Shown here: positions 1 through 64,000 of the stretch, in pieces
Layout of the letters: each line of letters begins with the position of its first letter
Numbering within the stretch: position 1 is the first letter of the stretch
Assembly: GCA_958295905.1 (NCBI GenBank)
Contig: OY282382.1
Location: 4,956,910 to 5,020,909, forward strand
Length of the DNA: 64,000 nt
Direction: 5' to 3'
From: an uncultured Vicinamibacterales bacterium
Lineage (GTDB): Bacteria; Acidobacteriota; Vicinamibacteria; Vicinamibacterales; UBA8438
The notes under the pieces: model-generated
What the model was told of the DNA's origin: nothing
Seen by the model: the letters and a program-made list of their open reading frames with translations, nothing else
Database searches by the model: none
Program-made: the position numbers and the translations under genes

Positions 1-384
1 CTCGGCGGCCAGCGACAGCGGGATCACGCCGTATCGGTTCGACGCCCGGACATCCGCCCCGGCGTCCACGAGGCGGCCCACGAGGTCCGCGTCATCGTGA
101 TACGCGGCCCAGTGCAGGGCCGTCATGCCATCGACCTGCGCGGCGTTCACGTCGCCCGGCGGATCGAGCAGACGGTCGATGGCCGCCCGATCGCGCTGCT
201 GGACCGCGTCGGCCAACGGCGCCTCGGACGCGGCGGCGCCGAGCGTCGCCAGACCGACGAGCGCGACGACGACCACGCACCCGGCCCGGAGGGCGCCGCC
301 TGCGCCGCCGCCCCAACCAACCCTGCCGGCGGTCCGCACCGTTCTACGGCGCGGACTCCCGGCGGCCATTCTGCGATGCATCAT
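1..384 (-). CDS. Ankyrin-repeat protein, N-terminal part (runs off left edge)
   Basis: This is an open minus-strand frame of 128 codons, cut by the window edge. It begins with two adjacent ATG codons. An arginine-rich, Gly/Ala-rich stretch is followed by a hydrophobic segment (VVVVALVGLATLGAAAS), probably a signal peptide or signal anchor, so export to the periplasm is likely. From about residue 75 the text has ankyrin-repeat grammar: DVNAAQVDGMTALHWAAYH, then DLVGRLVDAGADVRASNRYG. Ankyrin repeats mediate protein-protein contacts, and the partner is unknown. The signal-peptide coding region overlaps a dispersed repeat (REP-A, 281-359) that recurs at 57979, so either the N-terminus was captured from the repeat or the true start lies further downstream. 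The family is clear; the exact start is uncertain. Confidence 0.75.
   Translation of the reverse strand, partial: MMHRRMAAGSPRRRTVRTAGRVGWGGGAGGALRAGCVVVVALVGLATLGAAASEAPLADAVQQRDRAAIDRLLDPPGDVNAAQVDGMTALHWAAYHDDADLVGRLVDAGADVRASNRYGVIPLSLAAE
281..359 (-). repeat. REP-A dispersed hairpin element, copy 1
   Basis: On the minus strand a hairpin (GGAGTCCGCGCCGT, loop AGA, ACGGTGCGGACC) is followed by GGGTTGGTTGGGG and a GC-rich tail ending CTCCGGGC. The same order of blocks, about 80 bp long, recurs on the plus strand at 57979-58062. Copy 1 lies inside the predicted signal-peptide coding region of the ankyrin gene. Confidence 0.6.
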
Positions 385-539
385 TCCGTCTCCCGTGCCC
401 GGCTTCTCGGAACCCGTCCCCCCGCGGCGGGGGCGGAACGAAAGCGGGCCGCTCCACCGTCCCGACGCGGCTCCCGCGCCCTGCGCCTGGAACCGTCCCC
501 GACGAGACGACGGCGGGAACGCGGGCCGCGCCGCCCGAC

Positions 540-1886
540 CTACAACGCCACCGGGTCGAGCAGCGTGTCTATCCTGCCGGTGCTGTCCGACCAGGTATCG
601 AGCTCCACCCCGACCTTGTCGAGCAGGGTCAGGTGCAGGTTCGCCATCGGCGTCGGCTCGGCGTACCGGATGTGCCGCCCCCCCTGCGTCCGGCCGGCGC
701 CGCCGCCGGCCACCACCACCGGGAGGTTCACGTGGTCGTGGACGTTCGGATTGCCCATCCCGCTGCCGTACATGTACAGGGAGTGGTCGAGCAACGACCC
801 GTCGCCGTCCGGCGCCGCCGCCAGCCGCTCGAGGAAGTACCCGAACAGCGACACGTGGTACTGGTTGATCTTGGCCAGCATCGCGAGCTTCTCGGGATCG
901 TTGCCGTGGTGCGAGATCGGGTGATGCGGGTCCGGCACCCCGATCTCCGGATAGGTCCGGTTGCTCGACTCCCGCGCGAGCTGGAAGGTGACGACCCGGG
1001 TCACGTCGCCCTGCAAGGCGAGCACCTGCAGGTCGAACATCAGCTTCGCGTGGTCCTCGTAGGCGGCCGGCACCCCGATGGGCCGATCCAGGTCGGGCAG
1101 CGGATTGTGTTCGGTTTCCGCCTCCGCCCTCTGAATCCGGCGCTCGACCTCGCGAACCGTCTCCAGATACTCGCGCACGCGGCCGCGGTCGCCGGGACCG
1201 AGCTCGCGCTGCAGCCGCGCGATGTCGTCGCGCACCCAGTCCAGCAGGCTCGCGCGCCGTCCCAGCGCCGCGCGGCGCTGCACGGCGGTCCCACCCTCGC
1301 CGAACAGGCGCTCGAACACCATCCGCGGATGGGCCTCGGGCGGCAACGGCGAGGTCGGCGACGACCACGAGAGGTTGTTCTGGTAGACGCAGGCGTAGCC
1401 GTTGTCGCACTGGCCGACCATGTCGAGCAGATCCATCGCCAGCTCGAGCGAGGGCAGTTGCGTCTCCCGGCCGATGCGCCGGGCCGCGATCTGATCGACG
1501 GTGGTGCCCAGATAGTAGTCGGTGCTCTCGGTCCACTTCGCCTTGGCCGCGCTCAAGAACGAGGCGTTCGACGTGGCGTGGGTCCCGGGGTACGCGTTCC
1601 GGAGCTCCAGGTTGCTGACCACCGTCAACTGGTCCCGCACCGGCGCCAGGGGCCCCAGGCTCGGAGACAGGCGGGTCAGCGCCCCGCCCCCGCCGGGCGG
1701 CGTCCACAGGGCGATGTTGGATCCCATCGGCACGTAGACGAACCCGAGGCGCCGGACCGGTTTCGCCGCGGTGTTGGCGAGCGCCGTCATCGACGGCACC
1801 ATCGCATCGAGCAGCGGCAACGCCACGGCGGCTCCGGCGCCGCGCAGAAAGGTCCGCCGCGGCAACGCCCTCTTCGAGATAATCAT
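540..1886 (-). CDS. DUF1552 domain-containing Tat-exported protein
   Basis: This 448-aa protein opens with ISKRALPRRTFLRGAGAAVA, a twin-arginine signal (RRTFL) before a hydrophobic Ala/Leu core, so folded export is predicted. The body matches the DUF1552 family: early LGFVYVPMGSNIALWTPP, TWLNV-like core, a His/Asp-rich block DPHHPISHHGND and MYGSGMGNPNVHDH near the C-terminus. DUF1552 proteins are common in Acidobacteriota and Planctomycetes, almost always paired with a DUF1592/DUF1588 cytochrome-like partner; no biochemical role is established. The start ATG overlaps the stop of the upstream DUF1592 gene (ATGA at 1883-1886), so the pair is translationally coupled and probably works together outside the cytoplasm. 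Confidence 0.9.
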   Translation of the reverse strand: MIISKRALPRRTFLRGAGAAVALPLLDAMVPSMTALANTAAKPVRRLGFVYVPMGSNIALWTPPGGGGALTRLSPSLGPLAPVRDQLTVVSNLELRNAYPGTHATSNASFLSAAKAKWTESTDYYLGTTVDQIAARRIGRETQLPSLELAMDLLDMVGQCDNGYACVYQNNLSWSSPTSPLPPEAHPRMVFERLFGEGGTAVQRRAALGRRASLLDWVRDDIARLQRELGPGDRGRVREYLETVREVERRIQRAEAETEHNPLPDLDRPIGVPAAYEDHAKLMFDLQVLALQGDVTRVVTFQLARESSNRTYPEIGVPDPHHPISHHGNDPEKLAMLAKINQYHVSLFGYFLERLAAAPDGDGSLLDHSLYMYGSGMGNPNVHDHVNLPVVVAGGGAGRTQGGRHIRYAEPTPMANLHLTLLDKVGVELDTWSDSTGRIDTLLDPVAL

Positions 1887-4273
1887 GATGCTTTCCTCAT
1901 CTGGAACGGCGTGCTCTCGACCACCCCCACGACCAGCGACGAAAGACGGTAGTCGTCCTCCCGCGCGGCCCGGAGAATGGCCCGGACGGCCGGGGCGTCG
2001 GCGTGCCCGACCCCGCGTCCGATCGCAAACGTCAGCAACTTTTCCGCCACCGTGCCCACGAAGAGCTCGGGGCGCCGCAGCAGCGCCGCCTCCAGCTCGT
2101 CGACGCCGTCGACGCTCGTCCCGTCGAAGAGCGTCGCCGCGGCGTCCACGGGCACCCCCCCGTCCGCGTCGCGCCAGCGCCCGACCGCGTCGTAATTCTC
2201 GAGAGCGAAGCCCACCGGGTCCATCAGCAGGTGGCAGCTCGCGCACGCGGGATTCGCCCGATGCGCGCTCATGCGCTCCTTCATCGAGCGGGCGCGCGCC
2301 CCCGCCCCCGTCTCTTCCAACTCGGGCACGTTGGGGGGCGGCGGGGGCGGCGGCACCCCCAGAATGTTGTCGAGCACCCATTTCCCCCGGATGACCGGCG
2401 ATGTGCGCGTGGCGTAGGAGGTCGCCAGCAGGATGCTGCCCTGGCGCAGCAGTCCGCCCCGGGTCCCGCCTTCGCCGAACTCGACGCGGCGGAACCGGCT
2501 GCCGTAGACGTGCGGCACCCCGTAGTGCCTGGCCAGCCGCTCGTTCAGGTACGTGTAGTCCGCCCGCAGCAGGTCGAGGACGCTGCGATTCTCGCGCAGG
2601 ACGCTCTCGACGAGCATCTCCGTCTCCTGCCGGAACGCCTGACGCAGGTTGTCGTCGAAGTCGGGGAAGACCCGCATGTCCGGGGTAATCGACTCCAGGT
2701 TCCGGAGATGCAGCCACTGGCCCGCGAAGTTGGTCACGAGGTTCGAGGCGCGCGGGTCCGCCAGCATCCGGCGCGCCTGCCGCGCGAGCGCCCCCGGCGC
2801 GGTCAACTCCCCCCGCTCGGCCAACCCGAGCAGCTCGTCGTCGGGAATGCTGCTCCACAGGAAGAACGACAGCCGCGACGCCAGCTCGATGCCGCTCAGA
2901 CGATACGGCGCGCCGGGCGCGGCGCCGGCGGGGTCCCGCTCCACCCGGAACAGGAACTCGGGGCTCACCAGCACCGCGGCCAGCCCCATCTCGATGCCGG
3001 TGTCGAACCCCGCCTCGTCCCGAGCCGCGCGGTACAGATCGAACGGCCGCGCGAGGTCCGCCGCGGTCACCGGACGGCGGTAGGCCCGCCGCATCAGGGT
3101 CGACAGGATGTCGGCGGCGCAGGCGTCGTCGCCGGCCGGCGCGGCCGGCTGGCAGGTGAAGATGCGGGCCCGGCTCGGGGTATCGCCGGCCCCGGCGGGG
3201 TTGTAGGGACCCACGATCGAGATCTCGTACACCGCCGGCTGCACCCGCGGGTGCCGGTAATAGTTGAAGTGCGCCTGGTACGGCTGCCGCTCGGTCTCCA
3301 GCAGCAGCTCGGGCTTCTTGGGGAACGTGACCGCCAGGGCATGCGGACCGGCCGCGACCGCGACGCGCCGCGTGAGATGCGCGTCGAGCGTGTCGTGCGA
3401 CGGCTGGTAGTTCAACGCATGCTCGGCGACCTGCTCCGCCGGCCGCACGGTGAAGGTGTCCACCAGCTCGCCGTCGAGCAGCAGGTGCAGGTCGTGCGGC
3501 TCGCTCAGGCCCTCGATGTGCTCGTTCCGGTCGCGGGCCAGCCGGATGCTGATCTCGTAGTCGCCGTCGACGGGAAAGGTATGCGACAGCAGGGCGCCGC
3601 CGCGCGTCCCGATCGGCATGCCGGGCAGGTGTCCCTCCTGCGTCAGGTCCGGCCGGGTGCGAACCGTGACGCCGCCGGGCCCCAGGCCGGGGCGTCCGAC
3701 CGCGAGCCGGCTGATCTTCTCGGCCGCCGAGACGTACCGCTCCAGCAACGTGGGCGAAAGATTCCCGACGGTGATGTTGTCGAACCCGAAGCTGGACGAA
3801 TCGCCCGGGAGCAGCGCCGCCACGTCGACGTCCAGATCCAGCAGATCCCGCACCGCATTGTGGTACTCCGTGCGGTTGAGCCGCCGGAACGTCTCGGAGC
3901 GTCCCGGGTCCGGCGCCGCCGCGGCCCGGCGGTCCAGGGCCGCCTCCAGCGATCCGATGGCCGCCGCGTACGCCGATTCGTCGGGCCGGCGGGCGGAGAC
4001 CGGCGGCATCTGCCGGGCGCGCAGCTTCCGGACCACCCGCTCCCAGACCTCCGTATGGTCGGACAGCGCCTCCCCGGCAATGGTGTCCAGGGCGAGACCG
4101 GCGGTGCGGGTCCGGCCGTTGTGACACGACACGCAGTAGCGTCCGACCAGGGTCCGATACGCTTCCGCGTCCGGCGCCGGCTGGGTGGACGCCGGCGCGG
4201 CGCCGAGCGCGCCTGCCGCGAGCATCCCCGCCAGAATCGGGCGGAGTCTCCAACGTCGCCTCGGTTTCGACAT
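1883..4273 (-). CDS. DUF1592/DUF1588/DUF1585 exported cytochrome-like protein
   Basis: The protein has 796 residues. A short basic N-terminus and hydrophobic stretch (ILAGMLAAGALGAAPAS) form a signal peptide. It is followed by a c-type haem motif CVSCH near residue 50 in a planctomycete-type cytochrome context (YRTLVGRYCVSCHNGRT), then ETFRRLNRTEYHNAVRDLL (DUF1587 type), the DUF1592 and DUF1588 regions (LLRADYTYLNERLARHYG) and a second CASCH motif in the DUF1585-like C-terminus. The domain order is that of the planctomycete/acidobacterial PSCyt multidomain proteins. Function is unproven; the two CxxCH motifs suggest covalent haem and extracytoplasmic electron transfer. The start ATG was chosen because a GAGGGGGAA ribosome site precedes it; an in-frame start 9 codons upstream is less likely. 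It forms an operon with the DUF1552 gene. Confidence 0.88.
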   Translation of the reverse strand: MSKPRRRWRLRPILAGMLAAGALGAAPASTQPAPDAEAYRTLVGRYCVSCHNGRTRTAGLALDTIAGEALSDHTEVWERVVRKLRARQMPPVSARRPDESAYAAAIGSLEAALDRRAAAAPDPGRSETFRRLNRTEYHNAVRDLLDLDVDVAALLPGDSSSFGFDNITVGNLSPTLLERYVSAAEKISRLAVGRPGLGPGGVTVRTRPDLTQEGHLPGMPIGTRGGALLSHTFPVDGDYEISIRLARDRNEHIEGLSEPHDLHLLLDGELVDTFTVRPAEQVAEHALNYQPSHDTLDAHLTRRVAVAAGPHALAVTFPKKPELLLETERQPYQAHFNYYRHPRVQPAVYEISIVGPYNPAGAGDTPSRARIFTCQPAAPAGDDACAADILSTLMRRAYRRPVTAADLARPFDLYRAARDEAGFDTGIEMGLAAVLVSPEFLFRVERDPAGAAPGAPYRLSGIELASRLSFFLWSSIPDDELLGLAERGELTAPGALARQARRMLADPRASNLVTNFAGQWLHLRNLESITPDMRVFPDFDDNLRQAFRQETEMLVESVLRENRSVLDLLRADYTYLNERLARHYGVPHVYGSRFRRVEFGEGGTRGGLLRQGSILLATSYATRTSPVIRGKWVLDNILGVPPPPPPPNVPELEETGAGARARSMKERMSAHRANPACASCHLLMDPVGFALENYDAVGRWRDADGGVPVDAAATLFDGTSVDGVDELEAALLRRPELFVGTVAEKLLTFAIGRGVGHADAPAVRAILRAAREDDYRLSSLVVGVVESTPFQMRKAS

Positions 4274-4445
4274 CCGGCGTTCCCCCTCCCGGGCCACCAA
4301 GGTAGGCGTGACGAATTTCTGACCCCTTTATACACGATCCGCACCTGCCGGGGTTCCACCGCCGCGAATCCGTCTTATCATTGTTGAAGGTGCCGCGCCG
4401 ACTCGCCGACCGATCCGGAAGTGGCGGCGTTCCTGGGAAGAAGCC

Positions 4446-4916
4446 GTGTCCGACCATCCACGCCCCTTCACCATCGATACCGATCGGCGCGGGCGAGGCG
4501 TGCAGATCGCGCTGAGCCTGATCGGCATCCCGTTCGTCGTGTCGCTGGCGGGACTCGGGCTCCGGTCGCCCCTGTCGCAACTGGCGTTGATCGACGAAGG
4601 CCCTCTCGCGATCAGCGCCGCCGCCACCGGCGCCGCCCTGCTGCTCGTCATCGCCGGGGCGTGGGCCGTCGACTGGTGGACGGTCAGAAGACAGGTGCGG
4701 GCGCTGGCCGCGGTGAACCGACAGATCGAGCTGACGGGCGACGAGATCGAGACGGAACGAGCCCGGCACGCCATGGAATTGAAGATCAAGACGAACGCGA
4801 TCGAGAACCGGAACGACGACCCGCCGCATCGGACGCCGGGCGCCGATCTCGAGATTCGGCCCGCCGTCCTCGATGCGGCCGCGCAGCCCCCGCAACTGCC
4901 GGAACGGACGTCGTGA
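4446..4916 (+). CDS. Small two-helix membrane protein with C-terminal coiled coil (paralogue A)
   Basis: The 156-aa product starts at GTG. Two hydrophobic helices (about residues 22-42, GVQIALSLIGIPFVVSLAGLG, and 58-78, AATGAALLLVIAGAWAVDWW) are followed by a charged helical tail (RRQVRALAAVNRQIELTGDEI) likely to be cytoplasmic. I do not recognise a named family. The next gene is a paralogue with the same layout and near-identical helix motifs, and the two overlap by GTGA, so this is a tandem duplication expressed as one unit. The gene diverges from the DUF1592 operon. Confidence 0.7.
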   Translation: MSDHPRPFTIDTDRRGRGVQIALSLIGIPFVVSLAGLGLRSPLSQLALIDEGPLAISAAATGAALLLVIAGAWAVDWWTVRRQVRALAAVNRQIELTGDEIETERARHAMELKIKTNAIENRNDDPPHRTPGADLEIRPAVLDAAAQPPQLPERTS

Positions 4917-5479
4917 CCCGGAACGCCAACGAGATCGTGGCTGCGCTGGACCGCAGCATGCGCCGGGTCCGGGTATCTCTGGCGCTCTATGGCGTGCCCT
5001 GCCTGATCGCGCTGGCCGGGCTGGGGTTCCGCGGCGCCTTGACCGGCATCTCGCCGGTCCTGGCCGACTACCTCGAGATCGCGGCGACGGTCGCCGCGGT
5101 CGGTCTCCTGCTCGTGATCATGGCGGGTTGGCTGGCCACCCGGCGGGCGCTCCGGCAACTCGACCTCCGACTGCGCGAGTCCACCGCCCGCCTCGCCCTC
5201 AATCGCCGGGAGATAGAGGCCACCAAGACCCGGCACGCGCTCGAGCGGCAGGTCAAGACGCTGGAGCTCGAGCATGCGGTGGCGAGCCGGGAGGCCCGCC
5301 TGCGGATTCGAGAGCTCGAGCGCGCGCTCGATCAGGCCCCCCCCGCCCCGCCGCCGGCCGATCCCGAACCGGCCGCGGCCCCCGCCCCGCACCGGGCGCC
5401 GCCGGCGACCCTGAACCGGCCGCGCAAAATTCTGCGGGAAGCGGACGCCACCGAATCGGCCGCGGACGAAAGCGCCTGA
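4913..5479 (+). CDS. Small two-helix membrane protein with coiled coil (paralogue B)
   Basis: The 188-aa product starts at a GTG overlapping the stop of paralogue A. Helix 1 (LALYGVPCLIALAGLGFRG) and helix 2 (VAAVGLLLVIMAGWLATRR) align with those of paralogue A (SLIGIPFVVSLAGLGLRS, GAALLLVIAGAWAVDWW). A longer cytoplasmic coiled coil follows (RQLDLRLRESTARLALNRRE onward, heptad-like Leu/Ala spacing), then a Pro/Ala-rich tail. Both share the phrase 'E.E..(R/K)ARHA(M/L)E' after helix 2. Function is unknown; a hetero-oligomeric membrane scaffold is a guess from the paired, coupled arrangement. Confidence 0.7.
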   Translation: MTRNANEIVAALDRSMRRVRVSLALYGVPCLIALAGLGFRGALTGISPVLADYLEIAATVAAVGLLLVIMAGWLATRRALRQLDLRLRESTARLALNRREIEATKTRHALERQVKTLELEHAVASREARLRIRELERALDQAPPAPPPADPEPAAAPAPHRAPPATLNRPRKILREADATESAADESA

Positions 5480-5492
5480 CCGCCGAGCCCCT

Positions 5493-8400
5493 TCAACGGA
5501 ACTCGACCGGCGGGGGCGGGACCAGATCCACGGTCCCCGCGGTCACGCGGAGCGCCGAACGTCCCGCGGAGCCCGAGGTGATCCGCAGGCGGGCCACCCC
5601 GTCGGCGGCGGTCACCGATTCGACGGGCCGCACGCTGTCCGCGGCGCGGCTGGAGAGAACCCGTACCGGCGCCCCGGCCACCGGATTGTCGAAGGCATCC
5701 CGCACCGTGACGGTGATCTCGGCCGCGGCGTCCCCGCCGGCGGCGACCGCGCCGGGCGATACCGCCACCGTCGAGGCCGCCGCGCTCGGATCCCCCGGAA
5801 CGACCCGAACCTCCCCCGTCCCCTCGACCCCGTTCGACCGCGCCCGCACCCGTCCGGCCCCGGCCGCCAGCGCGGTGAAGATGCCGCGCGTCGGTTCGAC
5901 GGTGCCCACGTCCCCCGACACCTGCCAATCGACCGCGTACCCCGCCACGGTGTTCCCGCGCGCATCGAATCCGGCGGTGCGGAACTGCAGGAGCTCGCCC
6001 GATCGCACCTCGGGAGCCGCAGGCTGCACCTCCAGCACCGCCAGCGCACCCGGCGTCGTGGCCACGTCCGCGGTCCCGACCACCCCGCCGGCGGTGGCGG
6101 TCACCACCCCCGTGCCGACCATGGTCCCGCTGAACCGCCCCTCGGCGTCTATGCCGCCGACGCCGTAGGTCACGCTCCAATCCGGATCGACGTCCACCAG
6201 ATTGCCGTACGCGTCGCGGCCGGCCGCCGTGAACGTCTGCGTCGTATCGCTCGCCACGTCCGCCCGCGCCGGTGCCACCACGATCGCGGCGAGCGGGCCC
6301 GGCACCACGTTCACCGCCGCCTCGGCCACCAACGATCCGCTGGTCACCTGAATCACCGCGGGTCCCGCCCGCGTGGGGACGAACTGCCCCGCCGCGTCGA
6401 TGGTCCCCGCGCCGCGGACAATTTCCCACCGGGGCTCGACGTCGACGACGTGACCGTCCCGGTCGCTTCCCACCGCCGACAGCTGGATCCGTTCGCCGGC
6501 CGTCACCTCGGCCCGGTCCGACCCGCGCACGATCCGGAGCTCCGCCAGCGGGCCCGGCGACACCCGCACCGGCGCTTCGGCCGAGAACCCGCCCGCCCGC
6601 GCGATGATGCGGCCGCTCCCCGGGGAGGCCGCGACGAACCGTCCCTCGGCGTCGACCCGGCCGACGCCGCCGGTCACCTCCCATTCGGGCCGGATCACCA
6701 CCTCGTTGCCGTTCGCATCGACGCCGGTCCAATCCACCGGCCGCGCCTCGCCGACCTGCACGTCGGCCGGCGCTTCGAGGTCGATGGCGGCCAGCGGGCC
6801 GGGCACGACCCGCACCGCGGCGACCCCCGACAACCCGCCGGCCGTCGCGACCACCGAGCCGGCCCCGGCCGCGACCGCGGTGAGCCGCCCATCCCCGGTT
6901 CCGATGGCGCCGACGCCGCCGGTCACCGTCCACGCCGGCGTCACCGGCCGCTCGTTCCCGAGCGCATCCCGGCCCGTGGCCTCGAACGCCTGCACCGAAC
7001 CCGATGCGATGTCGAGCGCCCGCGGAGTCACCTCGATGGCGGCCAGGGGTCCGGCGGTGACCCGAATCGCGGCCTCGACCGACAGGCCCCCCACCGCCGC
7101 CACCAACGTGACCGCGCCGGCGGCGGTGCCGACGAACGTACCGCCGGCGTCGATACGCCCCTCACCCGCCGACAGGCTCCAGGCCGGCTCGACCGTCACG
7201 CGGTTGCCCACGCCGTCGACCCCGGTCACCGTGAACCCTTGCCGCGATCCGGCCACCACGGTGACGGCGCGCGGCGCCACGGCAAGGCCGGTCAACGGGC
7301 CCGGGACCACCTGCACGTCCGCGGCGCCAGTCACCTCTCCCGACCGCGCCACCACCTGCGCCTGTCCGGCCTGCCCCCCCGTGAACCCGCCGGCCGGATC
7401 GAGCTGCCCCACGGCCGACGACAGATGCCAGACCGGCTCGATGGCCACGTCGTTCCCGGCCGCATCGCGTCCGGCGGCCACGAAGGCGGTCGTGGTCCCG
7501 GCCGGCACCTCGGCCCGCGCCGGACTCACCGAGATCGATTCGAGCGGGCCCGGGACCACCCTGATCACCGTGGAGGCCGCGACGCGGCCGGAGGCGACGA
7601 CCAACCGCGCCGTACCCGCCCGCACCCCCCGGAAACGCCCGCCGTCGTCGAGCTCGCCGATCGCATCGGACAGGCTCCAGGTCGGCGTCAGCGGCACCGT
7701 ATTGCCGCCGGCATCCTGCCCGACGGCGCGAAACTGCCGCTCGGCCCCGCTGACGACGGTCGGGTTGACCGGTTCCAGGGCAATCGTCACCAACGGCCCC
7801 GGCGTCACCTCCACCCGGGCTTCGCCCCGCAGATCGCCGGCCGCGGCCACCACCGCGGCCTGCCCGACCCGTCCCGCCGTCAGGACCCCCCGGCCGTCGA
7901 GATCGCCCACGTCCCGCGTGAGGCTCCACTCGACGGTCACGCCCGAATCGTTCGGGTCGAGGGCCACCGCGTTCCCGCCGGCGTCACGGGCCACCGCGCG
8001 CAGCGCGACCTCTCCACCCGATGCGACGCGCACCTCGGCCGGCAGCAATTCGATGCGGCGCGCGGGACCCGCCACCACCGTCAGCGCGCTCGACGCCTCG
8101 ACCCCGCCGACCGCGGCCCGCACCCGTCCCCGGCCCGCCGTCCCCGCCGTGAACGTCCCGGACGGCTCCAGCGCGCCGATTCCCCCCGCCAGGGTCCACT
8201 GCGGCCGCACCACGAGCTCGCCGCCGTCGTCGTCATAGCCCGTCGCTTCGAAGGTCAGGGTGTCGCCGGCCACCACCTCCGCCCGGTCCGGCCGCACCGT
8301 CAGCCGGGACAGCCGACGGGTGGGCACGACGAGTGTCTGCGGCGGCAGACCCGCCACCGAGACCTCCACCCGGTTGTCGCCCGGGTCGGGGGCGGTGGTG

Positions 8401-8972
8401 AAGAGGCGCGTGAGCGACCCCGCGTTGTCCGTCCCGCCGCCGGCGAGGTCCGGCGCCGAGCCGTCCGCGGCCGCCCGCAGCCCGACGATGGCGCCGGACA
8501 CGGGATTGTCGAATCGGTCCGCGACGGCGACGCCGAGGATGACGACGCCGCCGCTGACCGTGCGCTCCGGATCGGCGGTCACGGTGAAGCTGGCGGGAGG
8601 CCCGGGGCGGCCGGGCACGACGAGCGTCGCCGACAGATCGCCGGCGACCGCCTCGATGCGGTTCTCGCCGACCCGACTCGACGCGGTGAGGGTCACGTCG
8701 GCGGTACCGGCGGCGCCGGTCACCACCTCTTCCGCGCTCAGGGCCGTGCCCGGCGTGTCGGTGGACAGCCGGATCACTTGGCCCGGCACCGGTGTATTCA
8801 GGTTGTCCAGGAGCTCGATCCGAACCTGCGCCGACCCGCCGACCGGCAGCGCCTCAACCTCGGCCACGATCTCGAGCCGTTCCGGTTCGCTGCCGACACA
8901 ACCGGCGAGAACCGCGAGGCCGCCCGCCGCCGCGCATACCAGGAGCAAACTCCGCCCGCTTCGTCCGTCCAT
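5493..8972 (-). CDS. Large Ig-like repeat lipoprotein (about 11 BIG/invasin-like modules)
   Basis: This 1159-aa protein opens MDGRSGRSLLLVCAAAGGLA and reaches a lipobox LAGC around residue 25, so it is a predicted lipoprotein. The rest is a head-to-tail array of about 85-95-residue beta modules. Each begins with a phrase like PGPLAAIEVTPRALDIASG, carries a GRDA-GN core and a W-S-L/V-T strand, then a GVG-ID-GG-F-G phrase, and closes with V-V-PG. The first modules resemble filamin/invasin type (DNLNTPVPGQ, ADRFDNPVSGA); later ones resemble BIG_2. Such proteins act as surface stalks or adhesins; no terminal ligand-binding domain is evident, so the ligand is unknown. A GAGGAGTGGAGCC ribosome site supports this start. 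The gene appears monocistronic. Confidence 0.85.
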   Translation of the reverse strand: MDGRSGRSLLLVCAAAGGLAVLAGCVGSEPERLEIVAEVEALPVGGSAQVRIELLDNLNTPVPGQVIRLSTDTPGTALSAEEVVTGAAGTADVTLTASSRVGENRIEAVAGDLSATLVVPGRPGPPASFTVTADPERTVSGGVVILGVAVADRFDNPVSGAIVGLRAAADGSAPDLAGGGTDNAGSLTRLFTTAPDPGDNRVEVSVAGLPPQTLVVPTRRLSRLTVRPDRAEVVAGDTLTFEATGYDDDGGELVVRPQWTLAGGIGALEPSGTFTAGTAGRGRVRAAVGGVEASSALTVVAGPARRIELLPAEVRVASGGEVALRAVARDAGGNAVALDPNDSGVTVEWSLTRDVGDLDGRGVLTAGRVGQAAVVAAAGDLRGEARVEVTPGPLVTIALEPVNPTVVSGAERQFRAVGQDAGGNTVPLTPTWSLSDAIGELDDGGRFRGVRAGTARLVVASGRVAASTVIRVVPGPLESISVSPARAEVPAGTTTAFVAAGRDAAGNDVAIEPVWHLSSAVGQLDPAGGFTGGQAGQAQVVARSGEVTGAADVQVVPGPLTGLAVAPRAVTVVAGSRQGFTVTGVDGVGNRVTVEPAWSLSAGEGRIDAGGTFVGTAAGAVTLVAAVGGLSVEAAIRVTAGPLAAIEVTPRALDIASGSVQAFEATGRDALGNERPVTPAWTVTGGVGAIGTGDGRLTAVAAGAGSVVATAGGLSGVAAVRVVPGPLAAIDLEAPADVQVGEARPVDWTGVDANGNEVVIRPEWEVTGGVGRVDAEGRFVAASPGSGRIIARAGGFSAEAPVRVSPGPLAELRIVRGSDRAEVTAGERIQLSAVGSDRDGHVVDVEPRWEIVRGAGTIDAAGQFVPTRAGPAVIQVTSGSLVAEAAVNVVPGPLAAIVVAPARADVASDTTQTFTAAGRDAYGNLVDVDPDWSVTYGVGGIDAEGRFSGTMVGTGVVTATAGGVVGTADVATTPGALAVLEVQPAAPEVRSGELLQFRTAGFDARGNTVAGYAVDWQVSGDVGTVEPTRGIFTALAAGAGRVRARSNGVEGTGEVRVVPGDPSAAASTVAVSPGAVAAGGDAAAEITVTVRDAFDNPVAGAPVRVLSSRAADSVRPVESVTAADGVARLRITSGSAGRSALRVTAGTVDLVPPPPVEFR

Positions 8973-9204
8973 GGCTCCACTCCTCACGCGCAAGTTCCGC
9001 CGCACGCTCGATTCTACCGGGAGCGCCCCCCCCACGTTCCCCGGAGATCGGATCCGGCGCGGTGGCGGGCGGCGAGGCCGCGATCTCACCGCGGGCCTGA
9101 ACCGCCTGCGTCGCGGTTGGAGCGGGGGACCGCCGCGCGGCGGCGGCGATCTCCACGTCGGCCCCGCCCTCCCGAAACCGCCCGCATCCTGCTTCGAACC
9201 CGCC

Positions 9205-11337
9205 TCAGAGGGCGTCGCGGGACATCAGGAAGGCGTGCACCTGCCAGATCTCGTCCTGCGACAGGAGCTCGCCGAACGCGGGCATGTTCGTGCCTTCGCG
9301 CCCCCGCGTGACCGCGTCGAGGAACCGGCCGGCCGGCAGTCCGGTCCTGAAGAGGTTGGGGCCCGCGCCGCCGCCGGTCCGGTGACAGATGGCGCAGCGG
9401 GCGCGGTAGATGCGCTCACCGGCCGCGGCGGCGGCCTCGTCGCCGAGCACGGGATTGGCCGCGTCGCCGGCGGCGGGCGCGGCGGCCGGAACCGAAGGCG
9501 TCGTGGTGACGGGCTCGCCGCCCTCGGTGGGCTCGAAGCCGTACCCGGGCAGGACGCGGCCGCCCAGGGTGTGGCCCGGCTCGCCGACGCGCGGCAGGCT
9601 GCCGGGGAGCGTGGTCAGGTTCGTGCCCGGCTGCGCCTCCCGCGGACCGCCGTCGAGCGCGAACACCCACAGGTTCCCCGCCTTCGGCTCGGTGTAGTAG
9701 AAGATCATGTCCCCGCCGATGCCTCCCGACGGCACCGCCAGATACTGCGTCCCGTCGAGCTCGTAGGTGATGGGGCTGCCGATGATGCCCGAGCCGGTCT
9801 GGAACCGCCACCGCACCTCGCCGCTGCGGGCGTCGATGGCCATGAAATAGCCGCGCATGTCGCCGGTGAAGACCAGCCCGCTCGAGGTCGCCACGGCGCC
9901 GGCCCAGAAGGGCGCCGGGCTCACCACCCGCCACAGCACCTTCCGCTCGACCACGTCGAAGCCAACGAAGTTGCCGGGGTTCTCGCTCGTCAGGTACTGC
10001 TGGTAGTCCGCACCGAAGTACGCCTCGCCGTTGGTCGGCGGCTCGAACTCGTCCTCGGCCCAGAACCGGTAACCCATCGCCCACTGGTTGGACATGAAGT
10101 AGAGGGCGCCGAGATCGGGGTTGTAGGCGAGCGGCTGCCAGTCGATGGCCCCCTCGAGGCTGGGGATGATCGGCCCCACCTCGGGTCCGCCGGACTGCGC
10201 CACCATGTCGGGGTTCACGTCCGGGCGGCCGGTCTCGGGATCGAGTCCGAAGGCCCAGTTGATGCCGGGCACGATCGGCTCGCCGTAGAGGAACCGGCCG
10301 TCGGTGCGGTCGAGCGCATAGAAGAAACCGTTCTTGTCGTGGTGGAACAACGCCTTGACGGGTCCGTGGCCGGGGAGGGTCACGTCGGCGAGCACCGGCG
10401 TGCTGACCGCATCGTAGTCCCAGCAGTCCCACGGCGTGTACTGGAAGCCCCACCGGATGTCGCCGCTGTCGGCGTCGAGGGCGACGGTGGCGGCCGCCCA
10501 CTGGTTGTCGCCCTTGCGGACCTGGCAGTTCCAGGGGGCGGCGTTGCCGGTGTTCCAATAGACGAGGTTCAGCCCGGGATCGTAGGCGCCGGTGGTCCAG
10601 GTGGGGGCGCCGCCGTTCCTCCAGGTGTCGCCGGGCCACGTCTCGTTCCCCGGCTCGCCGGGACCGGGGATGGTGTAGGTGGTCCAGCGCGGTTCGCCGG
10701 TCATGGCGTCGAACGCCTTGACGAAGCCGCGGATGCCGTACTCCCCGCCCGCGACCCCGGTCAGGACCAAGCCGTTCACCACCAGAGGCGCGCCGGTGAT
10801 GCTGTAGCCCTGCCGCCAGTCGACGACCTCGGCCTCCCACGCGACGGCGCCGGTGTCCTTGTGGAGCGCGATCAGCCGCGCGTCCATCGTCCCGACGTAG
10901 ACCAGCCCGCCGAACAGCGCGACCCCGCGGTTGTTCGACCCGCAGCAGTACACGCGCTCCACCTCGTCGGACAGTTGCGGGTCGAAGCCCCACTTCTTGG
11001 CGCCGGTCCGGGCGTCGAGGGCGAACACGCGGGACTCGTCGGCCGACAGGTAGAGCACCCCCTCGTGCAGCAGCGGCGTCGCCTGGAGACCCCGGTTCTC
11101 GCCGCCGGTCGCGAACACCCAGGCCGGATGGAGGCGGTCGACGTTGTCCGGGGTGATCTGATCGAGCTCGACGAAGCGGTGGCCGCGGTAGTCGCGGCCG
11201 TACATCAGCCATGCGGAGGTGTCGGCGGCGGCCTGCTCGAGATCGCGCGTGGTGACCTCCTGCCCGGGCGCCGGCCGGGACGACCCCGCCGCGACGACGA
11301 ACGCCGCCACCGCGGCTAGAAAACTTGGGAACCGCAT
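9205..11337 (-). CDS. PQQ-dependent dehydrogenase with C-terminal cytochrome c
   Basis: The 710-aa protein has a signal peptide (FLAAVAAFVVAAGSSRPAPGQ), an eight-bladed quinoprotein propeller with repeated A-D-A-TG-W phrases, and a C-terminal cytochrome c domain with CAICH near residue 640 and a later NMPAFG methionine ligand. The vicinal disulfide typical of quinoprotein alcohol dehydrogenases is visible as VYCCGSNNRG. These proteins oxidise alcohols or sugars in the periplasm with PQQ and pass electrons to the attached haem; the substrate cannot be read from sequence. The chosen ATG is preceded by GAGGAGATGGCAG. Immediately upstream lies a second, broken copy of the promoter and signal-peptide region (11417-11562), a tandem duplication. 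Confidence 0.9.
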   Translation of the reverse strand: MRFPSFLAAVAAFVVAAGSSRPAPGQEVTTRDLEQAAADTSAWLMYGRDYRGHRFVELDQITPDNVDRLHPAWVFATGGENRGLQATPLLHEGVLYLSADESRVFALDARTGAKKWGFDPQLSDEVERVYCCGSNNRGVALFGGLVYVGTMDARLIALHKDTGAVAWEAEVVDWRQGYSITGAPLVVNGLVLTGVAGGEYGIRGFVKAFDAMTGEPRWTTYTIPGPGEPGNETWPGDTWRNGGAPTWTTGAYDPGLNLVYWNTGNAAPWNCQVRKGDNQWAAATVALDADSGDIRWGFQYTPWDCWDYDAVSTPVLADVTLPGHGPVKALFHHDKNGFFYALDRTDGRFLYGEPIVPGINWAFGLDPETGRPDVNPDMVAQSGGPEVGPIIPSLEGAIDWQPLAYNPDLGALYFMSNQWAMGYRFWAEDEFEPPTNGEAYFGADYQQYLTSENPGNFVGFDVVERKVLWRVVSPAPFWAGAVATSSGLVFTGDMRGYFMAIDARSGEVRWRFQTGSGIIGSPITYELDGTQYLAVPSGGIGGDMIFYYTEPKAGNLWVFALDGGPREAQPGTNLTTLPGSLPRVGEPGHTLGGRVLPGYGFEPTEGGEPVTTTPSVPAAAPAAGDAANPVLGDEAAAAAGERIYRARCAICHRTGGGAGPNLFRTGLPAGRFLDAVTRGREGTNMPAFGELLSQDEIWQVHAFLMSRDAL

Positions 11338-11562
11338 CTGCCATCTCCTCTCGTCTAGCGCCGTTGCGCAGACCGCGCACCCCCGGGTCCGCGCGGCCCG
11401 GGCGCAGTTTATCCGGCCGGGACGACCCCCGCGCGACGAACGCCGCCACCGCCGCGAAAAGCGCGGGAACCGCATCGTGCCATCTCCTTCGTCGGTTCCC
11501 GTTGCGCAGACAGACCGCGCACGGCCCGGTCCGCGGGGCGGCGCGGGCGGCAGTCTATCCGG
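11275..11562. repeat. Tandem duplication of the PQQ dehydrogenase 5' region
   Basis: Two adjacent copies, 11275-11416 and 11417-11562, share on the plus strand CCGGGACGACCCC, GAACGCCGCCACC, GGGAACCGCAT, GCCATCTCCT, GTTGCGCAGAC and CAG(T/C)TATCCGG in the same order. The left copy holds the active start codon and first codons of the dehydrogenase. The right copy has a decayed equivalent (ATGCGGTTCCCGCGC) that leads nowhere. The unit covers the ribosome site, untranslated region and signal-peptide start, so the promoter may be duplicated too. Confidence 0.8.
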
Positions 11563-11730
11563 ACCGCCTGTCCGGTCCGTCGCCGGACTCGAGTCCACGC
11601 AAGAGCCTGCCTCCAGGCCCGGGCCGGCGCGAACCCGGCGCCTACACCGCCGCCGGCGGCTCCGACGGCCGCCCAACCAGCCCCGCCCGGCGCCTGGTGC
11701 CGTTCCACCGCGCAGACTCCTGCCCGGCCA

Positions 11731-12477
11731 TCAGCCGCCGGCGGCAACCATCGCGGGCAGGACCACGCCGATCTCGCCCCGCACCACCCCGTCCGCGATG
11801 CCGTCCAGGGGGGTCGGCTCGCGGTTGACGATGACGAGGTGCGCACCCGCCGCCTTCGCGGCCCGGGGGATCGAGGCGGCGGGCTCGACCACCAGCGAGG
11901 AGCCGGCCGCGAGCAGCAGATCGCAGGTCTCGGCCGCGGCCTGCGCCCGCGCCATGACGTCGAGGGGCATGGCCTGGCCGAACGAGATCGTCGCCGGCTT
12001 GAGCAGCCCCCCGCACGCCCGGCAGCGCGGTGCCCGCTCGCCCGCCTCGATGCGGCGGCACGCCTCGTCGGACGTGATGCGGTCGCCGCACGTCAGGCAC
12101 ACCGCCTCGGTGGTGGTCCCGTGCAGTTCCAGCACCGACGCGGCCGGCAGCCCCGAGCGCTGGTGCAGCCGCTCGATGTTCTGCGTGATCAGGGCCGGCA
12201 GCCGGCCCTGCCGGTGCAGCTCGACGAACGCGTAGTGCCCCGCGTTCGGCTTCGCGTCGCGCATGGCCGGCCACGCCGCCGCCTTCTGCCGCCAGTACTC
12301 GACCCGCCCCGACTCGCTCGACACGAATTCCTGGAAGTCGACGGTCCGGTTCCGCGCCCACACCCCGTCGGGGCTGCGGAAGTCGGGGACCCCCGACTCG
12401 GTCGAGATGCCGGCGCCCGTGAAGCCGACGATGCGCGACGCGCCGCCGATCATCTCGCGGACGCCCTGCTCGTCCAT
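11731..12477 (-). CDS. Sirtuin NAD-dependent protein deacylase
   Basis: The 248-aa size is typical for bacterial CobB/SIR2 proteins. Visible SIR2 motifs are GFTGAGISTESGVPDFRS (NAD-binding GAGxS), TQNIERLHQRSG (TQNID/E-H motif) and LELHGT with the catalytic His. A zinc ribbon follows (CLTCG and CRACG), then GQAMPLDV and LLLAAGSSLVVEPA. It removes acyl groups from lysines using NAD+. The canonical QN-D is QNIE here, a common variant. Its neighbours are not functionally linked; it is transcribed on the same strand as the PQQ dehydrogenase about 390 bp downstream, with a duplicated segment in between. Confidence 0.93.
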   Translation of the reverse strand: MDEQGVREMIGGASRIVGFTGAGISTESGVPDFRSPDGVWARNRTVDFQEFVSSESGRVEYWRQKAAAWPAMRDAKPNAGHYAFVELHRQGRLPALITQNIERLHQRSGLPAASVLELHGTTTEAVCLTCGDRITSDEACRRIEAGERAPRCRACGGLLKPATISFGQAMPLDVMARAQAAAETCDLLLAAGSSLVVEPAASIPRAAKAAGAHLVIVNREPTPLDGIADGVVRGEIGVVLPAMVAAGG

Positions 12478-12580
12478 GCCGTGATCTTAACAGTCCACGC
12501 GCCCCGCGGCGGCCCGATTCCGGTCGTGGGCTCGCAGGCATGAACGCATGGAGTAGTATGGTCCGTTCTCGGCCGGGTCG

Positions 12581-12862
12581 GTGTGGATCTGCTTTCAGCG
12601 CTCGGTGCTCGTTCACGCCCGGCAGACGGCCCCGATCACCTGGGCGGGCATTATCGAGGTCACCGTGGTCGTCCTGCTGCTCACGGTCACCACCCAGGTG
12701 CTGTCCTGGGTAGGCGCGGTGGGGGCGGCGACCGCGATCGTGGGCGGCCGTCTCGCCGGCACGTTGTTCCTGCTTGCGTTCACGACGAGAATCGCCCGCC
12801 CCCCGGCGGCCGAGCGGCCCCCGGCACCCGAGTCCGCCGGGGCGGCGTCAATCGGCGGCTGA
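12581..12862 (+). pseudogene. C-terminal fragment of a multispanning membrane transporter
   Basis: This 93-codon open frame from GTG contains two hydrophobic helices (AGIIEVTVVVLLLTVTTQVL and AVGAATAIVGGRLAGTLFLL), then a short Pro/Ala-rich tail. The phrase RQTAPITWAGIIEV resembles the last helices of MATE or polysaccharide-export flippases, recalled by eye rather than by search. No N-terminal portion lies upstream, where the divergent sirtuin begins about 100 bp away, and no clear ribosome site is seen. I read it as a relic of a larger gene; a genuine small membrane protein cannot be excluded. Confidence 0.45.
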
Positions 12863-12890
12863 CCGCCCCCCCGCTCGACGTTCGACCCGT

Positions 12891-13247
12891 ACTCTGCGCT
12901 CGCCACACCCGCCCCGGCGATACCGGCTTCATCCGCTCGACGCTCGACCTGTGCCTTCGGCCTGGCGCCGCTGCCGGCGTGCCCATCGCCGGGCGGCGCC
13001 TACCGCCCGCGCGACGAGGGGCAGTCCCCCGCGGCGCAGCGCGATGCGCAGGGGTCAATCGCCGGGCGGCGACTCTGCGCTCGCCACGCCCCACCCCGGC
13101 GATACCGGCTTCATCCGCTCGACGCTCGACCTGGACCTTGAGCCTTGCGCCACCGGCGTGCCTATCGCCGGGCGGCGCCCACCGCCCGCGCACGAGGGGC
13201 AGTCCCCCGCGGCGCAGCGCGATGCGCAGGGTCAATCGCCCGGCGGC
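12891..13247. repeat. About 180-bp tandem duplication downstream of the DUF4202 gene
   Basis: Two copies, 12891-13071 and 13072-13247, share ACTCTGCGCTCGCCAC, GGCGATACCGGCTTCATCC, GCTCGACGCTCGACCTG, ATCGCCGGGCGGCGCC and GAGGGGCAGTCCCCCGCGG in order. The right copy runs into the last codons of the DUF4202 gene, so the unit includes that gene's 3' end. No other gene is seen between the transporter fragment and the DUF4202 stop. Confidence 0.8.
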
Positions 13248-13831
13248 GCCACCGCGCGTTCGACGAGCGAGCGCAGGTCCGCGGGCAGGGCGAGGGCGAG
13301 GGCGGCGCGGTGTCCGTCTTCCGACATCTTCCGCCACGTCTTGCGGAGCACCCCGGCGAGGGTGTCCTCGTCGTGCTTCGCCGCGAAGCCGGCCAGATAA
13401 TGCTCGATGAAGACCAGGCAGATCACGTCCTCGAGAAGCTGGACGTCGGGGTCGGCCTTCAGCCGCTCCTTGCGCAGCAGCGACTCGACCCGCGCGACGA
13501 CATGGCCGCCGTAGCCGACGTCGCGCAGGATGGCGGCGGCCGTCGAGGCATGGAAGCGGGCCAAGTCGGTTCGCCACCGGCGGTAGCCCCCGCGGCCGGC
13601 CGGGTAGTCCGTGCGGGGGATCGTCCAGCGCCGGATGTGCTGGCAGCGGGCGGCGAGCCGGACCGCCTCCGGCGCATCGGGCCGGAACCGGTCGAGGCGG
13701 GCGGTCATGCGCCGGGCGTAGACCAGCTCCTTCGGCTGCCCGGCCCCGTCCACGCGCTCGCGGTTCGGGTCTTCCGCGTTGGCGGCGTCGAACCGCTCGA
13801 CGGCGCGCCGGAACCGGTCGGTGGAGGTCAT
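13232..13831 (-). CDS. DUF4202 domain-containing protein
   Basis: The 199-aa protein opens MTSTDRFRRAVERFDAANAE and contains KELVYARRMTARLDRF, CQHIRRW and EDVICLVFIEHYLAGF, the blocks I associate with DUF4202. The conserved His residues (CQHIRRW, EHY) suggest an HD-like metal fold, but no activity is known to me. In other bacteria DUF4202 genes sit beside ATP sulfurylase/APS kinase genes, as here, which points to a sulfate-activation role. The junction with the upstream sat-cysC gene is duplicated, giving an alternative in-frame ATGACCTCC start at 13903 that would add 24 residues. The inner start is preferred because the extra residues are low-complexity Pro/Arg. Confidence 0.75.
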   Translation of the reverse strand: MTSTDRFRRAVERFDAANAEDPNRERVDGAGQPKELVYARRMTARLDRFRPDAPEAVRLAARCQHIRRWTIPRTDYPAGRGGYRRWRTDLARFHASTAAAILRDVGYGGHVVARVESLLRKERLKADPDVQLLEDVICLVFIEHYLAGFAAKHDEDTLAGVLRKTWRKMSEDGHRAALALALPADLRSLVERAVAPPGD

Positions 13832-13929
13832 GGGGTGCTTCGGGATCGGCGGTCCGCCCAGTGGCCGACGCGGCGGTCGAGACGGGGACGCCGCGGAGGT
13901 CATGGGGTCTTCAGGATCGGCGGTCCGCC
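13823..13929. repeat. Duplicated sat-cysC / DUF4202 junction
   Basis: Two 35-37-bp copies (13823-13859 and 13895-13929) share GGAGGTCATGGGGT, CTTC and GGATCGGCGGTCCGCC. Read on the minus strand, each copy carries the last codons of sat-cysC followed by ATGACC. The upstream gene's tail and the downstream gene's start codon were therefore copied together. Confidence 0.8.
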
Positions 13930-15650
13930 GGCCCGCCCGACACGTACCCTTCCTCCTCGAGGCGCAGGACAATCTTCTGCGCCGCCTCCTCGGCCGTCAA
14001 CTCCGCCGTGTCGAGGGTGATCTCGGCGTCGTCGGGGGCCTCGTAGGGGTCCGAGATTCCCGTGAACGCCTGGATGATGCCGGCCCGCGCCTTCGCGTAG
14101 AGCCCCTTGCGGTCCCGCGCCTCGCACACCTCGAGGGCGGTGGCCACGTGCACCACCATGAAGCCGCCGAGCGGCTCGATCATCGCCCGCACCTGCTTGC
14201 GCACCTCGTCGTACGGCGCGATCGGCGCGCAGATCGCGATGCCGCCGTTCCTGGTGATCTCCGAGGCGACGTAACCGATGCGGCGGATGTTGACGTCGCG
14301 GTGCCCGCGCGAGAAGCCGAGCTCCGAGGACAGGTTCCTGCGCACGAGGTCGCCGTCGAGCAGGGTGACGGGACGCCCGCCCCTCTCGAGCAGCTTGACC
14401 CGCAGCACGTTCGCGATCGTCGACTTGCCCGAGCCGGACAGCCCCGTGAACAGCAGCGTGAACCCCTGCCGGTGGCGCGGCGGATGGCTGCGCGCGAGCT
14501 CGTCGGCCACCGCCGGGAACGTGAACCAGGACGGAATCTCCCTCCCGTGGGCGAGACGCCCGCGCAACTCGGTCCCCGACAGGTCGAGGGTGCGCCGCCC
14601 GGCCGGCGCCTCGTCGATGGGCAGGTAGCTGTCGCTGTCCTCCACGTACACCATCCGCTTGAACGGCACCATCGCCACCCCGAGCTCCGCCTCGTGGGCG
14701 GCCAGCAGCGCCTGGGCCTCGTAGGGGCCGTAGAACGGCGTGCCGCTCGAATCGCGGCCGGGACCGGCGTGGTCGCGGCCGACGATGAGGTGCGTGCACC
14801 CGTGGTTCTTCCGGATGATGGCGTGCCAGACCGCCTCGCGCGGCCCCCCCATGCGCATCGCCAGCGGCAGCAGCGAGAGCAGCGCGGTGTGCCGGGGATA
14901 GCGCGGCAGCAGGGCCTGGTAGCAGCGCACGCGCGTGTAGTGGTCGACGTCGCCCGGCTTGGTCATCCCGACGACGGGATGAATCAGCAGGCCCGCCTCG
15001 ATCTCCCGGGCCGCGCGCAGCGTCAGCTCGTAGTGGGCGCGGTGCATCGGGTTGCGGGTCTGGAACGCCACCACCCGGGTCCACCCCAGCCTGGCGAAGG
15101 CGTCCCGCAGTTCGGCCGGGGTGTGCCGCAACGGCTTGTAGTCGTAGTGCGGCACCGGCTGCACGCCCTCGACCCGGCCCCCGACGTACAGGGGCGCGGT
15201 GCGGTCGAGGAGCTGGGCGGCGCCGGGGTGCCCGCGGTTGGCGGCGCCGAACACCGCCTCGGCCTCCGCTTCGCGGTCGGGGCGCCAGACGTCCTCCACA
15301 TGGAGGACGGCCAGCATCACGCCCTCCGGGTCGCGCAGGGCCAGGGCGTCACCGGCCGACAGCGTGTCGGCCAGCGCCTCCCCGACGTCGAGGGTGATCG
15401 GGATCGGCCACAGCGTGCCGTCCGCGAGCCGCATGCCGGCGCACACCGCGGCGTGGTCGCGCGAGGTCATGAACCCCGTCAGCGGGGAGAACCCCCCGTT
15501 CAACAGCAGCTCGAGGTCGCAGATCTGGCGGGGGGTGAGGTCGTGAGACGGCCAGTCCCGCGACGCGGCGGCGATCTCCGCGGCCCGATCCGGCGCGGCG
15601 AACAGGTCGACGAGGGACCCGCCGTGGGGGGCGGTGAGATGGGCTGACAA
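13911..15650 (-). CDS. sat: Bifunctional sulfate adenylyltransferase / adenylylsulfate kinase
   Basis: The 579-aa fusion carries ATP sulfurylase in the N-terminal two thirds and APS kinase at the C-terminus. The sulfurylase region shows FQTRNPMHRAHYEL (QxRNPxHxxH motif) and HLIVGRDHAGPG. The kinase P-loop is LLFTGLSGSGKSTIANVL, followed by LDGDLVRRNLSSELGFS and IAICAPIAPY. It makes APS then PAPS from sulfate and ATP in the cytoplasm, the entry step of sulfate assimilation. A TTG start is preferred because AGAGGAG lies 8 nt upstream; the frame stays open further upstream but reads as low-complexity Arg/Pro. Its partners elsewhere in the window are cysQ (41.8 kb) and the sulfite reductase operon (45-49.5 kb). 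Confidence 0.92.
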   Translation of the reverse strand: MSAHLTAPHGGSLVDLFAAPDRAAEIAAASRDWPSHDLTPRQICDLELLLNGGFSPLTGFMTSRDHAAVCAGMRLADGTLWPIPITLDVGEALADTLSAGDALALRDPEGVMLAVLHVEDVWRPDREAEAEAVFGAANRGHPGAAQLLDRTAPLYVGGRVEGVQPVPHYDYKPLRHTPAELRDAFARLGWTRVVAFQTRNPMHRAHYELTLRAAREIEAGLLIHPVVGMTKPGDVDHYTRVRCYQALLPRYPRHTALLSLLPLAMRMGGPREAVWHAIIRKNHGCTHLIVGRDHAGPGRDSSGTPFYGPYEAQALLAAHEAELGVAMVPFKRMVYVEDSDSYLPIDEAPAGRRTLDLSGTELRGRLAHGREIPSWFTFPAVADELARSHPPRHRQGFTLLFTGLSGSGKSTIANVLRVKLLERGGRPVTLLDGDLVRRNLSSELGFSRGHRDVNIRRIGYVASEITRNGGIAICAPIAPYDEVRKQVRAMIEPLGGFMVVHVATALEVCEARDRKGLYAKARAGIIQAFTGISDPYEAPDDAEITLDTAELTAEEAAQKIVLRLEEEGYVSGGPADRRS

Positions 15651-15850
15651 CGACGCGACTCCTCTCGGCCGGCGGGGCGCCCGTCCGGCCCGGCGCTTGA
15701 CGCGGGAAACCCAAGGCGAACTGCCGCGGCCGACGAAGCCCGGCAGCCGCGGCACGAACGCGAATCCTGTCACGAACCGCGCCCCCGCCCCCGTCACCCG
15801 GCCCGGGGTCGCGTCGCAACGGTCGCGATGAGTTCCGTACGATACTCTCA

Positions 15851-15956
15851 GGCATCGGATCCCCGCGCCGGAACCGAGGCGCCGCGGCGTACGGCCGATG
15901 GCGCGCAGCCCGGCCGCATGCGCGGCATCGGATCCCGCGCCGGAACCGAGGCGCCG
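15851..15956. repeat. 34-bp direct repeat between sat-cysC and peroxiredoxin genes
   Basis: GGCATCGGATCCC, GCGCCGGAACCGAGGCGCCG occurs at 15851-15884 and 15924-15956, in the divergent region between the two genes. A regulatory role is possible but nothing shows it. Confidence 0.65.
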
Positions 15957-16007
15957 GCCCGTGGCCGCGGCGCCGCCCGCTCACCGTTCCCCCAAGGAGA
16001 TCGCTCG

Positions 16008-16481
16008 ATGGCCATCGTCGTCGGACAGCCGGCTCCCGATTTCACCCTGCACGAGACCCTGCGGCAACGACGGAGCCTGCGGGACTTCCGCGGCAGAAAC
16101 GTCGTGCTCGTCTTCTTTCCCGGGGCCTTCACGCCGGTCTGCACCACCGAGATGTGCGCCCTGCGCGACCGCCTCGACGGGTTCAGCGCCCTGAACGCCG
16201 AGATCGTCGGCATCACCGTCGACCCGCCCTTCGTTCAGGCCGCGTGGAAGGCGGCGCACGACGTCGGGTACACCTTTCTCAGCGACTACGACCGGGAAGT
16301 CGTGACCGCTTACGGCGTCGCGTTCCCCGGACTGGGCGGCCTCGAGGGCTACGTCTGCGCCAACCGCGCGGTGACCGTCGTCGACAAGCAGGGCGTGGTG
16401 CGCCACCACTGGGTCGGCGAGAGCCTCGGCGTCGAACCCGACTACGACGAGCTCCAGGCGGTGGTGGCCGCCCTCCCGTAG
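16008..16481 (+). CDS. AhpE/BCP-like peroxiredoxin
   Basis: The 157-aa thioredoxin-fold protein contains VVGQPAPDFTLHETLRQ, then the peroxidatic cysteine motif PGAFTPVCTTEMC (PxxxTxxC) near residue 45 and a resolving-type Cys a few residues later. It reduces hydroperoxides in the cytoplasm. The start was chosen because AAGGAGA precedes the ATG; the frame extends upstream only through repeat sequence. It is divergent from sat-cysC, so a shared sulfur or oxidative-stress control is conceivable but unproven. Confidence 0.9.
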   Translation: MAIVVGQPAPDFTLHETLRQRRSLRDFRGRNVVLVFFPGAFTPVCTTEMCALRDRLDGFSALNAEIVGITVDPPFVQAAWKAAHDVGYTFLSDYDREVVTAYGVAFPGLGGLEGYVCANRAVTVVDKQGVVRHHWVGESLGVEPDYDELQAVVAALP

Positions 16482-16691
16482 CAGGGCGTGGCGCGTCGCA
16501 CCGAGAGCGGCGAGGGCGCCGGCGGGCTGAAGCGCGCCCGCGGGCAAAGAACGCCCGGGCCTGACAAGGCGTGAGGAGAGCGCGTATTTGGGCATCGGCA
16601 ACCGACGAACCACGCAGTCAGGCGCGATGCATCGCCGCTCGAAGGCAGCGCGGGACTTTCACCACGGGCCGGCCGGGCGGAGGAATCCACC

Positions 16692-17642
16692 GTGACCGCC
16701 GCACGCGCGCTCTCCCTCCTGACCTCGGCGTTCCCCCTGTGGGTGCTGGGCGCCGGCATCGCGGCCCTCGTCCGGCCGGACTGGTTCACGTGGTTCAGCG
16801 GCCCCCTGATCACCCTCGGGCTGGGCGTCATCATGCTCAGCATGGGCATGACCCTCGGGTTCGACGACTTCCGCCGGGTGGGGCGCGGGCGCGCCCGGGT
16901 GCTGCCGGGGGTGATCCTGCAGTACACGGTCATGCCCGCGCTGGGCTGGGGCCTCGGATATCTCTTCGCCCTGCCGACGCCGTTCGCGGTCGGCCTCGTG
17001 CTCGTCTCGTGCTGTCCCGGCGGCACCGCCTCGAACGTCATCGCGTACCTGGCGCGGGCGGACGTCGCCCTGTCGGTGACGCTGACCGCGCTGTCCACCC
17101 TGCTGGCGGTCCTGATGACGCCGTTCCTGACCGCCCTGCTCGCCGGCAGCCGCGTCGACGTCCCCGCCGCCGGCCTGCTGCTCAGCACCGTCCAAGTCGT
17201 CATCGCGCCGGTGGCGGCGGGGGCGATGCTCAAGTGGCGCTTCCCCCGCGCCGTCGACCGCGTGTTGCCGATCGCGCCGCTCGTGGCCATCGCCGCCATC
17301 AGCCTGATCGTGGGGTCGGTCATCGGCGGCGGACGAGAGCGCATCATCGAGGCGGGCCCGCGGCTGGTGCTCGCGGTCGTCAGCCTCCACACCCTCGGCT
17401 TCCTCCTCGGCTATCTCGCCGGCCGGCTCGCCCTGCGGCGCGAGGTGGCGGCCCGAACGGTGTCGATCGAGGTCGGGATGCAGAACACCGGGCTCGGCGT
17501 CGTGCTCGCCCAGCAGAACTTCGCCAACCCCCTGGTGGCGGTCCCCAGCGCCATCGCCAGCGTCTTCCACTCGCTGGTCGGGAGCCTGATCGCGGCATGG
17601 TGGCGGCGCCGGGCTCCGAAAGGCACCAACGGCGGCGCATGA
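16692..17642 (+). CDS. Bile acid:sodium symporter (BASS) family transporter
   Basis: The 316-aa protein has about nine to ten hydrophobic helices from residue 8 onward. BASS hallmarks are visible: MLSMGMTLGFDDFR after the second helix, LVSCCPGGTASNVIAYLARAD (the sodium-site CCPGG-SN motif) and VGMQNTGLGVVLAQ near the C-terminus. It imports an organic anion with Na+; the natural substrate is unknown, and many bacterial members carry pantoate, pyruvate or other small acids rather than bile acids. The GTG start is preceded by GGAGGAATCCACC. It stands alone. Confidence 0.9.
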   Translation: MTAARALSLLTSAFPLWVLGAGIAALVRPDWFTWFSGPLITLGLGVIMLSMGMTLGFDDFRRVGRGRARVLPGVILQYTVMPALGWGLGYLFALPTPFAVGLVLVSCCPGGTASNVIAYLARADVALSVTLTALSTLLAVLMTPFLTALLAGSRVDVPAAGLLLSTVQVVIAPVAAGAMLKWRFPRAVDRVLPIAPLVAIAAISLIVGSVIGGGRERIIEAGPRLVLAVVSLHTLGFLLGYLAGRLALRREVAARTVSIEVGMQNTGLGVVLAQQNFANPLVAVPSAIASVFHSLVGSLIAAWWRRRAPKGTNGGA

Positions 17643-17782
17643 CGCGTCGCCGGTCCCAACGGCGCTCCGATTGGGACGTCCTGTTCTTGAAGCACTGTCC
17701 GAATCAGTTCCAGACTGGTCTTGGCGTTCCAGACTGCCGCCAAGACAGATCGGCGCACGTATGAACCGCCGCTGAGGCCAAG

Positions 17783-17811
17783 CAGCCCGTGGTGAAACCC
17801 CGCGTCGCTCC
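17783..17811 (+). repeat. Degenerate end related to the 158-bp MITE
   Basis: CAGCCCGTGGTGAAACCCCG and the next nine bases match the left end of the two intact MITEs (32174 and 42602) at 24 of 29 positions. No matching right end was found nearby. It sits in the gap just left of the CRISPR-Cas locus, after the WYL gene's 3' end, so it may be a scar or the end of a related element. Confidence 0.4.
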
Positions 17812-17931
17812 GAGAGCGGCGACGTCCACGCGACGGTCGTCGCAAGGCGGCGAGTGGCCCCGGACGATGATTCGGATTCTCTATCGGCTCCCGTGGCTCG
17901 TGGCGTGCCCGCCGGCGCGCGGCCGAGAGCG

Positions 17932-18756
17932 TCACGTTTCCCAGATCGGTACCGACGTACCGTCGCGCCGCCAACAGCGCCGCTCGGACAGTTCCTGGAC
18001 GACGTACGCCAGCAGTGCCCGGCGATTGGTGATCTCGAGGACACCAGTCTCGGCGATGCCGTACTCATGTTCGTAACAGAGCCGTTCCTCGGGAAACAGA
18101 CCGGACGACAGGACGAAGCATCGAGTCTCGATCGTATGCCACTCCGTGTCGTCCTCGAGACCGATGAAGACCGTCCGATCCACCCGGTGGCTCTCGATGC
18201 TGCGGGTCGGAACCACGTCCACGTAGCGGTCCTCCAGCCGCCGCCCCGCCCCGTCGCGCCCTTCGGCTCGGTATCCGCGCAGGTGGTATCGCCCCCGCGA
18301 GCGGACGAGCGCGGATGGGTGAAAGACGAATTCCTGCCGTCCTGGCTTCGCCGCGTAGAGTAGCCACACGGCCTGCCGCTCCAGGCACGCGGCGAGGATC
18401 TCCCGGGTGGCTCGGGATGCCACTGGCGCGGAGATCGCCAAATCGTACCCTCCCCCGGCCGGGGCAACCGGCCCGAAAGGGTTGCCCACCGGACGATCCG
18501 CCATCAGCAGCAGCGACAGCGCGACGTTCGGATCGGTCACCGCCGGTCCGGGATCGAAGCCCTCCACCGGTACCAGGCCTCGCACCGCTCCGCGCCGGTA
18601 GCGCGGCAGGATTCCATCGCGTCGCCAGTCCGCGATCAAGCTGCGTGCCGTGCGCTCGGATACTCCGAGGTATTCCTGGACCTCCTTCGCCCGCAGATGC
18701 CCACGCCAGTACAGCATCGTCTCGGCGTAGCGTCGCGCCAACGCAAGTTCCAACAT
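17932..18756 (-). CDS. WYL-domain transcriptional regulator of the CRISPR-Cas locus
   Basis: The 274-aa protein begins with a DeoR-like helix-turn-helix (LRAKEVQEYLGVSERTARSL, about residues 22-41). A WYL-type sensor region follows (ERQAVWLLYAAK, then FHPSALVRSRGRYHLRGYR), with a WCX-like C-terminal part. WYL proteins bind ligands, often nucleic acid, and control CRISPR and other defence genes. It is transcribed divergently from cas6 with only 83 bp between, so it very likely regulates both itself and the cas operon. The sign of regulation is not visible. Confidence 0.88.
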   Translation of the reverse strand: MLELALARRYAETMLYWRGHLRAKEVQEYLGVSERTARSLIADWRRDGILPRYRRGAVRGLVPVEGFDPGPAVTDPNVALSLLLMADRPVGNPFGPVAPAGGGYDLAISAPVASRATREILAACLERQAVWLLYAAKPGRQEFVFHPSALVRSRGRYHLRGYRAEGRDGAGRRLEDRYVDVVPTRSIESHRVDRTVFIGLEDDTEWHTIETRCFVLSSGLFPEERLCYEHEYGIAETGVLEITNRRALLAYVVQELSERRCWRRDGTSVPIWET

Positions 18757-18839
18757 TTAAGAATGTATTATACGTGCAAAATATGCATGTCAAAATTTCA
18801 ATATGATCGTGCTACTCTCGTCCAAGTGGAGGGAACGGG
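18753..18839. promoter_or_regulatory. AT-rich divergent promoter/operator between WYL gene and cas6
   Basis: This is strikingly AT-rich for the region. For the WYL gene, TTGACA (18788-18793) and TATAAT (18767-18772) are both perfect consensus boxes, but only 15 bp apart. The expected start would lie a few bases from the ATG, giving an almost leaderless mRNA. An inverted repeat ACATT-TAAG-AATGT (18753-18766) overlaps the WYL start codon and is a candidate autoregulatory operator. cas6 has a strong GGAGGG ribosome site at 18828-18833; its promoter is less clear (TATGAT at 18802-18807 is a possible -10). Confidence 0.6.
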
Positions 18840-19568
18840 ATGCGAGTGAGATTCGTGGCACCACGGGGTTCGTTCGTGCGGGTGCGCTTCCTGGACAGCG
18901 TCCACGCGGCGCTCGTCAACGCCTGGACCGCGGGCGGAGCGGAAGGCGGGGCGGTCGTCGGTCGCGAAGCGCGCAACTGGTCGTTCGGGGCGGTGGGAAC
19001 CGGGACCTCCGCGGGGTTCCTCGTGAAGTCGTTGGTGGTCGGCGCCGAGGATGCGTCTCTGCAGCCGGTGTTGAGCAGCCTGACTGCCGAAGCCGTCCGC
19101 AAGATATCGGTCAACGGCGACGTCGTGGATCTCGCCGGCTGGTCGCGGGTAGAGGAAGATCTGCCGCTCATCTGTGAACCCGGACGCGTCGCGACCTTGC
19201 CTGCGATCATGCTCTCTCCGTTGGCGCTGTCGGTGCGCGGCCAGAAGGGGCGCTGGCATGACAACTTGGGGACGGCCGATGGAGATCTCGAAAACGCCGT
19301 CAACTCACGCCTGTCGCGCCTGACCGGGCGGCGCGTCGATCTGCGGGTCGCGCCGGACCGTTTGTACCTCCGGGCCAATCCGAAGCACTCGACGTTGGTC
19401 CACACACGCGCTGTCCCCGGCGGCAGGCCCGCTTTCGTGATCGGCATGATGTGCCCGTTGTCCATCACTGGCCGCATTGAAGACCTGCGCTCGGCCTGGG
19501 CGCTCGGGATCGGCGAGAAGACCCGCTACGGCTTCGGCTGTATCGGGTATGCGGGGAGGCGTCCGTGA
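18840..19568 (+). CDS. cas6: CRISPR-associated endoribonuclease Cas6 (type I-D)
   Basis: The 242-aa RAMP-fold protein ends with the glycine-rich loop GIGEKTRYGFGCIGY, characteristic of Cas6. It would cut pre-crRNA within each repeat. The His/Tyr catalytic set cannot be assigned by eye. It is the first gene of the operon, whereas in most type I-D loci cas6 follows csc1. Its stop overlaps the cas10d start (GTGA), so translation is coupled. Confidence 0.85.
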   Translation: MRVRFVAPRGSFVRVRFLDSVHAALVNAWTAGGAEGGAVVGREARNWSFGAVGTGTSAGFLVKSLVVGAEDASLQPVLSSLTAEAVRKISVNGDVVDLAGWSRVEEDLPLICEPGRVATLPAIMLSPLALSVRGQKGRWHDNLGTADGDLENAVNSRLSRLTGRRVDLRVAPDRLYLRANPKHSTLVHTRAVPGGRPAFVIGMMCPLSITGRIEDLRSAWALGIGEKTRYGFGCIGYAGRRP

Positions 19569-22549
19569 ACGGTCAACCTCGTGACTTCGCTCATCAGACG
19601 GCTGTCGCGGTGTACTTCGCCTTCCTGGAGGAGTGCGTCGTCGCGAGAGTGGGCACGGACCGCGCCGGTCGGCCGGCGGAGACTCCGGGGTCGAAAATCG
19701 ACGGGCGACCGGTGCGGCTGCTCACGATCAGCGGGAAGGGCGGCTGGTCGGCCGACCCGAACGCCCGCCGCCGGTGGGAGAAGCACGACAACATCAGCCT
19801 GCTCGATCACCTGCTGTCGGTGGCGCGCGGGGCGCTCATGTTCTGGCTGGCTGATGCCGCCCGCCACAGGATGAGCGAGACCGAGCGGGCGGAGATCGAG
19901 AGGATCGCATGCGCGGTCGTGTGCATCGCCTTCCTGCACGACGTCGACAAGGATCTGGGGTTGCCGCGCGGCGCGCAAATCGACGTCCGGGACGTGGCCG
20001 AACGGATGCGCCGCTACGGGATCGACCGTTTTCTCGCGGATCGCGGGCTTCGCATCTCGCCGGAGGCGATGCTCAACTACATCGAGGAGGTCGAGAGTAC
20101 GCAGGCGGCCCGCAGTCCCGCGGCGGCGGACTACGACCGCAGAATCGCGGCGACCTGCCCGTACGTCGAGTTGGCGGACAAGCTGGAGGGGACGTTCACC
20201 AGCGGGGAGCCCGGCAAGGGGGTCGACGGCGTGATCGAATCGCTGCGCGATCCTGAGCGCTGGCCCGTGCTGCAGAGCCCGGCGCTGAAGCAGTGGGAGA
20301 AGCTCGAAATCCATGACCACCTGCACGTCTTCCTGCTCGACCGCTTTCAACGCGCGCTTTCCGAAAGCTGCAAGGAGATCACCGGCAGGCTGCCGCTGAT
20401 CGAGATTGTCCACGATGGCCGGCTGCTGTGCGTCGTTCCGCGGGAGCAGGCCGGTCTCATCAAGGAGCAGGCCATCGAGCGGTTTCTCGAAGAGCTTCCG
20501 TACGGTCTCCGTTTTTCGATCAACAACCGCTTGGCGTGCCGATTCGTCGGCGGGGCCGCCTCGTGGACGGCCTGCCACGCGGTCATGCGGCGCACGCCCC
20601 ACTGGCGTCCGTTCGTGAACCTCCTGGCTCTGCCCAAGCCGTTTGCGCGCGCGCACCACGAGGAGGTCGACGCACTCTTTGGTGCCGCCGGCATGCAGAC
20701 TTCGTGGAGCGATCTCGGTGACGGTGCCGGAGCTACGGCGAAGCCTGCGCTCGACCATCCGGAAGGGGAGGCCGGCGACTTGGAGATGGAGCCGGCGCAG
20801 GTCCTGGTGTTCCTAGCCATCGCGCTCAACCACACGGACGTCAAGCGCAGGTCCGCGGCGCCGGATGCCGGTGTTCGGGAGCAGGAGCTCCTGGATCTCA
20901 TGCAGCGTGAGGACCGGGAGCCGCCGCCGTTCGTGGACGCTGTTCCCGCAGAAGATGGTCGGGCGCGCCGGGTGCTGCTGGCGCTGTGGACGGTCGCGGA
21001 GGTCTGGCGGCTGGCCGAAGACGACCCGGACGCGGCGCAGAATCTGCTGAACCGCATCGTCGGCCGCGAGGGGCTGATCGGACTGTGGCTGGAGGGCGAC
21101 GACAACCGGGTCGGTCTCGCGGACCAGATCGACGATGTGTCGCGTGACATCGTCGACGCCCTGCGCCGCCGCTTCTCCGCTTACCTGACCGGAAGCGCGA
21201 CGCAGCCGTTCGACGCCGATGCGGCCACCAAGCGCTGCATTCTGTGCAACGAGCCGGTCGCCGCTTCGCGAACCGTGAGCACCGCATCACGGGCGCACGG
21301 CATCAAGGCGTCCGCGTTCTCGGGCCGCGACGGGCGGAACGACCACTTGGCATCCCCCTCCGGCGACACCCACCTGTGCCTAGTCTGTCTCGCCGAATTG
21401 CAGTTGCGCCAGCAGGCGCAGGAGGACTTCAAGGGGAGCGGCGCTCTGCCCCCGCTGATTTCGTCGCCCGCGACCACCGGACTCTTCGGCGGGCTCGCGT
21501 ATCAAGGGGAACAATCCGACGTGTCGATGGGCCTGAACGACCTCAATCGCCTCGACGTTCGGAAGGGGCGCGTCTATTACGGGCTCGATTGCCAGAAGCA
21601 GCGTATTCGCCTGGCGCGGTTGGAGACATTTCCGAACAAGGACGAAGAACTCGTGGTTGAGTTGCGCAAGACGCTCATGGCGATCAGGCGGCTCGGACGC
21701 CCCATCCACATCTTCCGCGGGACGCCCCACCGGCATCCGGCCGTCTTCTACTCCGACGCGCTGCCCGAGTGGTTGACGAAGTTGCTCGGAGGAAGCTCCC
21801 TGCGCATCGAACAGCTTCCGGAAGCGCTTCGGACGTCGGAACTGTTCGAGAACATCGCCGGCAGGCCGGGGCTCGGAATCGAGTGGGCCAGGCAGCTCGC
21901 CTATCCCCAAACTGCGCTCGGCGCGCTCTGCGTGGCTTGGAGCGCCGCGGTAGATAACGCTGGCGGTGCGGGCAGGGACAGGGCCGCTTGGTCGTTGATC
22001 GAAAACAGAACGCGCGAGCGTGCGCTTGCGCTCGTCAAGAACTCTGGAGGTGAACCCGTGAACGTGAAGGACAGTCAAGACCCCCTGATTCGATTGGCGT
22101 GGCTCGCAAGCCGCATCCAGAGGCGGCGAAGCACGAGAGATTCGACGAATAAACAGCTTCTTTGCTGGAAGATCGCGCTCGACTTCTACCCCGGTGCCGA
22201 ACGCTCGACGAGCAAGGACAGGACCGCTCTGATCCTGGGGCTTGCCGGCACGCTTGAAGAGGAGCTGACGCGCAAGAACGATGGTGCCCACAGGAAACAT
22301 CGAGACGGCACGCCGCTGGCGGAAGGGTGCAAGGAATTCGCGATCCACTTCGCAGGCGAAGTCTGGGACAAGGTCTTCAAGTCGAGGGAGCCGACATCAC
22401 GGGAGCAACGCCGGGCGGCTGCAATATACCGGTTCGCCTTGCTGGAAGCGTACCGCGAACGCGGCATTCCCGAGTCCGAGACCGACGCGACGGACGACGG
22501 CACGCCGGGCGATGATCCGCCGACGCATCTTTCTGAAGAACCGGCTTAA
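19565..22549 (+). CDS. cas10d: Cas10d (Csc3), type I-D large subunit with HD nuclease domain
   Basis: The 994-aa protein starts at a GTG overlapping cas6. An N-terminal HD phosphohydrolase motif is seen as LLDHLLSV then FLHDVDKD (H125-D126). A zinc-finger follows at C558-x2-C561 and C605-x2-C608. No GGDD palm motif is visible, as expected for Cas10d rather than type III Cas10. In type I-D the target-cutting HD nuclease sits in Cas10d and not in Cas3, and this locus follows that rule. It is the large subunit of the crRNA surveillance complex with Csc1 and Csc2. Confidence 0.9.
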   Translation: MNGQPRDFAHQTAVAVYFAFLEECVVARVGTDRAGRPAETPGSKIDGRPVRLLTISGKGGWSADPNARRRWEKHDNISLLDHLLSVARGALMFWLADAARHRMSETERAEIERIACAVVCIAFLHDVDKDLGLPRGAQIDVRDVAERMRRYGIDRFLADRGLRISPEAMLNYIEEVESTQAARSPAAADYDRRIAATCPYVELADKLEGTFTSGEPGKGVDGVIESLRDPERWPVLQSPALKQWEKLEIHDHLHVFLLDRFQRALSESCKEITGRLPLIEIVHDGRLLCVVPREQAGLIKEQAIERFLEELPYGLRFSINNRLACRFVGGAASWTACHAVMRRTPHWRPFVNLLALPKPFARAHHEEVDALFGAAGMQTSWSDLGDGAGATAKPALDHPEGEAGDLEMEPAQVLVFLAIALNHTDVKRRSAAPDAGVREQELLDLMQREDREPPPFVDAVPAEDGRARRVLLALWTVAEVWRLAEDDPDAAQNLLNRIVGREGLIGLWLEGDDNRVGLADQIDDVSRDIVDALRRRFSAYLTGSATQPFDADAATKRCILCNEPVAASRTVSTASRAHGIKASAFSGRDGRNDHLASPSGDTHLCLVCLAELQLRQQAQEDFKGSGALPPLISSPATTGLFGGLAYQGEQSDVSMGLNDLNRLDVRKGRVYYGLDCQKQRIRLARLETFPNKDEELVVELRKTLMAIRRLGRPIHIFRGTPHRHPAVFYSDALPEWLTKLLGGSSLRIEQLPEALRTSELFENIAGRPGLGIEWARQLAYPQTALGALCVAWSAAVDNAGGAGRDRAAWSLIENRTRERALALVKNSGGEPVNVKDSQDPLIRLAWLASRIQRRRSTRDSTNKQLLCWKIALDFYPGAERSTSKDRTALILGLAGTLEEELTRKNDGAHRKHRDGTPLAEGCKEFAIHFAGEVWDKVFKSREPTSREQRRAAAIYRFALLEAYRERGIPESETDATDDGTPGDDPPTHLSEEPA

Positions 22550-22610
22550 CCGGGCCTGTCCGGGGGAAAACGGTAGCGTGGCCGCCCGGAAGGGAAAGGA
22601 GACACCTGTG

Positions 22611-23609
22611 ATGACAGACAAGTTCAATGCGTACCTCAACGACGGCGACCTAGTCGAGGAAGTGGTCGCCGCGAACGGCAAGGATACCTACGTGATGCCG
22701 GCACGCCGCAACGCGGGACATATCGCCATCGCCCTGATCCGGGAGATCGTGGCGCCGACGGTGTTCCGCAACGCCGAGGAGGAAATCACCGATATCGAGG
22801 ATCGAGACGGCGTCCGCCGGGTACGGGCGACGCCGAGCAAGTTCAAGTTCGGCGAGCGCGGCCGGGGACTGCAGGTGCTCCGCGCCTGGAACGTCGGCGG
22901 CCGGTTGCCGCAGAACCGCACGGCGGTGGGCGACCGAATGCCGATTCGGCACGCATTCGATCTGAACACGGTGGTTTTCGGGGACTCTGCCAAGTCGGGG
23001 AGTCGGGTATTGCCGGTGAAGGCGTCGGTCCAGTACTCGGATGCACTCAGCACCGTACCCTACCGCGACGCCGTGGGCGAGAGCTTCCACAACCGCGGGG
23101 ACGAGACCGGAACGCTGTGGGATGCGGAAAAGAAAGAGAACACCGCAAACCTGTTCACGCGGCGCTTCGTTCGTCCCGGCGCGCTCCTGGTTCAGATCCT
23201 CACCAGCAACGGCCGGCAGCTTCCGCTCATTGGTCTCGACCACCTGCTGCTCAGCCTGGGCCTGGCGGGCTCCTATGGCGGGCAGACTTCGGTGACCGGC
23301 GTCAACGTGCGAACGCACATCGCCGGCATCTACGCGTCGCGTCTGGAGACGCCGATGTCGTCGCCCTACGAGCTGCTGCGCAAGCTGGCGGACACAGTTG
23401 ACTCGGTGAACGACGTGGTTGGCGCGGTCGAGCAGGCGATGGAGGGGTGCTACTCGGTCCACGCCGGTACAGACGAGGCGTGCGCCTATCAGCGCCAACT
23501 CGTTCAGGCGTTCGAGCAGGACGATGCGGCACTGCGGCGGCGGTACGAGGAAGCCGCGGAAAGGATCGGAGACATGTTCGAGAGCTATTTCAAGGGTACC
23601 CGAGAATGA
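22611..23609 (+). CDS. csc2: Csc2 (Cas7d), type I-D backbone subunit
   Basis: The 332-aa protein has the usual Csc2 length. Features include KDTYVMPARRNAGHIAIALI near the N-terminus, RGLQVLRAWNVGGRLPQNRT and the Gly-rich LGLAGSYGGQTSVTGVNVRT. Csc2 polymerises along the crRNA. The ATG was chosen because AGGGAAAGGAG precedes it by about 9 nt; a GTG directly before it is equally usable. It ends with an ATGA overlap into csc1. Confidence 0.88.
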   Translation: MTDKFNAYLNDGDLVEEVVAANGKDTYVMPARRNAGHIAIALIREIVAPTVFRNAEEEITDIEDRDGVRRVRATPSKFKFGERGRGLQVLRAWNVGGRLPQNRTAVGDRMPIRHAFDLNTVVFGDSAKSGSRVLPVKASVQYSDALSTVPYRDAVGESFHNRGDETGTLWDAEKKENTANLFTRRFVRPGALLVQILTSNGRQLPLIGLDHLLLSLGLAGSYGGQTSVTGVNVRTHIAGIYASRLETPMSSPYELLRKLADTVDSVNDVVGAVEQAMEGCYSVHAGTDEACAYQRQLVQAFEQDDAALRRRYEEAAERIGDMFESYFKGTRE

Positions 23610-24265
23610 CTGAGGCCATCTTTCCTTTCCGGCTGACGGCGCTGTCGTCCTGGGCGTGGCACGGTCTTGCCGTGCCGTCGGGAACGGCGACCCTCAACGA
23701 CGTGGTGACCGACACGGCGGTGGCGTTCGCCGCGGCGGCGGCTCTCGGCATGACGCCCCGCTCGCCGTGTCTGCCGCCAGCACCCGACTACCGTGGCCAC
23801 CTGGCCGCGCTGCCGTTCAAGTCGACGCTGTTCCTGGGGCGTGAGAACCGCCTCAACCGGCCGTTGGCTCGCCGCCTCAATCTGGACGCGGAATGCGGCA
23901 TGCCGGCCAGTATTCACACCGCACGCAGTAGCGGCAACGTCAAGGACTACTTCCACGTGCAGGAGGTCGCCGCCGGGGCGGTGTTCCACGGCTGCTTCCT
24001 GCACACGGACCCGGTCGGCATCGCGCGCGAAGCCTACGGAGAAACGACCGACAGCCTCGTCGTGAGACTCGGGCTGGGGCGGAACGGCGTGGGCCTGCTG
24101 GAGCGCTGCGCTGCGCCGAGCGATATCTGTCTCAACCTGCACACGGCGCGACTGTTCGATCCGCATGTTGCTCTCGCGGCGGGACCGTACAGGCTGCACA
24201 ACATCCAGCCCAGCCAGCCGCTGAAACCAGAAGATGCGCTGCGGATCACGGCCGGCTGGTCATAG
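23606..24265 (+). CDS. csc1: Csc1 (Cas5d), type I-D crRNA 5'-end subunit
   Basis: The 219-aa Cas5-like RAMP protein begins MTEAIFPFRLTALSSWAWHG and contains FKSTLFLGRENRLNRPLARR and KDYFHVQEVAAGAVFHG. Its length, position after csc2 and ATGA coupling identify it as Csc1, which caps the crRNA 5' handle and helps PAM recognition with Cas10d. Confidence 0.85.
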   Translation: MTEAIFPFRLTALSSWAWHGLAVPSGTATLNDVVTDTAVAFAAAAALGMTPRSPCLPPAPDYRGHLAALPFKSTLFLGRENRLNRPLARRLNLDAECGMPASIHTARSSGNVKDYFHVQEVAAGAVFHGCFLHTDPVGIAREAYGETTDSLVVRLGLGRNGVGLLERCAAPSDICLNLHTARLFDPHVALAAGPYRLHNIQPSQPLKPEDALRITAGWS

Positions 24266-24275
24266 CGCACAATCG

Positions 24276-26318
24276 ATGATCATCAGATCCCACTCCGTAC
24301 GGACCTTGGACACTGGCCTGTCCCCCATGCAGGAGCGCCTGCTGCGTTGCGAGAAGTACGTGCGCCTGGTAGCGGCCCCGACGGGCTCGGGGAAGTCCTA
24401 TGCGTTTATGCGGGCCGTGCTCGACGAGGGCGCACACGTGCTGTTCATCGTGCCGACCAAGCGGCTGCTTCAGAACCTGATCGAAGACGCCCGCGGGCAG
24501 GCGCGGCAACGGCTTCGTGACCGCGGCTTGGATGAAAAGGAGGCCAACGCCCGAATCGACGAGCAGATCATCGAGTGGTCGGGCAATCAGCCCAAGGATG
24601 GAAGCCGGAGCCTTGCCAGCACGCGGGCCGGACAGCTTCTCACGGCCGGCCCGCCGGGTGGGCGAGTGCTGTTTGCGATCCCCGAGGTCGTGGTCAAGAT
24701 GATCTCCGGTCCCCCCGTCACAGGAGGAACGGCGGTCAACCCCTTCTCCTATCTGCGAGGTTTTGACCACATCGTCTTCGACGAGTTCCACACCATTGAT
24801 GACCGCTCGTTCGGTCTAGCCTGCCTGTTGTCGCTCTTGGCGGTGACCGAACGGCAGGGGAAGGTATCGCTGCTGTCGGCGACGCCGATAGACGTAACGA
24901 AGGTTCTGGAACAGACGGGCGTGGGATCGGATGACGTGGAGAAGATCTCGGAGGAGATCGTCGATGGGCATCCGCCGGGGAATCGCCCGATCCACGGCAA
25001 CGTCGCCGTCACCGTGCGCGAATGCGCGCTTCACGAGTCGTTCGCGCTGAGCATCGGCGCTGTCTGCTCTTCGATCGCCCGCGGCCGCACCGTCGTCGTT
25101 ATCTACGATTCCCTGAAACACTTGAAACTCGAGGAACCGTTGATACGGACAACGCTGGTCGACGCCGGACTTGCGAAAGCCAAAGTGTTGACGATCAACA
25201 CCATCGACGACTCGGAGCGGAAGCCAGGTGAACCACGCCGGGGCCGACGGTACAAGGATCCTCGCGAGTACGACGTGCTGGTGTCGACCTCGTCGATAGA
25301 GGTTGGCGTCACCTTCAGCAGCACGCTCATGTTTACGGAGCCGGGTTTCGGGCTCGGGAGCTTCGTGCAGCGGGTCGGACGGGTCTCGCGGGGACGTGAA
25401 GACGGACAGGTGATCGTGTCGCTGGCGCAGCAACGCCGTAACCGGCATGCCTGGACTCGACGGATCGCCACAGTCGTCGAGCAACATGAGGAGCTGACCG
25501 CCCTGGACTTCACCGCCGAGATCCTTCGCGACGATCGGCGCCGACTCGAGCCGACGAGAAGCGAGATGGCAACGGCGCCGACGAGCGACGACACGACGGT
25601 GCCGTTCTATCGCCGCGCGTCCTGGCGCGGCGCGTACTGGGCGGCCTTGTTCATCGTTGCGATCCGTCGGACCAGGATGCCGATTCAGAGGGCGGCCGGT
25701 GAACGACTTTACCAAGCGACGCCGCGGCTCGTGAAGTGGGTCGATAGCAGGATCGGGGAGATCCTGTCGGTCGAGATGGTGAACGACAACTTGCCCAGGC
25801 GGTCACAGCCGCACAAGCGATGGGTGAATGCCCTGCTGGCAGCCGCTCTCGCGTACCGCGACATCGGGGCGACAGTCGAGGTCGTGGACCCCGACGGCAC
25901 GCGACACACCACGACGGAGTCGTTCCTACGGCGTGAGACGGATATTCTCCACCGCCACGTAGCGTGTGAGGAAGACGGTGCGCGAGTGGTTCGCCTGATG
26001 TCGGGCACGTTGGACGAGGAGCTCAGGGAGTCGTCAGGTGACAGAAAACCTGAACGGCTGAAGCTGCACGTGCCGTCGCCGATCGGTGATCGTGGTTTTT
26101 CGCTTTCAATCCACGAACGCGAGAAGCGGACCGAGCAACTCCACGCCCGCCTCGTCGAGGAATGGCGCCATAGGTTCGGTCCATCCATACCGGGGCCGGG
26201 AGATGTCGCGCGAGATCCGCGCCGGAAGGTGATGAAATCCGCGACAGCGCTCGTCGAGAAACTCGGCCGGCCGCCGCTGGACGAAGACCATGATGAAGAA
26301 AGCGCGCTGTTTGCGTGA
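24276..26318 (+). CDS. cas3: Cas3 helicase of type I-D (no HD domain)
   Basis: The 680-aa SF2 helicase has Walker A APTGSGKS (residues 34-41), the DExH box DEFH (169-172), SATP (201-204) and a C-terminal helicase part with VQRVGRVSRG. No HD nuclease domain is present, as typical of type I-D where HD moved to Cas10d. It unwinds target DNA after recognition by the complex. The start ATG lies 10 nt after the csc1 stop; an upstream in-frame start inside csc1 is less likely. It overlaps cas4 by 29 nt. Confidence 0.9.
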   Translation: MIIRSHSVRTLDTGLSPMQERLLRCEKYVRLVAAPTGSGKSYAFMRAVLDEGAHVLFIVPTKRLLQNLIEDARGQARQRLRDRGLDEKEANARIDEQIIEWSGNQPKDGSRSLASTRAGQLLTAGPPGGRVLFAIPEVVVKMISGPPVTGGTAVNPFSYLRGFDHIVFDEFHTIDDRSFGLACLLSLLAVTERQGKVSLLSATPIDVTKVLEQTGVGSDDVEKISEEIVDGHPPGNRPIHGNVAVTVRECALHESFALSIGAVCSSIARGRTVVVIYDSLKHLKLEEPLIRTTLVDAGLAKAKVLTINTIDDSERKPGEPRRGRRYKDPREYDVLVSTSSIEVGVTFSSTLMFTEPGFGLGSFVQRVGRVSRGREDGQVIVSLAQQRRNRHAWTRRIATVVEQHEELTALDFTAEILRDDRRRLEPTRSEMATAPTSDDTTVPFYRRASWRGAYWAALFIVAIRRTRMPIQRAAGERLYQATPRLVKWVDSRIGEILSVEMVNDNLPRRSQPHKRWVNALLAAALAYRDIGATVEVVDPDGTRHTTTESFLRRETDILHRHVACEEDGARVVRLMSGTLDEELRESSGDRKPERLKLHVPSPIGDRGFSLSIHEREKRTEQLHARLVEEWRHRFGPSIPGPGDVARDPRRKVMKSATALVEKLGRPPLDEDHDEESALFA

Positions 26319-26820
26319 GCTCGCAGAGGAGCACGGTCTGCACGGACTCTACTTCCAGCACATCGCCCTGTGCCGCCGCCGAGCGTGGCTGCATCTGATG
26401 GGGGCGACCCACGCTGTCCATCATCCCCGAGTCCAGCGAGGCCTCGCCCTGCATCAGACCGAAAGGCGTCCCGGCGAGGCACCCAAGGGGCTCGGTATCG
26501 CGCCGGATGCGATCGATTTCCAGCGGCGCGTCGTAATCGAGCGGAAGGGCACGAGCGGCGCCCGTGAGGCCGTATCGCGGCAGGCGCTGTTCTACGCTGC
26601 GTTCATGATGGGCGCCACGGGAGAGCGTTGGCGCGCCGAGGTGCAGGTGTACGGCTCACGGCAGTCGATGAGCTACGACGTCACTGAAACCGTGCTCGAC
26701 AGCCTCTTGCAGGACGCGAGAGAGAGTCGCGACCTGATGAACGATCCGCCGCCCACCGCCAGACGGATCCCGCTCTGCGAAGCTTGTAGCTGCAAGCCCT
26801 TGTGTTGGGACGAGGAGTAG
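26290..26820 (+). CDS. cas4: Cas4 exonuclease, adaptation
   Basis: The 176-aa PD-(D/E)XK nuclease has one Fe-S ligand Cys early (HIALCRRRAWLHLM) and a Cys trio at the C-terminus (CEACSCKPLC). The nuclease core is DAIDFQRRVVIERKG (D-x-ExK-like) followed by QALFYAAFM. Cas4 trims prespacers and selects PAMs with Cas1-Cas2. It overlaps the end of cas3; a second ATG follows directly after the first. Confidence 0.9.
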   Translation: MMKKARCLRELAEEHGLHGLYFQHIALCRRRAWLHLMGATHAVHHPRVQRGLALHQTERRPGEAPKGLGIAPDAIDFQRRVVIERKGTSGAREAVSRQALFYAAFMMGATGERWRAEVQVYGSRQSMSYDVTETVLDSLLQDARESRDLMNDPPPTARRIPLCEACSCKPLCWDEE

Positions 26821-26822
26821 AC

Positions 26823-27791
26823 ATGGACACGGTCATCGTCCCGCGCGACGCCCGCCTGAACCGGCACGAGAACGCGCTGGTAGTGACGTCCGACACGGGA
26901 CGCAAGGCGATCCCACTGAATGGCATAAAACACGTCATCTGCATGGGTGACGGTTCGATCTCGATCCGTCTGCTGAAGGATATGGGGCGGCGCGGCATCC
27001 GGTTCACGGTACTCGATGCGGGCGGGAGGTTCCTCGGCGCCTTCGAGCCCGAGGACGAGACGCCATCCGGCCGAGTCCGGATCGGTCAGGCCGGCCTGTT
27101 CCTGGACGATATGGAACGGCTCAGGATCGCCAAGGCGATCGTTGGCGCACAGGTGAAGTCCATGCGGGGGCTCCTGCAACGCTACCGCCGCAATGGTACG
27201 ACCGGCATCGAGCCGGCGCTGGACGGTGTCGACGCCGCACTCGGCATGGTGAACGCAGCCGCGGGCATCAATGCTCTGATGGGGGCCGAAGGACAGGCGC
27301 GGGCGTTTCTCCACGACGCCTTCGAGGTGATCTCACCCGAAGCGAAGCTCGAACGCAGGATCCGCCGTCCACCGCCGGACCCCGTAAACTGCCTGATGTC
27401 GTTCTTCAACATGCTTCTGTATTCGGCGTGCGCCAACGAGCTCGCGAAGACCCATCTCGACCGAAGCATCTCGTTCCTGCACGCGCCGGGTCTCAACCGC
27501 CGCTCGCTGTCGATAGACATGGCCGAGACCTTCCGGCCGGTACTGTCCGACGCGCTGCTGCTGTCGATGTTCCGCCGCGGGTGGCCGGACGCTTCGTGGT
27601 TCGATTCGAAGCCGGGCGTATGCCTGCTCAACGAAAAGGGCCGGATCAGGGCCACGGAGCACTTCTGGTCGCGCATTGAGGACAGCAGTGGCGCCCTGAC
27701 TTTTCGGGAAGCTATCCATCGGCAGTGTCTCTCATTGGAACGGGAGTCTCTGGGCGTCGGGCGGTTCAAGCCGTTCGTCTGGCGGGGCTGA
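26823..27791 (+). CDS. cas1: Cas1 integrase
   Basis: The 322-aa protein has the N-terminal beta domain (MDTVIVPRDARLNRHENALV) and the helical catalytic domain with NALMGAEGQARAFLHDAF, then SFLHAPGLNRRSLSIDMAE, carrying the catalytic Glu, His and Asp typical of Cas1. It integrates new spacers with Cas2. It begins 2 nt after the cas4 stop; an in-frame TTG/ATG inside cas4 is possible but not favoured. Confidence 0.94.
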   Translation: MDTVIVPRDARLNRHENALVVTSDTGRKAIPLNGIKHVICMGDGSISIRLLKDMGRRGIRFTVLDAGGRFLGAFEPEDETPSGRVRIGQAGLFLDDMERLRIAKAIVGAQVKSMRGLLQRYRRNGTTGIEPALDGVDAALGMVNAAAGINALMGAEGQARAFLHDAFEVISPEAKLERRIRRPPPDPVNCLMSFFNMLLYSACANELAKTHLDRSISFLHAPGLNRRSLSIDMAETFRPVLSDALLLSMFRRGWPDASWFDSKPGVCLLNEKGRIRATEHFWSRIEDSSGALTFREAIHRQCLSLERESLGVGRFKPFVWRG

Positions 27792-27795
27792 GGCC

Positions 27796-28095
27796 GTGTT
27801 CGTCCTCGTCGCCTACGACGTGCCAGCCAAGAGAACCAACCTGTACAGGAAGCTGCTGAAAGAGTTTCTCGTGCACGAACAGGCGTCTGTCTTCATGGGC
27901 GACTTGGCTGAATCCGACGTCGTGAAGCTGGTCGCGACCATCTCCCGGACGATTGAACCAACCGACCACGTGCTGAAGCTGGTCTGCAAGAACCGTCACA
28001 ATATCGAAGTCATTCGGCTGAGCAAAGACGCCGCTGGTGGACCCATGCGGCAGGAAAAGGATCGATGGCATGGCCACGATTGGTCTGTTGTGTGA
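27796..28095 (+). CDS. cas2: Cas2
   Basis: The 99-aa ferredoxin-fold protein opens MFVLVAYDVPAKRTNLYRKL, with the conserved N-terminal strand and Asp, and contains HVLKLVCKNRHNIEVIRL. It bridges the Cas1 dimers during spacer integration. It starts at GTG, 4 nt after cas1, and is the last gene of the operon before the array. Confidence 0.93.
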   Translation: MFVLVAYDVPAKRTNLYRKLLKEFLVHEQASVFMGDLAESDVVKLVATISRTIEPTDHVLKLVCKNRHNIEVIRLSKDAAGGPMRQEKDRWHGHDWSVV

Positions 28096-28226
28096 GCCGG
28101 GCGGACCCGCGCTTGGCCGTGGGACCCCGCGAAAATGGGAGGCTAGGCGCAGTTGCGGTGGTCCGGAAGCGCGGATGGGGGCGCTGTCGCCGTGCGCCGG
28201 TAACGATTAAGACCAATAAATCGGAA
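28096..28226. promoter_or_regulatory. cas2-array spacer, one candidate leader
   Basis: This 131-bp non-coding stretch is GC-rich except for the last about 25 bp (TAACGATTAAGACCAATAAA) beside the first repeat, which could be a leader anchor. The first repeat is perfect. However, repeat polarity suggests transcription from the other end, so leader status is unresolved. Confidence 0.4.
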
Positions 28227-31200
28227 GTTTCCAATCCCCATGAGGGGTAATGAGAACACCGTGATGCAGTGCCAGCGTGACGACGACGTCGTAGGGGTTT
28301 CCAATCCCCATGAGGGGTAATGAGCTGGACCTGGATGGCGACCTTCAGCCGGCCGCAGTACGGTTTCCAATCCCCATGAGGGGTAATGAGTGACGGCCGG
28401 ATGGGGCTCGATGCTGCTCCAGCGGCGGTTTCCAATCCCCATGAGGGGTAATGAGGATGGAAGTGCTTGCAGCAACGGCGGTACGCCCGGCGGTTTCCAA
28501 TCCCCATGAGGGGTAATGAGCGCGAGCAGCACCGCCCGCCGTCCTCGCCGAACTGGCCGAGTTTCCAATCCCCATGAGGGGTAATGAGGAAGTCGCCAGC
28601 CGGGGCATGGGCGGGCGCGGCTGGGAGGGTTTCCAATCCCCATGAGGGGTAATGAGATATTCGACCCTCGCACACTCCACCGCCGCCGTCATGTTTCCAA
28701 TCCCCATGAGGGGTAATGAGTGCTCGACGAGGCGGGCGGTGGTCTCGATGATGGCCGTTTCCAATCCCCATGAGGGGTAATGAGAGTCAGTCGGGAAACG
28801 GCGGCGGCGGGGGTATTTACGTTTCCAATCCCCATGAGGGGTAATGAGCAGGCGTACCGCAACGAGATGCGAAGGAAGACGCTGTTCGGTTTCCAATCCC
28901 CATGAGGGGTAATGAGAGGAGCGGGGTCTCCCCGTCCGTGTCATCCCACACCAGTTTCCAATCCCCATGAGGGGTAATGAGCCGAGCGCGGGCGGCGGGG
29001 CCTGGCTCGCATGGGAGGTTTTCAATCCCCATGAGGGGTAATGAGTCATCTCGCCTCCAGGATCGACGGCAATCGGTAGCCGTTTCCAATCCCCATGAGG
29101 GGTAATGAGTCTCACGCCTGGTGGCGCAGTCACTACCCCCCGAACGGGTTTCCAATCCCCATGAGGGGTAATGAGGGGGAGTCGGTGGACGAGGCGCTGT
29201 CGAACCACGGGTTTCCAATCCCCATGAGGGGTAATGAGCTGGACGGCGGCCCGGCCCCGGACGGCGCGGCCTGGCGTTTCCAATCCCCATGAGGGGTAAT
29301 GAGGTGAATGTCAATGTGATCGGAAGAGGCGCCGATCTGCCGAGTTTCCAATCCCCATGAGGGGTAATGAGCCCCGGTCACCGGCGGCGTTCGGTGACGT
29401 TGACCCGGTTTCCAATCCCCATGAGGGGTAATGAGGGCTCGCTGGTGGCCGGGCGCGAACCGTTCGACGCGCGTTTCCAATCCCCATGAGGGGTAATGAG
29501 CTCTTTCGCGAGCCACACCGGCGGCACGACGTCGACGTTTCCAATCCCCATGAGGGGTAATGAGCCGGACAGCCCCTCGCTGATCTTGCTGAAGCCTGCC
29601 TTGTTTCCAATCCCCATGAGGGGTAATGAGTCTCCGTAGTCGTTGACTCTCACTCCGCCTCCCTTGTTTCCAATCCCCATGAGGGGTAATGAGGCGGGAC
29701 TGTTCGACGCCACCAATGTGGAGTTCCTTCAAGGGTTTCCAATCCCCATGAGGGGTAATGAGGCGGGACTGTTCGACGCCACCAATGTGGAGTTCCTTCA
29801 AGGGTTTCCAATCCCCATGAGGGGTAATGAGGCGGCGCTGTGGACGCACATCCGGCGGCGCAAGGGAGGGTTTCCAATCCCCATGAGGGGTAATGAGGAC
29901 ATGTTCGAGGCGACCTCGAACCTGGAGCAGCACAAGTTTCCAATCCCCATGAGGGGTAATGAGGAGAGTGTCATCCGGCGGACGGCCGACCCGGCCGAGT
30001 TTCCAATCCCCATGAGGGGTAATGAGATGGCCCGGCCGCGGGCCGGGTAGTAGTCTACCGCTGTTTCCAATCCCCATGAGGGGTAATGAGCCCCTGTATT
30101 GCCCGTGGCCGGACTGCCGCGCGCAGGTTTCCAATCCCCATGAGGGGTAATGAGAGGTTGAGGCGGCGATCGGCGGCGGAGGATGCCGTCTCGTGTTTCC
30201 AATCCCCATGAGGGGTAATGAGCTTGGGGCGGTCGAGGGCGCGGTGTTCGACCTCGAGTTTCCAATCCCCATGAGGGGTAATGAGACCGTGTATCAGGAG
30301 GATGACGGCACCTACACCGGTGGTTTCCAATCCCCATGAGGGGTAATGAGCGGCACCTGGACGCGGTCCACGCCCACGCCCCCGGGGTTTCCAATCCCCA
30401 TGAGGGGTAATGAGGACACCGTCTGGACGGGCATGCGTGTGATCGCGTCGTTTCCAATCCCCATGAGGGGTAATGAGGCGTACCACGGCACCGTCTGGGC
30501 CTGGGACGGCGACCGTTTCCAATCCCCATGAGGGGTAATGAGGCCGGCGCCGCCGTTGCCGGTCGGCGTGCCGGGGATGTTTCCAATCCCCATGAGGGGT
30601 AATGAGCAGTCGGCCCGGCTCGACCGCTCGACCGGGCGTGGTGTTTCCAATCCCCATGAGGGGTAATGAGCCGCGGCAACGCCTCATCGAGGCCGCGATC
30701 GGCGAGGCGTTTCCAATCCCCATGAGGGGTAATGAGCCCGCCTCGTCGCGCAGCGACCACGATCGCAGCGACGTTTCCAATCCCCATGAGGGGTAATGAG
30801 CTGCCGAGCGGGTCGCGCATCAGGCTGAGGCGGGAGGTGGTTTCCAATCCCCATGAGGGGTAATGAGCGTCGGAGTGGCGCGACCGGCTCATGCGCCTGG
30901 TCGTGGTTTCCAATCCCCATGAGGGGTAATGAGGGCTACTGGGTCCGCGCGGCGCGCGCGTGCGACCCGCACGTTTCCAATCCCCATGAGGGGTAATGAG
31001 TATCGCAGTCCATCAATCCACCTCCCCGCGGCCGAGTTTCCAATCCCCATGAGGGGTAATGAGATCGTCGCGGGCTCGCGCCTGCCGGATGTCGATGCGC
31101 TGTTTCCAATCCCCATGAGGGGTAATGAGGACGATGCTGATGCGGTCGCCCACCATGACGGCCCGCGTTTCCAATCCCCATGAGGGGTAATGAGCAGAGC

Positions 31201-34200
31201 ACCGGCCTCACCGTGCGGTCGGTGCTGGGCGGTTTCCAATCCCCATGAGGGGTAATGAGCGCTCGATGGCGGCGTCCAGCGGGCGGATATCGAAGTTTCC
31301 AATCCCCATGAGGGGTAATGAGGAGGTGCTGCGGCGCTACGGCATCGAGACCGTCCACGGTTTCCAATCCCCATGAGGGGTAATGAGCGGCTGGCGAACG
31401 ACGGGTTCAACGTCGTCGGCGGCGGGGGTTTCCAATCCCCATGAGGGGTAATGAGCTGGACGCGCTCGTGGGCGTCCAACGCCCCGTAGCCGTCTCAGTT
31501 TCCAATCCCCATGAGGGGTAATGAGATCACATCGACCTCCATGGCCGCCGTCCGCGTCGGCGGTTTCCAATCCCCATGAGGGGTAATGAGGCCCGGATGT
31601 CGGCGAGGCCGACCAACTGCACGACGTGTTTCCAATCCCCATGAGGGGTAATGAGGAGATCGCCGAGGACTGGCTCCTGAGGGGGGTGTCGTGTTTCCAA
31701 TCCCCATGAGGGGTAATGAGCGAATTGTCCGGAACGCCCAACTGCAACATCAGAAGGTTTCCAATCCCCATGAGGGGTAATGAGCGATAGGCGAGCCGGT
31801 TGTTGTCGGACCCCTGCGGGCGGGTTTCCAATCCCCATGAGGGGTAATGAGACCAGCGGCCCGCGGCCCTCCATGTCAGCGGGGCGGACGGTTTCCAATC
31901 CCCATGAGGGGTAATGAGTCCATGCCGCGATCGGCGGAAGTCCGGGGCGACTTCAGTTTCCAATCCCCATGAGGGGTAATGAGTCGCTGGCGGCGGCCCG
32001 GGAGTGGGTGTCATGGGCGTCGTTTCCAATCCCCATGAGGGGTAATGAGCTCGACCTGCTCGGCGTCCGGGTCGTGCACACCGGCGGTTTCCAATCCCCA
32101 TGAGGGGTAATGAGCTCGTCTCGTGACCCCCGACCAGCGCGCCGCCGCGGTTTCCAATCCCCATGAGGGGTAACAGCCCGTGGCAAAACTCCGCGGCGCG
32201 CCAAAACCGGCCGGCGGTGGCGCGGAAACGGCTCGGATCGGCCAGATTTCGGCGATTTCGACGGCTGCACGACACGTTCTTGGGCCGAGATACGGCCCGG
32301 CCGGATGCAGCACCACTTCTGCCACGGCCTGGTAATGAGCGGTCGGGCGCGGTCCCGGCGCTGTCGGAGCTCGGCGGGTTTCCAATCCCCATGAGGGGTA
32401 ATGAGTGGATGGATGGCCAACAGCCGGGACCAATGCCCGATGGTTTCCAATCCCCATGAGGGGTAATGAGCAGCGGTCCGACGCGACGCGGGGCCAACCG
32501 TGCCAGGGTTTCCAATCCCCATGAGGGGTAATGAGATGCGCAGCGTCCGCCACTCGACCGCGCGGGCGTCCAGTTTCCAATCCCCATGAGGGGTAATGAG
32601 AGGCGGCCGGGTCGGTAGGGGTCGGCGGGAATCTGGAGGTTTCCAATCCCCATGAGGGGTAATGAGCGCCATTTGATGCGCCCTCCCCGGCGCGTCTTCC
32701 GCGGTTTCCAATCCCCATGAGGGGTAATGAGGGAGCGGCCTCTTCCGGCTCGCGGCCGGCCGCGGGGGTTTCCAATCCCCATGAGGGGTAATGAGGGATC
32801 GATGACGCGCGCCGTCCCCGGCGGCATCTGGGTGTTTCCAATCCCCATGAGGGGTAATGAGGTGGCGGTGTGGATGCACCACTTCGTCCAGCAGTCCGTT
32901 TCCAATCCCCATGAGGGGTAATGAGATGCGGCGCCGTCGTGGCATCGGGATGCGGACCCGTGTTTCCAATCCCCATGAGGGGTAATGAGAGGTGGCCCAT
33001 GGTGTTCTCCTTGGGGGGCTCAGCGGTTTCCAATCCCCATGAGGGGTAATGAGCGCGGCGACGTCGCCGCCCTCCAGGCCGACGTGCAGGGTTTCCAATC
33101 CCCATGAGGGGTAATGAGATCGGGCGTCGGTGGGGCGGGACGCAGCGGGGGATGGTTTCCAATCCCCATGAGGGGTAATGAGTCGCAGTCGACGCAGGTC
33201 GAGGCCGCTTGCCGTGCGGTTTCCAATCCCCATGAGGGGTAATGAGAGCCGGCCGGGCGCCGCGAGTCCGGACCGAAGCCCCAGGGGGGTTTCCAATCCC
33301 CATGAGGGGTAATGAGCAGGCGCACCTGCGGGGCGAGATGTTCCGGCGGTTCGCGGGTTTCCAATCCCCATGAGGGGTAATGAGCTCCCTCAACCACCGG
33401 CTCATCCGCGGTCCGCGACCAGTTTCCAATCCCCATGAGGGGTAATGAGCGCACGGTCACCGCGGTCCCGGCGTCGCCGTCGTCGAGTTTCCAATCCCCA
33501 TGAGGGGTAATGAGTTCGGACGCCTCATCGGGGCCGGCGGCTCCGGCGGGTGTTTCCAATCCCCATGAGGGGTAATGAGTGCCGCAGACTTCCGCCGCCG
33601 GAGACAGAATCGTGGCAGTTTCCAATCCCCATGAGGGGTAATGAGTCAGCGCGAACGCGTGCCGGCCGAACGACCCCTCCCCAACGTTTCCAATCCCCAT
33701 GAGGGGTAATGAGCGCTGGCGAAGATGCAGGCGGTGGATTCGGCGGCGGGTTTCCAATCCCCATGAGGGGTAATGAGGGATACTCCGGTTTGGCCGTATC
33801 CGGCACGAGCCTGTGGTTTCCAATCCCCATGAGGGGTAATGAGTGCGGGCGGGCGTGGAGCGAGATCCCCGAGGGGGCATCATGTTTCCAATCCCCATGA
33901 GGGGTAATGAGAGGATCCGGCCGGCGCGCGCCGTCGTCGCCGAGGCGTTTCCAATCCCCATGAGGGGTAATGAGGTGGCTCATCCGCCGTGCGCGCGGTG
34001 GGGGCCGCTGGCGTTTCCAATCCCCATGAGGGGTAATGAGCTGTGGCTGCACCCGGAGCCGCCGTGGCGGCGGGAGGTTTCCAATCCCCATGAGGGGTAA
34101 TGAGGGCTCCGAGCCGTGCACCGTCGTTCTCCTCGGGGGGGGTTTCCAATCCCCATGAGGGGTAATGAGGCATGAGGGCGTCTTCACCTTCCCCGCGCGG

Positions 34201-35267
34201 CTTTCGGTTTCCAATCCCCATGAGGGGTAATGAGCTCGGCCGGCGGAAGTCGCCCGTGCTGGGCCTGGTCGTTTCCAATCCCCATGAGGGGTAATGAGGG
34301 GCGCGGGGCCGACTTGCCGAACGCCGAAATCCTTAGTTTCCAATCCCCATGAGGGGTAATGAGCGCGGGAAAAACCGCTCCGTGCGCCGAATGGAGCGGC
34401 AAGGTTTCCAATCCCCATGAGGGGTAATGAGTCTAGTTGGTCGGGGCGGGACGGCCCGCCCCCAAGCTGGTTTCCAATCCCCATGAGGGGTAATGAGCAG
34501 CGCCGACGAGTGGACCACCGTCGTGGCGCAGCGGGTTTCCAATCCCCATGAGGGGTAATGAGCTTTGCCTGCTCGGGCCATGTCGGGAGCCGCTGCCGGG
34601 CGTTTCCAATCCCCATGAGGGGTAATGAGGACACCGCCTGGGACGCCATCATGCCCGAGCGGCGCGCCAGTTTCCAATCCCCATGAGGGGTAATGAGTCG
34701 ATGAGTCGATGAGCCCCCCGCGCACCATCGCGTCCACCGCCCCGGGTTTCCAATCCCCATGAGGGGTAATGAGGTCCGGGCGTGGGTTGCGACCGTCGCG
34801 GATTTCAGGTTTCCAATCCCCATGAGGGGTAATGAGCCGTCGAAGACGCGGCGGTTGTCCCTGGTGCCGTAGGGTTTCCAATCCCCATGAGGGGTAATGA
34901 GTCGATCAGCTCCCGGAGTGGGACGGCGAGTGCCGTATCGTTTCCAATCCCCATGAGGGGTAATGAGAGGACGGGGCCGACGTGCGCGCGCCGCCCGTTG
35001 ATCCAGTTTCCAATCCCCATGAGGGGTAATGAGGTGGCGACCGACGTCGCCGCCCCGCCGAGGCCGCCGGGTTTCCAATCCCCATGAGGGGTAATGAGGC
35101 ATAATGGGCGGGTGGCACCGCGAGGTAGACCCGGAAGTTTCCAATCCCCATGAGGGGTATAATGAGTCCATCGCCGAGGAGATCGCCATGAGGGGTAATG
35201 AGGTGTTGGTGTAGGACTGCTGCCAGAACGGCTCCTTGGGTTTCCAATCCCCATGAGGGGTAATGAG
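28227..35267. CRISPR. Type I-D CRISPR array, about 106 repeat units
   Basis: The 28-bp repeat (plus strand) starts GTTTCCAAT, has the inverted core CCCC-ATGA-GGGG and ends TAATGAG; period is 63-70 bp, spacers mostly 35-42 bp. I counted by eye 104 well-kept units, then a truncated one (about 35185-35202) and a last good one (35240-35267). One repeat (29018) has C5 changed to T, one (32150) is split by a MITE, and one (35137) carries a 2-bp TA insertion. The spacer at 29694-29734 is exactly repeated at 29763-29803. The spacer before 34746 is long (48 nt) with an internal TCGATGAG duplication. Read on the minus strand the repeat ends GGGGATTGGAAAC, like usual crRNA 5' handles. Confidence 0.97.
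32174..32331 (+). mobile_element. 158-bp MITE inserted in a CRISPR repeat (copy 1)
   Basis: The element has imperfect 12-bp terminal inverted repeats, CAGCCCGTGGCA and TGCCACGGCCTG (11 of 12 match), and a 4-bp target duplication GTAA (32170-32173 and 32332-32335). Removing the element and one GTAA restores a perfect CRISPR repeat (32150-32339). It has no transposase, so it needs one in trans; no family was assigned. Copy 2 at 42602 is the same length and about 90 percent identical by eye. Confidence 0.88.
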
Positions 35268-35287
35268 GTTCTCGCCGAGGCGGCGGA

Positions 35288-35513
35288 GTGCTCAGGAATG
35301 AAAGCGTTTCCTTGATGGGCAGCGTTAAGGGCTGTACGCGGCGGGTCAAGCGGTGGCGCGGCGGGCAGATCGTTCAACGCTGGGTGGCGAGCGCGCTGGT
35401 GGAGGCGGCGCCGCGTTTCCGGCGGGCGCGGGACTACCGCGACCTGCGCTGCCTGGTCGGCGCCCCTAAACGCGCTGGCCCTGCCCGATCTGCCCGACCT
35501 AGCAAGGGGTTAC
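35288..35513 (+). pseudogene. Transposase C-terminal remnant at the array's right end
   Basis: The frame gives CTRRVKRWRGGQIVQRWVAS, then ALVEAAPRFRRARDYRDLRC and LVGA. A one-base shift then allows LNALALPDLPD. The pattern KRWR...W...A..EA...FRR...Y.DL..L looks like the C-terminal end of a DDE-type insertion-sequence transposase, recalled by eye with no family assigned. The rest is missing. It directly follows the degenerate end of the CRISPR array and may mark the event that damaged it. The roughly 220 bp from here to the next gene hold nothing else I can name. Confidence 0.5.
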
Positions 35514-35739
35514 AGTTGACACAGAATCGGTTCCGGCATGCGGGTTGCACAGCCAACACCAAACGACCGTCTAGTGCATCGCCACGACTAAAAACAGGGT
35601 CGCCGGGGCACTCATGCTGCGGCAACGGACGCGACGGATGTAGTGCCGACACCCACGCGGCGTGCATCCGCCATTCTGTGGGCGTCGACATGGCCGCTCT
35701 TGGGCCGGCTGAACGGCGACGAGCAGAACGGAGGCCGGT

Positions 35740-36534
35740 GTGAGCGACACGTTGTGCTTCGATGTGTTCAGGGCATGCGTTGAGGCCGTGGACGCAGGGG
35801 AGTTGATCGAATCGGTCAGCGATCGAGACAAGGAGTTCCACTTCCAGAACTGGTTCGCAGCCCGCCTGGGCCGCGTCGGCGTTCACTTCGATTCAGGAGG
35901 ACGGAACACGTACCCAGACTTCTCGTTGGTCGAGTATGTCGAGGGCTATGAAGTGAAAGGACTGGCATGGCCGGGCCGTGAGCGCGACTACGATGCAAAT
36001 AGCCAAGCGCCAACCGGCCTCCACAATGGCCGGCGCATTTTCTACGTCTTCGGTCGATATCCGGCAGACCTCACACCTTACGCCGACGTGGGAGACGGGC
36101 GTCGGCAGTACCCAGTCGTGGATCTGGTCATTTGCCACGGGGACTTCCTGAACGCGGACCACGAATACGTGCACGAGAACAAGAGCCTGAAGGGCTTTGG
36201 GACGTACGGCGACATCATGATCCGCGACCGGAAGATGTACGTGGCTCCGACGCCATTCGCGCTTACCGACGGAACAACGGGCCTGATGACGCTCATCGTA
36301 CCTGAGAGCATGGAGGCGCGCGACGGATTCCGTGAGGTTGGATGGTTGCAACGCATGGAGGCGGCGGAGTTCGTCGTGGCGTACAAGTTCGACCTCCGCT
36401 CAAATGCACTCGCTGCGGAAAGGGCGCCCAACCCCAATGTCGGGACTGAGCACCAGTTCGTTGCCTATCGACTCGCGACGCAGAGCGCCAAGCCTGTGAG
36501 CATGTTGCAGCGGACGCCGGGAGTGGGTGGATGA
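35740..36534 (+). CDS. Putative PD-(D/E)XK-type restriction endonuclease
   Basis: The 264-aa protein starts at GTG with an ACGGAGGCCG ribosome site. RNTYPDFSLVEYVEGYEVKG fits a PD...E-x-K nuclease core (Asp, then Glu-Val-Lys about 13 residues later) near residue 70. I do not recognise a named family. It is coupled by an ATGA overlap to the downstream DNA methylase, the arrangement of a compact restriction-modification pair. Base use is visibly AT-richer than the chromosome flanks, hinting at transfer. The nuclease role rests on the motif and context only. Confidence 0.6.
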   Translation: MSDTLCFDVFRACVEAVDAGELIESVSDRDKEFHFQNWFAARLGRVGVHFDSGGRNTYPDFSLVEYVEGYEVKGLAWPGRERDYDANSQAPTGLHNGRRIFYVFGRYPADLTPYADVGDGRRQYPVVDLVICHGDFLNADHEYVHENKSLKGFGTYGDIMIRDRKMYVAPTPFALTDGTTGLMTLIVPESMEARDGFREVGWLQRMEAAEFVVAYKFDLRSNALAAERAPNPNVGTEHQFVAYRLATQSAKPVSMLQRTPGVGG

Positions 36535-38696
36535 GAACGTCGCCGTCGCGCTATGAGAGTGACCATTACCGGGCAACCGCCCTGGAGGCAGGTTTCCCGA
36601 TGGTGCAGATCAGCAGAGTCGCGGAACGCGAGAGCTGGCGCAAAGAGATTAATCGACCCCTGTACCACATCCACAAGTGGTGGGCCACACGGCTGGGATC
36701 GGTATTCCGCGGGATAACACTAGGCGCACTCACCGACGCCGGCTCAGATATCTGGGAGGGATTCTACAGGCGACACGATCTGCAGGACAAGGTGGTTCTG
36801 GATCCGTTCATGGGAAGCGGGACGACGCTTGGCGAGGCGTTGAAGCTCGGCGCACGAGCAATCGGTTGCGACATCAACCCGGTGAGCACGTTCTTAGTGC
36901 GGCAAGCCCTGACGCGAGTCAGCGAAGCGGCACTGCGCAAAGCGTTCGCGCGCCTAGAGGCGAAGGCCGCACCGGAGATCAGGCGGTACTACAAAACGCG
37001 TGATCCCAAGACCGGCTCGACACTGCCGGTGCTCTACTTCTTCTGGTGCAAGACAGTGGAAACTCCGGCGGGCGATGTTGTGCCGCTGTTTTCGCGATAT
37101 GTATTCGCTCAACACGCCTCTCCAAGGCAGAAACCCGCCGCGCGGATTGTGTGCGCGGAGTGTTGGGGTATCTTTCAATCGCAATACGACTCGACGTTGA
37201 CCGAGTGCCCGCACTGCGGCCACAGTTTTAATCCACAAGATGGTCCCGCCAGCGGTCAGCATGTGCGGGCACCGGACGGATCGCGCTACAAGATCAGGGA
37301 TCTGCTGCCAGCGGACGGTTCACCACCCCGACACCGACTCTACGCCGTGCTCGGCCTGCGGCCGGATGGCGAGAAGGTGTTCCTTGCCGCGGGAGCCGAG
37401 GACGATGCACTGTACGCCGAAGCGGCGGCGCGCCTAAACGCGGAGGACCTGCCGCTGCCTACGCTTGCTGTTCGGCCGGGTCACAACACAGACCAGGCGC
37501 GCAGCTACCACTACGCGGGGTGGCGTGATTTTTTCAATGCGCGGCAACTGCTATGTCTGGGGCTCCTGTTGCGCCACATCCTGGAGATCAAAGACGAACT
37601 GGTGCAGGAACAGATGCTGTGTCTTTTCTCTGGCACACTGGAATTCAACAACCTGTTCTGTAGTTATAAGGGCGAGGGGACGGGAGCAGTGCGGCATATG
37701 TTCTCGCACCACATCCTCAAGCCGGAGCGTGTGCCGCTCGAGAACTCGGTGTGGGGAACGGAAAAGAGCAGCGGGACTTTCAGTACGCTGTTCGAGTCGC
37801 GTCTGATGCGGGCCAAACAGTACCTGAGGGAACCCTTCGAGCTTCAACTTGGTCGTGACCTCTTCGGAGCAACGAATGAGACGGTCAAGCTGGTGGCGAG
37901 CCCGGAGCTCTCTCCTCGATGCGTAGCGACGTGGGACGAGTTCCGGAGGGATCCTCGAGCGGTCATGGTCTTGAATGGGGACAGTGCGCGGCTACCAGTG
38001 CCTGACGCGTCGGTAGACGCTGTCGTGACCGACCCGCCGTACTTTGATTTCGTTCACTACAGCGAGCTGAGTGACTTCTTCTTCGCATGGCTGGGTCCGA
38101 CACTTGCCGCCCGGCATGTGTGGATGAAGAGAGCGGACTGCTCTCATATGGGCGAAGTCCAGCAAAGAGATCCACGTGCTTTCGCCCACCAGTTGGCTCG
38201 GGTGTTTTCCGAGTGCCGGCGGGTGATGAAGGCGCAGGGGATCTTGGCATTCAGCTTTCACCATTCGCGGCCGGAAGGTTGGGCCGCGATTCACGAGGCT
38301 GTGCAGTGCGCGGGGCTCCGCGTTGTCGCAGTCCACGTGGTGCATGCGGAGTTGCGGGTGTCGAACCCTAAAACGACAGCAAAGGATCCGATAAGCCTGG
38401 ATGCAATTCTCGTCTGCCGGAAGGGCGGGCACCTTCGTGGAGCAGGGAACGTGAAGCACGGGACGATGGTGAGCGCCGGCGAGTTGGGAAAGGAGTTGTC
38501 CGCGATGGGTTTGCGGCTGTCCCGGGCCGATAGGTTTGTCATTGCGGCGGCGCAGACACTGGTCAACGACGGCAAGACGATTTCGGGGTATGAGGCCATG
38601 CGTGACCGGCTGTCCGCGGTGTGTGACGCGGTTATGGCAGAGCGACACTCCGGGTGCGGATCGAGTCTCGAACTCAAGGCTGGGGGCGGCCCGTGA
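36531..38696 (+). CDS. Zn-ribbon adenine-type DNA methyltransferase (COG1743/DUF1156-like)
   Basis: The 721-aa protein has HKWWATRLGSVFRGI near the N-terminus, SAM motif I as LDPFMGSGTTLGEALKLGA (about residue 95) and a zinc ribbon inserted in the middle (CAECW then CPHCG). The catalytic motif IV comes late as VTDPPYFDF (about residue 495). This split order with an inserted Zn-ribbon is that of COG1743-type DNA methylases. It would protect host DNA against its coupled nuclease; the target base is probably adenine (DPPY), which is not proven. It is also AT-richer than the flanks. It could alternatively be part of a larger phage-defence set, but no further partner gene follows. Confidence 0.8.
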   Translation: MRTSPSRYESDHYRATALEAGFPMVQISRVAERESWRKEINRPLYHIHKWWATRLGSVFRGITLGALTDAGSDIWEGFYRRHDLQDKVVLDPFMGSGTTLGEALKLGARAIGCDINPVSTFLVRQALTRVSEAALRKAFARLEAKAAPEIRRYYKTRDPKTGSTLPVLYFFWCKTVETPAGDVVPLFSRYVFAQHASPRQKPAARIVCAECWGIFQSQYDSTLTECPHCGHSFNPQDGPASGQHVRAPDGSRYKIRDLLPADGSPPRHRLYAVLGLRPDGEKVFLAAGAEDDALYAEAAARLNAEDLPLPTLAVRPGHNTDQARSYHYAGWRDFFNARQLLCLGLLLRHILEIKDELVQEQMLCLFSGTLEFNNLFCSYKGEGTGAVRHMFSHHILKPERVPLENSVWGTEKSSGTFSTLFESRLMRAKQYLREPFELQLGRDLFGATNETVKLVASPELSPRCVATWDEFRRDPRAVMVLNGDSARLPVPDASVDAVVTDPPYFDFVHYSELSDFFFAWLGPTLAARHVWMKRADCSHMGEVQQRDPRAFAHQLARVFSECRRVMKAQGILAFSFHHSRPEGWAAIHEAVQCAGLRVVAVHVVHAELRVSNPKTTAKDPISLDAILVCRKGGHLRGAGNVKHGTMVSAGELGKELSAMGLRLSRADRFVIAAAQTLVNDGKTISGYEAMRDRLSAVCDAVMAERHSGCGSSLELKAGGGP

Positions 38697-39076
38697 GTTC
38701 ACGACCACGCGGTGTCCGTGCGGCGATCGCGGGAACGCAGGAGTCGCGGGACCGTGGCCAAGGGCTTGCCGCCGGGTCCGCGGACGGCGTGACGGACCGG
38801 CTCCCCGCGGCCATCGCGCCTTGTGGGGGCGGCGACGGGGGTCACGCTGGGGCTGGCCGCTTGCGCCGCGCCGGAATTGCGCAGGCTCGACGCCGACGGG
38901 CGCATCTCGTCGGACGAGCCTGGGCGTAGCGATTCGAGCAGCGGCGACCCGCCGGCGTAGATGCGGCAGCAGGTGCCGTCCACCGCCCCTCGACGCGCGG
39001 CAGCCAAGCGTCCGGGCTAACGGCCCGGGCAATGCGCCGGTTTGTCCAGCGCCCGAAAGAAAGGTACCGTATCCGC
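38697..39076. other. Gene-poor gap with possible lipoprotein relic
   Basis: About 380 bp without a supported gene. A GTG-started frame at about 38825 reads GAATGVTLGLAACAAPELRR and ends after 45 codons at 38959, like a broken lipoprotein start, but it has no ribosome site. Nothing else is seen. Confidence 0.35.
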
Positions 39077-41611
39077 ATGGATACGCTGCTTCGGGACGTC
39101 GGCTCCGCGGCGCGGCGGCTCGTCGCCCAGCGCGGGTTCACCCTCGCCGCGCTCTTGACGCTCGCCCTCGGCATCGGCGCCAACACGGCGATGTTCAGCG
39201 TCGTCCACAGTCTGCTCTTGCGGCCCCTGCCCTATCCTGACCCCGAGCGCGTCGTGCGTGTCGGAGAGTCCATGGGCGCTCGCAGAGGGGTGCTCACCAA
39301 CCGATCGTTACCCCTGCTCCAGGCCGCCGAGTCGTTCGAGCACCTCGCGGCCTACCGTGGGAGCTCGCTGGAATGGGCGGGTCCGGACGGCTCGATCGCC
39401 TTGCGCGGGGCCGCCGTGTCGCCGGCGCTGTTCCCTCTGCTGCGGGCGACACCGCACCTCGGCCGGCTGTTCACGGAGGAGGAGGCGCGGGAGGGCGCGG
39501 ACGGCGTGGTGCTGCTGAGCTACCGCGCCTGGACCAATCACTTCGCATCGGATCCAGGCATCGTCGGGGCCCCGGTCGACCTCGACGGAGATCCGCACAC
39601 CGTGGTTGGCGTGCTGCCCGAGGGATTCTATTTCCCGAACCCCGACAGCGAGTTCTGGACCCCGTTCGTCGTTCCGCCGTACGCGCCGCCGGCAGCCGCG
39701 GAAGCGGGGCAACCGAGCATGGTGTTCATGATGGTCTTCAACGCCCTGGGGCGCCTCGCGCCGGGCGTATCGCCGGAGCAGGCGGCGGCCGAGGCCGGCA
39801 CGCTCTTGCGGAGCGCTTCCGAGTTTCGGATGCTGCTTCCCGGCGGCGGCCGGGGGGCGGGCGGTCCCCAGAACAACGTGCAGGTCGTGCCGTTGCTGGA
39901 AGAGATGGTCGGCGAGTATCGGCCCGCGCTGCTGGCCCTGACCATGGCGACCGCCCTCGTGCTGCTGATCGCCTGCGTCAACGTGGCGGGGCTGCTGCTC
40001 GCGCGCGGGGTGACGCGCCGGCGGGCGCTGGCGGTGTGCGCGGCTCTCGGCGCGAGCCGCCTGCGGCTCGTCCGCCAGCTCCTGACCGAGAGCGTGATGC
40101 TGGGCGTGGGCGGCGGCGCGCTCGGGTTGGCGGCGGCGTCGATGGTGCTGCGTGCGGCGCCGGCGCTCGTTCCCGGTGACGTCGCGCGGCTCGACGGGGT
40201 GGGCCTCGACGGCGTGACGCTCGCGTTCACCTTGGGTGTGTCGATCGCCGCCGGGCTGCTGTTCGGCGCCGCACCGGCCCTCCAGTGGTCGCGGCTCGAT
40301 CTGGCGGGCACCCTGAACGAAGGGAGCACGCAGTCCACCGGCGGCTTCCGGCTGCTCCGCTCGAACCGGACGCGCGCTACCCTCGCCGTGGTTCAAGTTG
40401 CCCTGGCCCTGGTGCTGCTGATGGGAGCGGGGCTGCTGTTGCATAGCTTCGTGCGGCTCATCACCCTCGATCGCGGGTACGACCCGGCCAGCGTGATCGC
40501 CGCCGGCATCCGGAACCCTGACACGGCGTTTCGGCCGGGCATGACCCCGGCGTCGATGGCTGACCTCCGGGCGGCCCGCCGCCGCTTCCAGGAATCGCTG
40601 GTGGACGAGATGGCCCGGTTGGCGGCGCTTTCCGATGTCGAAGCGGTGGGGGTGTCGTCACGCCTGCCGCTCGCCCCCGCCGGCGGCGGAAGCTCCACCG
40701 TGTTCCGCCTGGCAGGCGCCCCGCCGCCGACCGACCCGCGGGACCTCCCGCCGGCCTCGGTCAACTTCGTCAGCCCCGGCTACTTCGACACGATGCGCCT
40801 GCGGCTCCGCAACGGGCGGGCGTTCACCCGGCTCGACACGGCCGAGAGTCCGCCGGTGCTGATGGTGAACGAGACCCTCGCACGCGAACTCTTCGGCGGC
40901 GGGCCGGCCGTCGGCCAGCGCCTGCTGCCGGCCGGCGCAGGCCCGGAACCGTGGGAGGTGATTGGGGTCGTGGCCGACGTCCGCTACGGCGGGCTGACCA
41001 TCACCGAGTCGCAGGCCGAGGCCTACATGCCGCTGCGCCAGATCGAACACGCGGCGATGCTGAGCGGCGTGTCCCCGCCGGTGGTCGCCGTGCGGACGGC
41101 CGGCGACCCGGTGGCCACCGTTCCCTTTCTGCGCGAGGCGGTGGCCGCGGCGGGCCCGAACGCGAGCATCGACGACGTGATGACGATGGACGCGAGACTG
41201 TCGGCGGCGGTCGCGCAACCCCGCTTCTATGCCGTCTTCGCCGGGTTCTTCGCCGCCCTGGCGCTGTTCCTCGCCGCCTTCGGCATCTATGCCCTGCTCA
41301 CCTACACCGTGTCGCAACGCCGCCGGGAGATCGGGGTCCGCATGGCCCTCGGCGCGCAGCGCGGCGACGTCGTGGCCCTCGTCGTCCGGCAGGGGGCGGG
41401 ACTGGTCGCGGCCGGGACGCTCCTCGGCCTGCTCGCGTCCACCGGCTCCGTCCGCCTGCTGGAGAGCTTCCTGTTCGGCGTCGCGGCGAACGACCCGCTG
41501 GCCTTCGCCGCAGCGCCGCTCGTGCTCGCCGCCGTCGCGCTCGTCGCCTGCTGGCTACCGGCGCATCGGGCCGCCCGCATCGACCCGATCGACGCCCTGC
41601 GGATAGAGTAG
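39077..41611 (+). CDS. ADOP-type ABC transporter permease (FtsX/MacB-like)
   Basis: The 844-aa duplicated permease starts with the ADOP N-terminus (LLRDVGSAARRLVAQRGFTL), then ALLTLALGIGANTAMFSVVH and SLLLRPLPYPDPERVV. Two FtsX halves are visible, the first around ALLALTMATALVLLIACVNV (about residue 275) and the second near the C-terminus with VSQRRREIGVRMALGAQRGD. Large periplasmic MacB_PCD-like domains lie between. ADOP permeases are greatly expanded in Acidobacteriota and usually lack an adjacent ATPase, as here; the substrate is unknown. Confidence 0.92.
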   Translation: MDTLLRDVGSAARRLVAQRGFTLAALLTLALGIGANTAMFSVVHSLLLRPLPYPDPERVVRVGESMGARRGVLTNRSLPLLQAAESFEHLAAYRGSSLEWAGPDGSIALRGAAVSPALFPLLRATPHLGRLFTEEEAREGADGVVLLSYRAWTNHFASDPGIVGAPVDLDGDPHTVVGVLPEGFYFPNPDSEFWTPFVVPPYAPPAAAEAGQPSMVFMMVFNALGRLAPGVSPEQAAAEAGTLLRSASEFRMLLPGGGRGAGGPQNNVQVVPLLEEMVGEYRPALLALTMATALVLLIACVNVAGLLLARGVTRRRALAVCAALGASRLRLVRQLLTESVMLGVGGGALGLAAASMVLRAAPALVPGDVARLDGVGLDGVTLAFTLGVSIAAGLLFGAAPALQWSRLDLAGTLNEGSTQSTGGFRLLRSNRTRATLAVVQVALALVLLMGAGLLLHSFVRLITLDRGYDPASVIAAGIRNPDTAFRPGMTPASMADLRAARRRFQESLVDEMARLAALSDVEAVGVSSRLPLAPAGGGSSTVFRLAGAPPPTDPRDLPPASVNFVSPGYFDTMRLRLRNGRAFTRLDTAESPPVLMVNETLARELFGGGPAVGQRLLPAGAGPEPWEVIGVVADVRYGGLTITESQAEAYMPLRQIEHAAMLSGVSPPVVAVRTAGDPVATVPFLREAVAAAGPNASIDDVMTMDARLSAAVAQPRFYAVFAGFFAALALFLAAFGIYALLTYTVSQRRREIGVRMALGAQRGDVVALVVRQGAGLVAAGTLLGLLASTGSVRLLESFLFGVAANDPLAFAAAPLVLAAVALVACWLPAHRAARIDPIDALRIE

Positions 41612-41819
41612 GGCGGGCGCGGGAAGACCGCGGCGGGCGACAGCCCTCCTGACCGAGCGCTGAATGTGAATGAGACCTTGCGCCACGTCCGGCGCCTCGG
41701 CGCGGAGGTGACGTCCGCCCGGCGGCGGCCCCGCGCCACCACAACATCTTGGGGTCGACGCCCCGTCCGAATTGATCGCTTTCGCACGATCGGCAACACC
41801 GCGACCACCTGCCTCCGAC

Positions 41820-42599
41820 TCAATCGTCGGGCAGGCTGTACGTCCCCGGCCGCAGCCCCACCACGAAGCTGCCGTTTCTCAGCGACGGCTTGTTGTAGCG
41901 CAGGGCGCCGGGGTGGGGCTCGGGGTGGCCGGAGTTGCGGTGGACGCAGTCGCCGGCCGCGACGTCCCATTCCATGGTCGGTCCGAGCCGCGGGTAGACG
42001 TCCGCCCCGCCCTCGGCGACCACGCAGAACTTCAGCGAGCTGCCGCTCTTGACCCGCTCCACCACGTTCAGCGGATCGAGGAAGGCCTCGAGGGCGGGGC
42101 TGGGGTGGGATCGGCTCTCGACGACGCGCAGCGGGTCGGACGGGCCGGCCAAGCTCGACCGCAGGCGCCGCGGCCGGCCGTTCCCCTCGCGCTTCCACGC
42201 GCCCGCCCCCGCGCGGGCGTAGTACAGCACCCCCGCCGCGGGCGCCGCCACCACCCCCAGCGCCGGTTCGCCGTGCTCGATCAGGGCGACGTTGACGGTG
42301 AACTCGCCGGTGCGGTCGACGAACTCCTTCGTCCCATCGAGGGGGTCGACGAGCCAGTAGCGGGACCACCGGCGGCGCACCTCGTAGGGGGGTATCCCGC
42401 GCTCCTCGGAGAGATACGGCACCGCGGGGTCCAGCGCCGCCAACCCGCCCCGCAGGATCTCGTCGGCCGCGAGGTCGACGCCGGTCACCGGCGACCCGTC
42501 CGCCTTCGCCCGCACCCACGTGTCGCCGGCGCGGTACCGCTGCAGCACCACTGCGGCGACCCGCAACACCACTTCATTGACGGCTTCCAGCGTCACCAT
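41820..42599 (-). CDS. cysQ: 3'(2'),5'-bisphosphate nucleotidase / inositol monophosphatase family (CysQ-like)
   Basis: The 259-aa protein has the FIG-type motifs PYLSEERGIPP (metal-binding Glu), YWLVDPLDGTKEFVDRTGEF (DPxDGTxxF) and PTMEWDVAAGDC (WD-AAG). It converts PAP, the by-product of PAPS use, to AMP and Pi, supporting sulfate assimilation with sat-cysC and the sulfite reductase operon. The start ATG coincides with the 4-bp target duplication of MITE copy 2, which begins 2 bp beyond it. The native promoter and ribosome site have therefore been replaced by MITE sequence, and the reading frame stays open into the element. Expression may depend on the element. Confidence 0.88.
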   Translation of the reverse strand: MVTLEAVNEVVLRVAAVVLQRYRAGDTWVRAKADGSPVTGVDLAADEILRGGLAALDPAVPYLSEERGIPPYEVRRRWSRYWLVDPLDGTKEFVDRTGEFTVNVALIEHGEPALGVVAAPAAGVLYYARAGAGAWKREGNGRPRRLRSSLAGPSDPLRVVESRSHPSPALEAFLDPLNVVERVKSGSSLKFCVVAEGGADVYPRLGPTMEWDVAAGDCVHRNSGHPEPHPGALRYNKPSLRNGSFVVGLRPGTYSLPDD

Positions 42600-42601
42600 G
42601 G

Positions 42602-42759
42602 CAGCCCGTGGCAAAACTCCGCGGCGCGCCGGAACTGGCCGGCAATGGCGCGGAAACGGCTCGGATCGGCCAGATTTCGGCGATTTCGACCGCTGTACGA
42701 CACGTTCTTGGGCCGAGTACGGTCCCAGCCGGATGCAGCGCAACTTCTGCCACGGACTG
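42602..42759 (+). mobile_element. 158-bp MITE at the cysQ start codon (copy 2)
   Basis: Terminal repeats are CAGCCCGTGGCA and TGCCACGGACTG. The target duplication is ATGG (42598-42601 and 42760-42763), whose first copy contains the cysQ start codon read from the other strand. Length equals copy 1, in the same orientation. It contains no gene. Confidence 0.88.
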
Positions 42760-42842
42760 ATGGGCCACGGGCTGATTATGTATAACTGCGTCCTGCGGAA
42801 CCCGGCAAACTGATCTTGCGCGAACGGCCGCCGCGCGCCAGT

Positions 42843-42858
42843 GCGGGAGCGCTCCCGC
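42843..42858. repeat. Perfect 16-bp palindrome
   Basis: GCGGGAGCGCTCCCGC is its own reverse complement. It lies between the MITE and the 3' end of the MNT-HEPN gene. It could help stop transcription from either side but has no T-run. Confidence 0.45.
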
Positions 42859-42926
42859 CAAGCGCCGCCGGAACTCCACCGGTCGGCGGGTCAAGCAGTT
42901 TCCTTCGACGGCGGTCTCCGTTTGCG

Positions 42927-43796
42927 CTATGGGCCGGCGGCGCGATCGCCGTTTCCGGGGCGCGCCCGGGTTTTCAATCGTTCCTTCGTCTCGTTCACGA
43001 GCGCCGGGATTCTCGACCGTGCGTGCGCGAGCACGTCTGCGCCGGTCGTCCTCGTTGCGTCCCACGTCGTCTCGGGCGTGCCGTCCGTGGGATCTTCGTA
43101 CTGGTAGATGCCCGCGTACAGCGACAGCTTATTCAGGTCTGGTTCGTTGCGCGCCGCGGCTATCCGCCCGCCGTCGCGTTCCGCGTCGTCCCACAAGGCG
43201 TTCAGGTCGTGCTTGCGCTCGATATGCCGTCCCTGGGCGATGATCAGGCCCTTCAGGGCTTGTTCCATCGAGGCTTGCAGGTTCTCGCACCTGTCGGCCG
43301 GGTGCCGGCGGGGTTCGCCGGCTATTCCCCATTTCCGCTCTGCGCGAGCCAGGAACGAGTAGGCGCGGTCGGGTTTGTACCGTGTTCTCTGTACCCTTAC
43401 CCTTTCCGTCCCGTCGAGGACGTACGTCGGACCGGTCTCGATGGGTCTGAAGCCGGTTCTCGTGTAGAGGGTGCGCCCGGTTTCCAGGGCGCGGCCACGA
43501 ACGTTGCCGGCGTACTCCCGTCCGGCTGCCGCCTGGCTTCCGCTGCTGACGAACACGTCGATCTCGCGGCGGGTCTCCCGGCAGGTCAACCGGTGGTGTT
43601 GTTCTCCGTCTCCCCGGTCGGGTTCCTTAATCACCAGCAGGTCGAGGTCGCTGTGTTCGCTCAGCTCTCCGCGGGCGCCGGACCCGAACAGGATGATCTG
43701 GTCCGGATGCAGCCTCGCCACGACCGTCTCGACGGCGGCCCGAAGCTCTTCGGCGTCCGGCGCCGCGGTCTTTCTGTCAAGCATTGCCGTGGTCAT
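42927..43796 (-). CDS. Nucleotidyltransferase-HEPN fusion (MNT-HEPN)
   Basis: The 289-aa protein has an N-terminal MNT-type nucleotidyltransferase core: HPDQIILFGSGARGELSEHS followed by DLDLLVI (GSxARG...SDxDLLV). A linker follows, then an all-helical C-terminal half with HIERKHDLNALWDD, HEPN-like (RxxxxH-type region). In two-gene MNT/HEPN toxin-antitoxin systems the HEPN RNase is AMPylated by the MNT protein; here both domains seem to be in one chain. The start is at MTTAMLDRK; the frame is open further upstream. Whether it is a self-neutralised toxin or a defence effector cannot be told. Confidence 0.72.
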   Translation of the reverse strand: MTTAMLDRKTAAPDAEELRAAVETVVARLHPDQIILFGSGARGELSEHSDLDLLVIKEPDRGDGEQHHRLTCRETRREIDVFVSSGSQAAAGREYAGNVRGRALETGRTLYTRTGFRPIETGPTYVLDGTERVRVQRTRYKPDRAYSFLARAERKWGIAGEPRRHPADRCENLQASMEQALKGLIIAQGRHIERKHDLNALWDDAERDGGRIAAARNEPDLNKLSLYAGIYQYEDPTDGTPETTWDATRTTGADVLAHARSRIPALVNETKERLKTRARPGNGDRAAGP

Positions 43797-43983
43797 TCTA
43801 CCGTGCTGGCCGGGGGCCTCGGCGGCTGCCGGTCGGCGGGCCGGCACCCGCGATCGGTCGGCGCGGCTGGCCCCGGGGCGCGTACGGGCGGCCTTGTCGT
43901 CCGCAACGGGCGCCGGGGGCTCTTCGTTCGCCGAGCGCTCCGGCGGGCGACCCCCGCCCCGGCTGCCGAACGCCGGGCCGGCT

Positions 43984-44758
43984 TCAGCACGGCAGGTCGC
44001 GTCCCGGGATCAACCCGCGCAGGAACCGGTCGACCGGCAGGCACAGGACGCCGTTCCGTTCCAGGGCCTCGTCGCCGCGGTACAGGAGGAGCGGTGAGCA
44101 CTCGGGGTAGCCCTGGTGGAACGTCCTCAGCCCCCTGAGGTCGCTCGGTCGCACCGACCGGCTGTTCTTGACCTCGACGGCGTGGAATCCCGCGCTGCCG
44201 TACAGGACGAAGTCGACCTCCGAACCGCCCCGAGTGCGCCAGAAATGGATGCGGCAGTCGGCATCGCCGTAGCTGATCCACGCGCGCAGGTGTTGCAGGA
44301 CCAGTCCTTCGAAGGCAGGACCGGCGATCTCCTCCCGCGCATCGAGAGGACAGGCCGGGCGCAGCGACCGGAACACGCCGCAGTCGAAGAAGTAGAGCTT
44401 GGCGTGCGCGACCACCGCCCGCTCGGCCCGACGCCGGAAAACCGGGAGCCGGGTGGCGATGGGCAGATCCTCCAGAATGCCCAGATACGACTCGACGGTG
44501 TTGCGGCCGGCGACGCACTCCCGCGCGATGTCCGCGACGTTCAGCATCCGCCCGTGCGGGAAGGAGGCGACCTCGAGGAACCGGCTGAAGTCGTCGAGCC
44601 GGCGGACCAGTTCGATCTCGCCCGCAGTATCGAGTCGGGTCGAGAAGATCGATCCAGGCCGCATCCGGGATACCGGGCCCGCAGCCAAGTGGACTTGCCG
44701 GTGCCGCGCGGCCCAACAGGAAGTAGCTGCCCGCAGGATGGTCGAAAAATCTCGACAC
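43984..44758 (-). pseudogene. AAA ATPase / DUF4143 gene with frameshifts and internal deletion
   Basis: The start reads MSRFFDHPAGSYFLLG in one frame. The Walker A continues as GPRGTGKSTWLRARYP in another, returns to PDAAWIDLLDP in the first, and the rest is in a third frame (DDFSRFLEVASFPHGRMLNV onward). Most of the ATPase core (Walker B region) is missing between LLDP and LDDFSRF. The C-terminal DUF4143 nuclease-like part is intact (FFDCGVFRSLRP, GSEVDFVLYG, AVEVKNSR, ending at 43984). This family is usually about 380-400 aa. It is broken by at least two frame changes plus a deletion, so it is not functional as an ATPase. Confidence 0.8.
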
Positions 44759-44838
44759 CTATGACATATTGGGTCGAAATATAGCACTTCAACGGACAGA
44801 ACTTCAGAGTGTCCGCAGGAGCCGGTCCCGACCGGCCC

Positions 44839-44868
44839 TTGACGCGGCGGGCCGTCGCGGGATACAGT
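44839..44868 (+). promoter_or_regulatory. Candidate promoter of the sulfur-assimilation operon
   Basis: TTGACG (44839-44844) and TACAGT (44863-44868) are separated by 18 bp. The expected start of transcription would be about 44875, two bases before the GTG of the Cys leader peptide, which would then be leaderless. Confidence 0.5.
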
Positions 44869-44876
44869 CTGGTGTC

Positions 44877-44957
44877 GTGACGTTGCGCACACGAACCGCC
44901 TGTTGTTGCTGCTGTTGTCCGGAGGCCGCCGAGGCCCCGGCGCTGACGGTCGTGTGA
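44877..44957 (+). CDS. Cysteine-rich leader peptide (attenuator)
   Basis: The 26-codon reading frame, from GTG, encodes MTLRTRTACCCCCCPEAAEA then PALTVV. The six consecutive Cys codons (TGT TGT TGC TGC TGT TGT) lie at 44901-44918. It stands upstream of the precorrin-2 dehydrogenase / siroheme / sulfite reductase operon, followed by an intrinsic terminator. A ribosome stalling at the Cys codons when cysteinyl-tRNA is scarce would leave GGCCCCGG (44933-44940) free to pair with CCGGGGCC (45016-45023) and block the terminator. There is no good ribosome site; the peptide may be leaderless. An in-frame longer start upstream is possible. Confidence 0.75.
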   Translation: MTLRTRTACCCCCCPEAAEAPALTVV

Positions 44958-45010
44958 GGTGATGCACAAACGCTGAAGTGAAGACCAGCAAGCACCAGCG
45001 CGAGAGACCG

Positions 45011-45043
45011 AAAGCCCGGGGCCACACGGCTCCGGGCTTTTTT
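45011..45043 (+). terminator. Intrinsic terminator acting as attenuator before the sulfur operon
   Basis: The GC-rich stem AAAGCCCGG-GGCC, loop ACAC, then GGC-CCGGGCTTT runs into TTTTTT. It lies 54-86 bp after the leader peptide stop and about 57 bp before the first operon gene. Its 5' arm includes the 8-bp sequence complementary to the leader peptide 3' region (antiterminator). Confidence 0.85.
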
Positions 45044-45099
45044 GTTGAACCACGGCCGCGGCCAAGCGATCGGAGACTGAACCCGTCAGGCGCGCCGGC

Positions 45100-45867
45100 A
45101 TGACCGACACCCTCGTGGCTCCATCCCCCGTCGCTCCATCCCCCGACGACCTGATCGACCCCGGCCCTGCGTTCGAGACGGCGGCGCCGCCCGCATCGCC
45201 GCTCGAATGCAGCGGGGACTTTCACGGGCGGCCGGGCTCGACGGCCGGCGGCGGCAACGCGCCCGCCGCGGCGACGCCGCTGTTTCCGGCGTTCCTCAAG
45301 CTGAGGGACCGACCGGTGACGGTGGTCGGCGGCGGGCCGGTCGCCGCGTCGAAGCTCCGGGCGCTGCTTGATGCCGGGGCGGACGTGACCGTCGTGGCGC
45401 CGGAGGTCGCGGCCGAGATCACGGGAAGCGGCGTGGCCGTCCGTCGCCGGCCGTTTCGGGCCTCGGACCTCGACGGCGCATGGCTCGCGGTGGCGGCGGC
45501 GCCGCCGGAGGTCAATCGCGAGGTCGCGGCGGCGGCGGCGGCGCGGCGCCTGTTCGTCAACGCGGTGGATGATCCGGCGAACGCGAGCCTCTACCTCGGC
45601 GGGGTGGTCCGGCGGCGCGGGGTCACCGCGGCAATCTCGACCGACGGCCGGGCGCCGGCCCTGGCCGGGCTGATTCGGGAGGCGATAGAGGCGCTGCTGC
45701 CCGAGGACGAGGTGGGACGGTGGCTGGCCGCGGCGGAAGCGGAGCGGGCGGGATGGATCGCCGGCCGCGTGCCGATGGAACGGCGGCGGCCGTTGCTCGT
45801 GCGGGCGCTGGCCGCCCTCTACGGCGATCGGCCGGCGGCGGAAGAAGGCCGGGGGTCTGCGCCGTAG
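45100..45867 (+). CDS. Precorrin-2 dehydrogenase / sirohydrochlorin ferrochelatase (CysG N-terminal type)
   Basis: The 255-aa protein has a Rossmann fold with TVVGGGPVAASKLRALLDAG and the Met8/CysG-B phrase FVNAVDDPANASLYLGGVV, then ISTDGRAPALAGLIREAIEA. It oxidises precorrin-2 with NAD and inserts iron to give sirohaem for the downstream sulfite reductase. About 60 N-terminal residues are low complexity and may be mis-annotated. It is the first structural gene after the Cys attenuator. Confidence 0.88.
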   Translation: MTDTLVAPSPVAPSPDDLIDPGPAFETAAPPASPLECSGDFHGRPGSTAGGGNAPAAATPLFPAFLKLRDRPVTVVGGGPVAASKLRALLDAGADVTVVAPEVAAEITGSGVAVRRRPFRASDLDGAWLAVAAAPPEVNREVAAAAAARRLFVNAVDDPANASLYLGGVVRRRGVTAAISTDGRAPALAGLIREAIEALLPEDEVGRWLAAAEAERAGWIAGRVPMERRRPLLVRALAALYGDRPAAEEGRGSAP

Positions 45868-45904
45868 CAGAGACGCACGACTGGCAGGGTCGGATCGCAC
45901 GCGG

Positions 45905-46012
45905 CGCGCAACCAGGACCGGGCAAGTCGCCGGGTAGCGGAACCGCGGTTCGGCCGGCCGCACCCTGCGCACGTCCGCCGCGCAACCAGGACCGGGCAAG
46001 TCGCCGGGTAGC
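45905..46012. repeat. 34-bp direct repeat between siroheme genes
   Basis: CGCGCAACCAGGACCGGGCA followed by AGTCGCCGGGTAGC occurs at 45905-45938 and 45979-46012. A shorter GGCAGGGTCGGATCG motif also recurs around it. The about 225-bp gap between the two siroheme genes holds only this. Confidence 0.75.
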
Positions 46013-46092
46013 AGGGACGCCGACGGCCGGCAGGGTCGGATCGGAGCGGCCGCGCCGGAGGCGCAGGCGCCGATTCCGGATACGGAAACAGG

Positions 46093-46953
46093 ATGAGACC
46101 TCGACCGCAGCAACCCGCCGCGCCCCCTTCGCGACCGGGTGCCGCCGTGACCGGCGACGGCCGGGGATCGGACCCGACCCCGGGATTCGTGTCGCTGGTC
46201 GGGGCGGGTCCAGGAGACCCCGACCTGCTGACGGTGCAGGCGGTGGACCGCCTGCGGAAGGCCGATCTGGTGCTGTACGACGCCCTCGTGGCGCCCGACG
46301 TCGTGGCCCTGGCGAGCCGGGCGCAGCGCTTCTGCGTGGGCAAGCGGGCGGGCCGCCGATCGGTGCGCCAGAACACCATCATCCGCCTCCTGGTCCGCGC
46401 CGCCCGCCGCGGGCGCCGCGTGGTCCGGCTGAAGGGCGGCGACCCCTACGTGCTGGGGCGGGGCGGCGAGGAAGCCCTGGCCCTGCGGAGCGCGGGCATC
46501 CGTTTCGAGGTCGTGCCGGGGCTGACCACCGCCGTCACCGCCCCCGCCCTGGCCGGGATCCCCTTGACCCATCGCAGCCTGGCCTCGGGGTTCGCCGTCG
46601 TGTCCGGACACGACGAATCGAGCTTCCGGCCGGTACTGAGCGCGCTGTCCCCCGGCTCGCTGACCGTCGTGGTGCTGATGGGGCTGGCCCGCCGCGCCGC
46701 GGTGGCGGCCTGCCTGCTCGACCGCGGCTGGCCGGCGGACACCGCGGCGGCCATCGTGTGCGCGACCGTCTCGCCGCGGACCCGCGCCTGGATCGGCACG
46801 CTGGGACAGCTCGGGACGGCCCCGCACCCGGCCGCCGATGGCGCCCCCGGCACCATCGTCATCGGCGGCGTCGTCGATCTGCACGCCGTGCTCGACGAGA
46901 CGAATCGGGACGCCGCGGGGGCGGCGGCGCGAGAGAGCTGGAGCTCACGATGA
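46093..46953 (+). CDS. cobA: Uroporphyrinogen-III C-methyltransferase
   Basis: The 286-aa protein has the SAM-dependent tetrapyrrole methylase motifs VGAGPGDPDLLTVQAVDRL, VRLKGGDPYVLGRGGEEALA and VPGLTTAVTAPALAGIPLTH. It makes precorrin-2 from uroporphyrinogen III for sirohaem. The stop overlaps the first ATG of a ladder of duplicated ATGACCTGG sequences that ends at the sulfite reductase start. Confidence 0.92.
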   Translation: MRPRPQQPAAPPSRPGAAVTGDGRGSDPTPGFVSLVGAGPGDPDLLTVQAVDRLRKADLVLYDALVAPDVVALASRAQRFCVGKRAGRRSVRQNTIIRLLVRAARRGRRVVRLKGGDPYVLGRGGEEALALRSAGIRFEVVPGLTTAVTAPALAGIPLTHRSLASGFAVVSGHDESSFRPVLSALSPGSLTVVVLMGLARRAAVAACLLDRGWPADTAAAIVCATVSPRTRAWIGTLGQLGTAPHPAADGAPGTIVIGGVVDLHAVLDETNRDAAGAAARESWSSR

Positions 46954-47252
46954 CCTGGAGGGGCGGCGCCAGCCGGCGGGCGACACGGGTGATCCCAAAA
47001 CGAAAGAGCTGCACGCCGTGCTCGACGAGACGAAGCGGGGCGTCGCGGGGGCGGTGGCGCGAAAGAACTGGAGCTCACGATGACTTGGAGGGCGGCGCCA
47101 TGCCGGCGGGCGACACGGGGAGAGCCCGACGAATGCGCTGGACCTCACGATGACCTGGAAGGGCGGCGCCATGCCGGCGGGCGACATGGGGAGAGCCCGA
47201 CGAATGCGCTGGACCTCACGATGACCTGGACCCGAAAGAGCTGGACCTCACG
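46950..47252. repeat. Ladder of duplicated gene starts before the sulfite reductase
   Basis: ATGAC(C/T)TGGA preceded by CTCACG occurs at 46950, 47080, 47150, 47221 and 47253; only the last leads into the reductase. The first interval also repeats the 3' end of cobA (CTGCACGCCGTGCTCGACGA, 46879 and 47010). The third and fourth share ATGCCGGCGGGCGACA and GAGAGCCCGACGAATGCGCT. These are stepwise tandem duplications of the cobA-sir junction. They may scatter ribosomes or give several short peptides. Confidence 0.85.
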
Positions 47253-49529
47253 ATGACCTGGAAAGAGAAACTCGGCGACCGCATCCCGGCCGAGTCGGCG
47301 CGGGAGATCGACACCTTCGAGAACCAGATCGCCCTCAAGCGCCGGGACCGAATCGACGACAAGGTGTTCGCCGAGACCCGCCTGCGGCGCGGCGCCTACG
47401 GACAGCGCTACGACAACGGGCAACGGAACGACGGCAACGGGGTCAAGATGCTGCCGTTCCCCTCGAACGGCCGGACGAAGGGTCCCGACACGGTCTGGGA
47501 CGCCCCCGGCATGCAGCGGATCAAGATCCCGTTCGGCGGGGTGACCCCCGAGCAGATGGACACCCTCGCCGACCTCGCCGAGGAGTACAGCGACGGCATC
47601 TGCCACATCACCACGCGGCAGGACGTGCAACTCCACTTCGTCCACCTCGACGACACCCCGTCCCTCATGCGCCGGCTCGCGGCGGTCGGCATCACCACGC
47701 GGGAGGCGTGCGGCAACACCGTCCGCAACGTCACCGCCTGCCCGCTCGCCGGCGTCTGCCGCGACGAGACGTTCGACGTCACCCCCTACGCCCGGGCGTC
47801 GATGCGGTTCCTGCTCGGCCATCCCGACGCCCAGGACTTCGGCCGCAAGTTCAAGGTGGCCTTCTCGGGGTGCCGTCAACACGCGTGCGGCCTCGTCAAC
47901 ATGCACGACTTCGGGGCGATCGCGGTGACCCGGGAGACCGGCGGGGCCACGCAACGCGGGTTCGAGGTCCACGTCGGGGGCGGCCTCGGCGCGGTGCCCC
48001 ACGAGGCGCGGCTGTTCGATCCGTTCATGGCCGAGGCCGAGGTCCTCCCGACGCTGCAGGCGATCTCGCGGGTGTTCGCGCGGCTGGGCGAGAAACGCAA
48101 CCGGGCCCGCGCCCGCATCAAGTTCCTGGTCGCCCAGCTCGGCATCGACGAGTTCCGGCGGCTCGTGCAGGAGGAACGCCGGCGCCTGGCCCCCGACGCG
48201 CGCTGGACCGCCTATCTCGACGACCTGTCCTCCGCCGCCGAGCAGCCGCTGAAGAGCGGCGGGCCGCTCGACGGGGCGCCGGCCGAATCGAGCTTCGCGG
48301 CGTGGTCGCGCTCGAACGTTTACCGCCAGCGCCAGCCGGGATACGCGGTGGTGACGGTCAGCCTGCCCCTGGGCGACATCACCGGCGACCAGCTCCGGGG
48401 GCTGGCCGACGTCGCCCGCCGGTTCGTCGGCGACACGGTGCGCACCACCGTCGAGCAGAACATCGTGCTGCGGTGGGTGCGCGGGTCGGACCTGCCGGCG
48501 CTGCACCGCGAGCTCGACGCCCTCGGCCTCGCCCGGCCCGGCGCGCAGTCCATCGGCGACATCACCGCCTGTCCGGGCACGGACACCTGCAAGCTCGGGA
48601 TCGCCTCGTCGCGCGGACTCGCGGCCGAGCTCGAGCAACGGGTGCGGGGGCGGATGGACGCCCTCGACGACGCGGTCCGCAGCCTCCGCATCAAGATCAG
48701 CGGATGCTTCAACTCGTGCGGCCAGCACCACATCAGCGACTTGGGGTTCTACGGCGTGAGCCGGCACGTGCGGGGGCGGGTGGTGCCGCACTTCCAGGTG
48801 GTGCTCGGCGGCCAGTGGGTCGAGAACGCCGGGGCCTACGGGCTCGCGATCGGCGCGGTGCCGGCCCGCCGGATTCCGGAGGTGGTCGAGCGGATCACGA
48901 CCCGCTTCATTGAGGACCGCCGACCGGACGAGACGTTCCACGCGTTCACGGCGCGAATCGGCAAGCGGGCGCTGCGCGGCATGCTCCAAGACCTGATGCC
49001 GGTGCCCGACTACGAGACAAAGCCCGACTACTACCGCGACTGGGGCGATCCGCGCGAGTTCGGCATCGGCGACATGGGGGTCGGCGAGTGCGCCGGCGAG
49101 GTGGTGTCGCTGACCGAGTTCGACCTCGTCGGGGCCGAGAGCCAAGTGTTCGAAGCCCAGCTCGAGCTCGAAGCGGGGAACGCCGCGCAGGCCGACGGGC
49201 TGGCCTACGCGGCGATGCTCCAGGCGGCCCGGGGCCTGATCAAGACCGAGTTCATCGACATCCCGGACGACCCCGACCGCATCGTCGCCGAGTTCCGGAC
49301 ACGCTTCTTCGACACCGGGATCTTCTTCGATCGGTTCGCCGGCGGGAAGTTCGCCCAGTATCTGTTCCGGCGGCACGCCCGCTCCGGGCCGCCGGCCGGC
49401 GTCGACGCGGCCCGCCGGTCCATCGAGGAGGCCCAGCTCTTTCTGGAAGCCACCCACGCCTGTCAGGCGCGGCTGGCCGGTGCGCCGGCGCCGGCGGGCG
49501 CAGGCGCCGTTTCCGGGAGCCCCGCGTGA
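47253..49529 (+). CDS. Ferredoxin-type sulfite/nitrite reductase with C-terminal extension
   Basis: The 758-aa protein reduces sulfite (or nitrite) by six electrons using sirohaem and a 4Fe-4S cluster. The cluster motif is TACPGTDTCKLG (C-x5-C, about residue 441) and GCFNSCGQHH (C-x3-C, about 487). Unusually, the N-terminal half also keeps a Cys set at the equivalent place, TACPLAGVC (C-x5-C, about 165) and SGCRQHAC (C-x4-C, about 207). A helical C-terminal extension after about residue 610 (AAQADGLAYAAMLQAARGLI) resembles a HEPN-like or reductase accessory domain. Siroheme genes upstream and cysQ/sat elsewhere favour sulfite as substrate. It is coupled to the next gene by GTGA. Confidence 0.88.
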   Translation: MTWKEKLGDRIPAESAREIDTFENQIALKRRDRIDDKVFAETRLRRGAYGQRYDNGQRNDGNGVKMLPFPSNGRTKGPDTVWDAPGMQRIKIPFGGVTPEQMDTLADLAEEYSDGICHITTRQDVQLHFVHLDDTPSLMRRLAAVGITTREACGNTVRNVTACPLAGVCRDETFDVTPYARASMRFLLGHPDAQDFGRKFKVAFSGCRQHACGLVNMHDFGAIAVTRETGGATQRGFEVHVGGGLGAVPHEARLFDPFMAEAEVLPTLQAISRVFARLGEKRNRARARIKFLVAQLGIDEFRRLVQEERRRLAPDARWTAYLDDLSSAAEQPLKSGGPLDGAPAESSFAAWSRSNVYRQRQPGYAVVTVSLPLGDITGDQLRGLADVARRFVGDTVRTTVEQNIVLRWVRGSDLPALHRELDALGLARPGAQSIGDITACPGTDTCKLGIASSRGLAAELEQRVRGRMDALDDAVRSLRIKISGCFNSCGQHHISDLGFYGVSRHVRGRVVPHFQVVLGGQWVENAGAYGLAIGAVPARRIPEVVERITTRFIEDRRPDETFHAFTARIGKRALRGMLQDLMPVPDYETKPDYYRDWGDPREFGIGDMGVGECAGEVVSLTEFDLVGAESQVFEAQLELEAGNAAQADGLAYAAMLQAARGLIKTEFIDIPDDPDRIVAEFRTRFFDTGIFFDRFAGGKFAQYLFRRHARSGPPAGVDAARRSIEEAQLFLEATHACQARLAGAPAPAGAGAVSGSPA

Positions 49530-50149
49530 ACGCCGCCGCCTCGGCCGCACCCGACGCCACCGCCGTGCAGCGCATCGCTCTGAAGCTCTTTCTGGACGGG
49601 CCGGCGGCGCTCGCCCCGCGCGACGTCATCCCCGTGTTCCACCGCTGGATCCAGACCCGGGCGGTGGACGGGCTCCTGATCGACGTCGCCGACTACACCC
49701 ACCTCCCCACCGGGCCGCTGGCGCTCCTCGTGGGTCACGAGGGCCGGTACGTCCTCGACCGCAGCGGGGACCGGCTGGGGCTGCAGTACGTGCGGACGCA
49801 GCCGCTGGACGGGCCGCTGGAGACCCGGTTGCGCACCGTGGCCGCGATGCTGCTGCGCGCCGCCCGGCGGCTCGAAAAAGATGCCGCCCCGGCCGGGCCG
49901 GTGCGCTTCCGCGGCGACGAGATAGACTGGATCGTGAACGATCGACTCCTGGCCCCGAACAAGCCGGACACCTTCTTGGCCGTCCGTCCCGCGTTCGAAT
50001 CGTTCCTTGATGCGCTGTCCGGCGGCGCGCCCTGGACCCTGACTCCCCGCAGCGAATCGGGGACGCGCTTCGGCATCCATGCGCGCGGCCCCGCCGGGGT
50101 GCCCCTCGAGACCCTCGCGGGACGGCTGGATTCCGCGGCCGGTTTCTGA
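49526..50149 (+). CDS. Hypothetical protein coupled to sulfite reductase
   Basis: The 207-aa protein starts at a GTG overlapping the reductase stop. It begins with helices (AVQRIALKLFLDGPAALAPR) and contains VFHRWIQTRAVDGLLIDVAD, HLPTGPLALLVGHEGRYVLD and VNDRLLAPNKPDTFLAVRPA. I do not recognise a catalytic motif. Genes of this kind appear next to nitrite/sulfite reductases, to my knowledge, so an accessory or stabilising role is inferred. Its 3' end is copied downstream (50244-50300). Confidence 0.7.
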   Translation: MNAAASAAPDATAVQRIALKLFLDGPAALAPRDVIPVFHRWIQTRAVDGLLIDVADYTHLPTGPLALLVGHEGRYVLDRSGDRLGLQYVRTQPLDGPLETRLRTVAAMLLRAARRLEKDAAPAGPVRFRGDEIDWIVNDRLLAPNKPDTFLAVRPAFESFLDALSGGAPWTLTPRSESGTRFGIHARGPAGVPLETLAGRLDSAAGF

Positions 50150-50331
50150 AGCGTTCTCCGTAGCCGAACCACCACGGCTGAATCATGGCCGCGAGACGAC
50201 TGGATCCACGGCCGGTTCCTGAAGCGCCACCGTCCCGAGGCCGCCGGGGCGCCCCTCGAGACCCTCGCGGGACGGCTGGATTCCGCGGCCGGTTCCTGAC
50301 CCGCCACCGTCCCGAAGCCGCCCCCCGACGG
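50090..50331. repeat. Duplicated 3' end of the reductase-coupled gene
   Basis: The last 50 or so bases of the gene (CTCGAGACCCTCGCGGGACG, then GCTGGATTCCGCGGCCGGTT) recur at about 50252-50298, followed by a shared CCGCCACCGTCCCGA(A/G)GCCG tail. A shorter intermediate copy lies at about 50190-50240 (GACTGGATCC, CGGCCGGTTCCTGAAGCG). No other gene is seen in this gap. Confidence 0.75.
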
Positions 50332-50340
50332 TGCGGGTGC

Positions 50341-50409
50341 CTGAGATATTAGAAACACTAATACTGAGATGCTCGGTTATTAGCCGTTTGTGGTAGATTA
50401 GTCGGTCTC
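50341..50409 (+). promoter_or_regulatory. AT-rich promoter with LysR-type box
   Basis: Right before the LysR gene, TATTAG-AAACA-CTAATA (50347-50363) is an inverted repeat containing a T-N11-A LysR box. A further GTTATTAG lies at 50375-50382. It probably binds the encoded regulator and may control the gltB message too. Confidence 0.55.
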
Positions 50410-51423
50410 ATGCACGTCGAAACGCTGAGCATCTTCTGCGACGTGGTCCGCCACCAGAGCTTTTCGCGGGGCGCGCGGGCCAGCTCGGTCAGCCAGTCGG
50501 CGGCCAGCCAGGCGGTGCGGCAGCTCGAGAAGCACCTCGGCGCGCAGCTCATCGACCGGTCCAAGCGGCCGTGGCAGCTCACCCCGGAGGGCCGGCTGTT
50601 CTTCAAGGGCTGCCAGGAGCTCGTCGAGCGCTATCACGAGCTGGAAGACGCGGTGCGGCATCGACAGAACCCGTCGGGCCGGACGGTGCGGCTCGCGACC
50701 ATCTACTCCGTGGGCGTCCACCATCTGTCGCAATACGTGGACCGGTTCCGCGCCGCGGTCCCGGGGGCGGCGGTGGACCTGCAGTACATGCACCCCGCCG
50801 AGATCTGCGAGCAGGTCGCGAACGACCGGTGCGACCTCGGCCTGATGTCGTTCGCCACCCCCCGCCGCGAGCTCGCGGTCATCCCCTGGCAGCGGCAGGC
50901 GATGGTCGTGGCGTGCCCCCCCGCCCACCGGTTCGCGGCCCGCGCGGCCGAGCGCGGCGTGCGCCCGGCGGAGCTCGCGGCCGAGCGCTTCGTGGCGTTC
51001 GACCGGGGGCTGCCGGTGCGCCGGGCCATCGACCGGTTCCTGCGGCGCCACCGCGTCGAGGTGACGGTGACCGCCGAGTTCGACAACATCGAGACCATCA
51101 AGCAGGCGGTGGACGAGGAAGCGGGCATCGCGATCCTGCCCGAGCCGACGCTGCGCCGCGAGGTGCGCCGCGGCACCCTCGTGCAGGTGCCCCTCGTGCT
51201 GCCGGCGGGCGAGCCGCCGCTGGTGCGGCCCCTCAGCATCGTGCACCGCGGCAATCGGCGGCTGAACCCGGCCGTCACCGCCTTCATCGAGCTGCTCGCC
51301 GCCGGCGCGCCGGCGGCCGCGGCGGAGACGGCGGAACCCCGCCGGGCCGCGAGAGCCGTCGGGGGACGGCGACGGAACGCGGTCCGAACCGCGGGCGCCG
51401 ACCCACAGGGAGCGAACCCATGA
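50410..51423 (+). CDS. LysR-family transcriptional regulator
   Basis: The 337-aa protein has an N-terminal winged helix ([20 protein letters not shown], about residues 18-37, then [12 protein letters not shown]) and a LysR substrate-binding domain ([57 protein letters not shown]). The [10 protein letters not shown] phrase is CysB/Cbl-like. Placement between the sulfite reductase operon and gltB suggests it senses sulfur or nitrogen status. The stop overlaps the gltB start (ATGA), so regulator and glutamate synthase are co-translated. Confidence 0.9.
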
Positions 51424-54400
51424 GCGGATCCGCAAGACGACCACCGCGCGCATCGGGCCAGGGGCTGTACGACCCCCGGTTCGAGCACGACTCCTGCGGG
51501 GTGGGCTTCGTGGTCCACATCCGGGGGCGGCGCTCGCGCCAGCTCGTCGACCAGGCGCTCGAGATCGGGGTCAACCTGCTCCACCGGGGCGCCTGCGGGT
51601 GCGAGCCCGACACCGGGGACGGGGCCGGGCTGCTGCTGCAGATTCCCGACCGGTTCCTGCGCCGCGAGACCCGCGGGCTCGGGTTCACGCTGCCCCCGGA
51701 GGGGCAGTACGGCGCCGGCATGCTGTTCCTGCCGCGGCGGGCGGGCGGGCGGCGCCGGGTCGAGGAGCTGATCGCCCGCATCGTCGGCGAAGAAGGCCAG
51801 ACCCTGCTGGGGTGGCGGGACGTCCCGACCGACAGCAGCCCCCTGGGCGCCACCGCGCGGCAGGGCGAGCCGGTGATCCGGCAGGTGTTCATCGGACGCG
51901 GCCCCGCGCCGGGCGGCGGCCCCGACGCGCAGGCGCGGTTCGAGCGCAAGCTCTACGTCATTCGCCGGCGCATCGAGAACGCGGTCGAGAGCCTCGGCAT
52001 CGAGGCCGGCGGTGGGTTCTACGCGGCCAGCCTGTCGTCGCGGACCATCGTCTACAAGGGCATGCTGATCGCCGATCAGGTCACCACCATGTTCCCGGAC
52101 CTGGTCGACCCCGACTTCGAGTCGGCGATCGGGCTGGTCCACTCGCGTTTCAGCACCAACACCTTCCCGTCGTGGCCGCTGTCGCATCCCTACCGCTACA
52201 TCGCCCACAACGGCGAGATCAACACGCTGCGCGGCAACACCAACTGGATGCGGGCGCGCGAGGCGCTGTGCGGGTCGGACCTGCTGGGGGACGACCTCCG
52301 AAAGCTGTTTCCGATCATCAAGGAGAGCCAGAGCGACACCGCCACCTTCGACAACGTGCTCGAGTTCCTCGCCATGACCGGCCGCTCGCTGCCGCACGCG
52401 GTCCTGATGATGATTCCCGAGCCGTGGAGACGGCACGAGTCGATGGCGGCCGACCGGCGGGCGTTCTACGAGTACCACTCGGCCCTGATGGAGCCCTGGG
52501 ACGGCCCCGCCTCGATCGCGTTCACCGACGGCACGGTGGTCGGGGCGGTCCTCGACCGCAACGGGCTGCGACCGTCCCGCTATTACGTGACGAAGGACGA
52601 CCTCGTGGTCATGGCGTCGGAGGTCGGCGTCCTCGACGTGGCCCCGGAGAACGTGCTCGTCAAAGAGCGGCTGCATCCGGGCCGGATCTTCCTCGTGGAC
52701 ACCGCCCAGGGCCGCATCATCGACGACGAGGAGATCAAGTCGGGGCTCGCGGCCGAGCATCCCTACCAGGCGTGGCTGGACGCCGAGGTCGTCCACCTCG
52801 ACGACCTGCCCCCCGCCCCCGATGCCGCGCCGGTCGACGGCGAGTCGTTGCGGCGGCGCCAGCGCGCGTTCGGGTACACGGAGGAGGACCTGCGGCTGCT
52901 GATCGGCCCCATGGCCGGCCAGGGGGTCGAGCCGGTCGGATCGATGGGCACCGACACCGCGCTGGCGGTGCTGTCCGACCGGCCGCGGCTGCTCTACGAC
53001 TACTTCAAGCAGCTCTTCGCGCAGGTCACCAACCCGCCCCTCGACGCCATCCGGGAGGAACTCGTCACGGACATGAGCTCGACCCTGGGGGCCGAGCGGA
53101 ACCTGCTGAAGCCGGAGCCGGCGTCCTGCCATCAGATCCGCATCGAATATCCGATCCTCGACAACGACGAGACGGCCCGGATCCGGCACAACCCGGACCC
53201 GGCGCTGCGGGCGGTGACGCTGTCCACGCTGTTCGACCCGCACGAGGGCGCGGGGGGCGTCGAGAAGGCGATGGACGCGCTGTGCCGCCGGGCGGGCGCC
53301 GCCGTCGCCGAGGGCCATGCGCTGCTGGTGCTCTCCGACCGCGGCGTCGACGCCGGCCACGCCGCGATTCCCGCCCTCCTCGCCACCGCCGGCGTGCACC
53401 ACCATCTCGTGCGCGAAGGCGCCCGGACCCGGTGCGCGCTGATCGTCGAGTCGGGCGAGCCCCGCGAGCCGCACCACATGGCGCTGCTGCTCGGCTACGG
53501 AGCCGGGGCGATCAACCCGTACCTGGCGTTCGAGACCGTAAAGGAGCTGATCGAGCGGGGCGACGTCGCGGACGTAGACGCGCGGCAGGGCATCCGCCAT
53601 CACATTCTCGCCCTCACCAAGGGGGTGCTGAAGGTGATGTCGAAGATGGGCATCTCGACCCTGCAGAGCTACCGCGGCGCCCAGATCTTCGAGGCGGTGG
53701 GGCTGAACAAGGCGTTCGTCGACCGCTACTTCACGTGGACGGCGTCACGGCTCGGGGGCATCGGCATCGACACCGTCGAGGCGGAGGTGACGCAACGGCA
53801 CCGGCTGGCGTTCCCGACCCGCGGCGGCGGGGACGACGAGCTCGACAGCGGCGGCGAGTACCAGTGGCGGCGCGACGGCGAGTACCACCTGTTCAATCCG
53901 GACACCGTCCACAAGCTGCAGCACGCGACCCGCAGCGGACAGTACGCCATCTATCGGGACTACGCCCGGCTCGTGAACGACCAGAACCGCAGGCGCGCGA
54001 CGCTGCGCGGCCTGTTCGCGCTCCGTCCCGCCGAGACGGCGGTCCCGCTCGCCGAAGTGGAGCCGGCGGAGTCCATCTTCAAGCGGTTCTCCACCGGCGC
54101 GATGTCGTTCGGGTCGATCAGCGCCGAAGCCCACGAGACGCTGGCCATCGCGATGAACCGTCTCGGCGGGAAGTCCAACACCGGCGAAGGGGGCGAGGAC
54201 CCGGCGCGGTACACCCCCGACGCGAACGGAGACCTGCGGCGGAGCGCGGTCAAGCAGGTCGCGTCCGGCCGGTTCGGGGTCACCAGCGAGTACCTCGTGA
54301 ACGCCGACGACCTGCAGATCAAGATGGCGCAGGGGGCCAAGCCGGGCGAGGGCGGCCAGCTCCCCGGGTTCAAGGTCTACCCGTTCATCGCCAAGATCCG

Positions 54401-56006
54401 CTACTCGACCCCCGGGGTCACCCTGATCTCGCCGCCGCCGCACCACGACATCTATTCCATCGAGGACCTCGCCCAACTCATCCACGACCTGAAGAACTCG
54501 AACCCGCGCGCCCGGGTGCACGTGAAGCTCGTGGCGGAGGTGGGCGTGGGCACGGTGGCGGCGGGGGTGGCCAAGGCCCACGCCGACGTCGTCCTCATCT
54601 CCGGGCACGACGGGGGGACCGGCGCCTCGCCGCTGACCAGCATCAAGCACGCGGGGGTGCCGTGGGAGCTCGGCCTCGCCGAGACCCAGCAGGTGCTCGT
54701 GCTCAACCGCCTGCGGGACCGCATCGTCGTCCAGACCGACGGACAGATGAAGACGGGCCGCGACGTGGTCATCGCGGCCCTCCTCGGGGCCGAGGAGTAC
54801 GGGTTCTCCACCGCCCCGCTCGTCGTCTCGGGGTGCATCATGATGCGGGTCTGCCATCTCGACACGTGTCCGGTGGGCATCGCGACCCAGAACCCCGAGC
54901 TCCGCAAGCACTTCTCGGGCCGCCCCGAGTTCGTGGAGAACTACTTCCGGTTCGTGGCCGACGAGGTGCGCGGACTGATGGCGGAGATGGGCTTCCGGAC
55001 CCTGGAGGAGATGATCGGCCGCGTCGATCGGCTCGACACGACCGGCGCCGTCGACCACTGGAAGGCGCGGGGGCTCGACCTGTCGCCGATCCTGCTGAAC
55101 CCCGACGTGCCGGACACGGTGGCCCGGCGGGCGGTGCGCGGGCAGGACCACGGCCTGGACCGGGCGCTGGACAACACCCTGATCGAGCGGTGCGCGCCGG
55201 CCATCGAGCACCGGACCCCGGTGTCGTTCACCCTGCCCATCCGCAACGTCAACCGGACCGTCGGCACCATGCTGGGGTCGACGATCACCCGCCGGTGGGG
55301 CGGGGCGGGGCTGCCGGACGGGACCATCGACGTCACCTTCACGGGATCGGCCGGACAGAGCTTCGGCGCGTTCCTGCCGACCGGGGTCACCCTCGCCATC
55401 GAGGGCGACGCCAACGACTACTTCGGCAAGGGGCTCTCGGGCGGCCGCCTCGCGGTGTTCCCCCCGCGGGCCGCGACGTTCGTCCCCGAGGAGAACATCG
55501 TCATCGGCAACGTCGCGCTGTACGGCGGCACCGGCGGCGAGGCGTTCGTGCGCGGCGTCGCGGGAGAGCGGTTCGCGGTCCGCAACAGCGGGGTCAGCGC
55601 GGTGGTGGAAGGGGTCGGCGACCACGGCTGCGAGTACATGACCGGGGGCCGCGTGGTGATTCTGGGGCGGACCGGCCGCAATTTCGCGGCGGGCATGAGC
55701 GGCGGTATCGCCTACGTGCTCGACCGGACGGGGACGTTCGCCGAACGCTGCAATCCCGGCATGGTCGATCTGGAGGCCCTCGACGACGACGACGCCGAGC
55801 TGGTGCGGCGTCTCGTCCGGCGTCACGTCGACCACACCGCCAGCGCCTGCGGTCAGGCGGTGCTCGACCAGTGGGACACGGCGCAGCCGGCGTTCGTGAA
55901 GGTGATGCCCCGCGACTACAAGCGGGTGCTGATGGCCGAGGCCAAGGCGCGGGCCGAGTCGCGCGAGCCCGACTTCGCCGAGCTGGTCGGCACCGGCGCC
56001 GACTAG
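51420..56006 (+). CDS. gltB: Glutamate synthase large subunit
   Basis: The 1528-aa protein begins with a 25-residue propeptide; the N-terminal nucleophile of the glutaminase domain is Cys26 ([10 protein letters not shown]). The glutaminase, central, FMN synthase and GXGXG domains follow in order. The 3Fe-4S ligands lie in [18 protein letters not shown], around residues 1139-1150. The synthase part shows [15 protein letters not shown] and [20 protein letters not shown]. It makes two glutamates from glutamine and 2-oxoglutarate with GltD. The start is fixed by the ATGA overlap with the LysR gene. gltD follows after about 400 bp. Confidence 0.96.
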
Positions 56007-56027
56007 TGCGGTAACGGGTATGAGCGA

Positions 56028-56077
56028 AGCAGAAGTTTCGCGTCAGCGAACTTCCAACGCGACCGCAAGGTCGCACG
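56028..56077 (+). repeat. REP-B dispersed element, copy 1
   Basis: AGAAGTTTCGCG, GCGAAC, TCC and the hairpin GCGACC-GCAA-GGTCGC follow in order. The same blocks lie on the minus strand at 58063-58110. The stem with a GNRA-like loop could form in mRNA downstream of gltB. Confidence 0.6.
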
Positions 56078-56188
56078 GCATCCTGGCGGGTCCGGCGGGT
56101 TGGTCAGGCCCCGCCCCATGCTATTCTGGCCAGTGCTTGGCCGGGTCGGGCGAGGCAGCGGGTGATTCTCCCCGCGCGGAGGTGAGCT

Positions 56189-56338
56189 TTGGCCGAGACC
56201 CTGGAAGTAATCGACTTGGCGATAACAGCGCTGGTCGCGTATGGCGTATTGCGGCTCAACAGCAAGTTCGACCACCTGAAGGGGCGCGTGGATGAGCAGG
56301 GCGCGCAGCTCCGCACCTTGACGCTGCGCAAACCGTAA
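56189..56338 (+). CDS. Small membrane-associated protein between gltB and gltD (TTG start)
   Basis: The 49-codon frame MAETLEVIDLAITALVAYGV then LRLNSKFDHLKGRVDEQGAQ and LRTLTLRKP ends at TAA. A textbook GGAGGTGA ribosome site lies 6 nt before the TTG. A hydrophobic N-terminal helix is followed by a short coiled coil. TTGGTC/TATTCT boxes at about 56100-56127 could be its promoter. No family is recognised. Confidence 0.6.
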   Translation: MAETLEVIDLAITALVAYGVLRLNSKFDHLKGRVDEQGAQLRTLTLRKP

Positions 56339-56401
56339 CCGACGGCCGCGGTTTCGCTCCCCCCCGGTACGGGGACGTCCGAGCCCCGACATGCGAGCAC
56401 C

Positions 56402-57850
56402 ATGGGAAAGCTGAAGGGATTCATCGAGATCGATCGGCAGAAGCAGGCGTCCCGCGACGTCGCGGAGCGGATCCGCGACTGGCGCGAGGTCTACCTGCCG
56501 TACGCCGCCGAGGACCTGCGCGCCCAGGGGGCGCGGTGCATGGATTGCGGGATTCCCTTCTGCCACCAAGGGTGTCCGCTGGGGAACCTCATCCCGGACT
56601 GGAACGATCTCGTCTACCGCGACCAGTGGAAGGCGGCGATCGAGCGCCTGCACAAGACGAACAACTTCCCCGAGTGGACGGGGCGCCTCTGCCCCGCGCC
56701 CTGTGAAGGCTCCTGCGTGCTCGCCATCAACCGGGACGCGGTGACCATCAAGTCCATCGAGATGGCGATCGTGGAACGGGCCTTCGAGGAGGGCTGGATT
56801 CGGCCCGAGCCCCCGGCCGCCCGCACCGGCAGGACGGTGGCCGTCGTCGGCTCGGGGCCGGCCGGGCTGGCCGCGGCCGACCAGTTGAACCGGGCCGGGC
56901 ACCGGGTCACGGTCTTCGAGCGGTCCGACCGCATCGGGGGGCTGCTGCGCTACGGCATCCCCGAGTTCAAGATGGAGAAGCGGTTCCTGACCCGCCGCCT
57001 GTCGATCATGGAGGCCGAAGGCGTCAGGTTCCGGCCCAACACCGACGTCGGAACGACGGTGCCGGCGAATGCCGTCCGGCAGGAGTACGACGCGATGCTG
57101 CTCGCGGGCGGCGCCGGGCAGCCGCGCGACCTCAAGGTTCCGGGGCGCGGGCTCTCCGGCATCCACTTCGCCATGGACTACCTGTCGCTGCAGAACCGGC
57201 GGTGCGAGGGCGACGTCATCGACGACGACGACTTCATCACCGCGGAGGACAAGCGGGTCGTCATCATCGGCGGCGGAGACACCGGGGCCGACTGCCTGGG
57301 CACCGCGCACCGGCAGGGCGCCCGGTCGATCCACCAGTTCGAGCTCCTGGAGAGACCCCCCGAGCAGCGGAGCGACAACAACCCATGGCCGGAATGGCCC
57401 AACGTCTTCCGGGTTTCCGGCGCTCACGAAGAAGGCGGCGAACGGGTCTATTCCGTGTCCACGGAGCGGTTTTCCGGCGACGCGGCGGGACAGGTCAGGG
57501 CGCTGCATGCGACCCAGGTCGCGGTGGAGCGCGAGAACGGGCGGCTCTCCTTCACCCCGGTTCCGGACAGCGCGTTCGAGCTGGAGGTCGACCTGGTGCT
57601 GCTGGCGATGGGGTTTCTCGGTCCGACCCGCGGCGGGCTGCTCACCCAGCTCGGGGTCGAGCTCACCGATCGGGGCAACGTGTCGCGGGACGCGAACTGG
57701 ATGACCAGCGTCGACGGCGTGTTCACGGCCGGCGACATGCAGCGCGGCCAGTCCCTCATCGTCTGGGCGATCGCCGAAGGCCGCAGCGCGGCGGCGGGCA
57801 TCGACCGGCATCTGATGGGCGAGACCCGGCTCCCCATGCCCCTGCCCTAG
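56402..57850 (+). CDS. gltD: Glutamate synthase small subunit
   Basis: The 482-aa protein has the N-terminal Fe-S Cys pattern CMDCGIPFCHQGCPLGN and CPAPCEGSC, then two nucleotide-binding folds (VAVVGSGPAGLAAADQLNRA for FAD, VVIIGGGDTGADCLGTAHRQ for NADPH). It supplies electrons from NADPH to GltB. It has its own start region, so it need not be in one transcript with gltB. Confidence 0.96.
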   Translation: MGKLKGFIEIDRQKQASRDVAERIRDWREVYLPYAAEDLRAQGARCMDCGIPFCHQGCPLGNLIPDWNDLVYRDQWKAAIERLHKTNNFPEWTGRLCPAPCEGSCVLAINRDAVTIKSIEMAIVERAFEEGWIRPEPPAARTGRTVAVVGSGPAGLAAADQLNRAGHRVTVFERSDRIGGLLRYGIPEFKMEKRFLTRRLSIMEAEGVRFRPNTDVGTTVPANAVRQEYDAMLLAGGAGQPRDLKVPGRGLSGIHFAMDYLSLQNRRCEGDVIDDDDFITAEDKRVVIIGGGDTGADCLGTAHRQGARSIHQFELLERPPEQRSDNNPWPEWPNVFRVSGAHEEGGERVYSVSTERFSGDAAGQVRALHATQVAVERENGRLSFTPVPDSAFELEVDLVLLAMGFLGPTRGGLLTQLGVELTDRGNVSRDANWMTSVDGVFTAGDMQRGQSLIVWAIAEGRSAAAGIDRHLMGETRLPMPLP

Positions 57851-57978
57851 TGCTGTGCCACGAATAAATATTAGAGTCACCGGGAAACTCACCTGGAATC
57901 CGGGAAGTCCCCCATGCAGGAGAATCACACCCTCGACTCAAGTTCGTCTATCCGAAGGTTATGACGTGACGAACCACA

Positions 57979-58062
57979 GGAGTCTGCGCCGTAGAACGGC
58001 GCGGACTCCTGGAGGGTTGGTTGGGCGGTGAGCGGAGCCGCAGGCGACGCTCTCCGGGCTAG
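57979..58062 (+). repeat. REP-A dispersed hairpin element, copy 2
   Basis: The hairpin GGAGTCTGCGCCGT, loop AGA, ACGGCGCGGACTCC is followed by GAGGGTTGGTTGGGCGG and a tail ending TCTCCGGGCTAG. It matches copy 1 at 281-359 over about 80 bp. It abuts REP-B copy 2. Confidence 0.65.
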
Positions 58063-58110
58063 CGCGACCCTGCGGTCGCGCCGGACGTTCGCCGGCGCGA
58101 AACTTCTACG
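58063..58110 (-). repeat. REP-B dispersed element, copy 2
   Basis: On the minus strand AGAAGTTTCGCG, GGCGAAC, TCC and the hairpin GCGACC-GCAG-GGTCGC match copy 1 at 56028-56077. Confidence 0.6.
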
Positions 58111-58358
58111 GCGCCGGTGCCTGACAGGCGTCCGCGCCACAGAAGCGGGCGCCTACTCCGAACCGGGGCGGCCGGGGCGGCAAGCGGACGCGGCGATTTC
58201 CGGGCCGGGCCGCTCCGGATCCCCGCGCGGGAACCGGGTGGAATGCGCCGCCGGAAGCCCGCGGGCTTCCGGGCGCGGGCGACCGCTGACCCGCAAGAAT
58301 TCAGTTGACCGGAAGCCTGCGTCACGCCGGCGGCGGACGCGCCAGTAAAGAACGAGAC

Positions 58359-59897
58359 GTGGCGAGAGCACACGCGTCGACGGACATCGCGCGACTCGAG
58401 ACGCTGGCCGAGGTCAACAGCGCCCTCGCGGGAGGGTCCAGCCTGCGGGCCGCCCTCCAGCGGGTGATGCAGCTCCTCGACCGGCGCGACAGCGTCGTGT
58501 GCGGATCGATCACGTTGCTGAATCCGGATACCGGGTTGCTCCACGTGGAAGCCTCCGAGGGACTGGCCTCCGAGGGGCGCTCGGCCCGCTACGCCATCGG
58601 TGAAGGGGTGACGGGACGGGTCGTCGAGAGCGGGAAGCCGGTGATCGTGCCGCGGGCCAGCAAGGAGCCGATGTTCCTCAACCGGGCCCGGCGCAAGAAT
58701 CTCGACCGCCGCGACATCAGCTTCATCTGCGTCCCCATCCAGACCGGCAAGAAGTCGGTGGGGGCCATCAGCATCGATCTGCCGTTCGAGAAGGGACGGG
58801 ACTACCCGCGGTACGTCAAGTTCCTCGACGTGGTCGCGACGATGATCGCCCAGGCGATCCGCGTCAACCACCTGGTGGATGCGGAGCGCCAGCGGCTGAC
58901 CGAAGAGAACGTCCATCTGCGCGGCGAACTCCAGGAACGCTACGATTTCGCGAACATCGTCGGCACCAGCAGCCCCATGCGGCAGGTCTACGGCCAAGTT
59001 TCCCAGGTGGCCGGCGCCAACACCACGGTGCTCGTGCGCGGCGAGTCCGGAACCGGCAAGGAGCTGATCGCCCACGCCATCCACTACAACTCGCCGCGGG
59101 CCAAGAAGCCGTTCATCAAGGTGAGCTGCGCCGCCCTGCCCGACTCGCTGATCGAATCCGAGCTGTTCGGCTACGAGCGCGGCGCGTTCACCGGGGCCCA
59201 GTCCCGCAAGAAGGGGCGGTTCGAGCTGGCCCAGGGCGGCACCCTGTTCCTGGACGAGATCGGCGATCTGAACCCCTCGACCCAGGTCAAGCTGCTCCGG
59301 GTCCTGCAGGAGCGCGAGTTCGAACGCCTGGGCGGCACCGAGCCGGTCAAGGTCGACGTGCGTCTGATCGCGGCCACCAACGCCGCCCTCGAGAAGGCGA
59401 TCGCCGCCGGCACGTTCCGGGAGGACCTGCACTACCGCCTCAACGTCTTCGCCATCTTCGTGCCGCCGCTCCGCGAGCGGAAGACCGACGTGCTGCTGCT
59501 GGCGGACCATTTCCTGGAGCGCTACGGCGTCGAGCACGGCAAGCAGGTGAGGCGCATCTCGACCCCCGCCATCGACATCCTCATGGCCTACCACTGGCCG
59601 GGGAACGTGCGGGAGCTCGAGAACGCCATGGAGCGGGCGGTGCTGGTGTGCGACGGGAGCGTCATCCACGCCCACGACCTCCCGCCGTCCCTGCAGACCG
59701 CGGAAGCCTCCGGAACGGTCATGAGCCAGTCGCTCGGCGAGGCCGTCGACGCCTACGAGAAGGACCTCATCGAGGACGCCCTGAAGGCGACCCGCGGGAA
59801 CCGCGTCAGGGCCGCTTCCCTCCTCCGTTCGACCGAACGGATCGTGAGCTACAAGGTCAAGAAGTACGCGATCGACTGCGGCCGGTACCGGACCTGA
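58359..59897 (+). CDS. GAF-domain sigma-54-dependent activator (NifA-like)
   Basis: The 512-aa protein has an N-terminal GAF sensor (about residues 20-175) and a central AAA+ domain with Walker A GESGTGKE, the sigma-54 contact loop GAFTGAQ and Walker [13 protein letters not shown]. An HTH_8/Fis-type C-terminus follows ([20 protein letters not shown]). It activates sigma-54 promoters in response to a small ligand bound by GAF. GTG 58359 is preferred over a more upstream TTG because the extra residues are low complexity. Position after gltBD suggests nitrogen control; the target promoters are not identified. Confidence 0.92.
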
Positions 59898-60047
59898 ACC
59901 GCGCCCGCGGAGCCCCCGGGCCGTCGCCGGTCGCCCCGGCCGCCCCGCCCGAAGCGGCGCGCGCGCCCGGGGTCGGCGCCCCGCGCGGCGGCGTGATATG
60001 GTGGTGCCGGTGGGTTGTTCCTCGGACCTTCTCACAGGGAGACCACG

Positions 60048-61727
60048 ATGCCCCGTTTCGCCGTTCTCGCCGCCCTAGTCGCCCTGGCCGCCGCCGCGCC
60101 GGCGGTCGCCCAGGCCCCGGCCCTGCGGCCGGTCACCGACGCTCTTCTGGCGGATCCGCCGCCGGAGAGCTGGCTGAACTGGCGCCGCACCCGCGACGGC
60201 CGGGGCCACAGCCCCCTCGACCAGATCACCCGCGACAACGTCGGACAGCTCCGGATGGTCTGGTCCTGGGCGATGGAGACCGGATCGCAGCAGACGACCC
60301 CCATCGTGCACGACGGCGTGATGTATCTCGCCAGTCCCGGCAACGTCGTGCACGCGCTCGACGCGGCGACCGGCGACCTGCTCTGGGAGCATCGCCGCGA
60401 GTTCCCGATGGCGCGCGGCCGGGGGCGGCCGAACCGCAACATCGCCATCCACGGCGACCGCATCATCCTGAACACCGCCGAAGCGGGCATCGTCGCACTC
60501 GATGCGTCGACCGGCGAGGTCGTGTGGGAAACGGACGTCGCGGACACCGCCAAGGGGTACAACTACACGGGAGGCTCGCTCGTCGTGGACGGCGTGGCGA
60601 TCTCCGGCATGGCCGGCTGCATGCGGTTCTGGGACGACGGCTGCTTCATCACCGGGCACGACGCGGCCACCGGACGCGAGCTGTGGCGCACGTCGACGGT
60701 GGCGCGGCCGGGCGAGCCCGGCGGCGACAGTTGGGGCGACCTGCCGATGATGTTCCGCGGCGGCGGCGACGCCTGGATCACCGGGTCGTACGACCCCGGC
60801 CTCGGGCTCACGTTCTGGGGGGTGGCGCAGGCCAAGCCGTGGGCGCAGGTGAGCCGCCGCACCGACGGGGACGCCCTCTACACCAGCTCGACCCTCGCGC
60901 TCGACCCCGCCACCGGCGAGATGCGCTGGTACTTCCAGCATCTGCCGGGCGAGTCCCACGACATGGACGAGACCTTCGAGCGGATCCTCGTCGACGTGGA
61001 GGGGCGGCCGTCGGTGTTCACGATGGGGAAGCTCGGCATCCTGTGGCAGCTCGACCGCGAGACCGGCCAGTTCATCAACGCCACCGATCTGGGCTATCAG
61101 AACATCGTCGACGTCGATCCGGCGACCGGCCGGATGTCGTTCCGGCCCGGCATGATGCCGGTGCTCGACGAGCGGCTCGAGTTCTGCCCGAGCCACTCCG
61201 GCCTGAAGAGCTGGCGGGCGATGGCCTACCATCCGGAGACCGAGGCGTTCTACATCCCCCTGACCCTGAACTGCCAGCGCACCATCTACAGCGACGTCGA
61301 GTGGCGGGAAGGGGGCGGCGGCGCCGGCATGGTGTTCCGCGAGAACTTCATCCACCCCGACAGCGGCGGCAACCTCGGCGAGTTCGTGGCCATGCACGTC
61401 AGCGGCGAGATCCTCTGGTCGCACCGGAAGCGGACCCCGTACATCTCGGCCTCGCTGACCACCGCCGGCGGCCTCGTCTTCGTGGGGACGTTCGACCGCC
61501 GGGCCTACGCCTACGACGTCGCGACCGGCGAGGAGCTGTGGGCGACGCGCCTCCCCACCTCGGTGCAGGGCTTCCCGATCACCTATTCGGTCGACGGCCG
61601 GCAGTACGTCGCGATCGGGACCGGCATCGGGGGCGGGAGCTGGACCACGATCCCCCTCGAGCTGACCCCCGAGAAGCGGCGCCCCAACGGCGGGAACGGG
61701 CTCTTCGTCTTCGCCCTGCCGGAGTGA
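60048..61727 (+). CDS. PQQ-dependent dehydrogenase without cytochrome domain
   Basis: The 559-aa protein has a signal peptide (MPRFAVLAALVALAAAAPAV then AQA), followed by PQQ propeller blades (NWRRTRDGRGHSPLDQITRD, HALDAATGDLLWEHRREF, AYDVATGEELWATRLPTS). No CxxCH motif and no adjacent Cys pair are seen, unlike the quinoprotein at 9205. It ends in the propeller, so it passes electrons to a separate acceptor. Substrate unknown. The ribosome site is ACAGGGAGA. Confidence 0.9.
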   Translation: MPRFAVLAALVALAAAAPAVAQAPALRPVTDALLADPPPESWLNWRRTRDGRGHSPLDQITRDNVGQLRMVWSWAMETGSQQTTPIVHDGVMYLASPGNVVHALDAATGDLLWEHRREFPMARGRGRPNRNIAIHGDRIILNTAEAGIVALDASTGEVVWETDVADTAKGYNYTGGSLVVDGVAISGMAGCMRFWDDGCFITGHDAATGRELWRTSTVARPGEPGGDSWGDLPMMFRGGGDAWITGSYDPGLGLTFWGVAQAKPWAQVSRRTDGDALYTSSTLALDPATGEMRWYFQHLPGESHDMDETFERILVDVEGRPSVFTMGKLGILWQLDRETGQFINATDLGYQNIVDVDPATGRMSFRPGMMPVLDERLEFCPSHSGLKSWRAMAYHPETEAFYIPLTLNCQRTIYSDVEWREGGGGAGMVFRENFIHPDSGGNLGEFVAMHVSGEILWSHRKRTPYISASLTTAGGLVFVGTFDRRAYAYDVATGEELWATRLPTSVQGFPITYSVDGRQYVAIGTGIGGGSWTTIPLELTPEKRRPNGGNGLFVFALPE

Positions 61728-61820
61728 CCAATGAGTTTCCGTCGGGGCCCTTAGCCGTGGCTGATAGTCAGGTACGCTCGTCGATCCGACGCGGGCAGCG
61801 TCGACGGCAAGGCTCCTGAC

Positions 61821-63651
61821 ATGAATCCGAAACGCCGAGCGACCATGGCGGCGGCGTGTCTCCTGGTGGCGAGCGCCTTCTGGGGCATGGAACGCTCTGC
61901 GGCGCAGTCTCCGGAGGTCGAACCCCCACCCTCGGTCGCCGTGATCGACCAGCGCCTGCTCGAGACGGCGCAGGATCAGAGCCTCGACGACACCACCAGG
62001 GCGAACATCCGCGGCCTGTACCAGCAGGCGCTGTCCGAGCTAGCGGCGGCGGCCCGGTTGCGGGTGACGGCGCTGGACTTCTCGCGCCGAACCACTGACG
62101 CTCCGACCGCACTGGCAGAGCTGGAGGCGGCGGTGGCTGCGCCGGCGGCCGCCGCGCCGCCGATCTCCGCATCGGACGGCCTGGACACGCTGGAACAGCG
62201 GCGCGCCGAAGTCGAACGCCAGCTCGAGGAGGCGGCGGCGCGCCTGACGGAAGCGGACTCGGAGCCTCTCAGGCGCACGTCGCGCCGGGGCGAGATACGC
62301 GAGACCCTGGCGGAGCTTGCCGAGGAAGCCGCCGGGATCGAGGCGGACCTGGACACTCCCGCGACCGCGGGCGCGAGCCCGATGGAGGCCGAGGCACGCC
62401 GGTCGCTGCTCGCGGCCCGCCGACTGCACGTCACGAACCGCGCGACCTCGCTCGACCGGGAGCTGATCGCCTACGATGCGGAGCGGCCGCTCCTGCCCCA
62501 CCGGCGAGAGCTGGCCGCGCGCGACGTCGCGCGCCTGCAGGAACAGGCTGAACCAGCTCGACGCCGCGGCCGCCGCCCTGCGCCGCCTCGATGCGTCCCA
62601 GCAGGCGAACGAGGCCCGCGCCCAGGCAACCCAGCTCAGCCTGGCCGCCAGCGGCGAGATCGACACGGACACGCGCCGCCTCATCCGGACCCTCACCACG
62701 GCCGCGGCGCTCACCGGAGCATGGCTGGTGTGGTCGGACATGGTGCCGGCGCTGAGCGTCCTCGATGGGGTGACTCTGTGGCCTCTCGGGGCCGAGCCGG
62801 GCACGGGAGGCGTGGTCACGCTCGAGCACCTGGGCCTCCTCGTCATCGTGACGGTGCTGACGGCGGCCCTGGCCCGCAACGTGCCGGCCCTGCTCGAGAT
62901 GCTGCTGCTCCAGCTCCCCATTCAGCCGGGCGCCCGGTACGCGCTGACGACCATGAGCCGATATGCGCTCGTCTTCAGCGGCGGGCTCGCCGTCTTCGGG
63001 GTGCTGGGGGTCAGCTGGTCCAGCGTGCAGTGGCTCGTCGCCGCCTTCGGCGTCGGCCTGGGCTTCGGCCTGCAGGAGATCTTCGCGAACTTCGTGTCGG
63101 GGTTGCTGCTGCTCGTGGAGCGGCCGGTACGGGTCGGCGACACCATCACGGTCGGGGGCGTGACGGGAATCGTGACGCGGATCCGGATTCGCGCGACGAC
63201 CATCCAGGACTGGGACCTGAAGGAGCTCGTGGTCCCGAACAAGGACCTGGTCACCGGCCAGCTCCTCAACTGGACGCTGTCGGACGCGGCGAACCGGGTG
63301 ACGGTCTTCGTCGGGGTCGCCTACGAGTCCGACGTGGATCAGGTAACGCGCGTGCTTGGGGAGATCGTGAGCGGCAGCCCGCTGGTGCTGGAGACGCCCG
63401 AGCCGACGGTCACGTTCGAGGAGTTCGGCGACAGCGCCCTGAAGTTCTCCATCCGCGCCTACGTGCGGGACGTCGAGGAACGGCTTCCCGCCATTCATGC
63501 GCTCCATACCGCCATCGCGCACCGGTTCCGCCAGGAGGGCATCGAGATCGCCTTTCCGCGGATGGACATCCACGTCCGCCCGGGCGCCCCCGAGCAGCGT
63601 CGCGACGACTCGGCGCCGCCATTGCGTTTCCCGGGCGCCTCCGGCATGTGA
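61821..63651 (+). pseudogene. MscK/MscS-like mechanosensitive channel, frameshifted and internally deleted
   Basis: The first part (from MNPKRRATMAAACLLVASAF) is a signal peptide and coiled-coil porin-like region up to about 62540 (ELAARDVARLQEQ). The downstream frame, shifted by one, opens at about 62545 with NQLDAAAAALRRLDASQQAN and carries the MscS pore and beta domain (LVAAFGVGLGFGLQEIFANF, VERPVRVGDTITVGGVTGIV, VVPNKDLVTGQLLNWTL) to the TGA at 63651. The block of several membrane helices normally found between coiled coil and pore is missing, so a deletion plus frameshift is likely. The pore half is intact and could be translated alone only if an internal start is used. Confidence 0.75.
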
Positions 63652-63922
63652 ACGGCGCACCGAGACCGGAAAACCCGCATCAGCCGATCGCGCCCCGGCT
63701 GCGTCCACCTCTGCGGCTCCTTCGCTCGACCCGTGGCAGCTCACAGGGGCGATGGCCGCGTTCGGCGACAACCCGCGATCCAGGGCGGCCGTGGCCGCCT
63801 TGTCGCCTGCTCGCGCAACGACGACGGTACGATGGCGAAGTCAGCCATCTATTCTGGGCGGTTACGTTAAAAAATGCCCCTGATTCTTGACAAGAGATGT
63901 TGCAAATAGATACCATCTTGCA
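63652..63922. other. Intergenic gap before the last gene
   Basis: No gene supported. A TTGACA (63887-63892) followed by weak -10-like sequence (TAGATA, 63908-63913, only 15 bp away) could serve the next gene. Confidence 0.35.
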
Positions 63923-64000
63923 TGATCGCGAGGCGGGCAGTCGATGCCTTGCGAGCCTGGCGACGACGGGCCGACCGCAAGCCGCTGGTGCTCCGAGGTG
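63923..64000 (+). CDS. AAA ATPase / DUF4143 family protein, N-terminal start (runs off right edge)
   Basis: Only 26 codons are visible: MIARRAVDALRAWRRRADRK then PLVLRG. This is the usual opening of AAA ATPases with DUF4143 just before their P-loop (PLVLRGARQVGKT in relatives). It is the second member of this family in the window; the one at 43984-44758 is broken. The identification rests on a short stretch. Confidence 0.55.

Follow-up and report, generated by a model that had tools for sequence, protein, structure and literature searches.

Organization of the Locus

The window, a 64,000-nucleotide stretch of the genome of an uncultured Vicinamibacterales bacterium, carries a cluster of sulfur genes on its + strand. 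The first structural gene (45100–45867) encodes a precorrin-2 dehydrogenase of siroheme synthesis of the cysG N-terminal type (cysG-N; PF13241; TIGR01470 cysG_Nterm above cut-off). It is followed by genes encoding a uroporphyrinogen-III C-methyltransferase (SUMT, cobA/cysG-C, 46093–46953; PF00590; TIGR01469 above cut-off) and an assimilatory sulfite/nitrite reductase-type protein (SiR, 47253–49529; PF01077 and PF03460, with NirA/SiR-like models below equivalog cut-offs). The cluster ends with a gene for a LysR-type regulator (50410–51423; PF00126 and PF03466), which is possibly CysB-like and could supply a further layer of control.

A promoter and a short open reading frame (ORF) lie upstream of these genes on the same strand. 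The promoter is of the sigma-70 type (−35 TTGACG at 44839–44844, −10 TACAGT at 44863–44868, spacer of 18) and is the only one detected by promoter scan between 44500 and 45400 (shuffles had a mean of 0.0). The leader peptide ORF (VTLRTRTACCCCCCPEAAEAPALTVV*, 44877–44957) starts with a GTG located 8 nt past the −10 box, lacks a Shine-Dalgarno motif, and encodes a peptide with homologs both within the genus and in other genera. Within it are six consecutive Cys codons, TGT TGT TGC TGC TGT TGT (44901–44918), which are the putative regulatory codons and are kept as TGY at the aligned positions of relatives. The TGYx6 pattern has two copies in the 6.3-Mb genome and that of the leader is the sole in-frame one; the second arises when a Leu-rich run of CTG codons, which probably encodes a signal peptide, is read out of frame.

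Downstream of the Cys codons, four RNA segments can be recognized. Segment 1 (CCGGAGGCC, 44919–44927) is directly 3′ of the last Cys codon. Segment 2 (GGCCCCGGCGCTGACGGTC, 44933–44951) is still within the leader ORF and is the 5′ half of an antiterminator. Segment 3 (GACCGAAAGCCCGGGGCC, 45006–45023) is both the 3′ half of the antiterminator and the 5′ arm of an intrinsic terminator (45012–45043), the latter having a stem of 45012–45023/45028–45039, an ACAC loop, and a U run that extends to 45043. A terminator scanner gave no terminator at this site, but folding revealed the stem, which is GC-rich and 12–13 bp long. The original prediction had named the promoter, the GTG frame, the six Cys codons, the terminator, and the complementarity of GGCCCCGG (44933–44940) to an octamer inside the terminator, and all are present. 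The octamer CCGGGGCC (45016–45023) is an exact complement; the antiterminator extends, however, to about 16 bp, formed by GGCCCCGG-c-GCT-ga-CGGTC (44933–44951) with GACCG-aa-AGC-CCGGGGCC (45006–45023). Also overlooked was segment 1, which in folding is able to pair with GGCCCCGG. The longer antiterminator and the pairing of segment 1 together give a four-segment arrangement with mutually exclusive 1:2, 2:3, and 3:4 helices, like that of trp.

Just 5′ of segment 3, a stretch like AAGCACCAGCGCGAG (44990–45005) is conserved in family members, and its GCGC part may lengthen the antiterminator via bases past segment 2. No Rfam family, including T-box, SAM, and other riboswitches as well as described leaders, scored above its gathering threshold in the window; the best matches below threshold span mainly the terminator.

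Conservation and Gene Association in Vicinamibacteria

Leaders of this kind are conserved across the class. Among 26 loci of the family that were retrieved via the first structural gene, two from the same genus and several from other genera combine a Cys run of three to six codons with a short ORF and a terminator. A covariance model (R1) built from six leaders and run against 193 genomes of the class has a match at E ≤ 0.1 in 124, a count that takes in bare terminators. The 82 leaders with Cys-rich ORFs, out of 90 R1-match loci fetched, make up alignment A4. The leader in the window has six Cys codons and those of relatives mostly have two to six, which in three leaders (L057, L074, and L075) are interspersed rather than consecutive.

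The genes that follow the leaders, assigned by marker searches with names checked using Pfam and NCBIfam, are those of sulfate assimilation or cysteine metabolism in 80 of 82 cases (cysG-N/SUMT/SiR, cysH, cysDN, cysK, or tauE). The remaining two leaders run into contig ends after 51 and 395 bases. The original prediction had proposed searching related genomes for Cys-run ORFs with terminators upstream of such genes, and the association it anticipated is what the alignment bears out. Conversely, none of the seven R1 matches that are without a Cys run precedes sulfate-assimilation or cysteine genes. These (L108, L109, L110, L111, L113, L114, and L115) are bare terminators, several of them behind the ends of groEL-like genes, and the other R1 matches in the window genome have no leader ORFs and fall on terminators or in coding sequence. 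Several genomes (e.g., G081, G157, G167, G168, and G169) have two or three leaders, each before a separate cys operon. Many relatives in the family have cysH directly behind the leader, unlike the window genome, in which the only match to the PAPS_reduct domain (L275, G000:C1:5996529-5997086) is far from the window.

Cys-run leaders with terminators were also observed before other types of genes. Four precede genes for redoxin-domain proteins (L250, L259, L261, and L269) and one precedes a gene for a 1-Cys peroxiredoxin (L267). Others are before genes for a PF03601 protein (L246), an NMT1-type ABC system (L264), and a RimK-like ATP-grasp protein (L257). Leaders at thiol-redox and transport genes suggest that the cysteine regulon is broader than sulfate assimilation.

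The location of promoters relative to leader ORFs is likewise conserved. In 63 of 82 leaders, TTGAC is found 33–43 nt 5′ of an in-frame start codon, as compared to 2.8% of control positions, and in 48 of these 63 a sequence 5–10 nt from the start matches the −10 box in four or more of six bases. With a stricter −10 match (TANNNT), the leaderless spacing is found in only 33 of 82. A scan of start regions in the same set identified a Shine-Dalgarno-like motif in one leader. The spacing of TTGAC and the missing Shine-Dalgarno motifs predict that translation of the leader ORF starts on a leaderless transcript. Codon choice is also biased. The last two aligned Cys codons of the leaders are TGT in 140 cases and TGC in 11, whereas five genes of the window use TGC 32 times and TGT three times, about ten to one. 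The leaders therefore favor the rarer synonymous codon, which would fit a stalling site.

Covariation and Pairing of the Three Helices

All three helices show more covariation in A4 than expected from shuffled alignments. Scores are 0.356 versus 0.166 in shuffles for 3:4, 0.306 versus 0.139 for 1:2, and 0.165 versus 0.132 for 2:3, and in each case 0 of 500 shuffles reached the observed score. Because the structure used in fitting A4 comprised 1:2 and 3:4 and not 2:3, the counts for the former two are flattered and 2:3 is the fairer result; because the aligned sequences are related, the shuffle counts are not probabilities. Shifting the partner by one to three columns strongly lowers the score of each helix. 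The terminator stem is paired in 96.1% of cells over the 82 leaders and 11 of its 12 pairs have double-sided changes. In 1:2, the four inner pairs are formed in 97.5% of cells and all four have changed on both sides, whereas the outer pairs are not conserved (56.9% paired). The pairs 44925:44935, 44935:45021, and 45021:45030 each alternate between G-C and A-U types, a joint switching that is expected where one segment alternates between two partners. Further pair types in 2:3 are not exceptionally numerous relative to shuffles (144/500).

The 2:3 pairing was also assessed independently of the alignment by comparing own and permuted combinations of segments. The mean energy of pairing between a leader's own segments 2 and 3 is −32.7 kcal/mol, compared to −27.8 kcal/mol for permuted combinations (the best of 5,000 permutations was −29.3 kcal/mol) and −22.0 kcal/mol when segment 2 is shuffled.

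These patterns support the original reading of the locus as an attenuator. That reading hinged in part on relatives keeping the Cys run and the alternative 2:3 pairing, and across the class both are kept, as are the terminator, the spacing of the promoter, and the association with sulfur genes. Both the antiterminator and the terminator pairings covary.

Folding With and Without a Ribosome

Simulated positions of a ribosome differ in their effect on the window leader. At equilibrium, the probability of the terminator is 0–0.28 if a ribosome occupies the Cys run, 0.70 if none is present, and 1.0 if a ribosome has reached the stop codon. For stalled states, equilibrium folding supports a switch for this leader only and is nondiscriminating in most leaders: the terminator is favored despite a stalled ribosome, and its probability is below 0.3 in only 11%. 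The switch must therefore depend on the order of folding. Prior to synthesis of segment 4, the 2:3 helix dominates, with a mean probability of 0.84 with a stalled ribosome and 0.75 without one. Since the early transcript prefers 2:3 over 1:2 even when ribosome-free, 1:2 has a less obvious role here than it does in trp.

Distribution Beyond the Class

A second covariance model (R2), run against 396 genomes of the phylum, showed that other families also have Cys leaders upstream of cysH and SiR (G321, G389, and G503), and it also matched the named acidobacterial loci L147 and L148. Separately, 80 sulfite reductase loci were scanned for a Cys run with a terminator, yielding 18 units on the gene strand and none on the other strand. 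Some are in Chloroflexi or Anaerolineae loci (L161, L197, L201 with two units, and L204). Antiterminators pair clearly in L148, L152, the second unit of L201, and an upstream unit of L204 (z of −2.5 to −3.6) and weakly in others. Two of the Chloroflexi loci (L201:1325-1600 and L204:3082-3330) apparently have two tandem Cys leaders with terminators before sulfur genes. Other Acidobacteriota appear to have similar units, with a weaker case for Chloroflexota; beyond the class, such units are to be taken only as leads.

Proposed Mechanism and Alternatives

We propose that the element is, very probably, an attenuator of transcription that acts through the ribosome and has charged tRNA-Cys as its signal. 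The transcript would begin at or beside the GTG, and a ribosome would load on the 5′ end once it emerges. When Cys-tRNA is ample, the ribosome is predicted to clear the six Cys codons and reach the stop codon just past segment 2. Segment 2 would then be covered, leaving segment 3 available to segment 4, and the resulting terminator would halt transcription 5′ of cysG-N. Under a shortage of Cys-tRNA, a ribosome that stalls toward the end of the Cys run would mask segment 1 and leave segment 2 open. The open segment would capture segment 3 before segment 4 exists, such that the terminator does not form and the siroheme and sulfite reductase genes are transcribed. Sequence and comparison establish the ORF, its Cys codons, the promoter, the three helices, their conservation through the class, and the association with sulfur genes; leaderless initiation, stalling at Cys codons, kinetic competition between helices, and the response to cysteine are the steps that we infer from this arrangement.

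The genetic features of the leaders bear on several other explanations. GC-rich sequences yield many complementary octamers, and a shuffled segment 2 still pairs with segment 3 at −22.0 kcal/mol, so a random Cys run could in principle lie close to an unrelated terminator. But such units are confined to the gene strand in the 80 sulfite reductase loci scanned, and conservation across many genera refutes a chance origin, to which we give next to no credence. Alternatively, the Cys-rich peptide could itself act, for instance in sensing metals or redox state, with the terminator being an ordinary one. Cys runs can bind metals, and some leaders stand before redoxin and peroxiredoxin genes. Yet the residues outside the Cys run track RNA pairing and differ widely between families, and an arm of the terminator covaries with the coding region, making an active peptide highly improbable.

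Two further explanations retain the Cys codons as the sensor. If attenuation were translational, a leaderless poly-Cys ORF would govern downstream translation and the hairpin would not be a functional terminator. Leaderless poly-Cys ORFs act in this manner in Mycobacterium smegmatis (Canestrari et al. 2020, according to PMC9031893 and PMC13236596). In the window, by contrast, a GC-rich hairpin with a U run is between the ORF and the gene, no other element is as well conserved as its stem or covaries as much, and the antiterminator overlaps an arm of the terminator rather than the start region of cysG-N, which is about 57 nt further on. Translational attenuation is very unlikely as a result. 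The second explanation is a variant of the attenuator model, in which the switch has two states and segment 1 has no part: a ribosome at the stop codon covers segment 2 and causes termination, while a stalled or absent ribosome allows 2:3 to form and transcription to read through. Pairing between segments 1 and 2 would then be an incidental consequence of segment 2 and of the coding sequence. The prevalence of 2:3 in early transcripts, even those free of ribosomes, and the lack of conservation in the outer pairs of 1:2 fit this variant, but the near-invariant pairing and two-sided changes of the inner four pairs do not; it is possible, though we think it the less probable form of the switch.

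At the scale of the class, we lean slightly toward a broader proposal for attenuators that respond to Cys-tRNA and combine a leaderless poly-Cys ORF with a terminator. In Vicinamibacteria, they would be the chief means of regulating sulfate assimilation by cysteine, acting class-wide on several operons and either replacing or working atop a protein regulator, with recurrence in other Acidobacteriota and Chloroflexota and a regulon that includes redoxin, peroxiredoxin, and sulfur-transport genes. The element would explain how sulfate assimilation is controlled in a major and largely uncultured lineage, and the covariance model can be used to annotate the regulon.

Comparison with Known Systems

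Attenuators that respond to amino acids are textbook cases. Those of enterobacterial trp and his operons have a leader peptide with regulatory codons and segments 1–4 that form mutually exclusive helices, 1:2 and 3:4 versus 2:3. The element described here shares with them a leader peptide with regulatory codons, a terminator, an antiterminator that excludes it, a 1:2 hairpin, and an association with genes for making the amino acid that is sensed. Unlike in trp and his, the amino acid is Cys, the leader ORF lacks a Shine-Dalgarno motif, and the antiterminator is a long, interrupted helix with its 5′ half in coding sequence.

As of a 2010 survey, functions were known for almost no acidobacterial attenuators (PMC2965389). 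Our literature search, which covered open-licence papers, found no description of the element in Acidobacteriota and few cysteine attenuators overall. The original prediction, that a terminator-coupled Cys leader in an acidobacterial-like genome would be a new case, stands for this phylum within that search, and sequence evidence, as far as it goes, agrees with the acidobacterial host, the predicted leaderless start, and the coupling to a terminator. But terminator coupling itself has a precedent in uORFC-8-2, located before cysS in Rhodobacterales, which has two Cys codons and an intrinsic terminator and for which ribosome-mediated attenuation was proposed (PMC8632094). Both have Cys codons in an upstream ORF followed by an intrinsic terminator. 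They differ in that uORFC-8-2 has an ATG start, is associated with cysS only, is limited to one alphaproteobacterial order, and has its Cys codons in the first stem (PMC8632094), whereas leaders of Vicinamibacteria mostly have three to six Cys codons and GTG or ATG starts predicted to be leaderless, have stems 3′ of the Cys run, and precede many sulfur operons, those of sulfate assimilation and not cysS.

Cys leader peptides without conserved terminators are found in actinobacteria (Seliverstov et al. 2005, PMC1262725), and mycobacteria have leaderless poly-Cys ORFs that are responsive to cysteine (Canestrari et al. 2020, Mol Microbiol 114:93) and are termed translational in PMC9031893 and PMC13236596. 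As far as these accounts describe them, they share with the leaders of Vicinamibacteria a short ORF with a Cys run, a leaderless start (predicted in the latter), a position before sulfate-assimilation genes, and cysteine supply as the signal. They differ in being translational and in lacking conserved terminators, whereas the element of Vicinamibacteria has an intrinsic terminator and a covarying antiterminator. What is new is the predicted leaderless, terminator-coupled design and its putative regulon of cys operons. This raises the question of whether ribosomes load on a leaderless mRNA quickly enough for the coupling to RNA polymerase that attenuation involves. If our interpretation is correct, the element unites two known designs, the leaderless poly-Cys ORF and attenuation by an intrinsic terminator.
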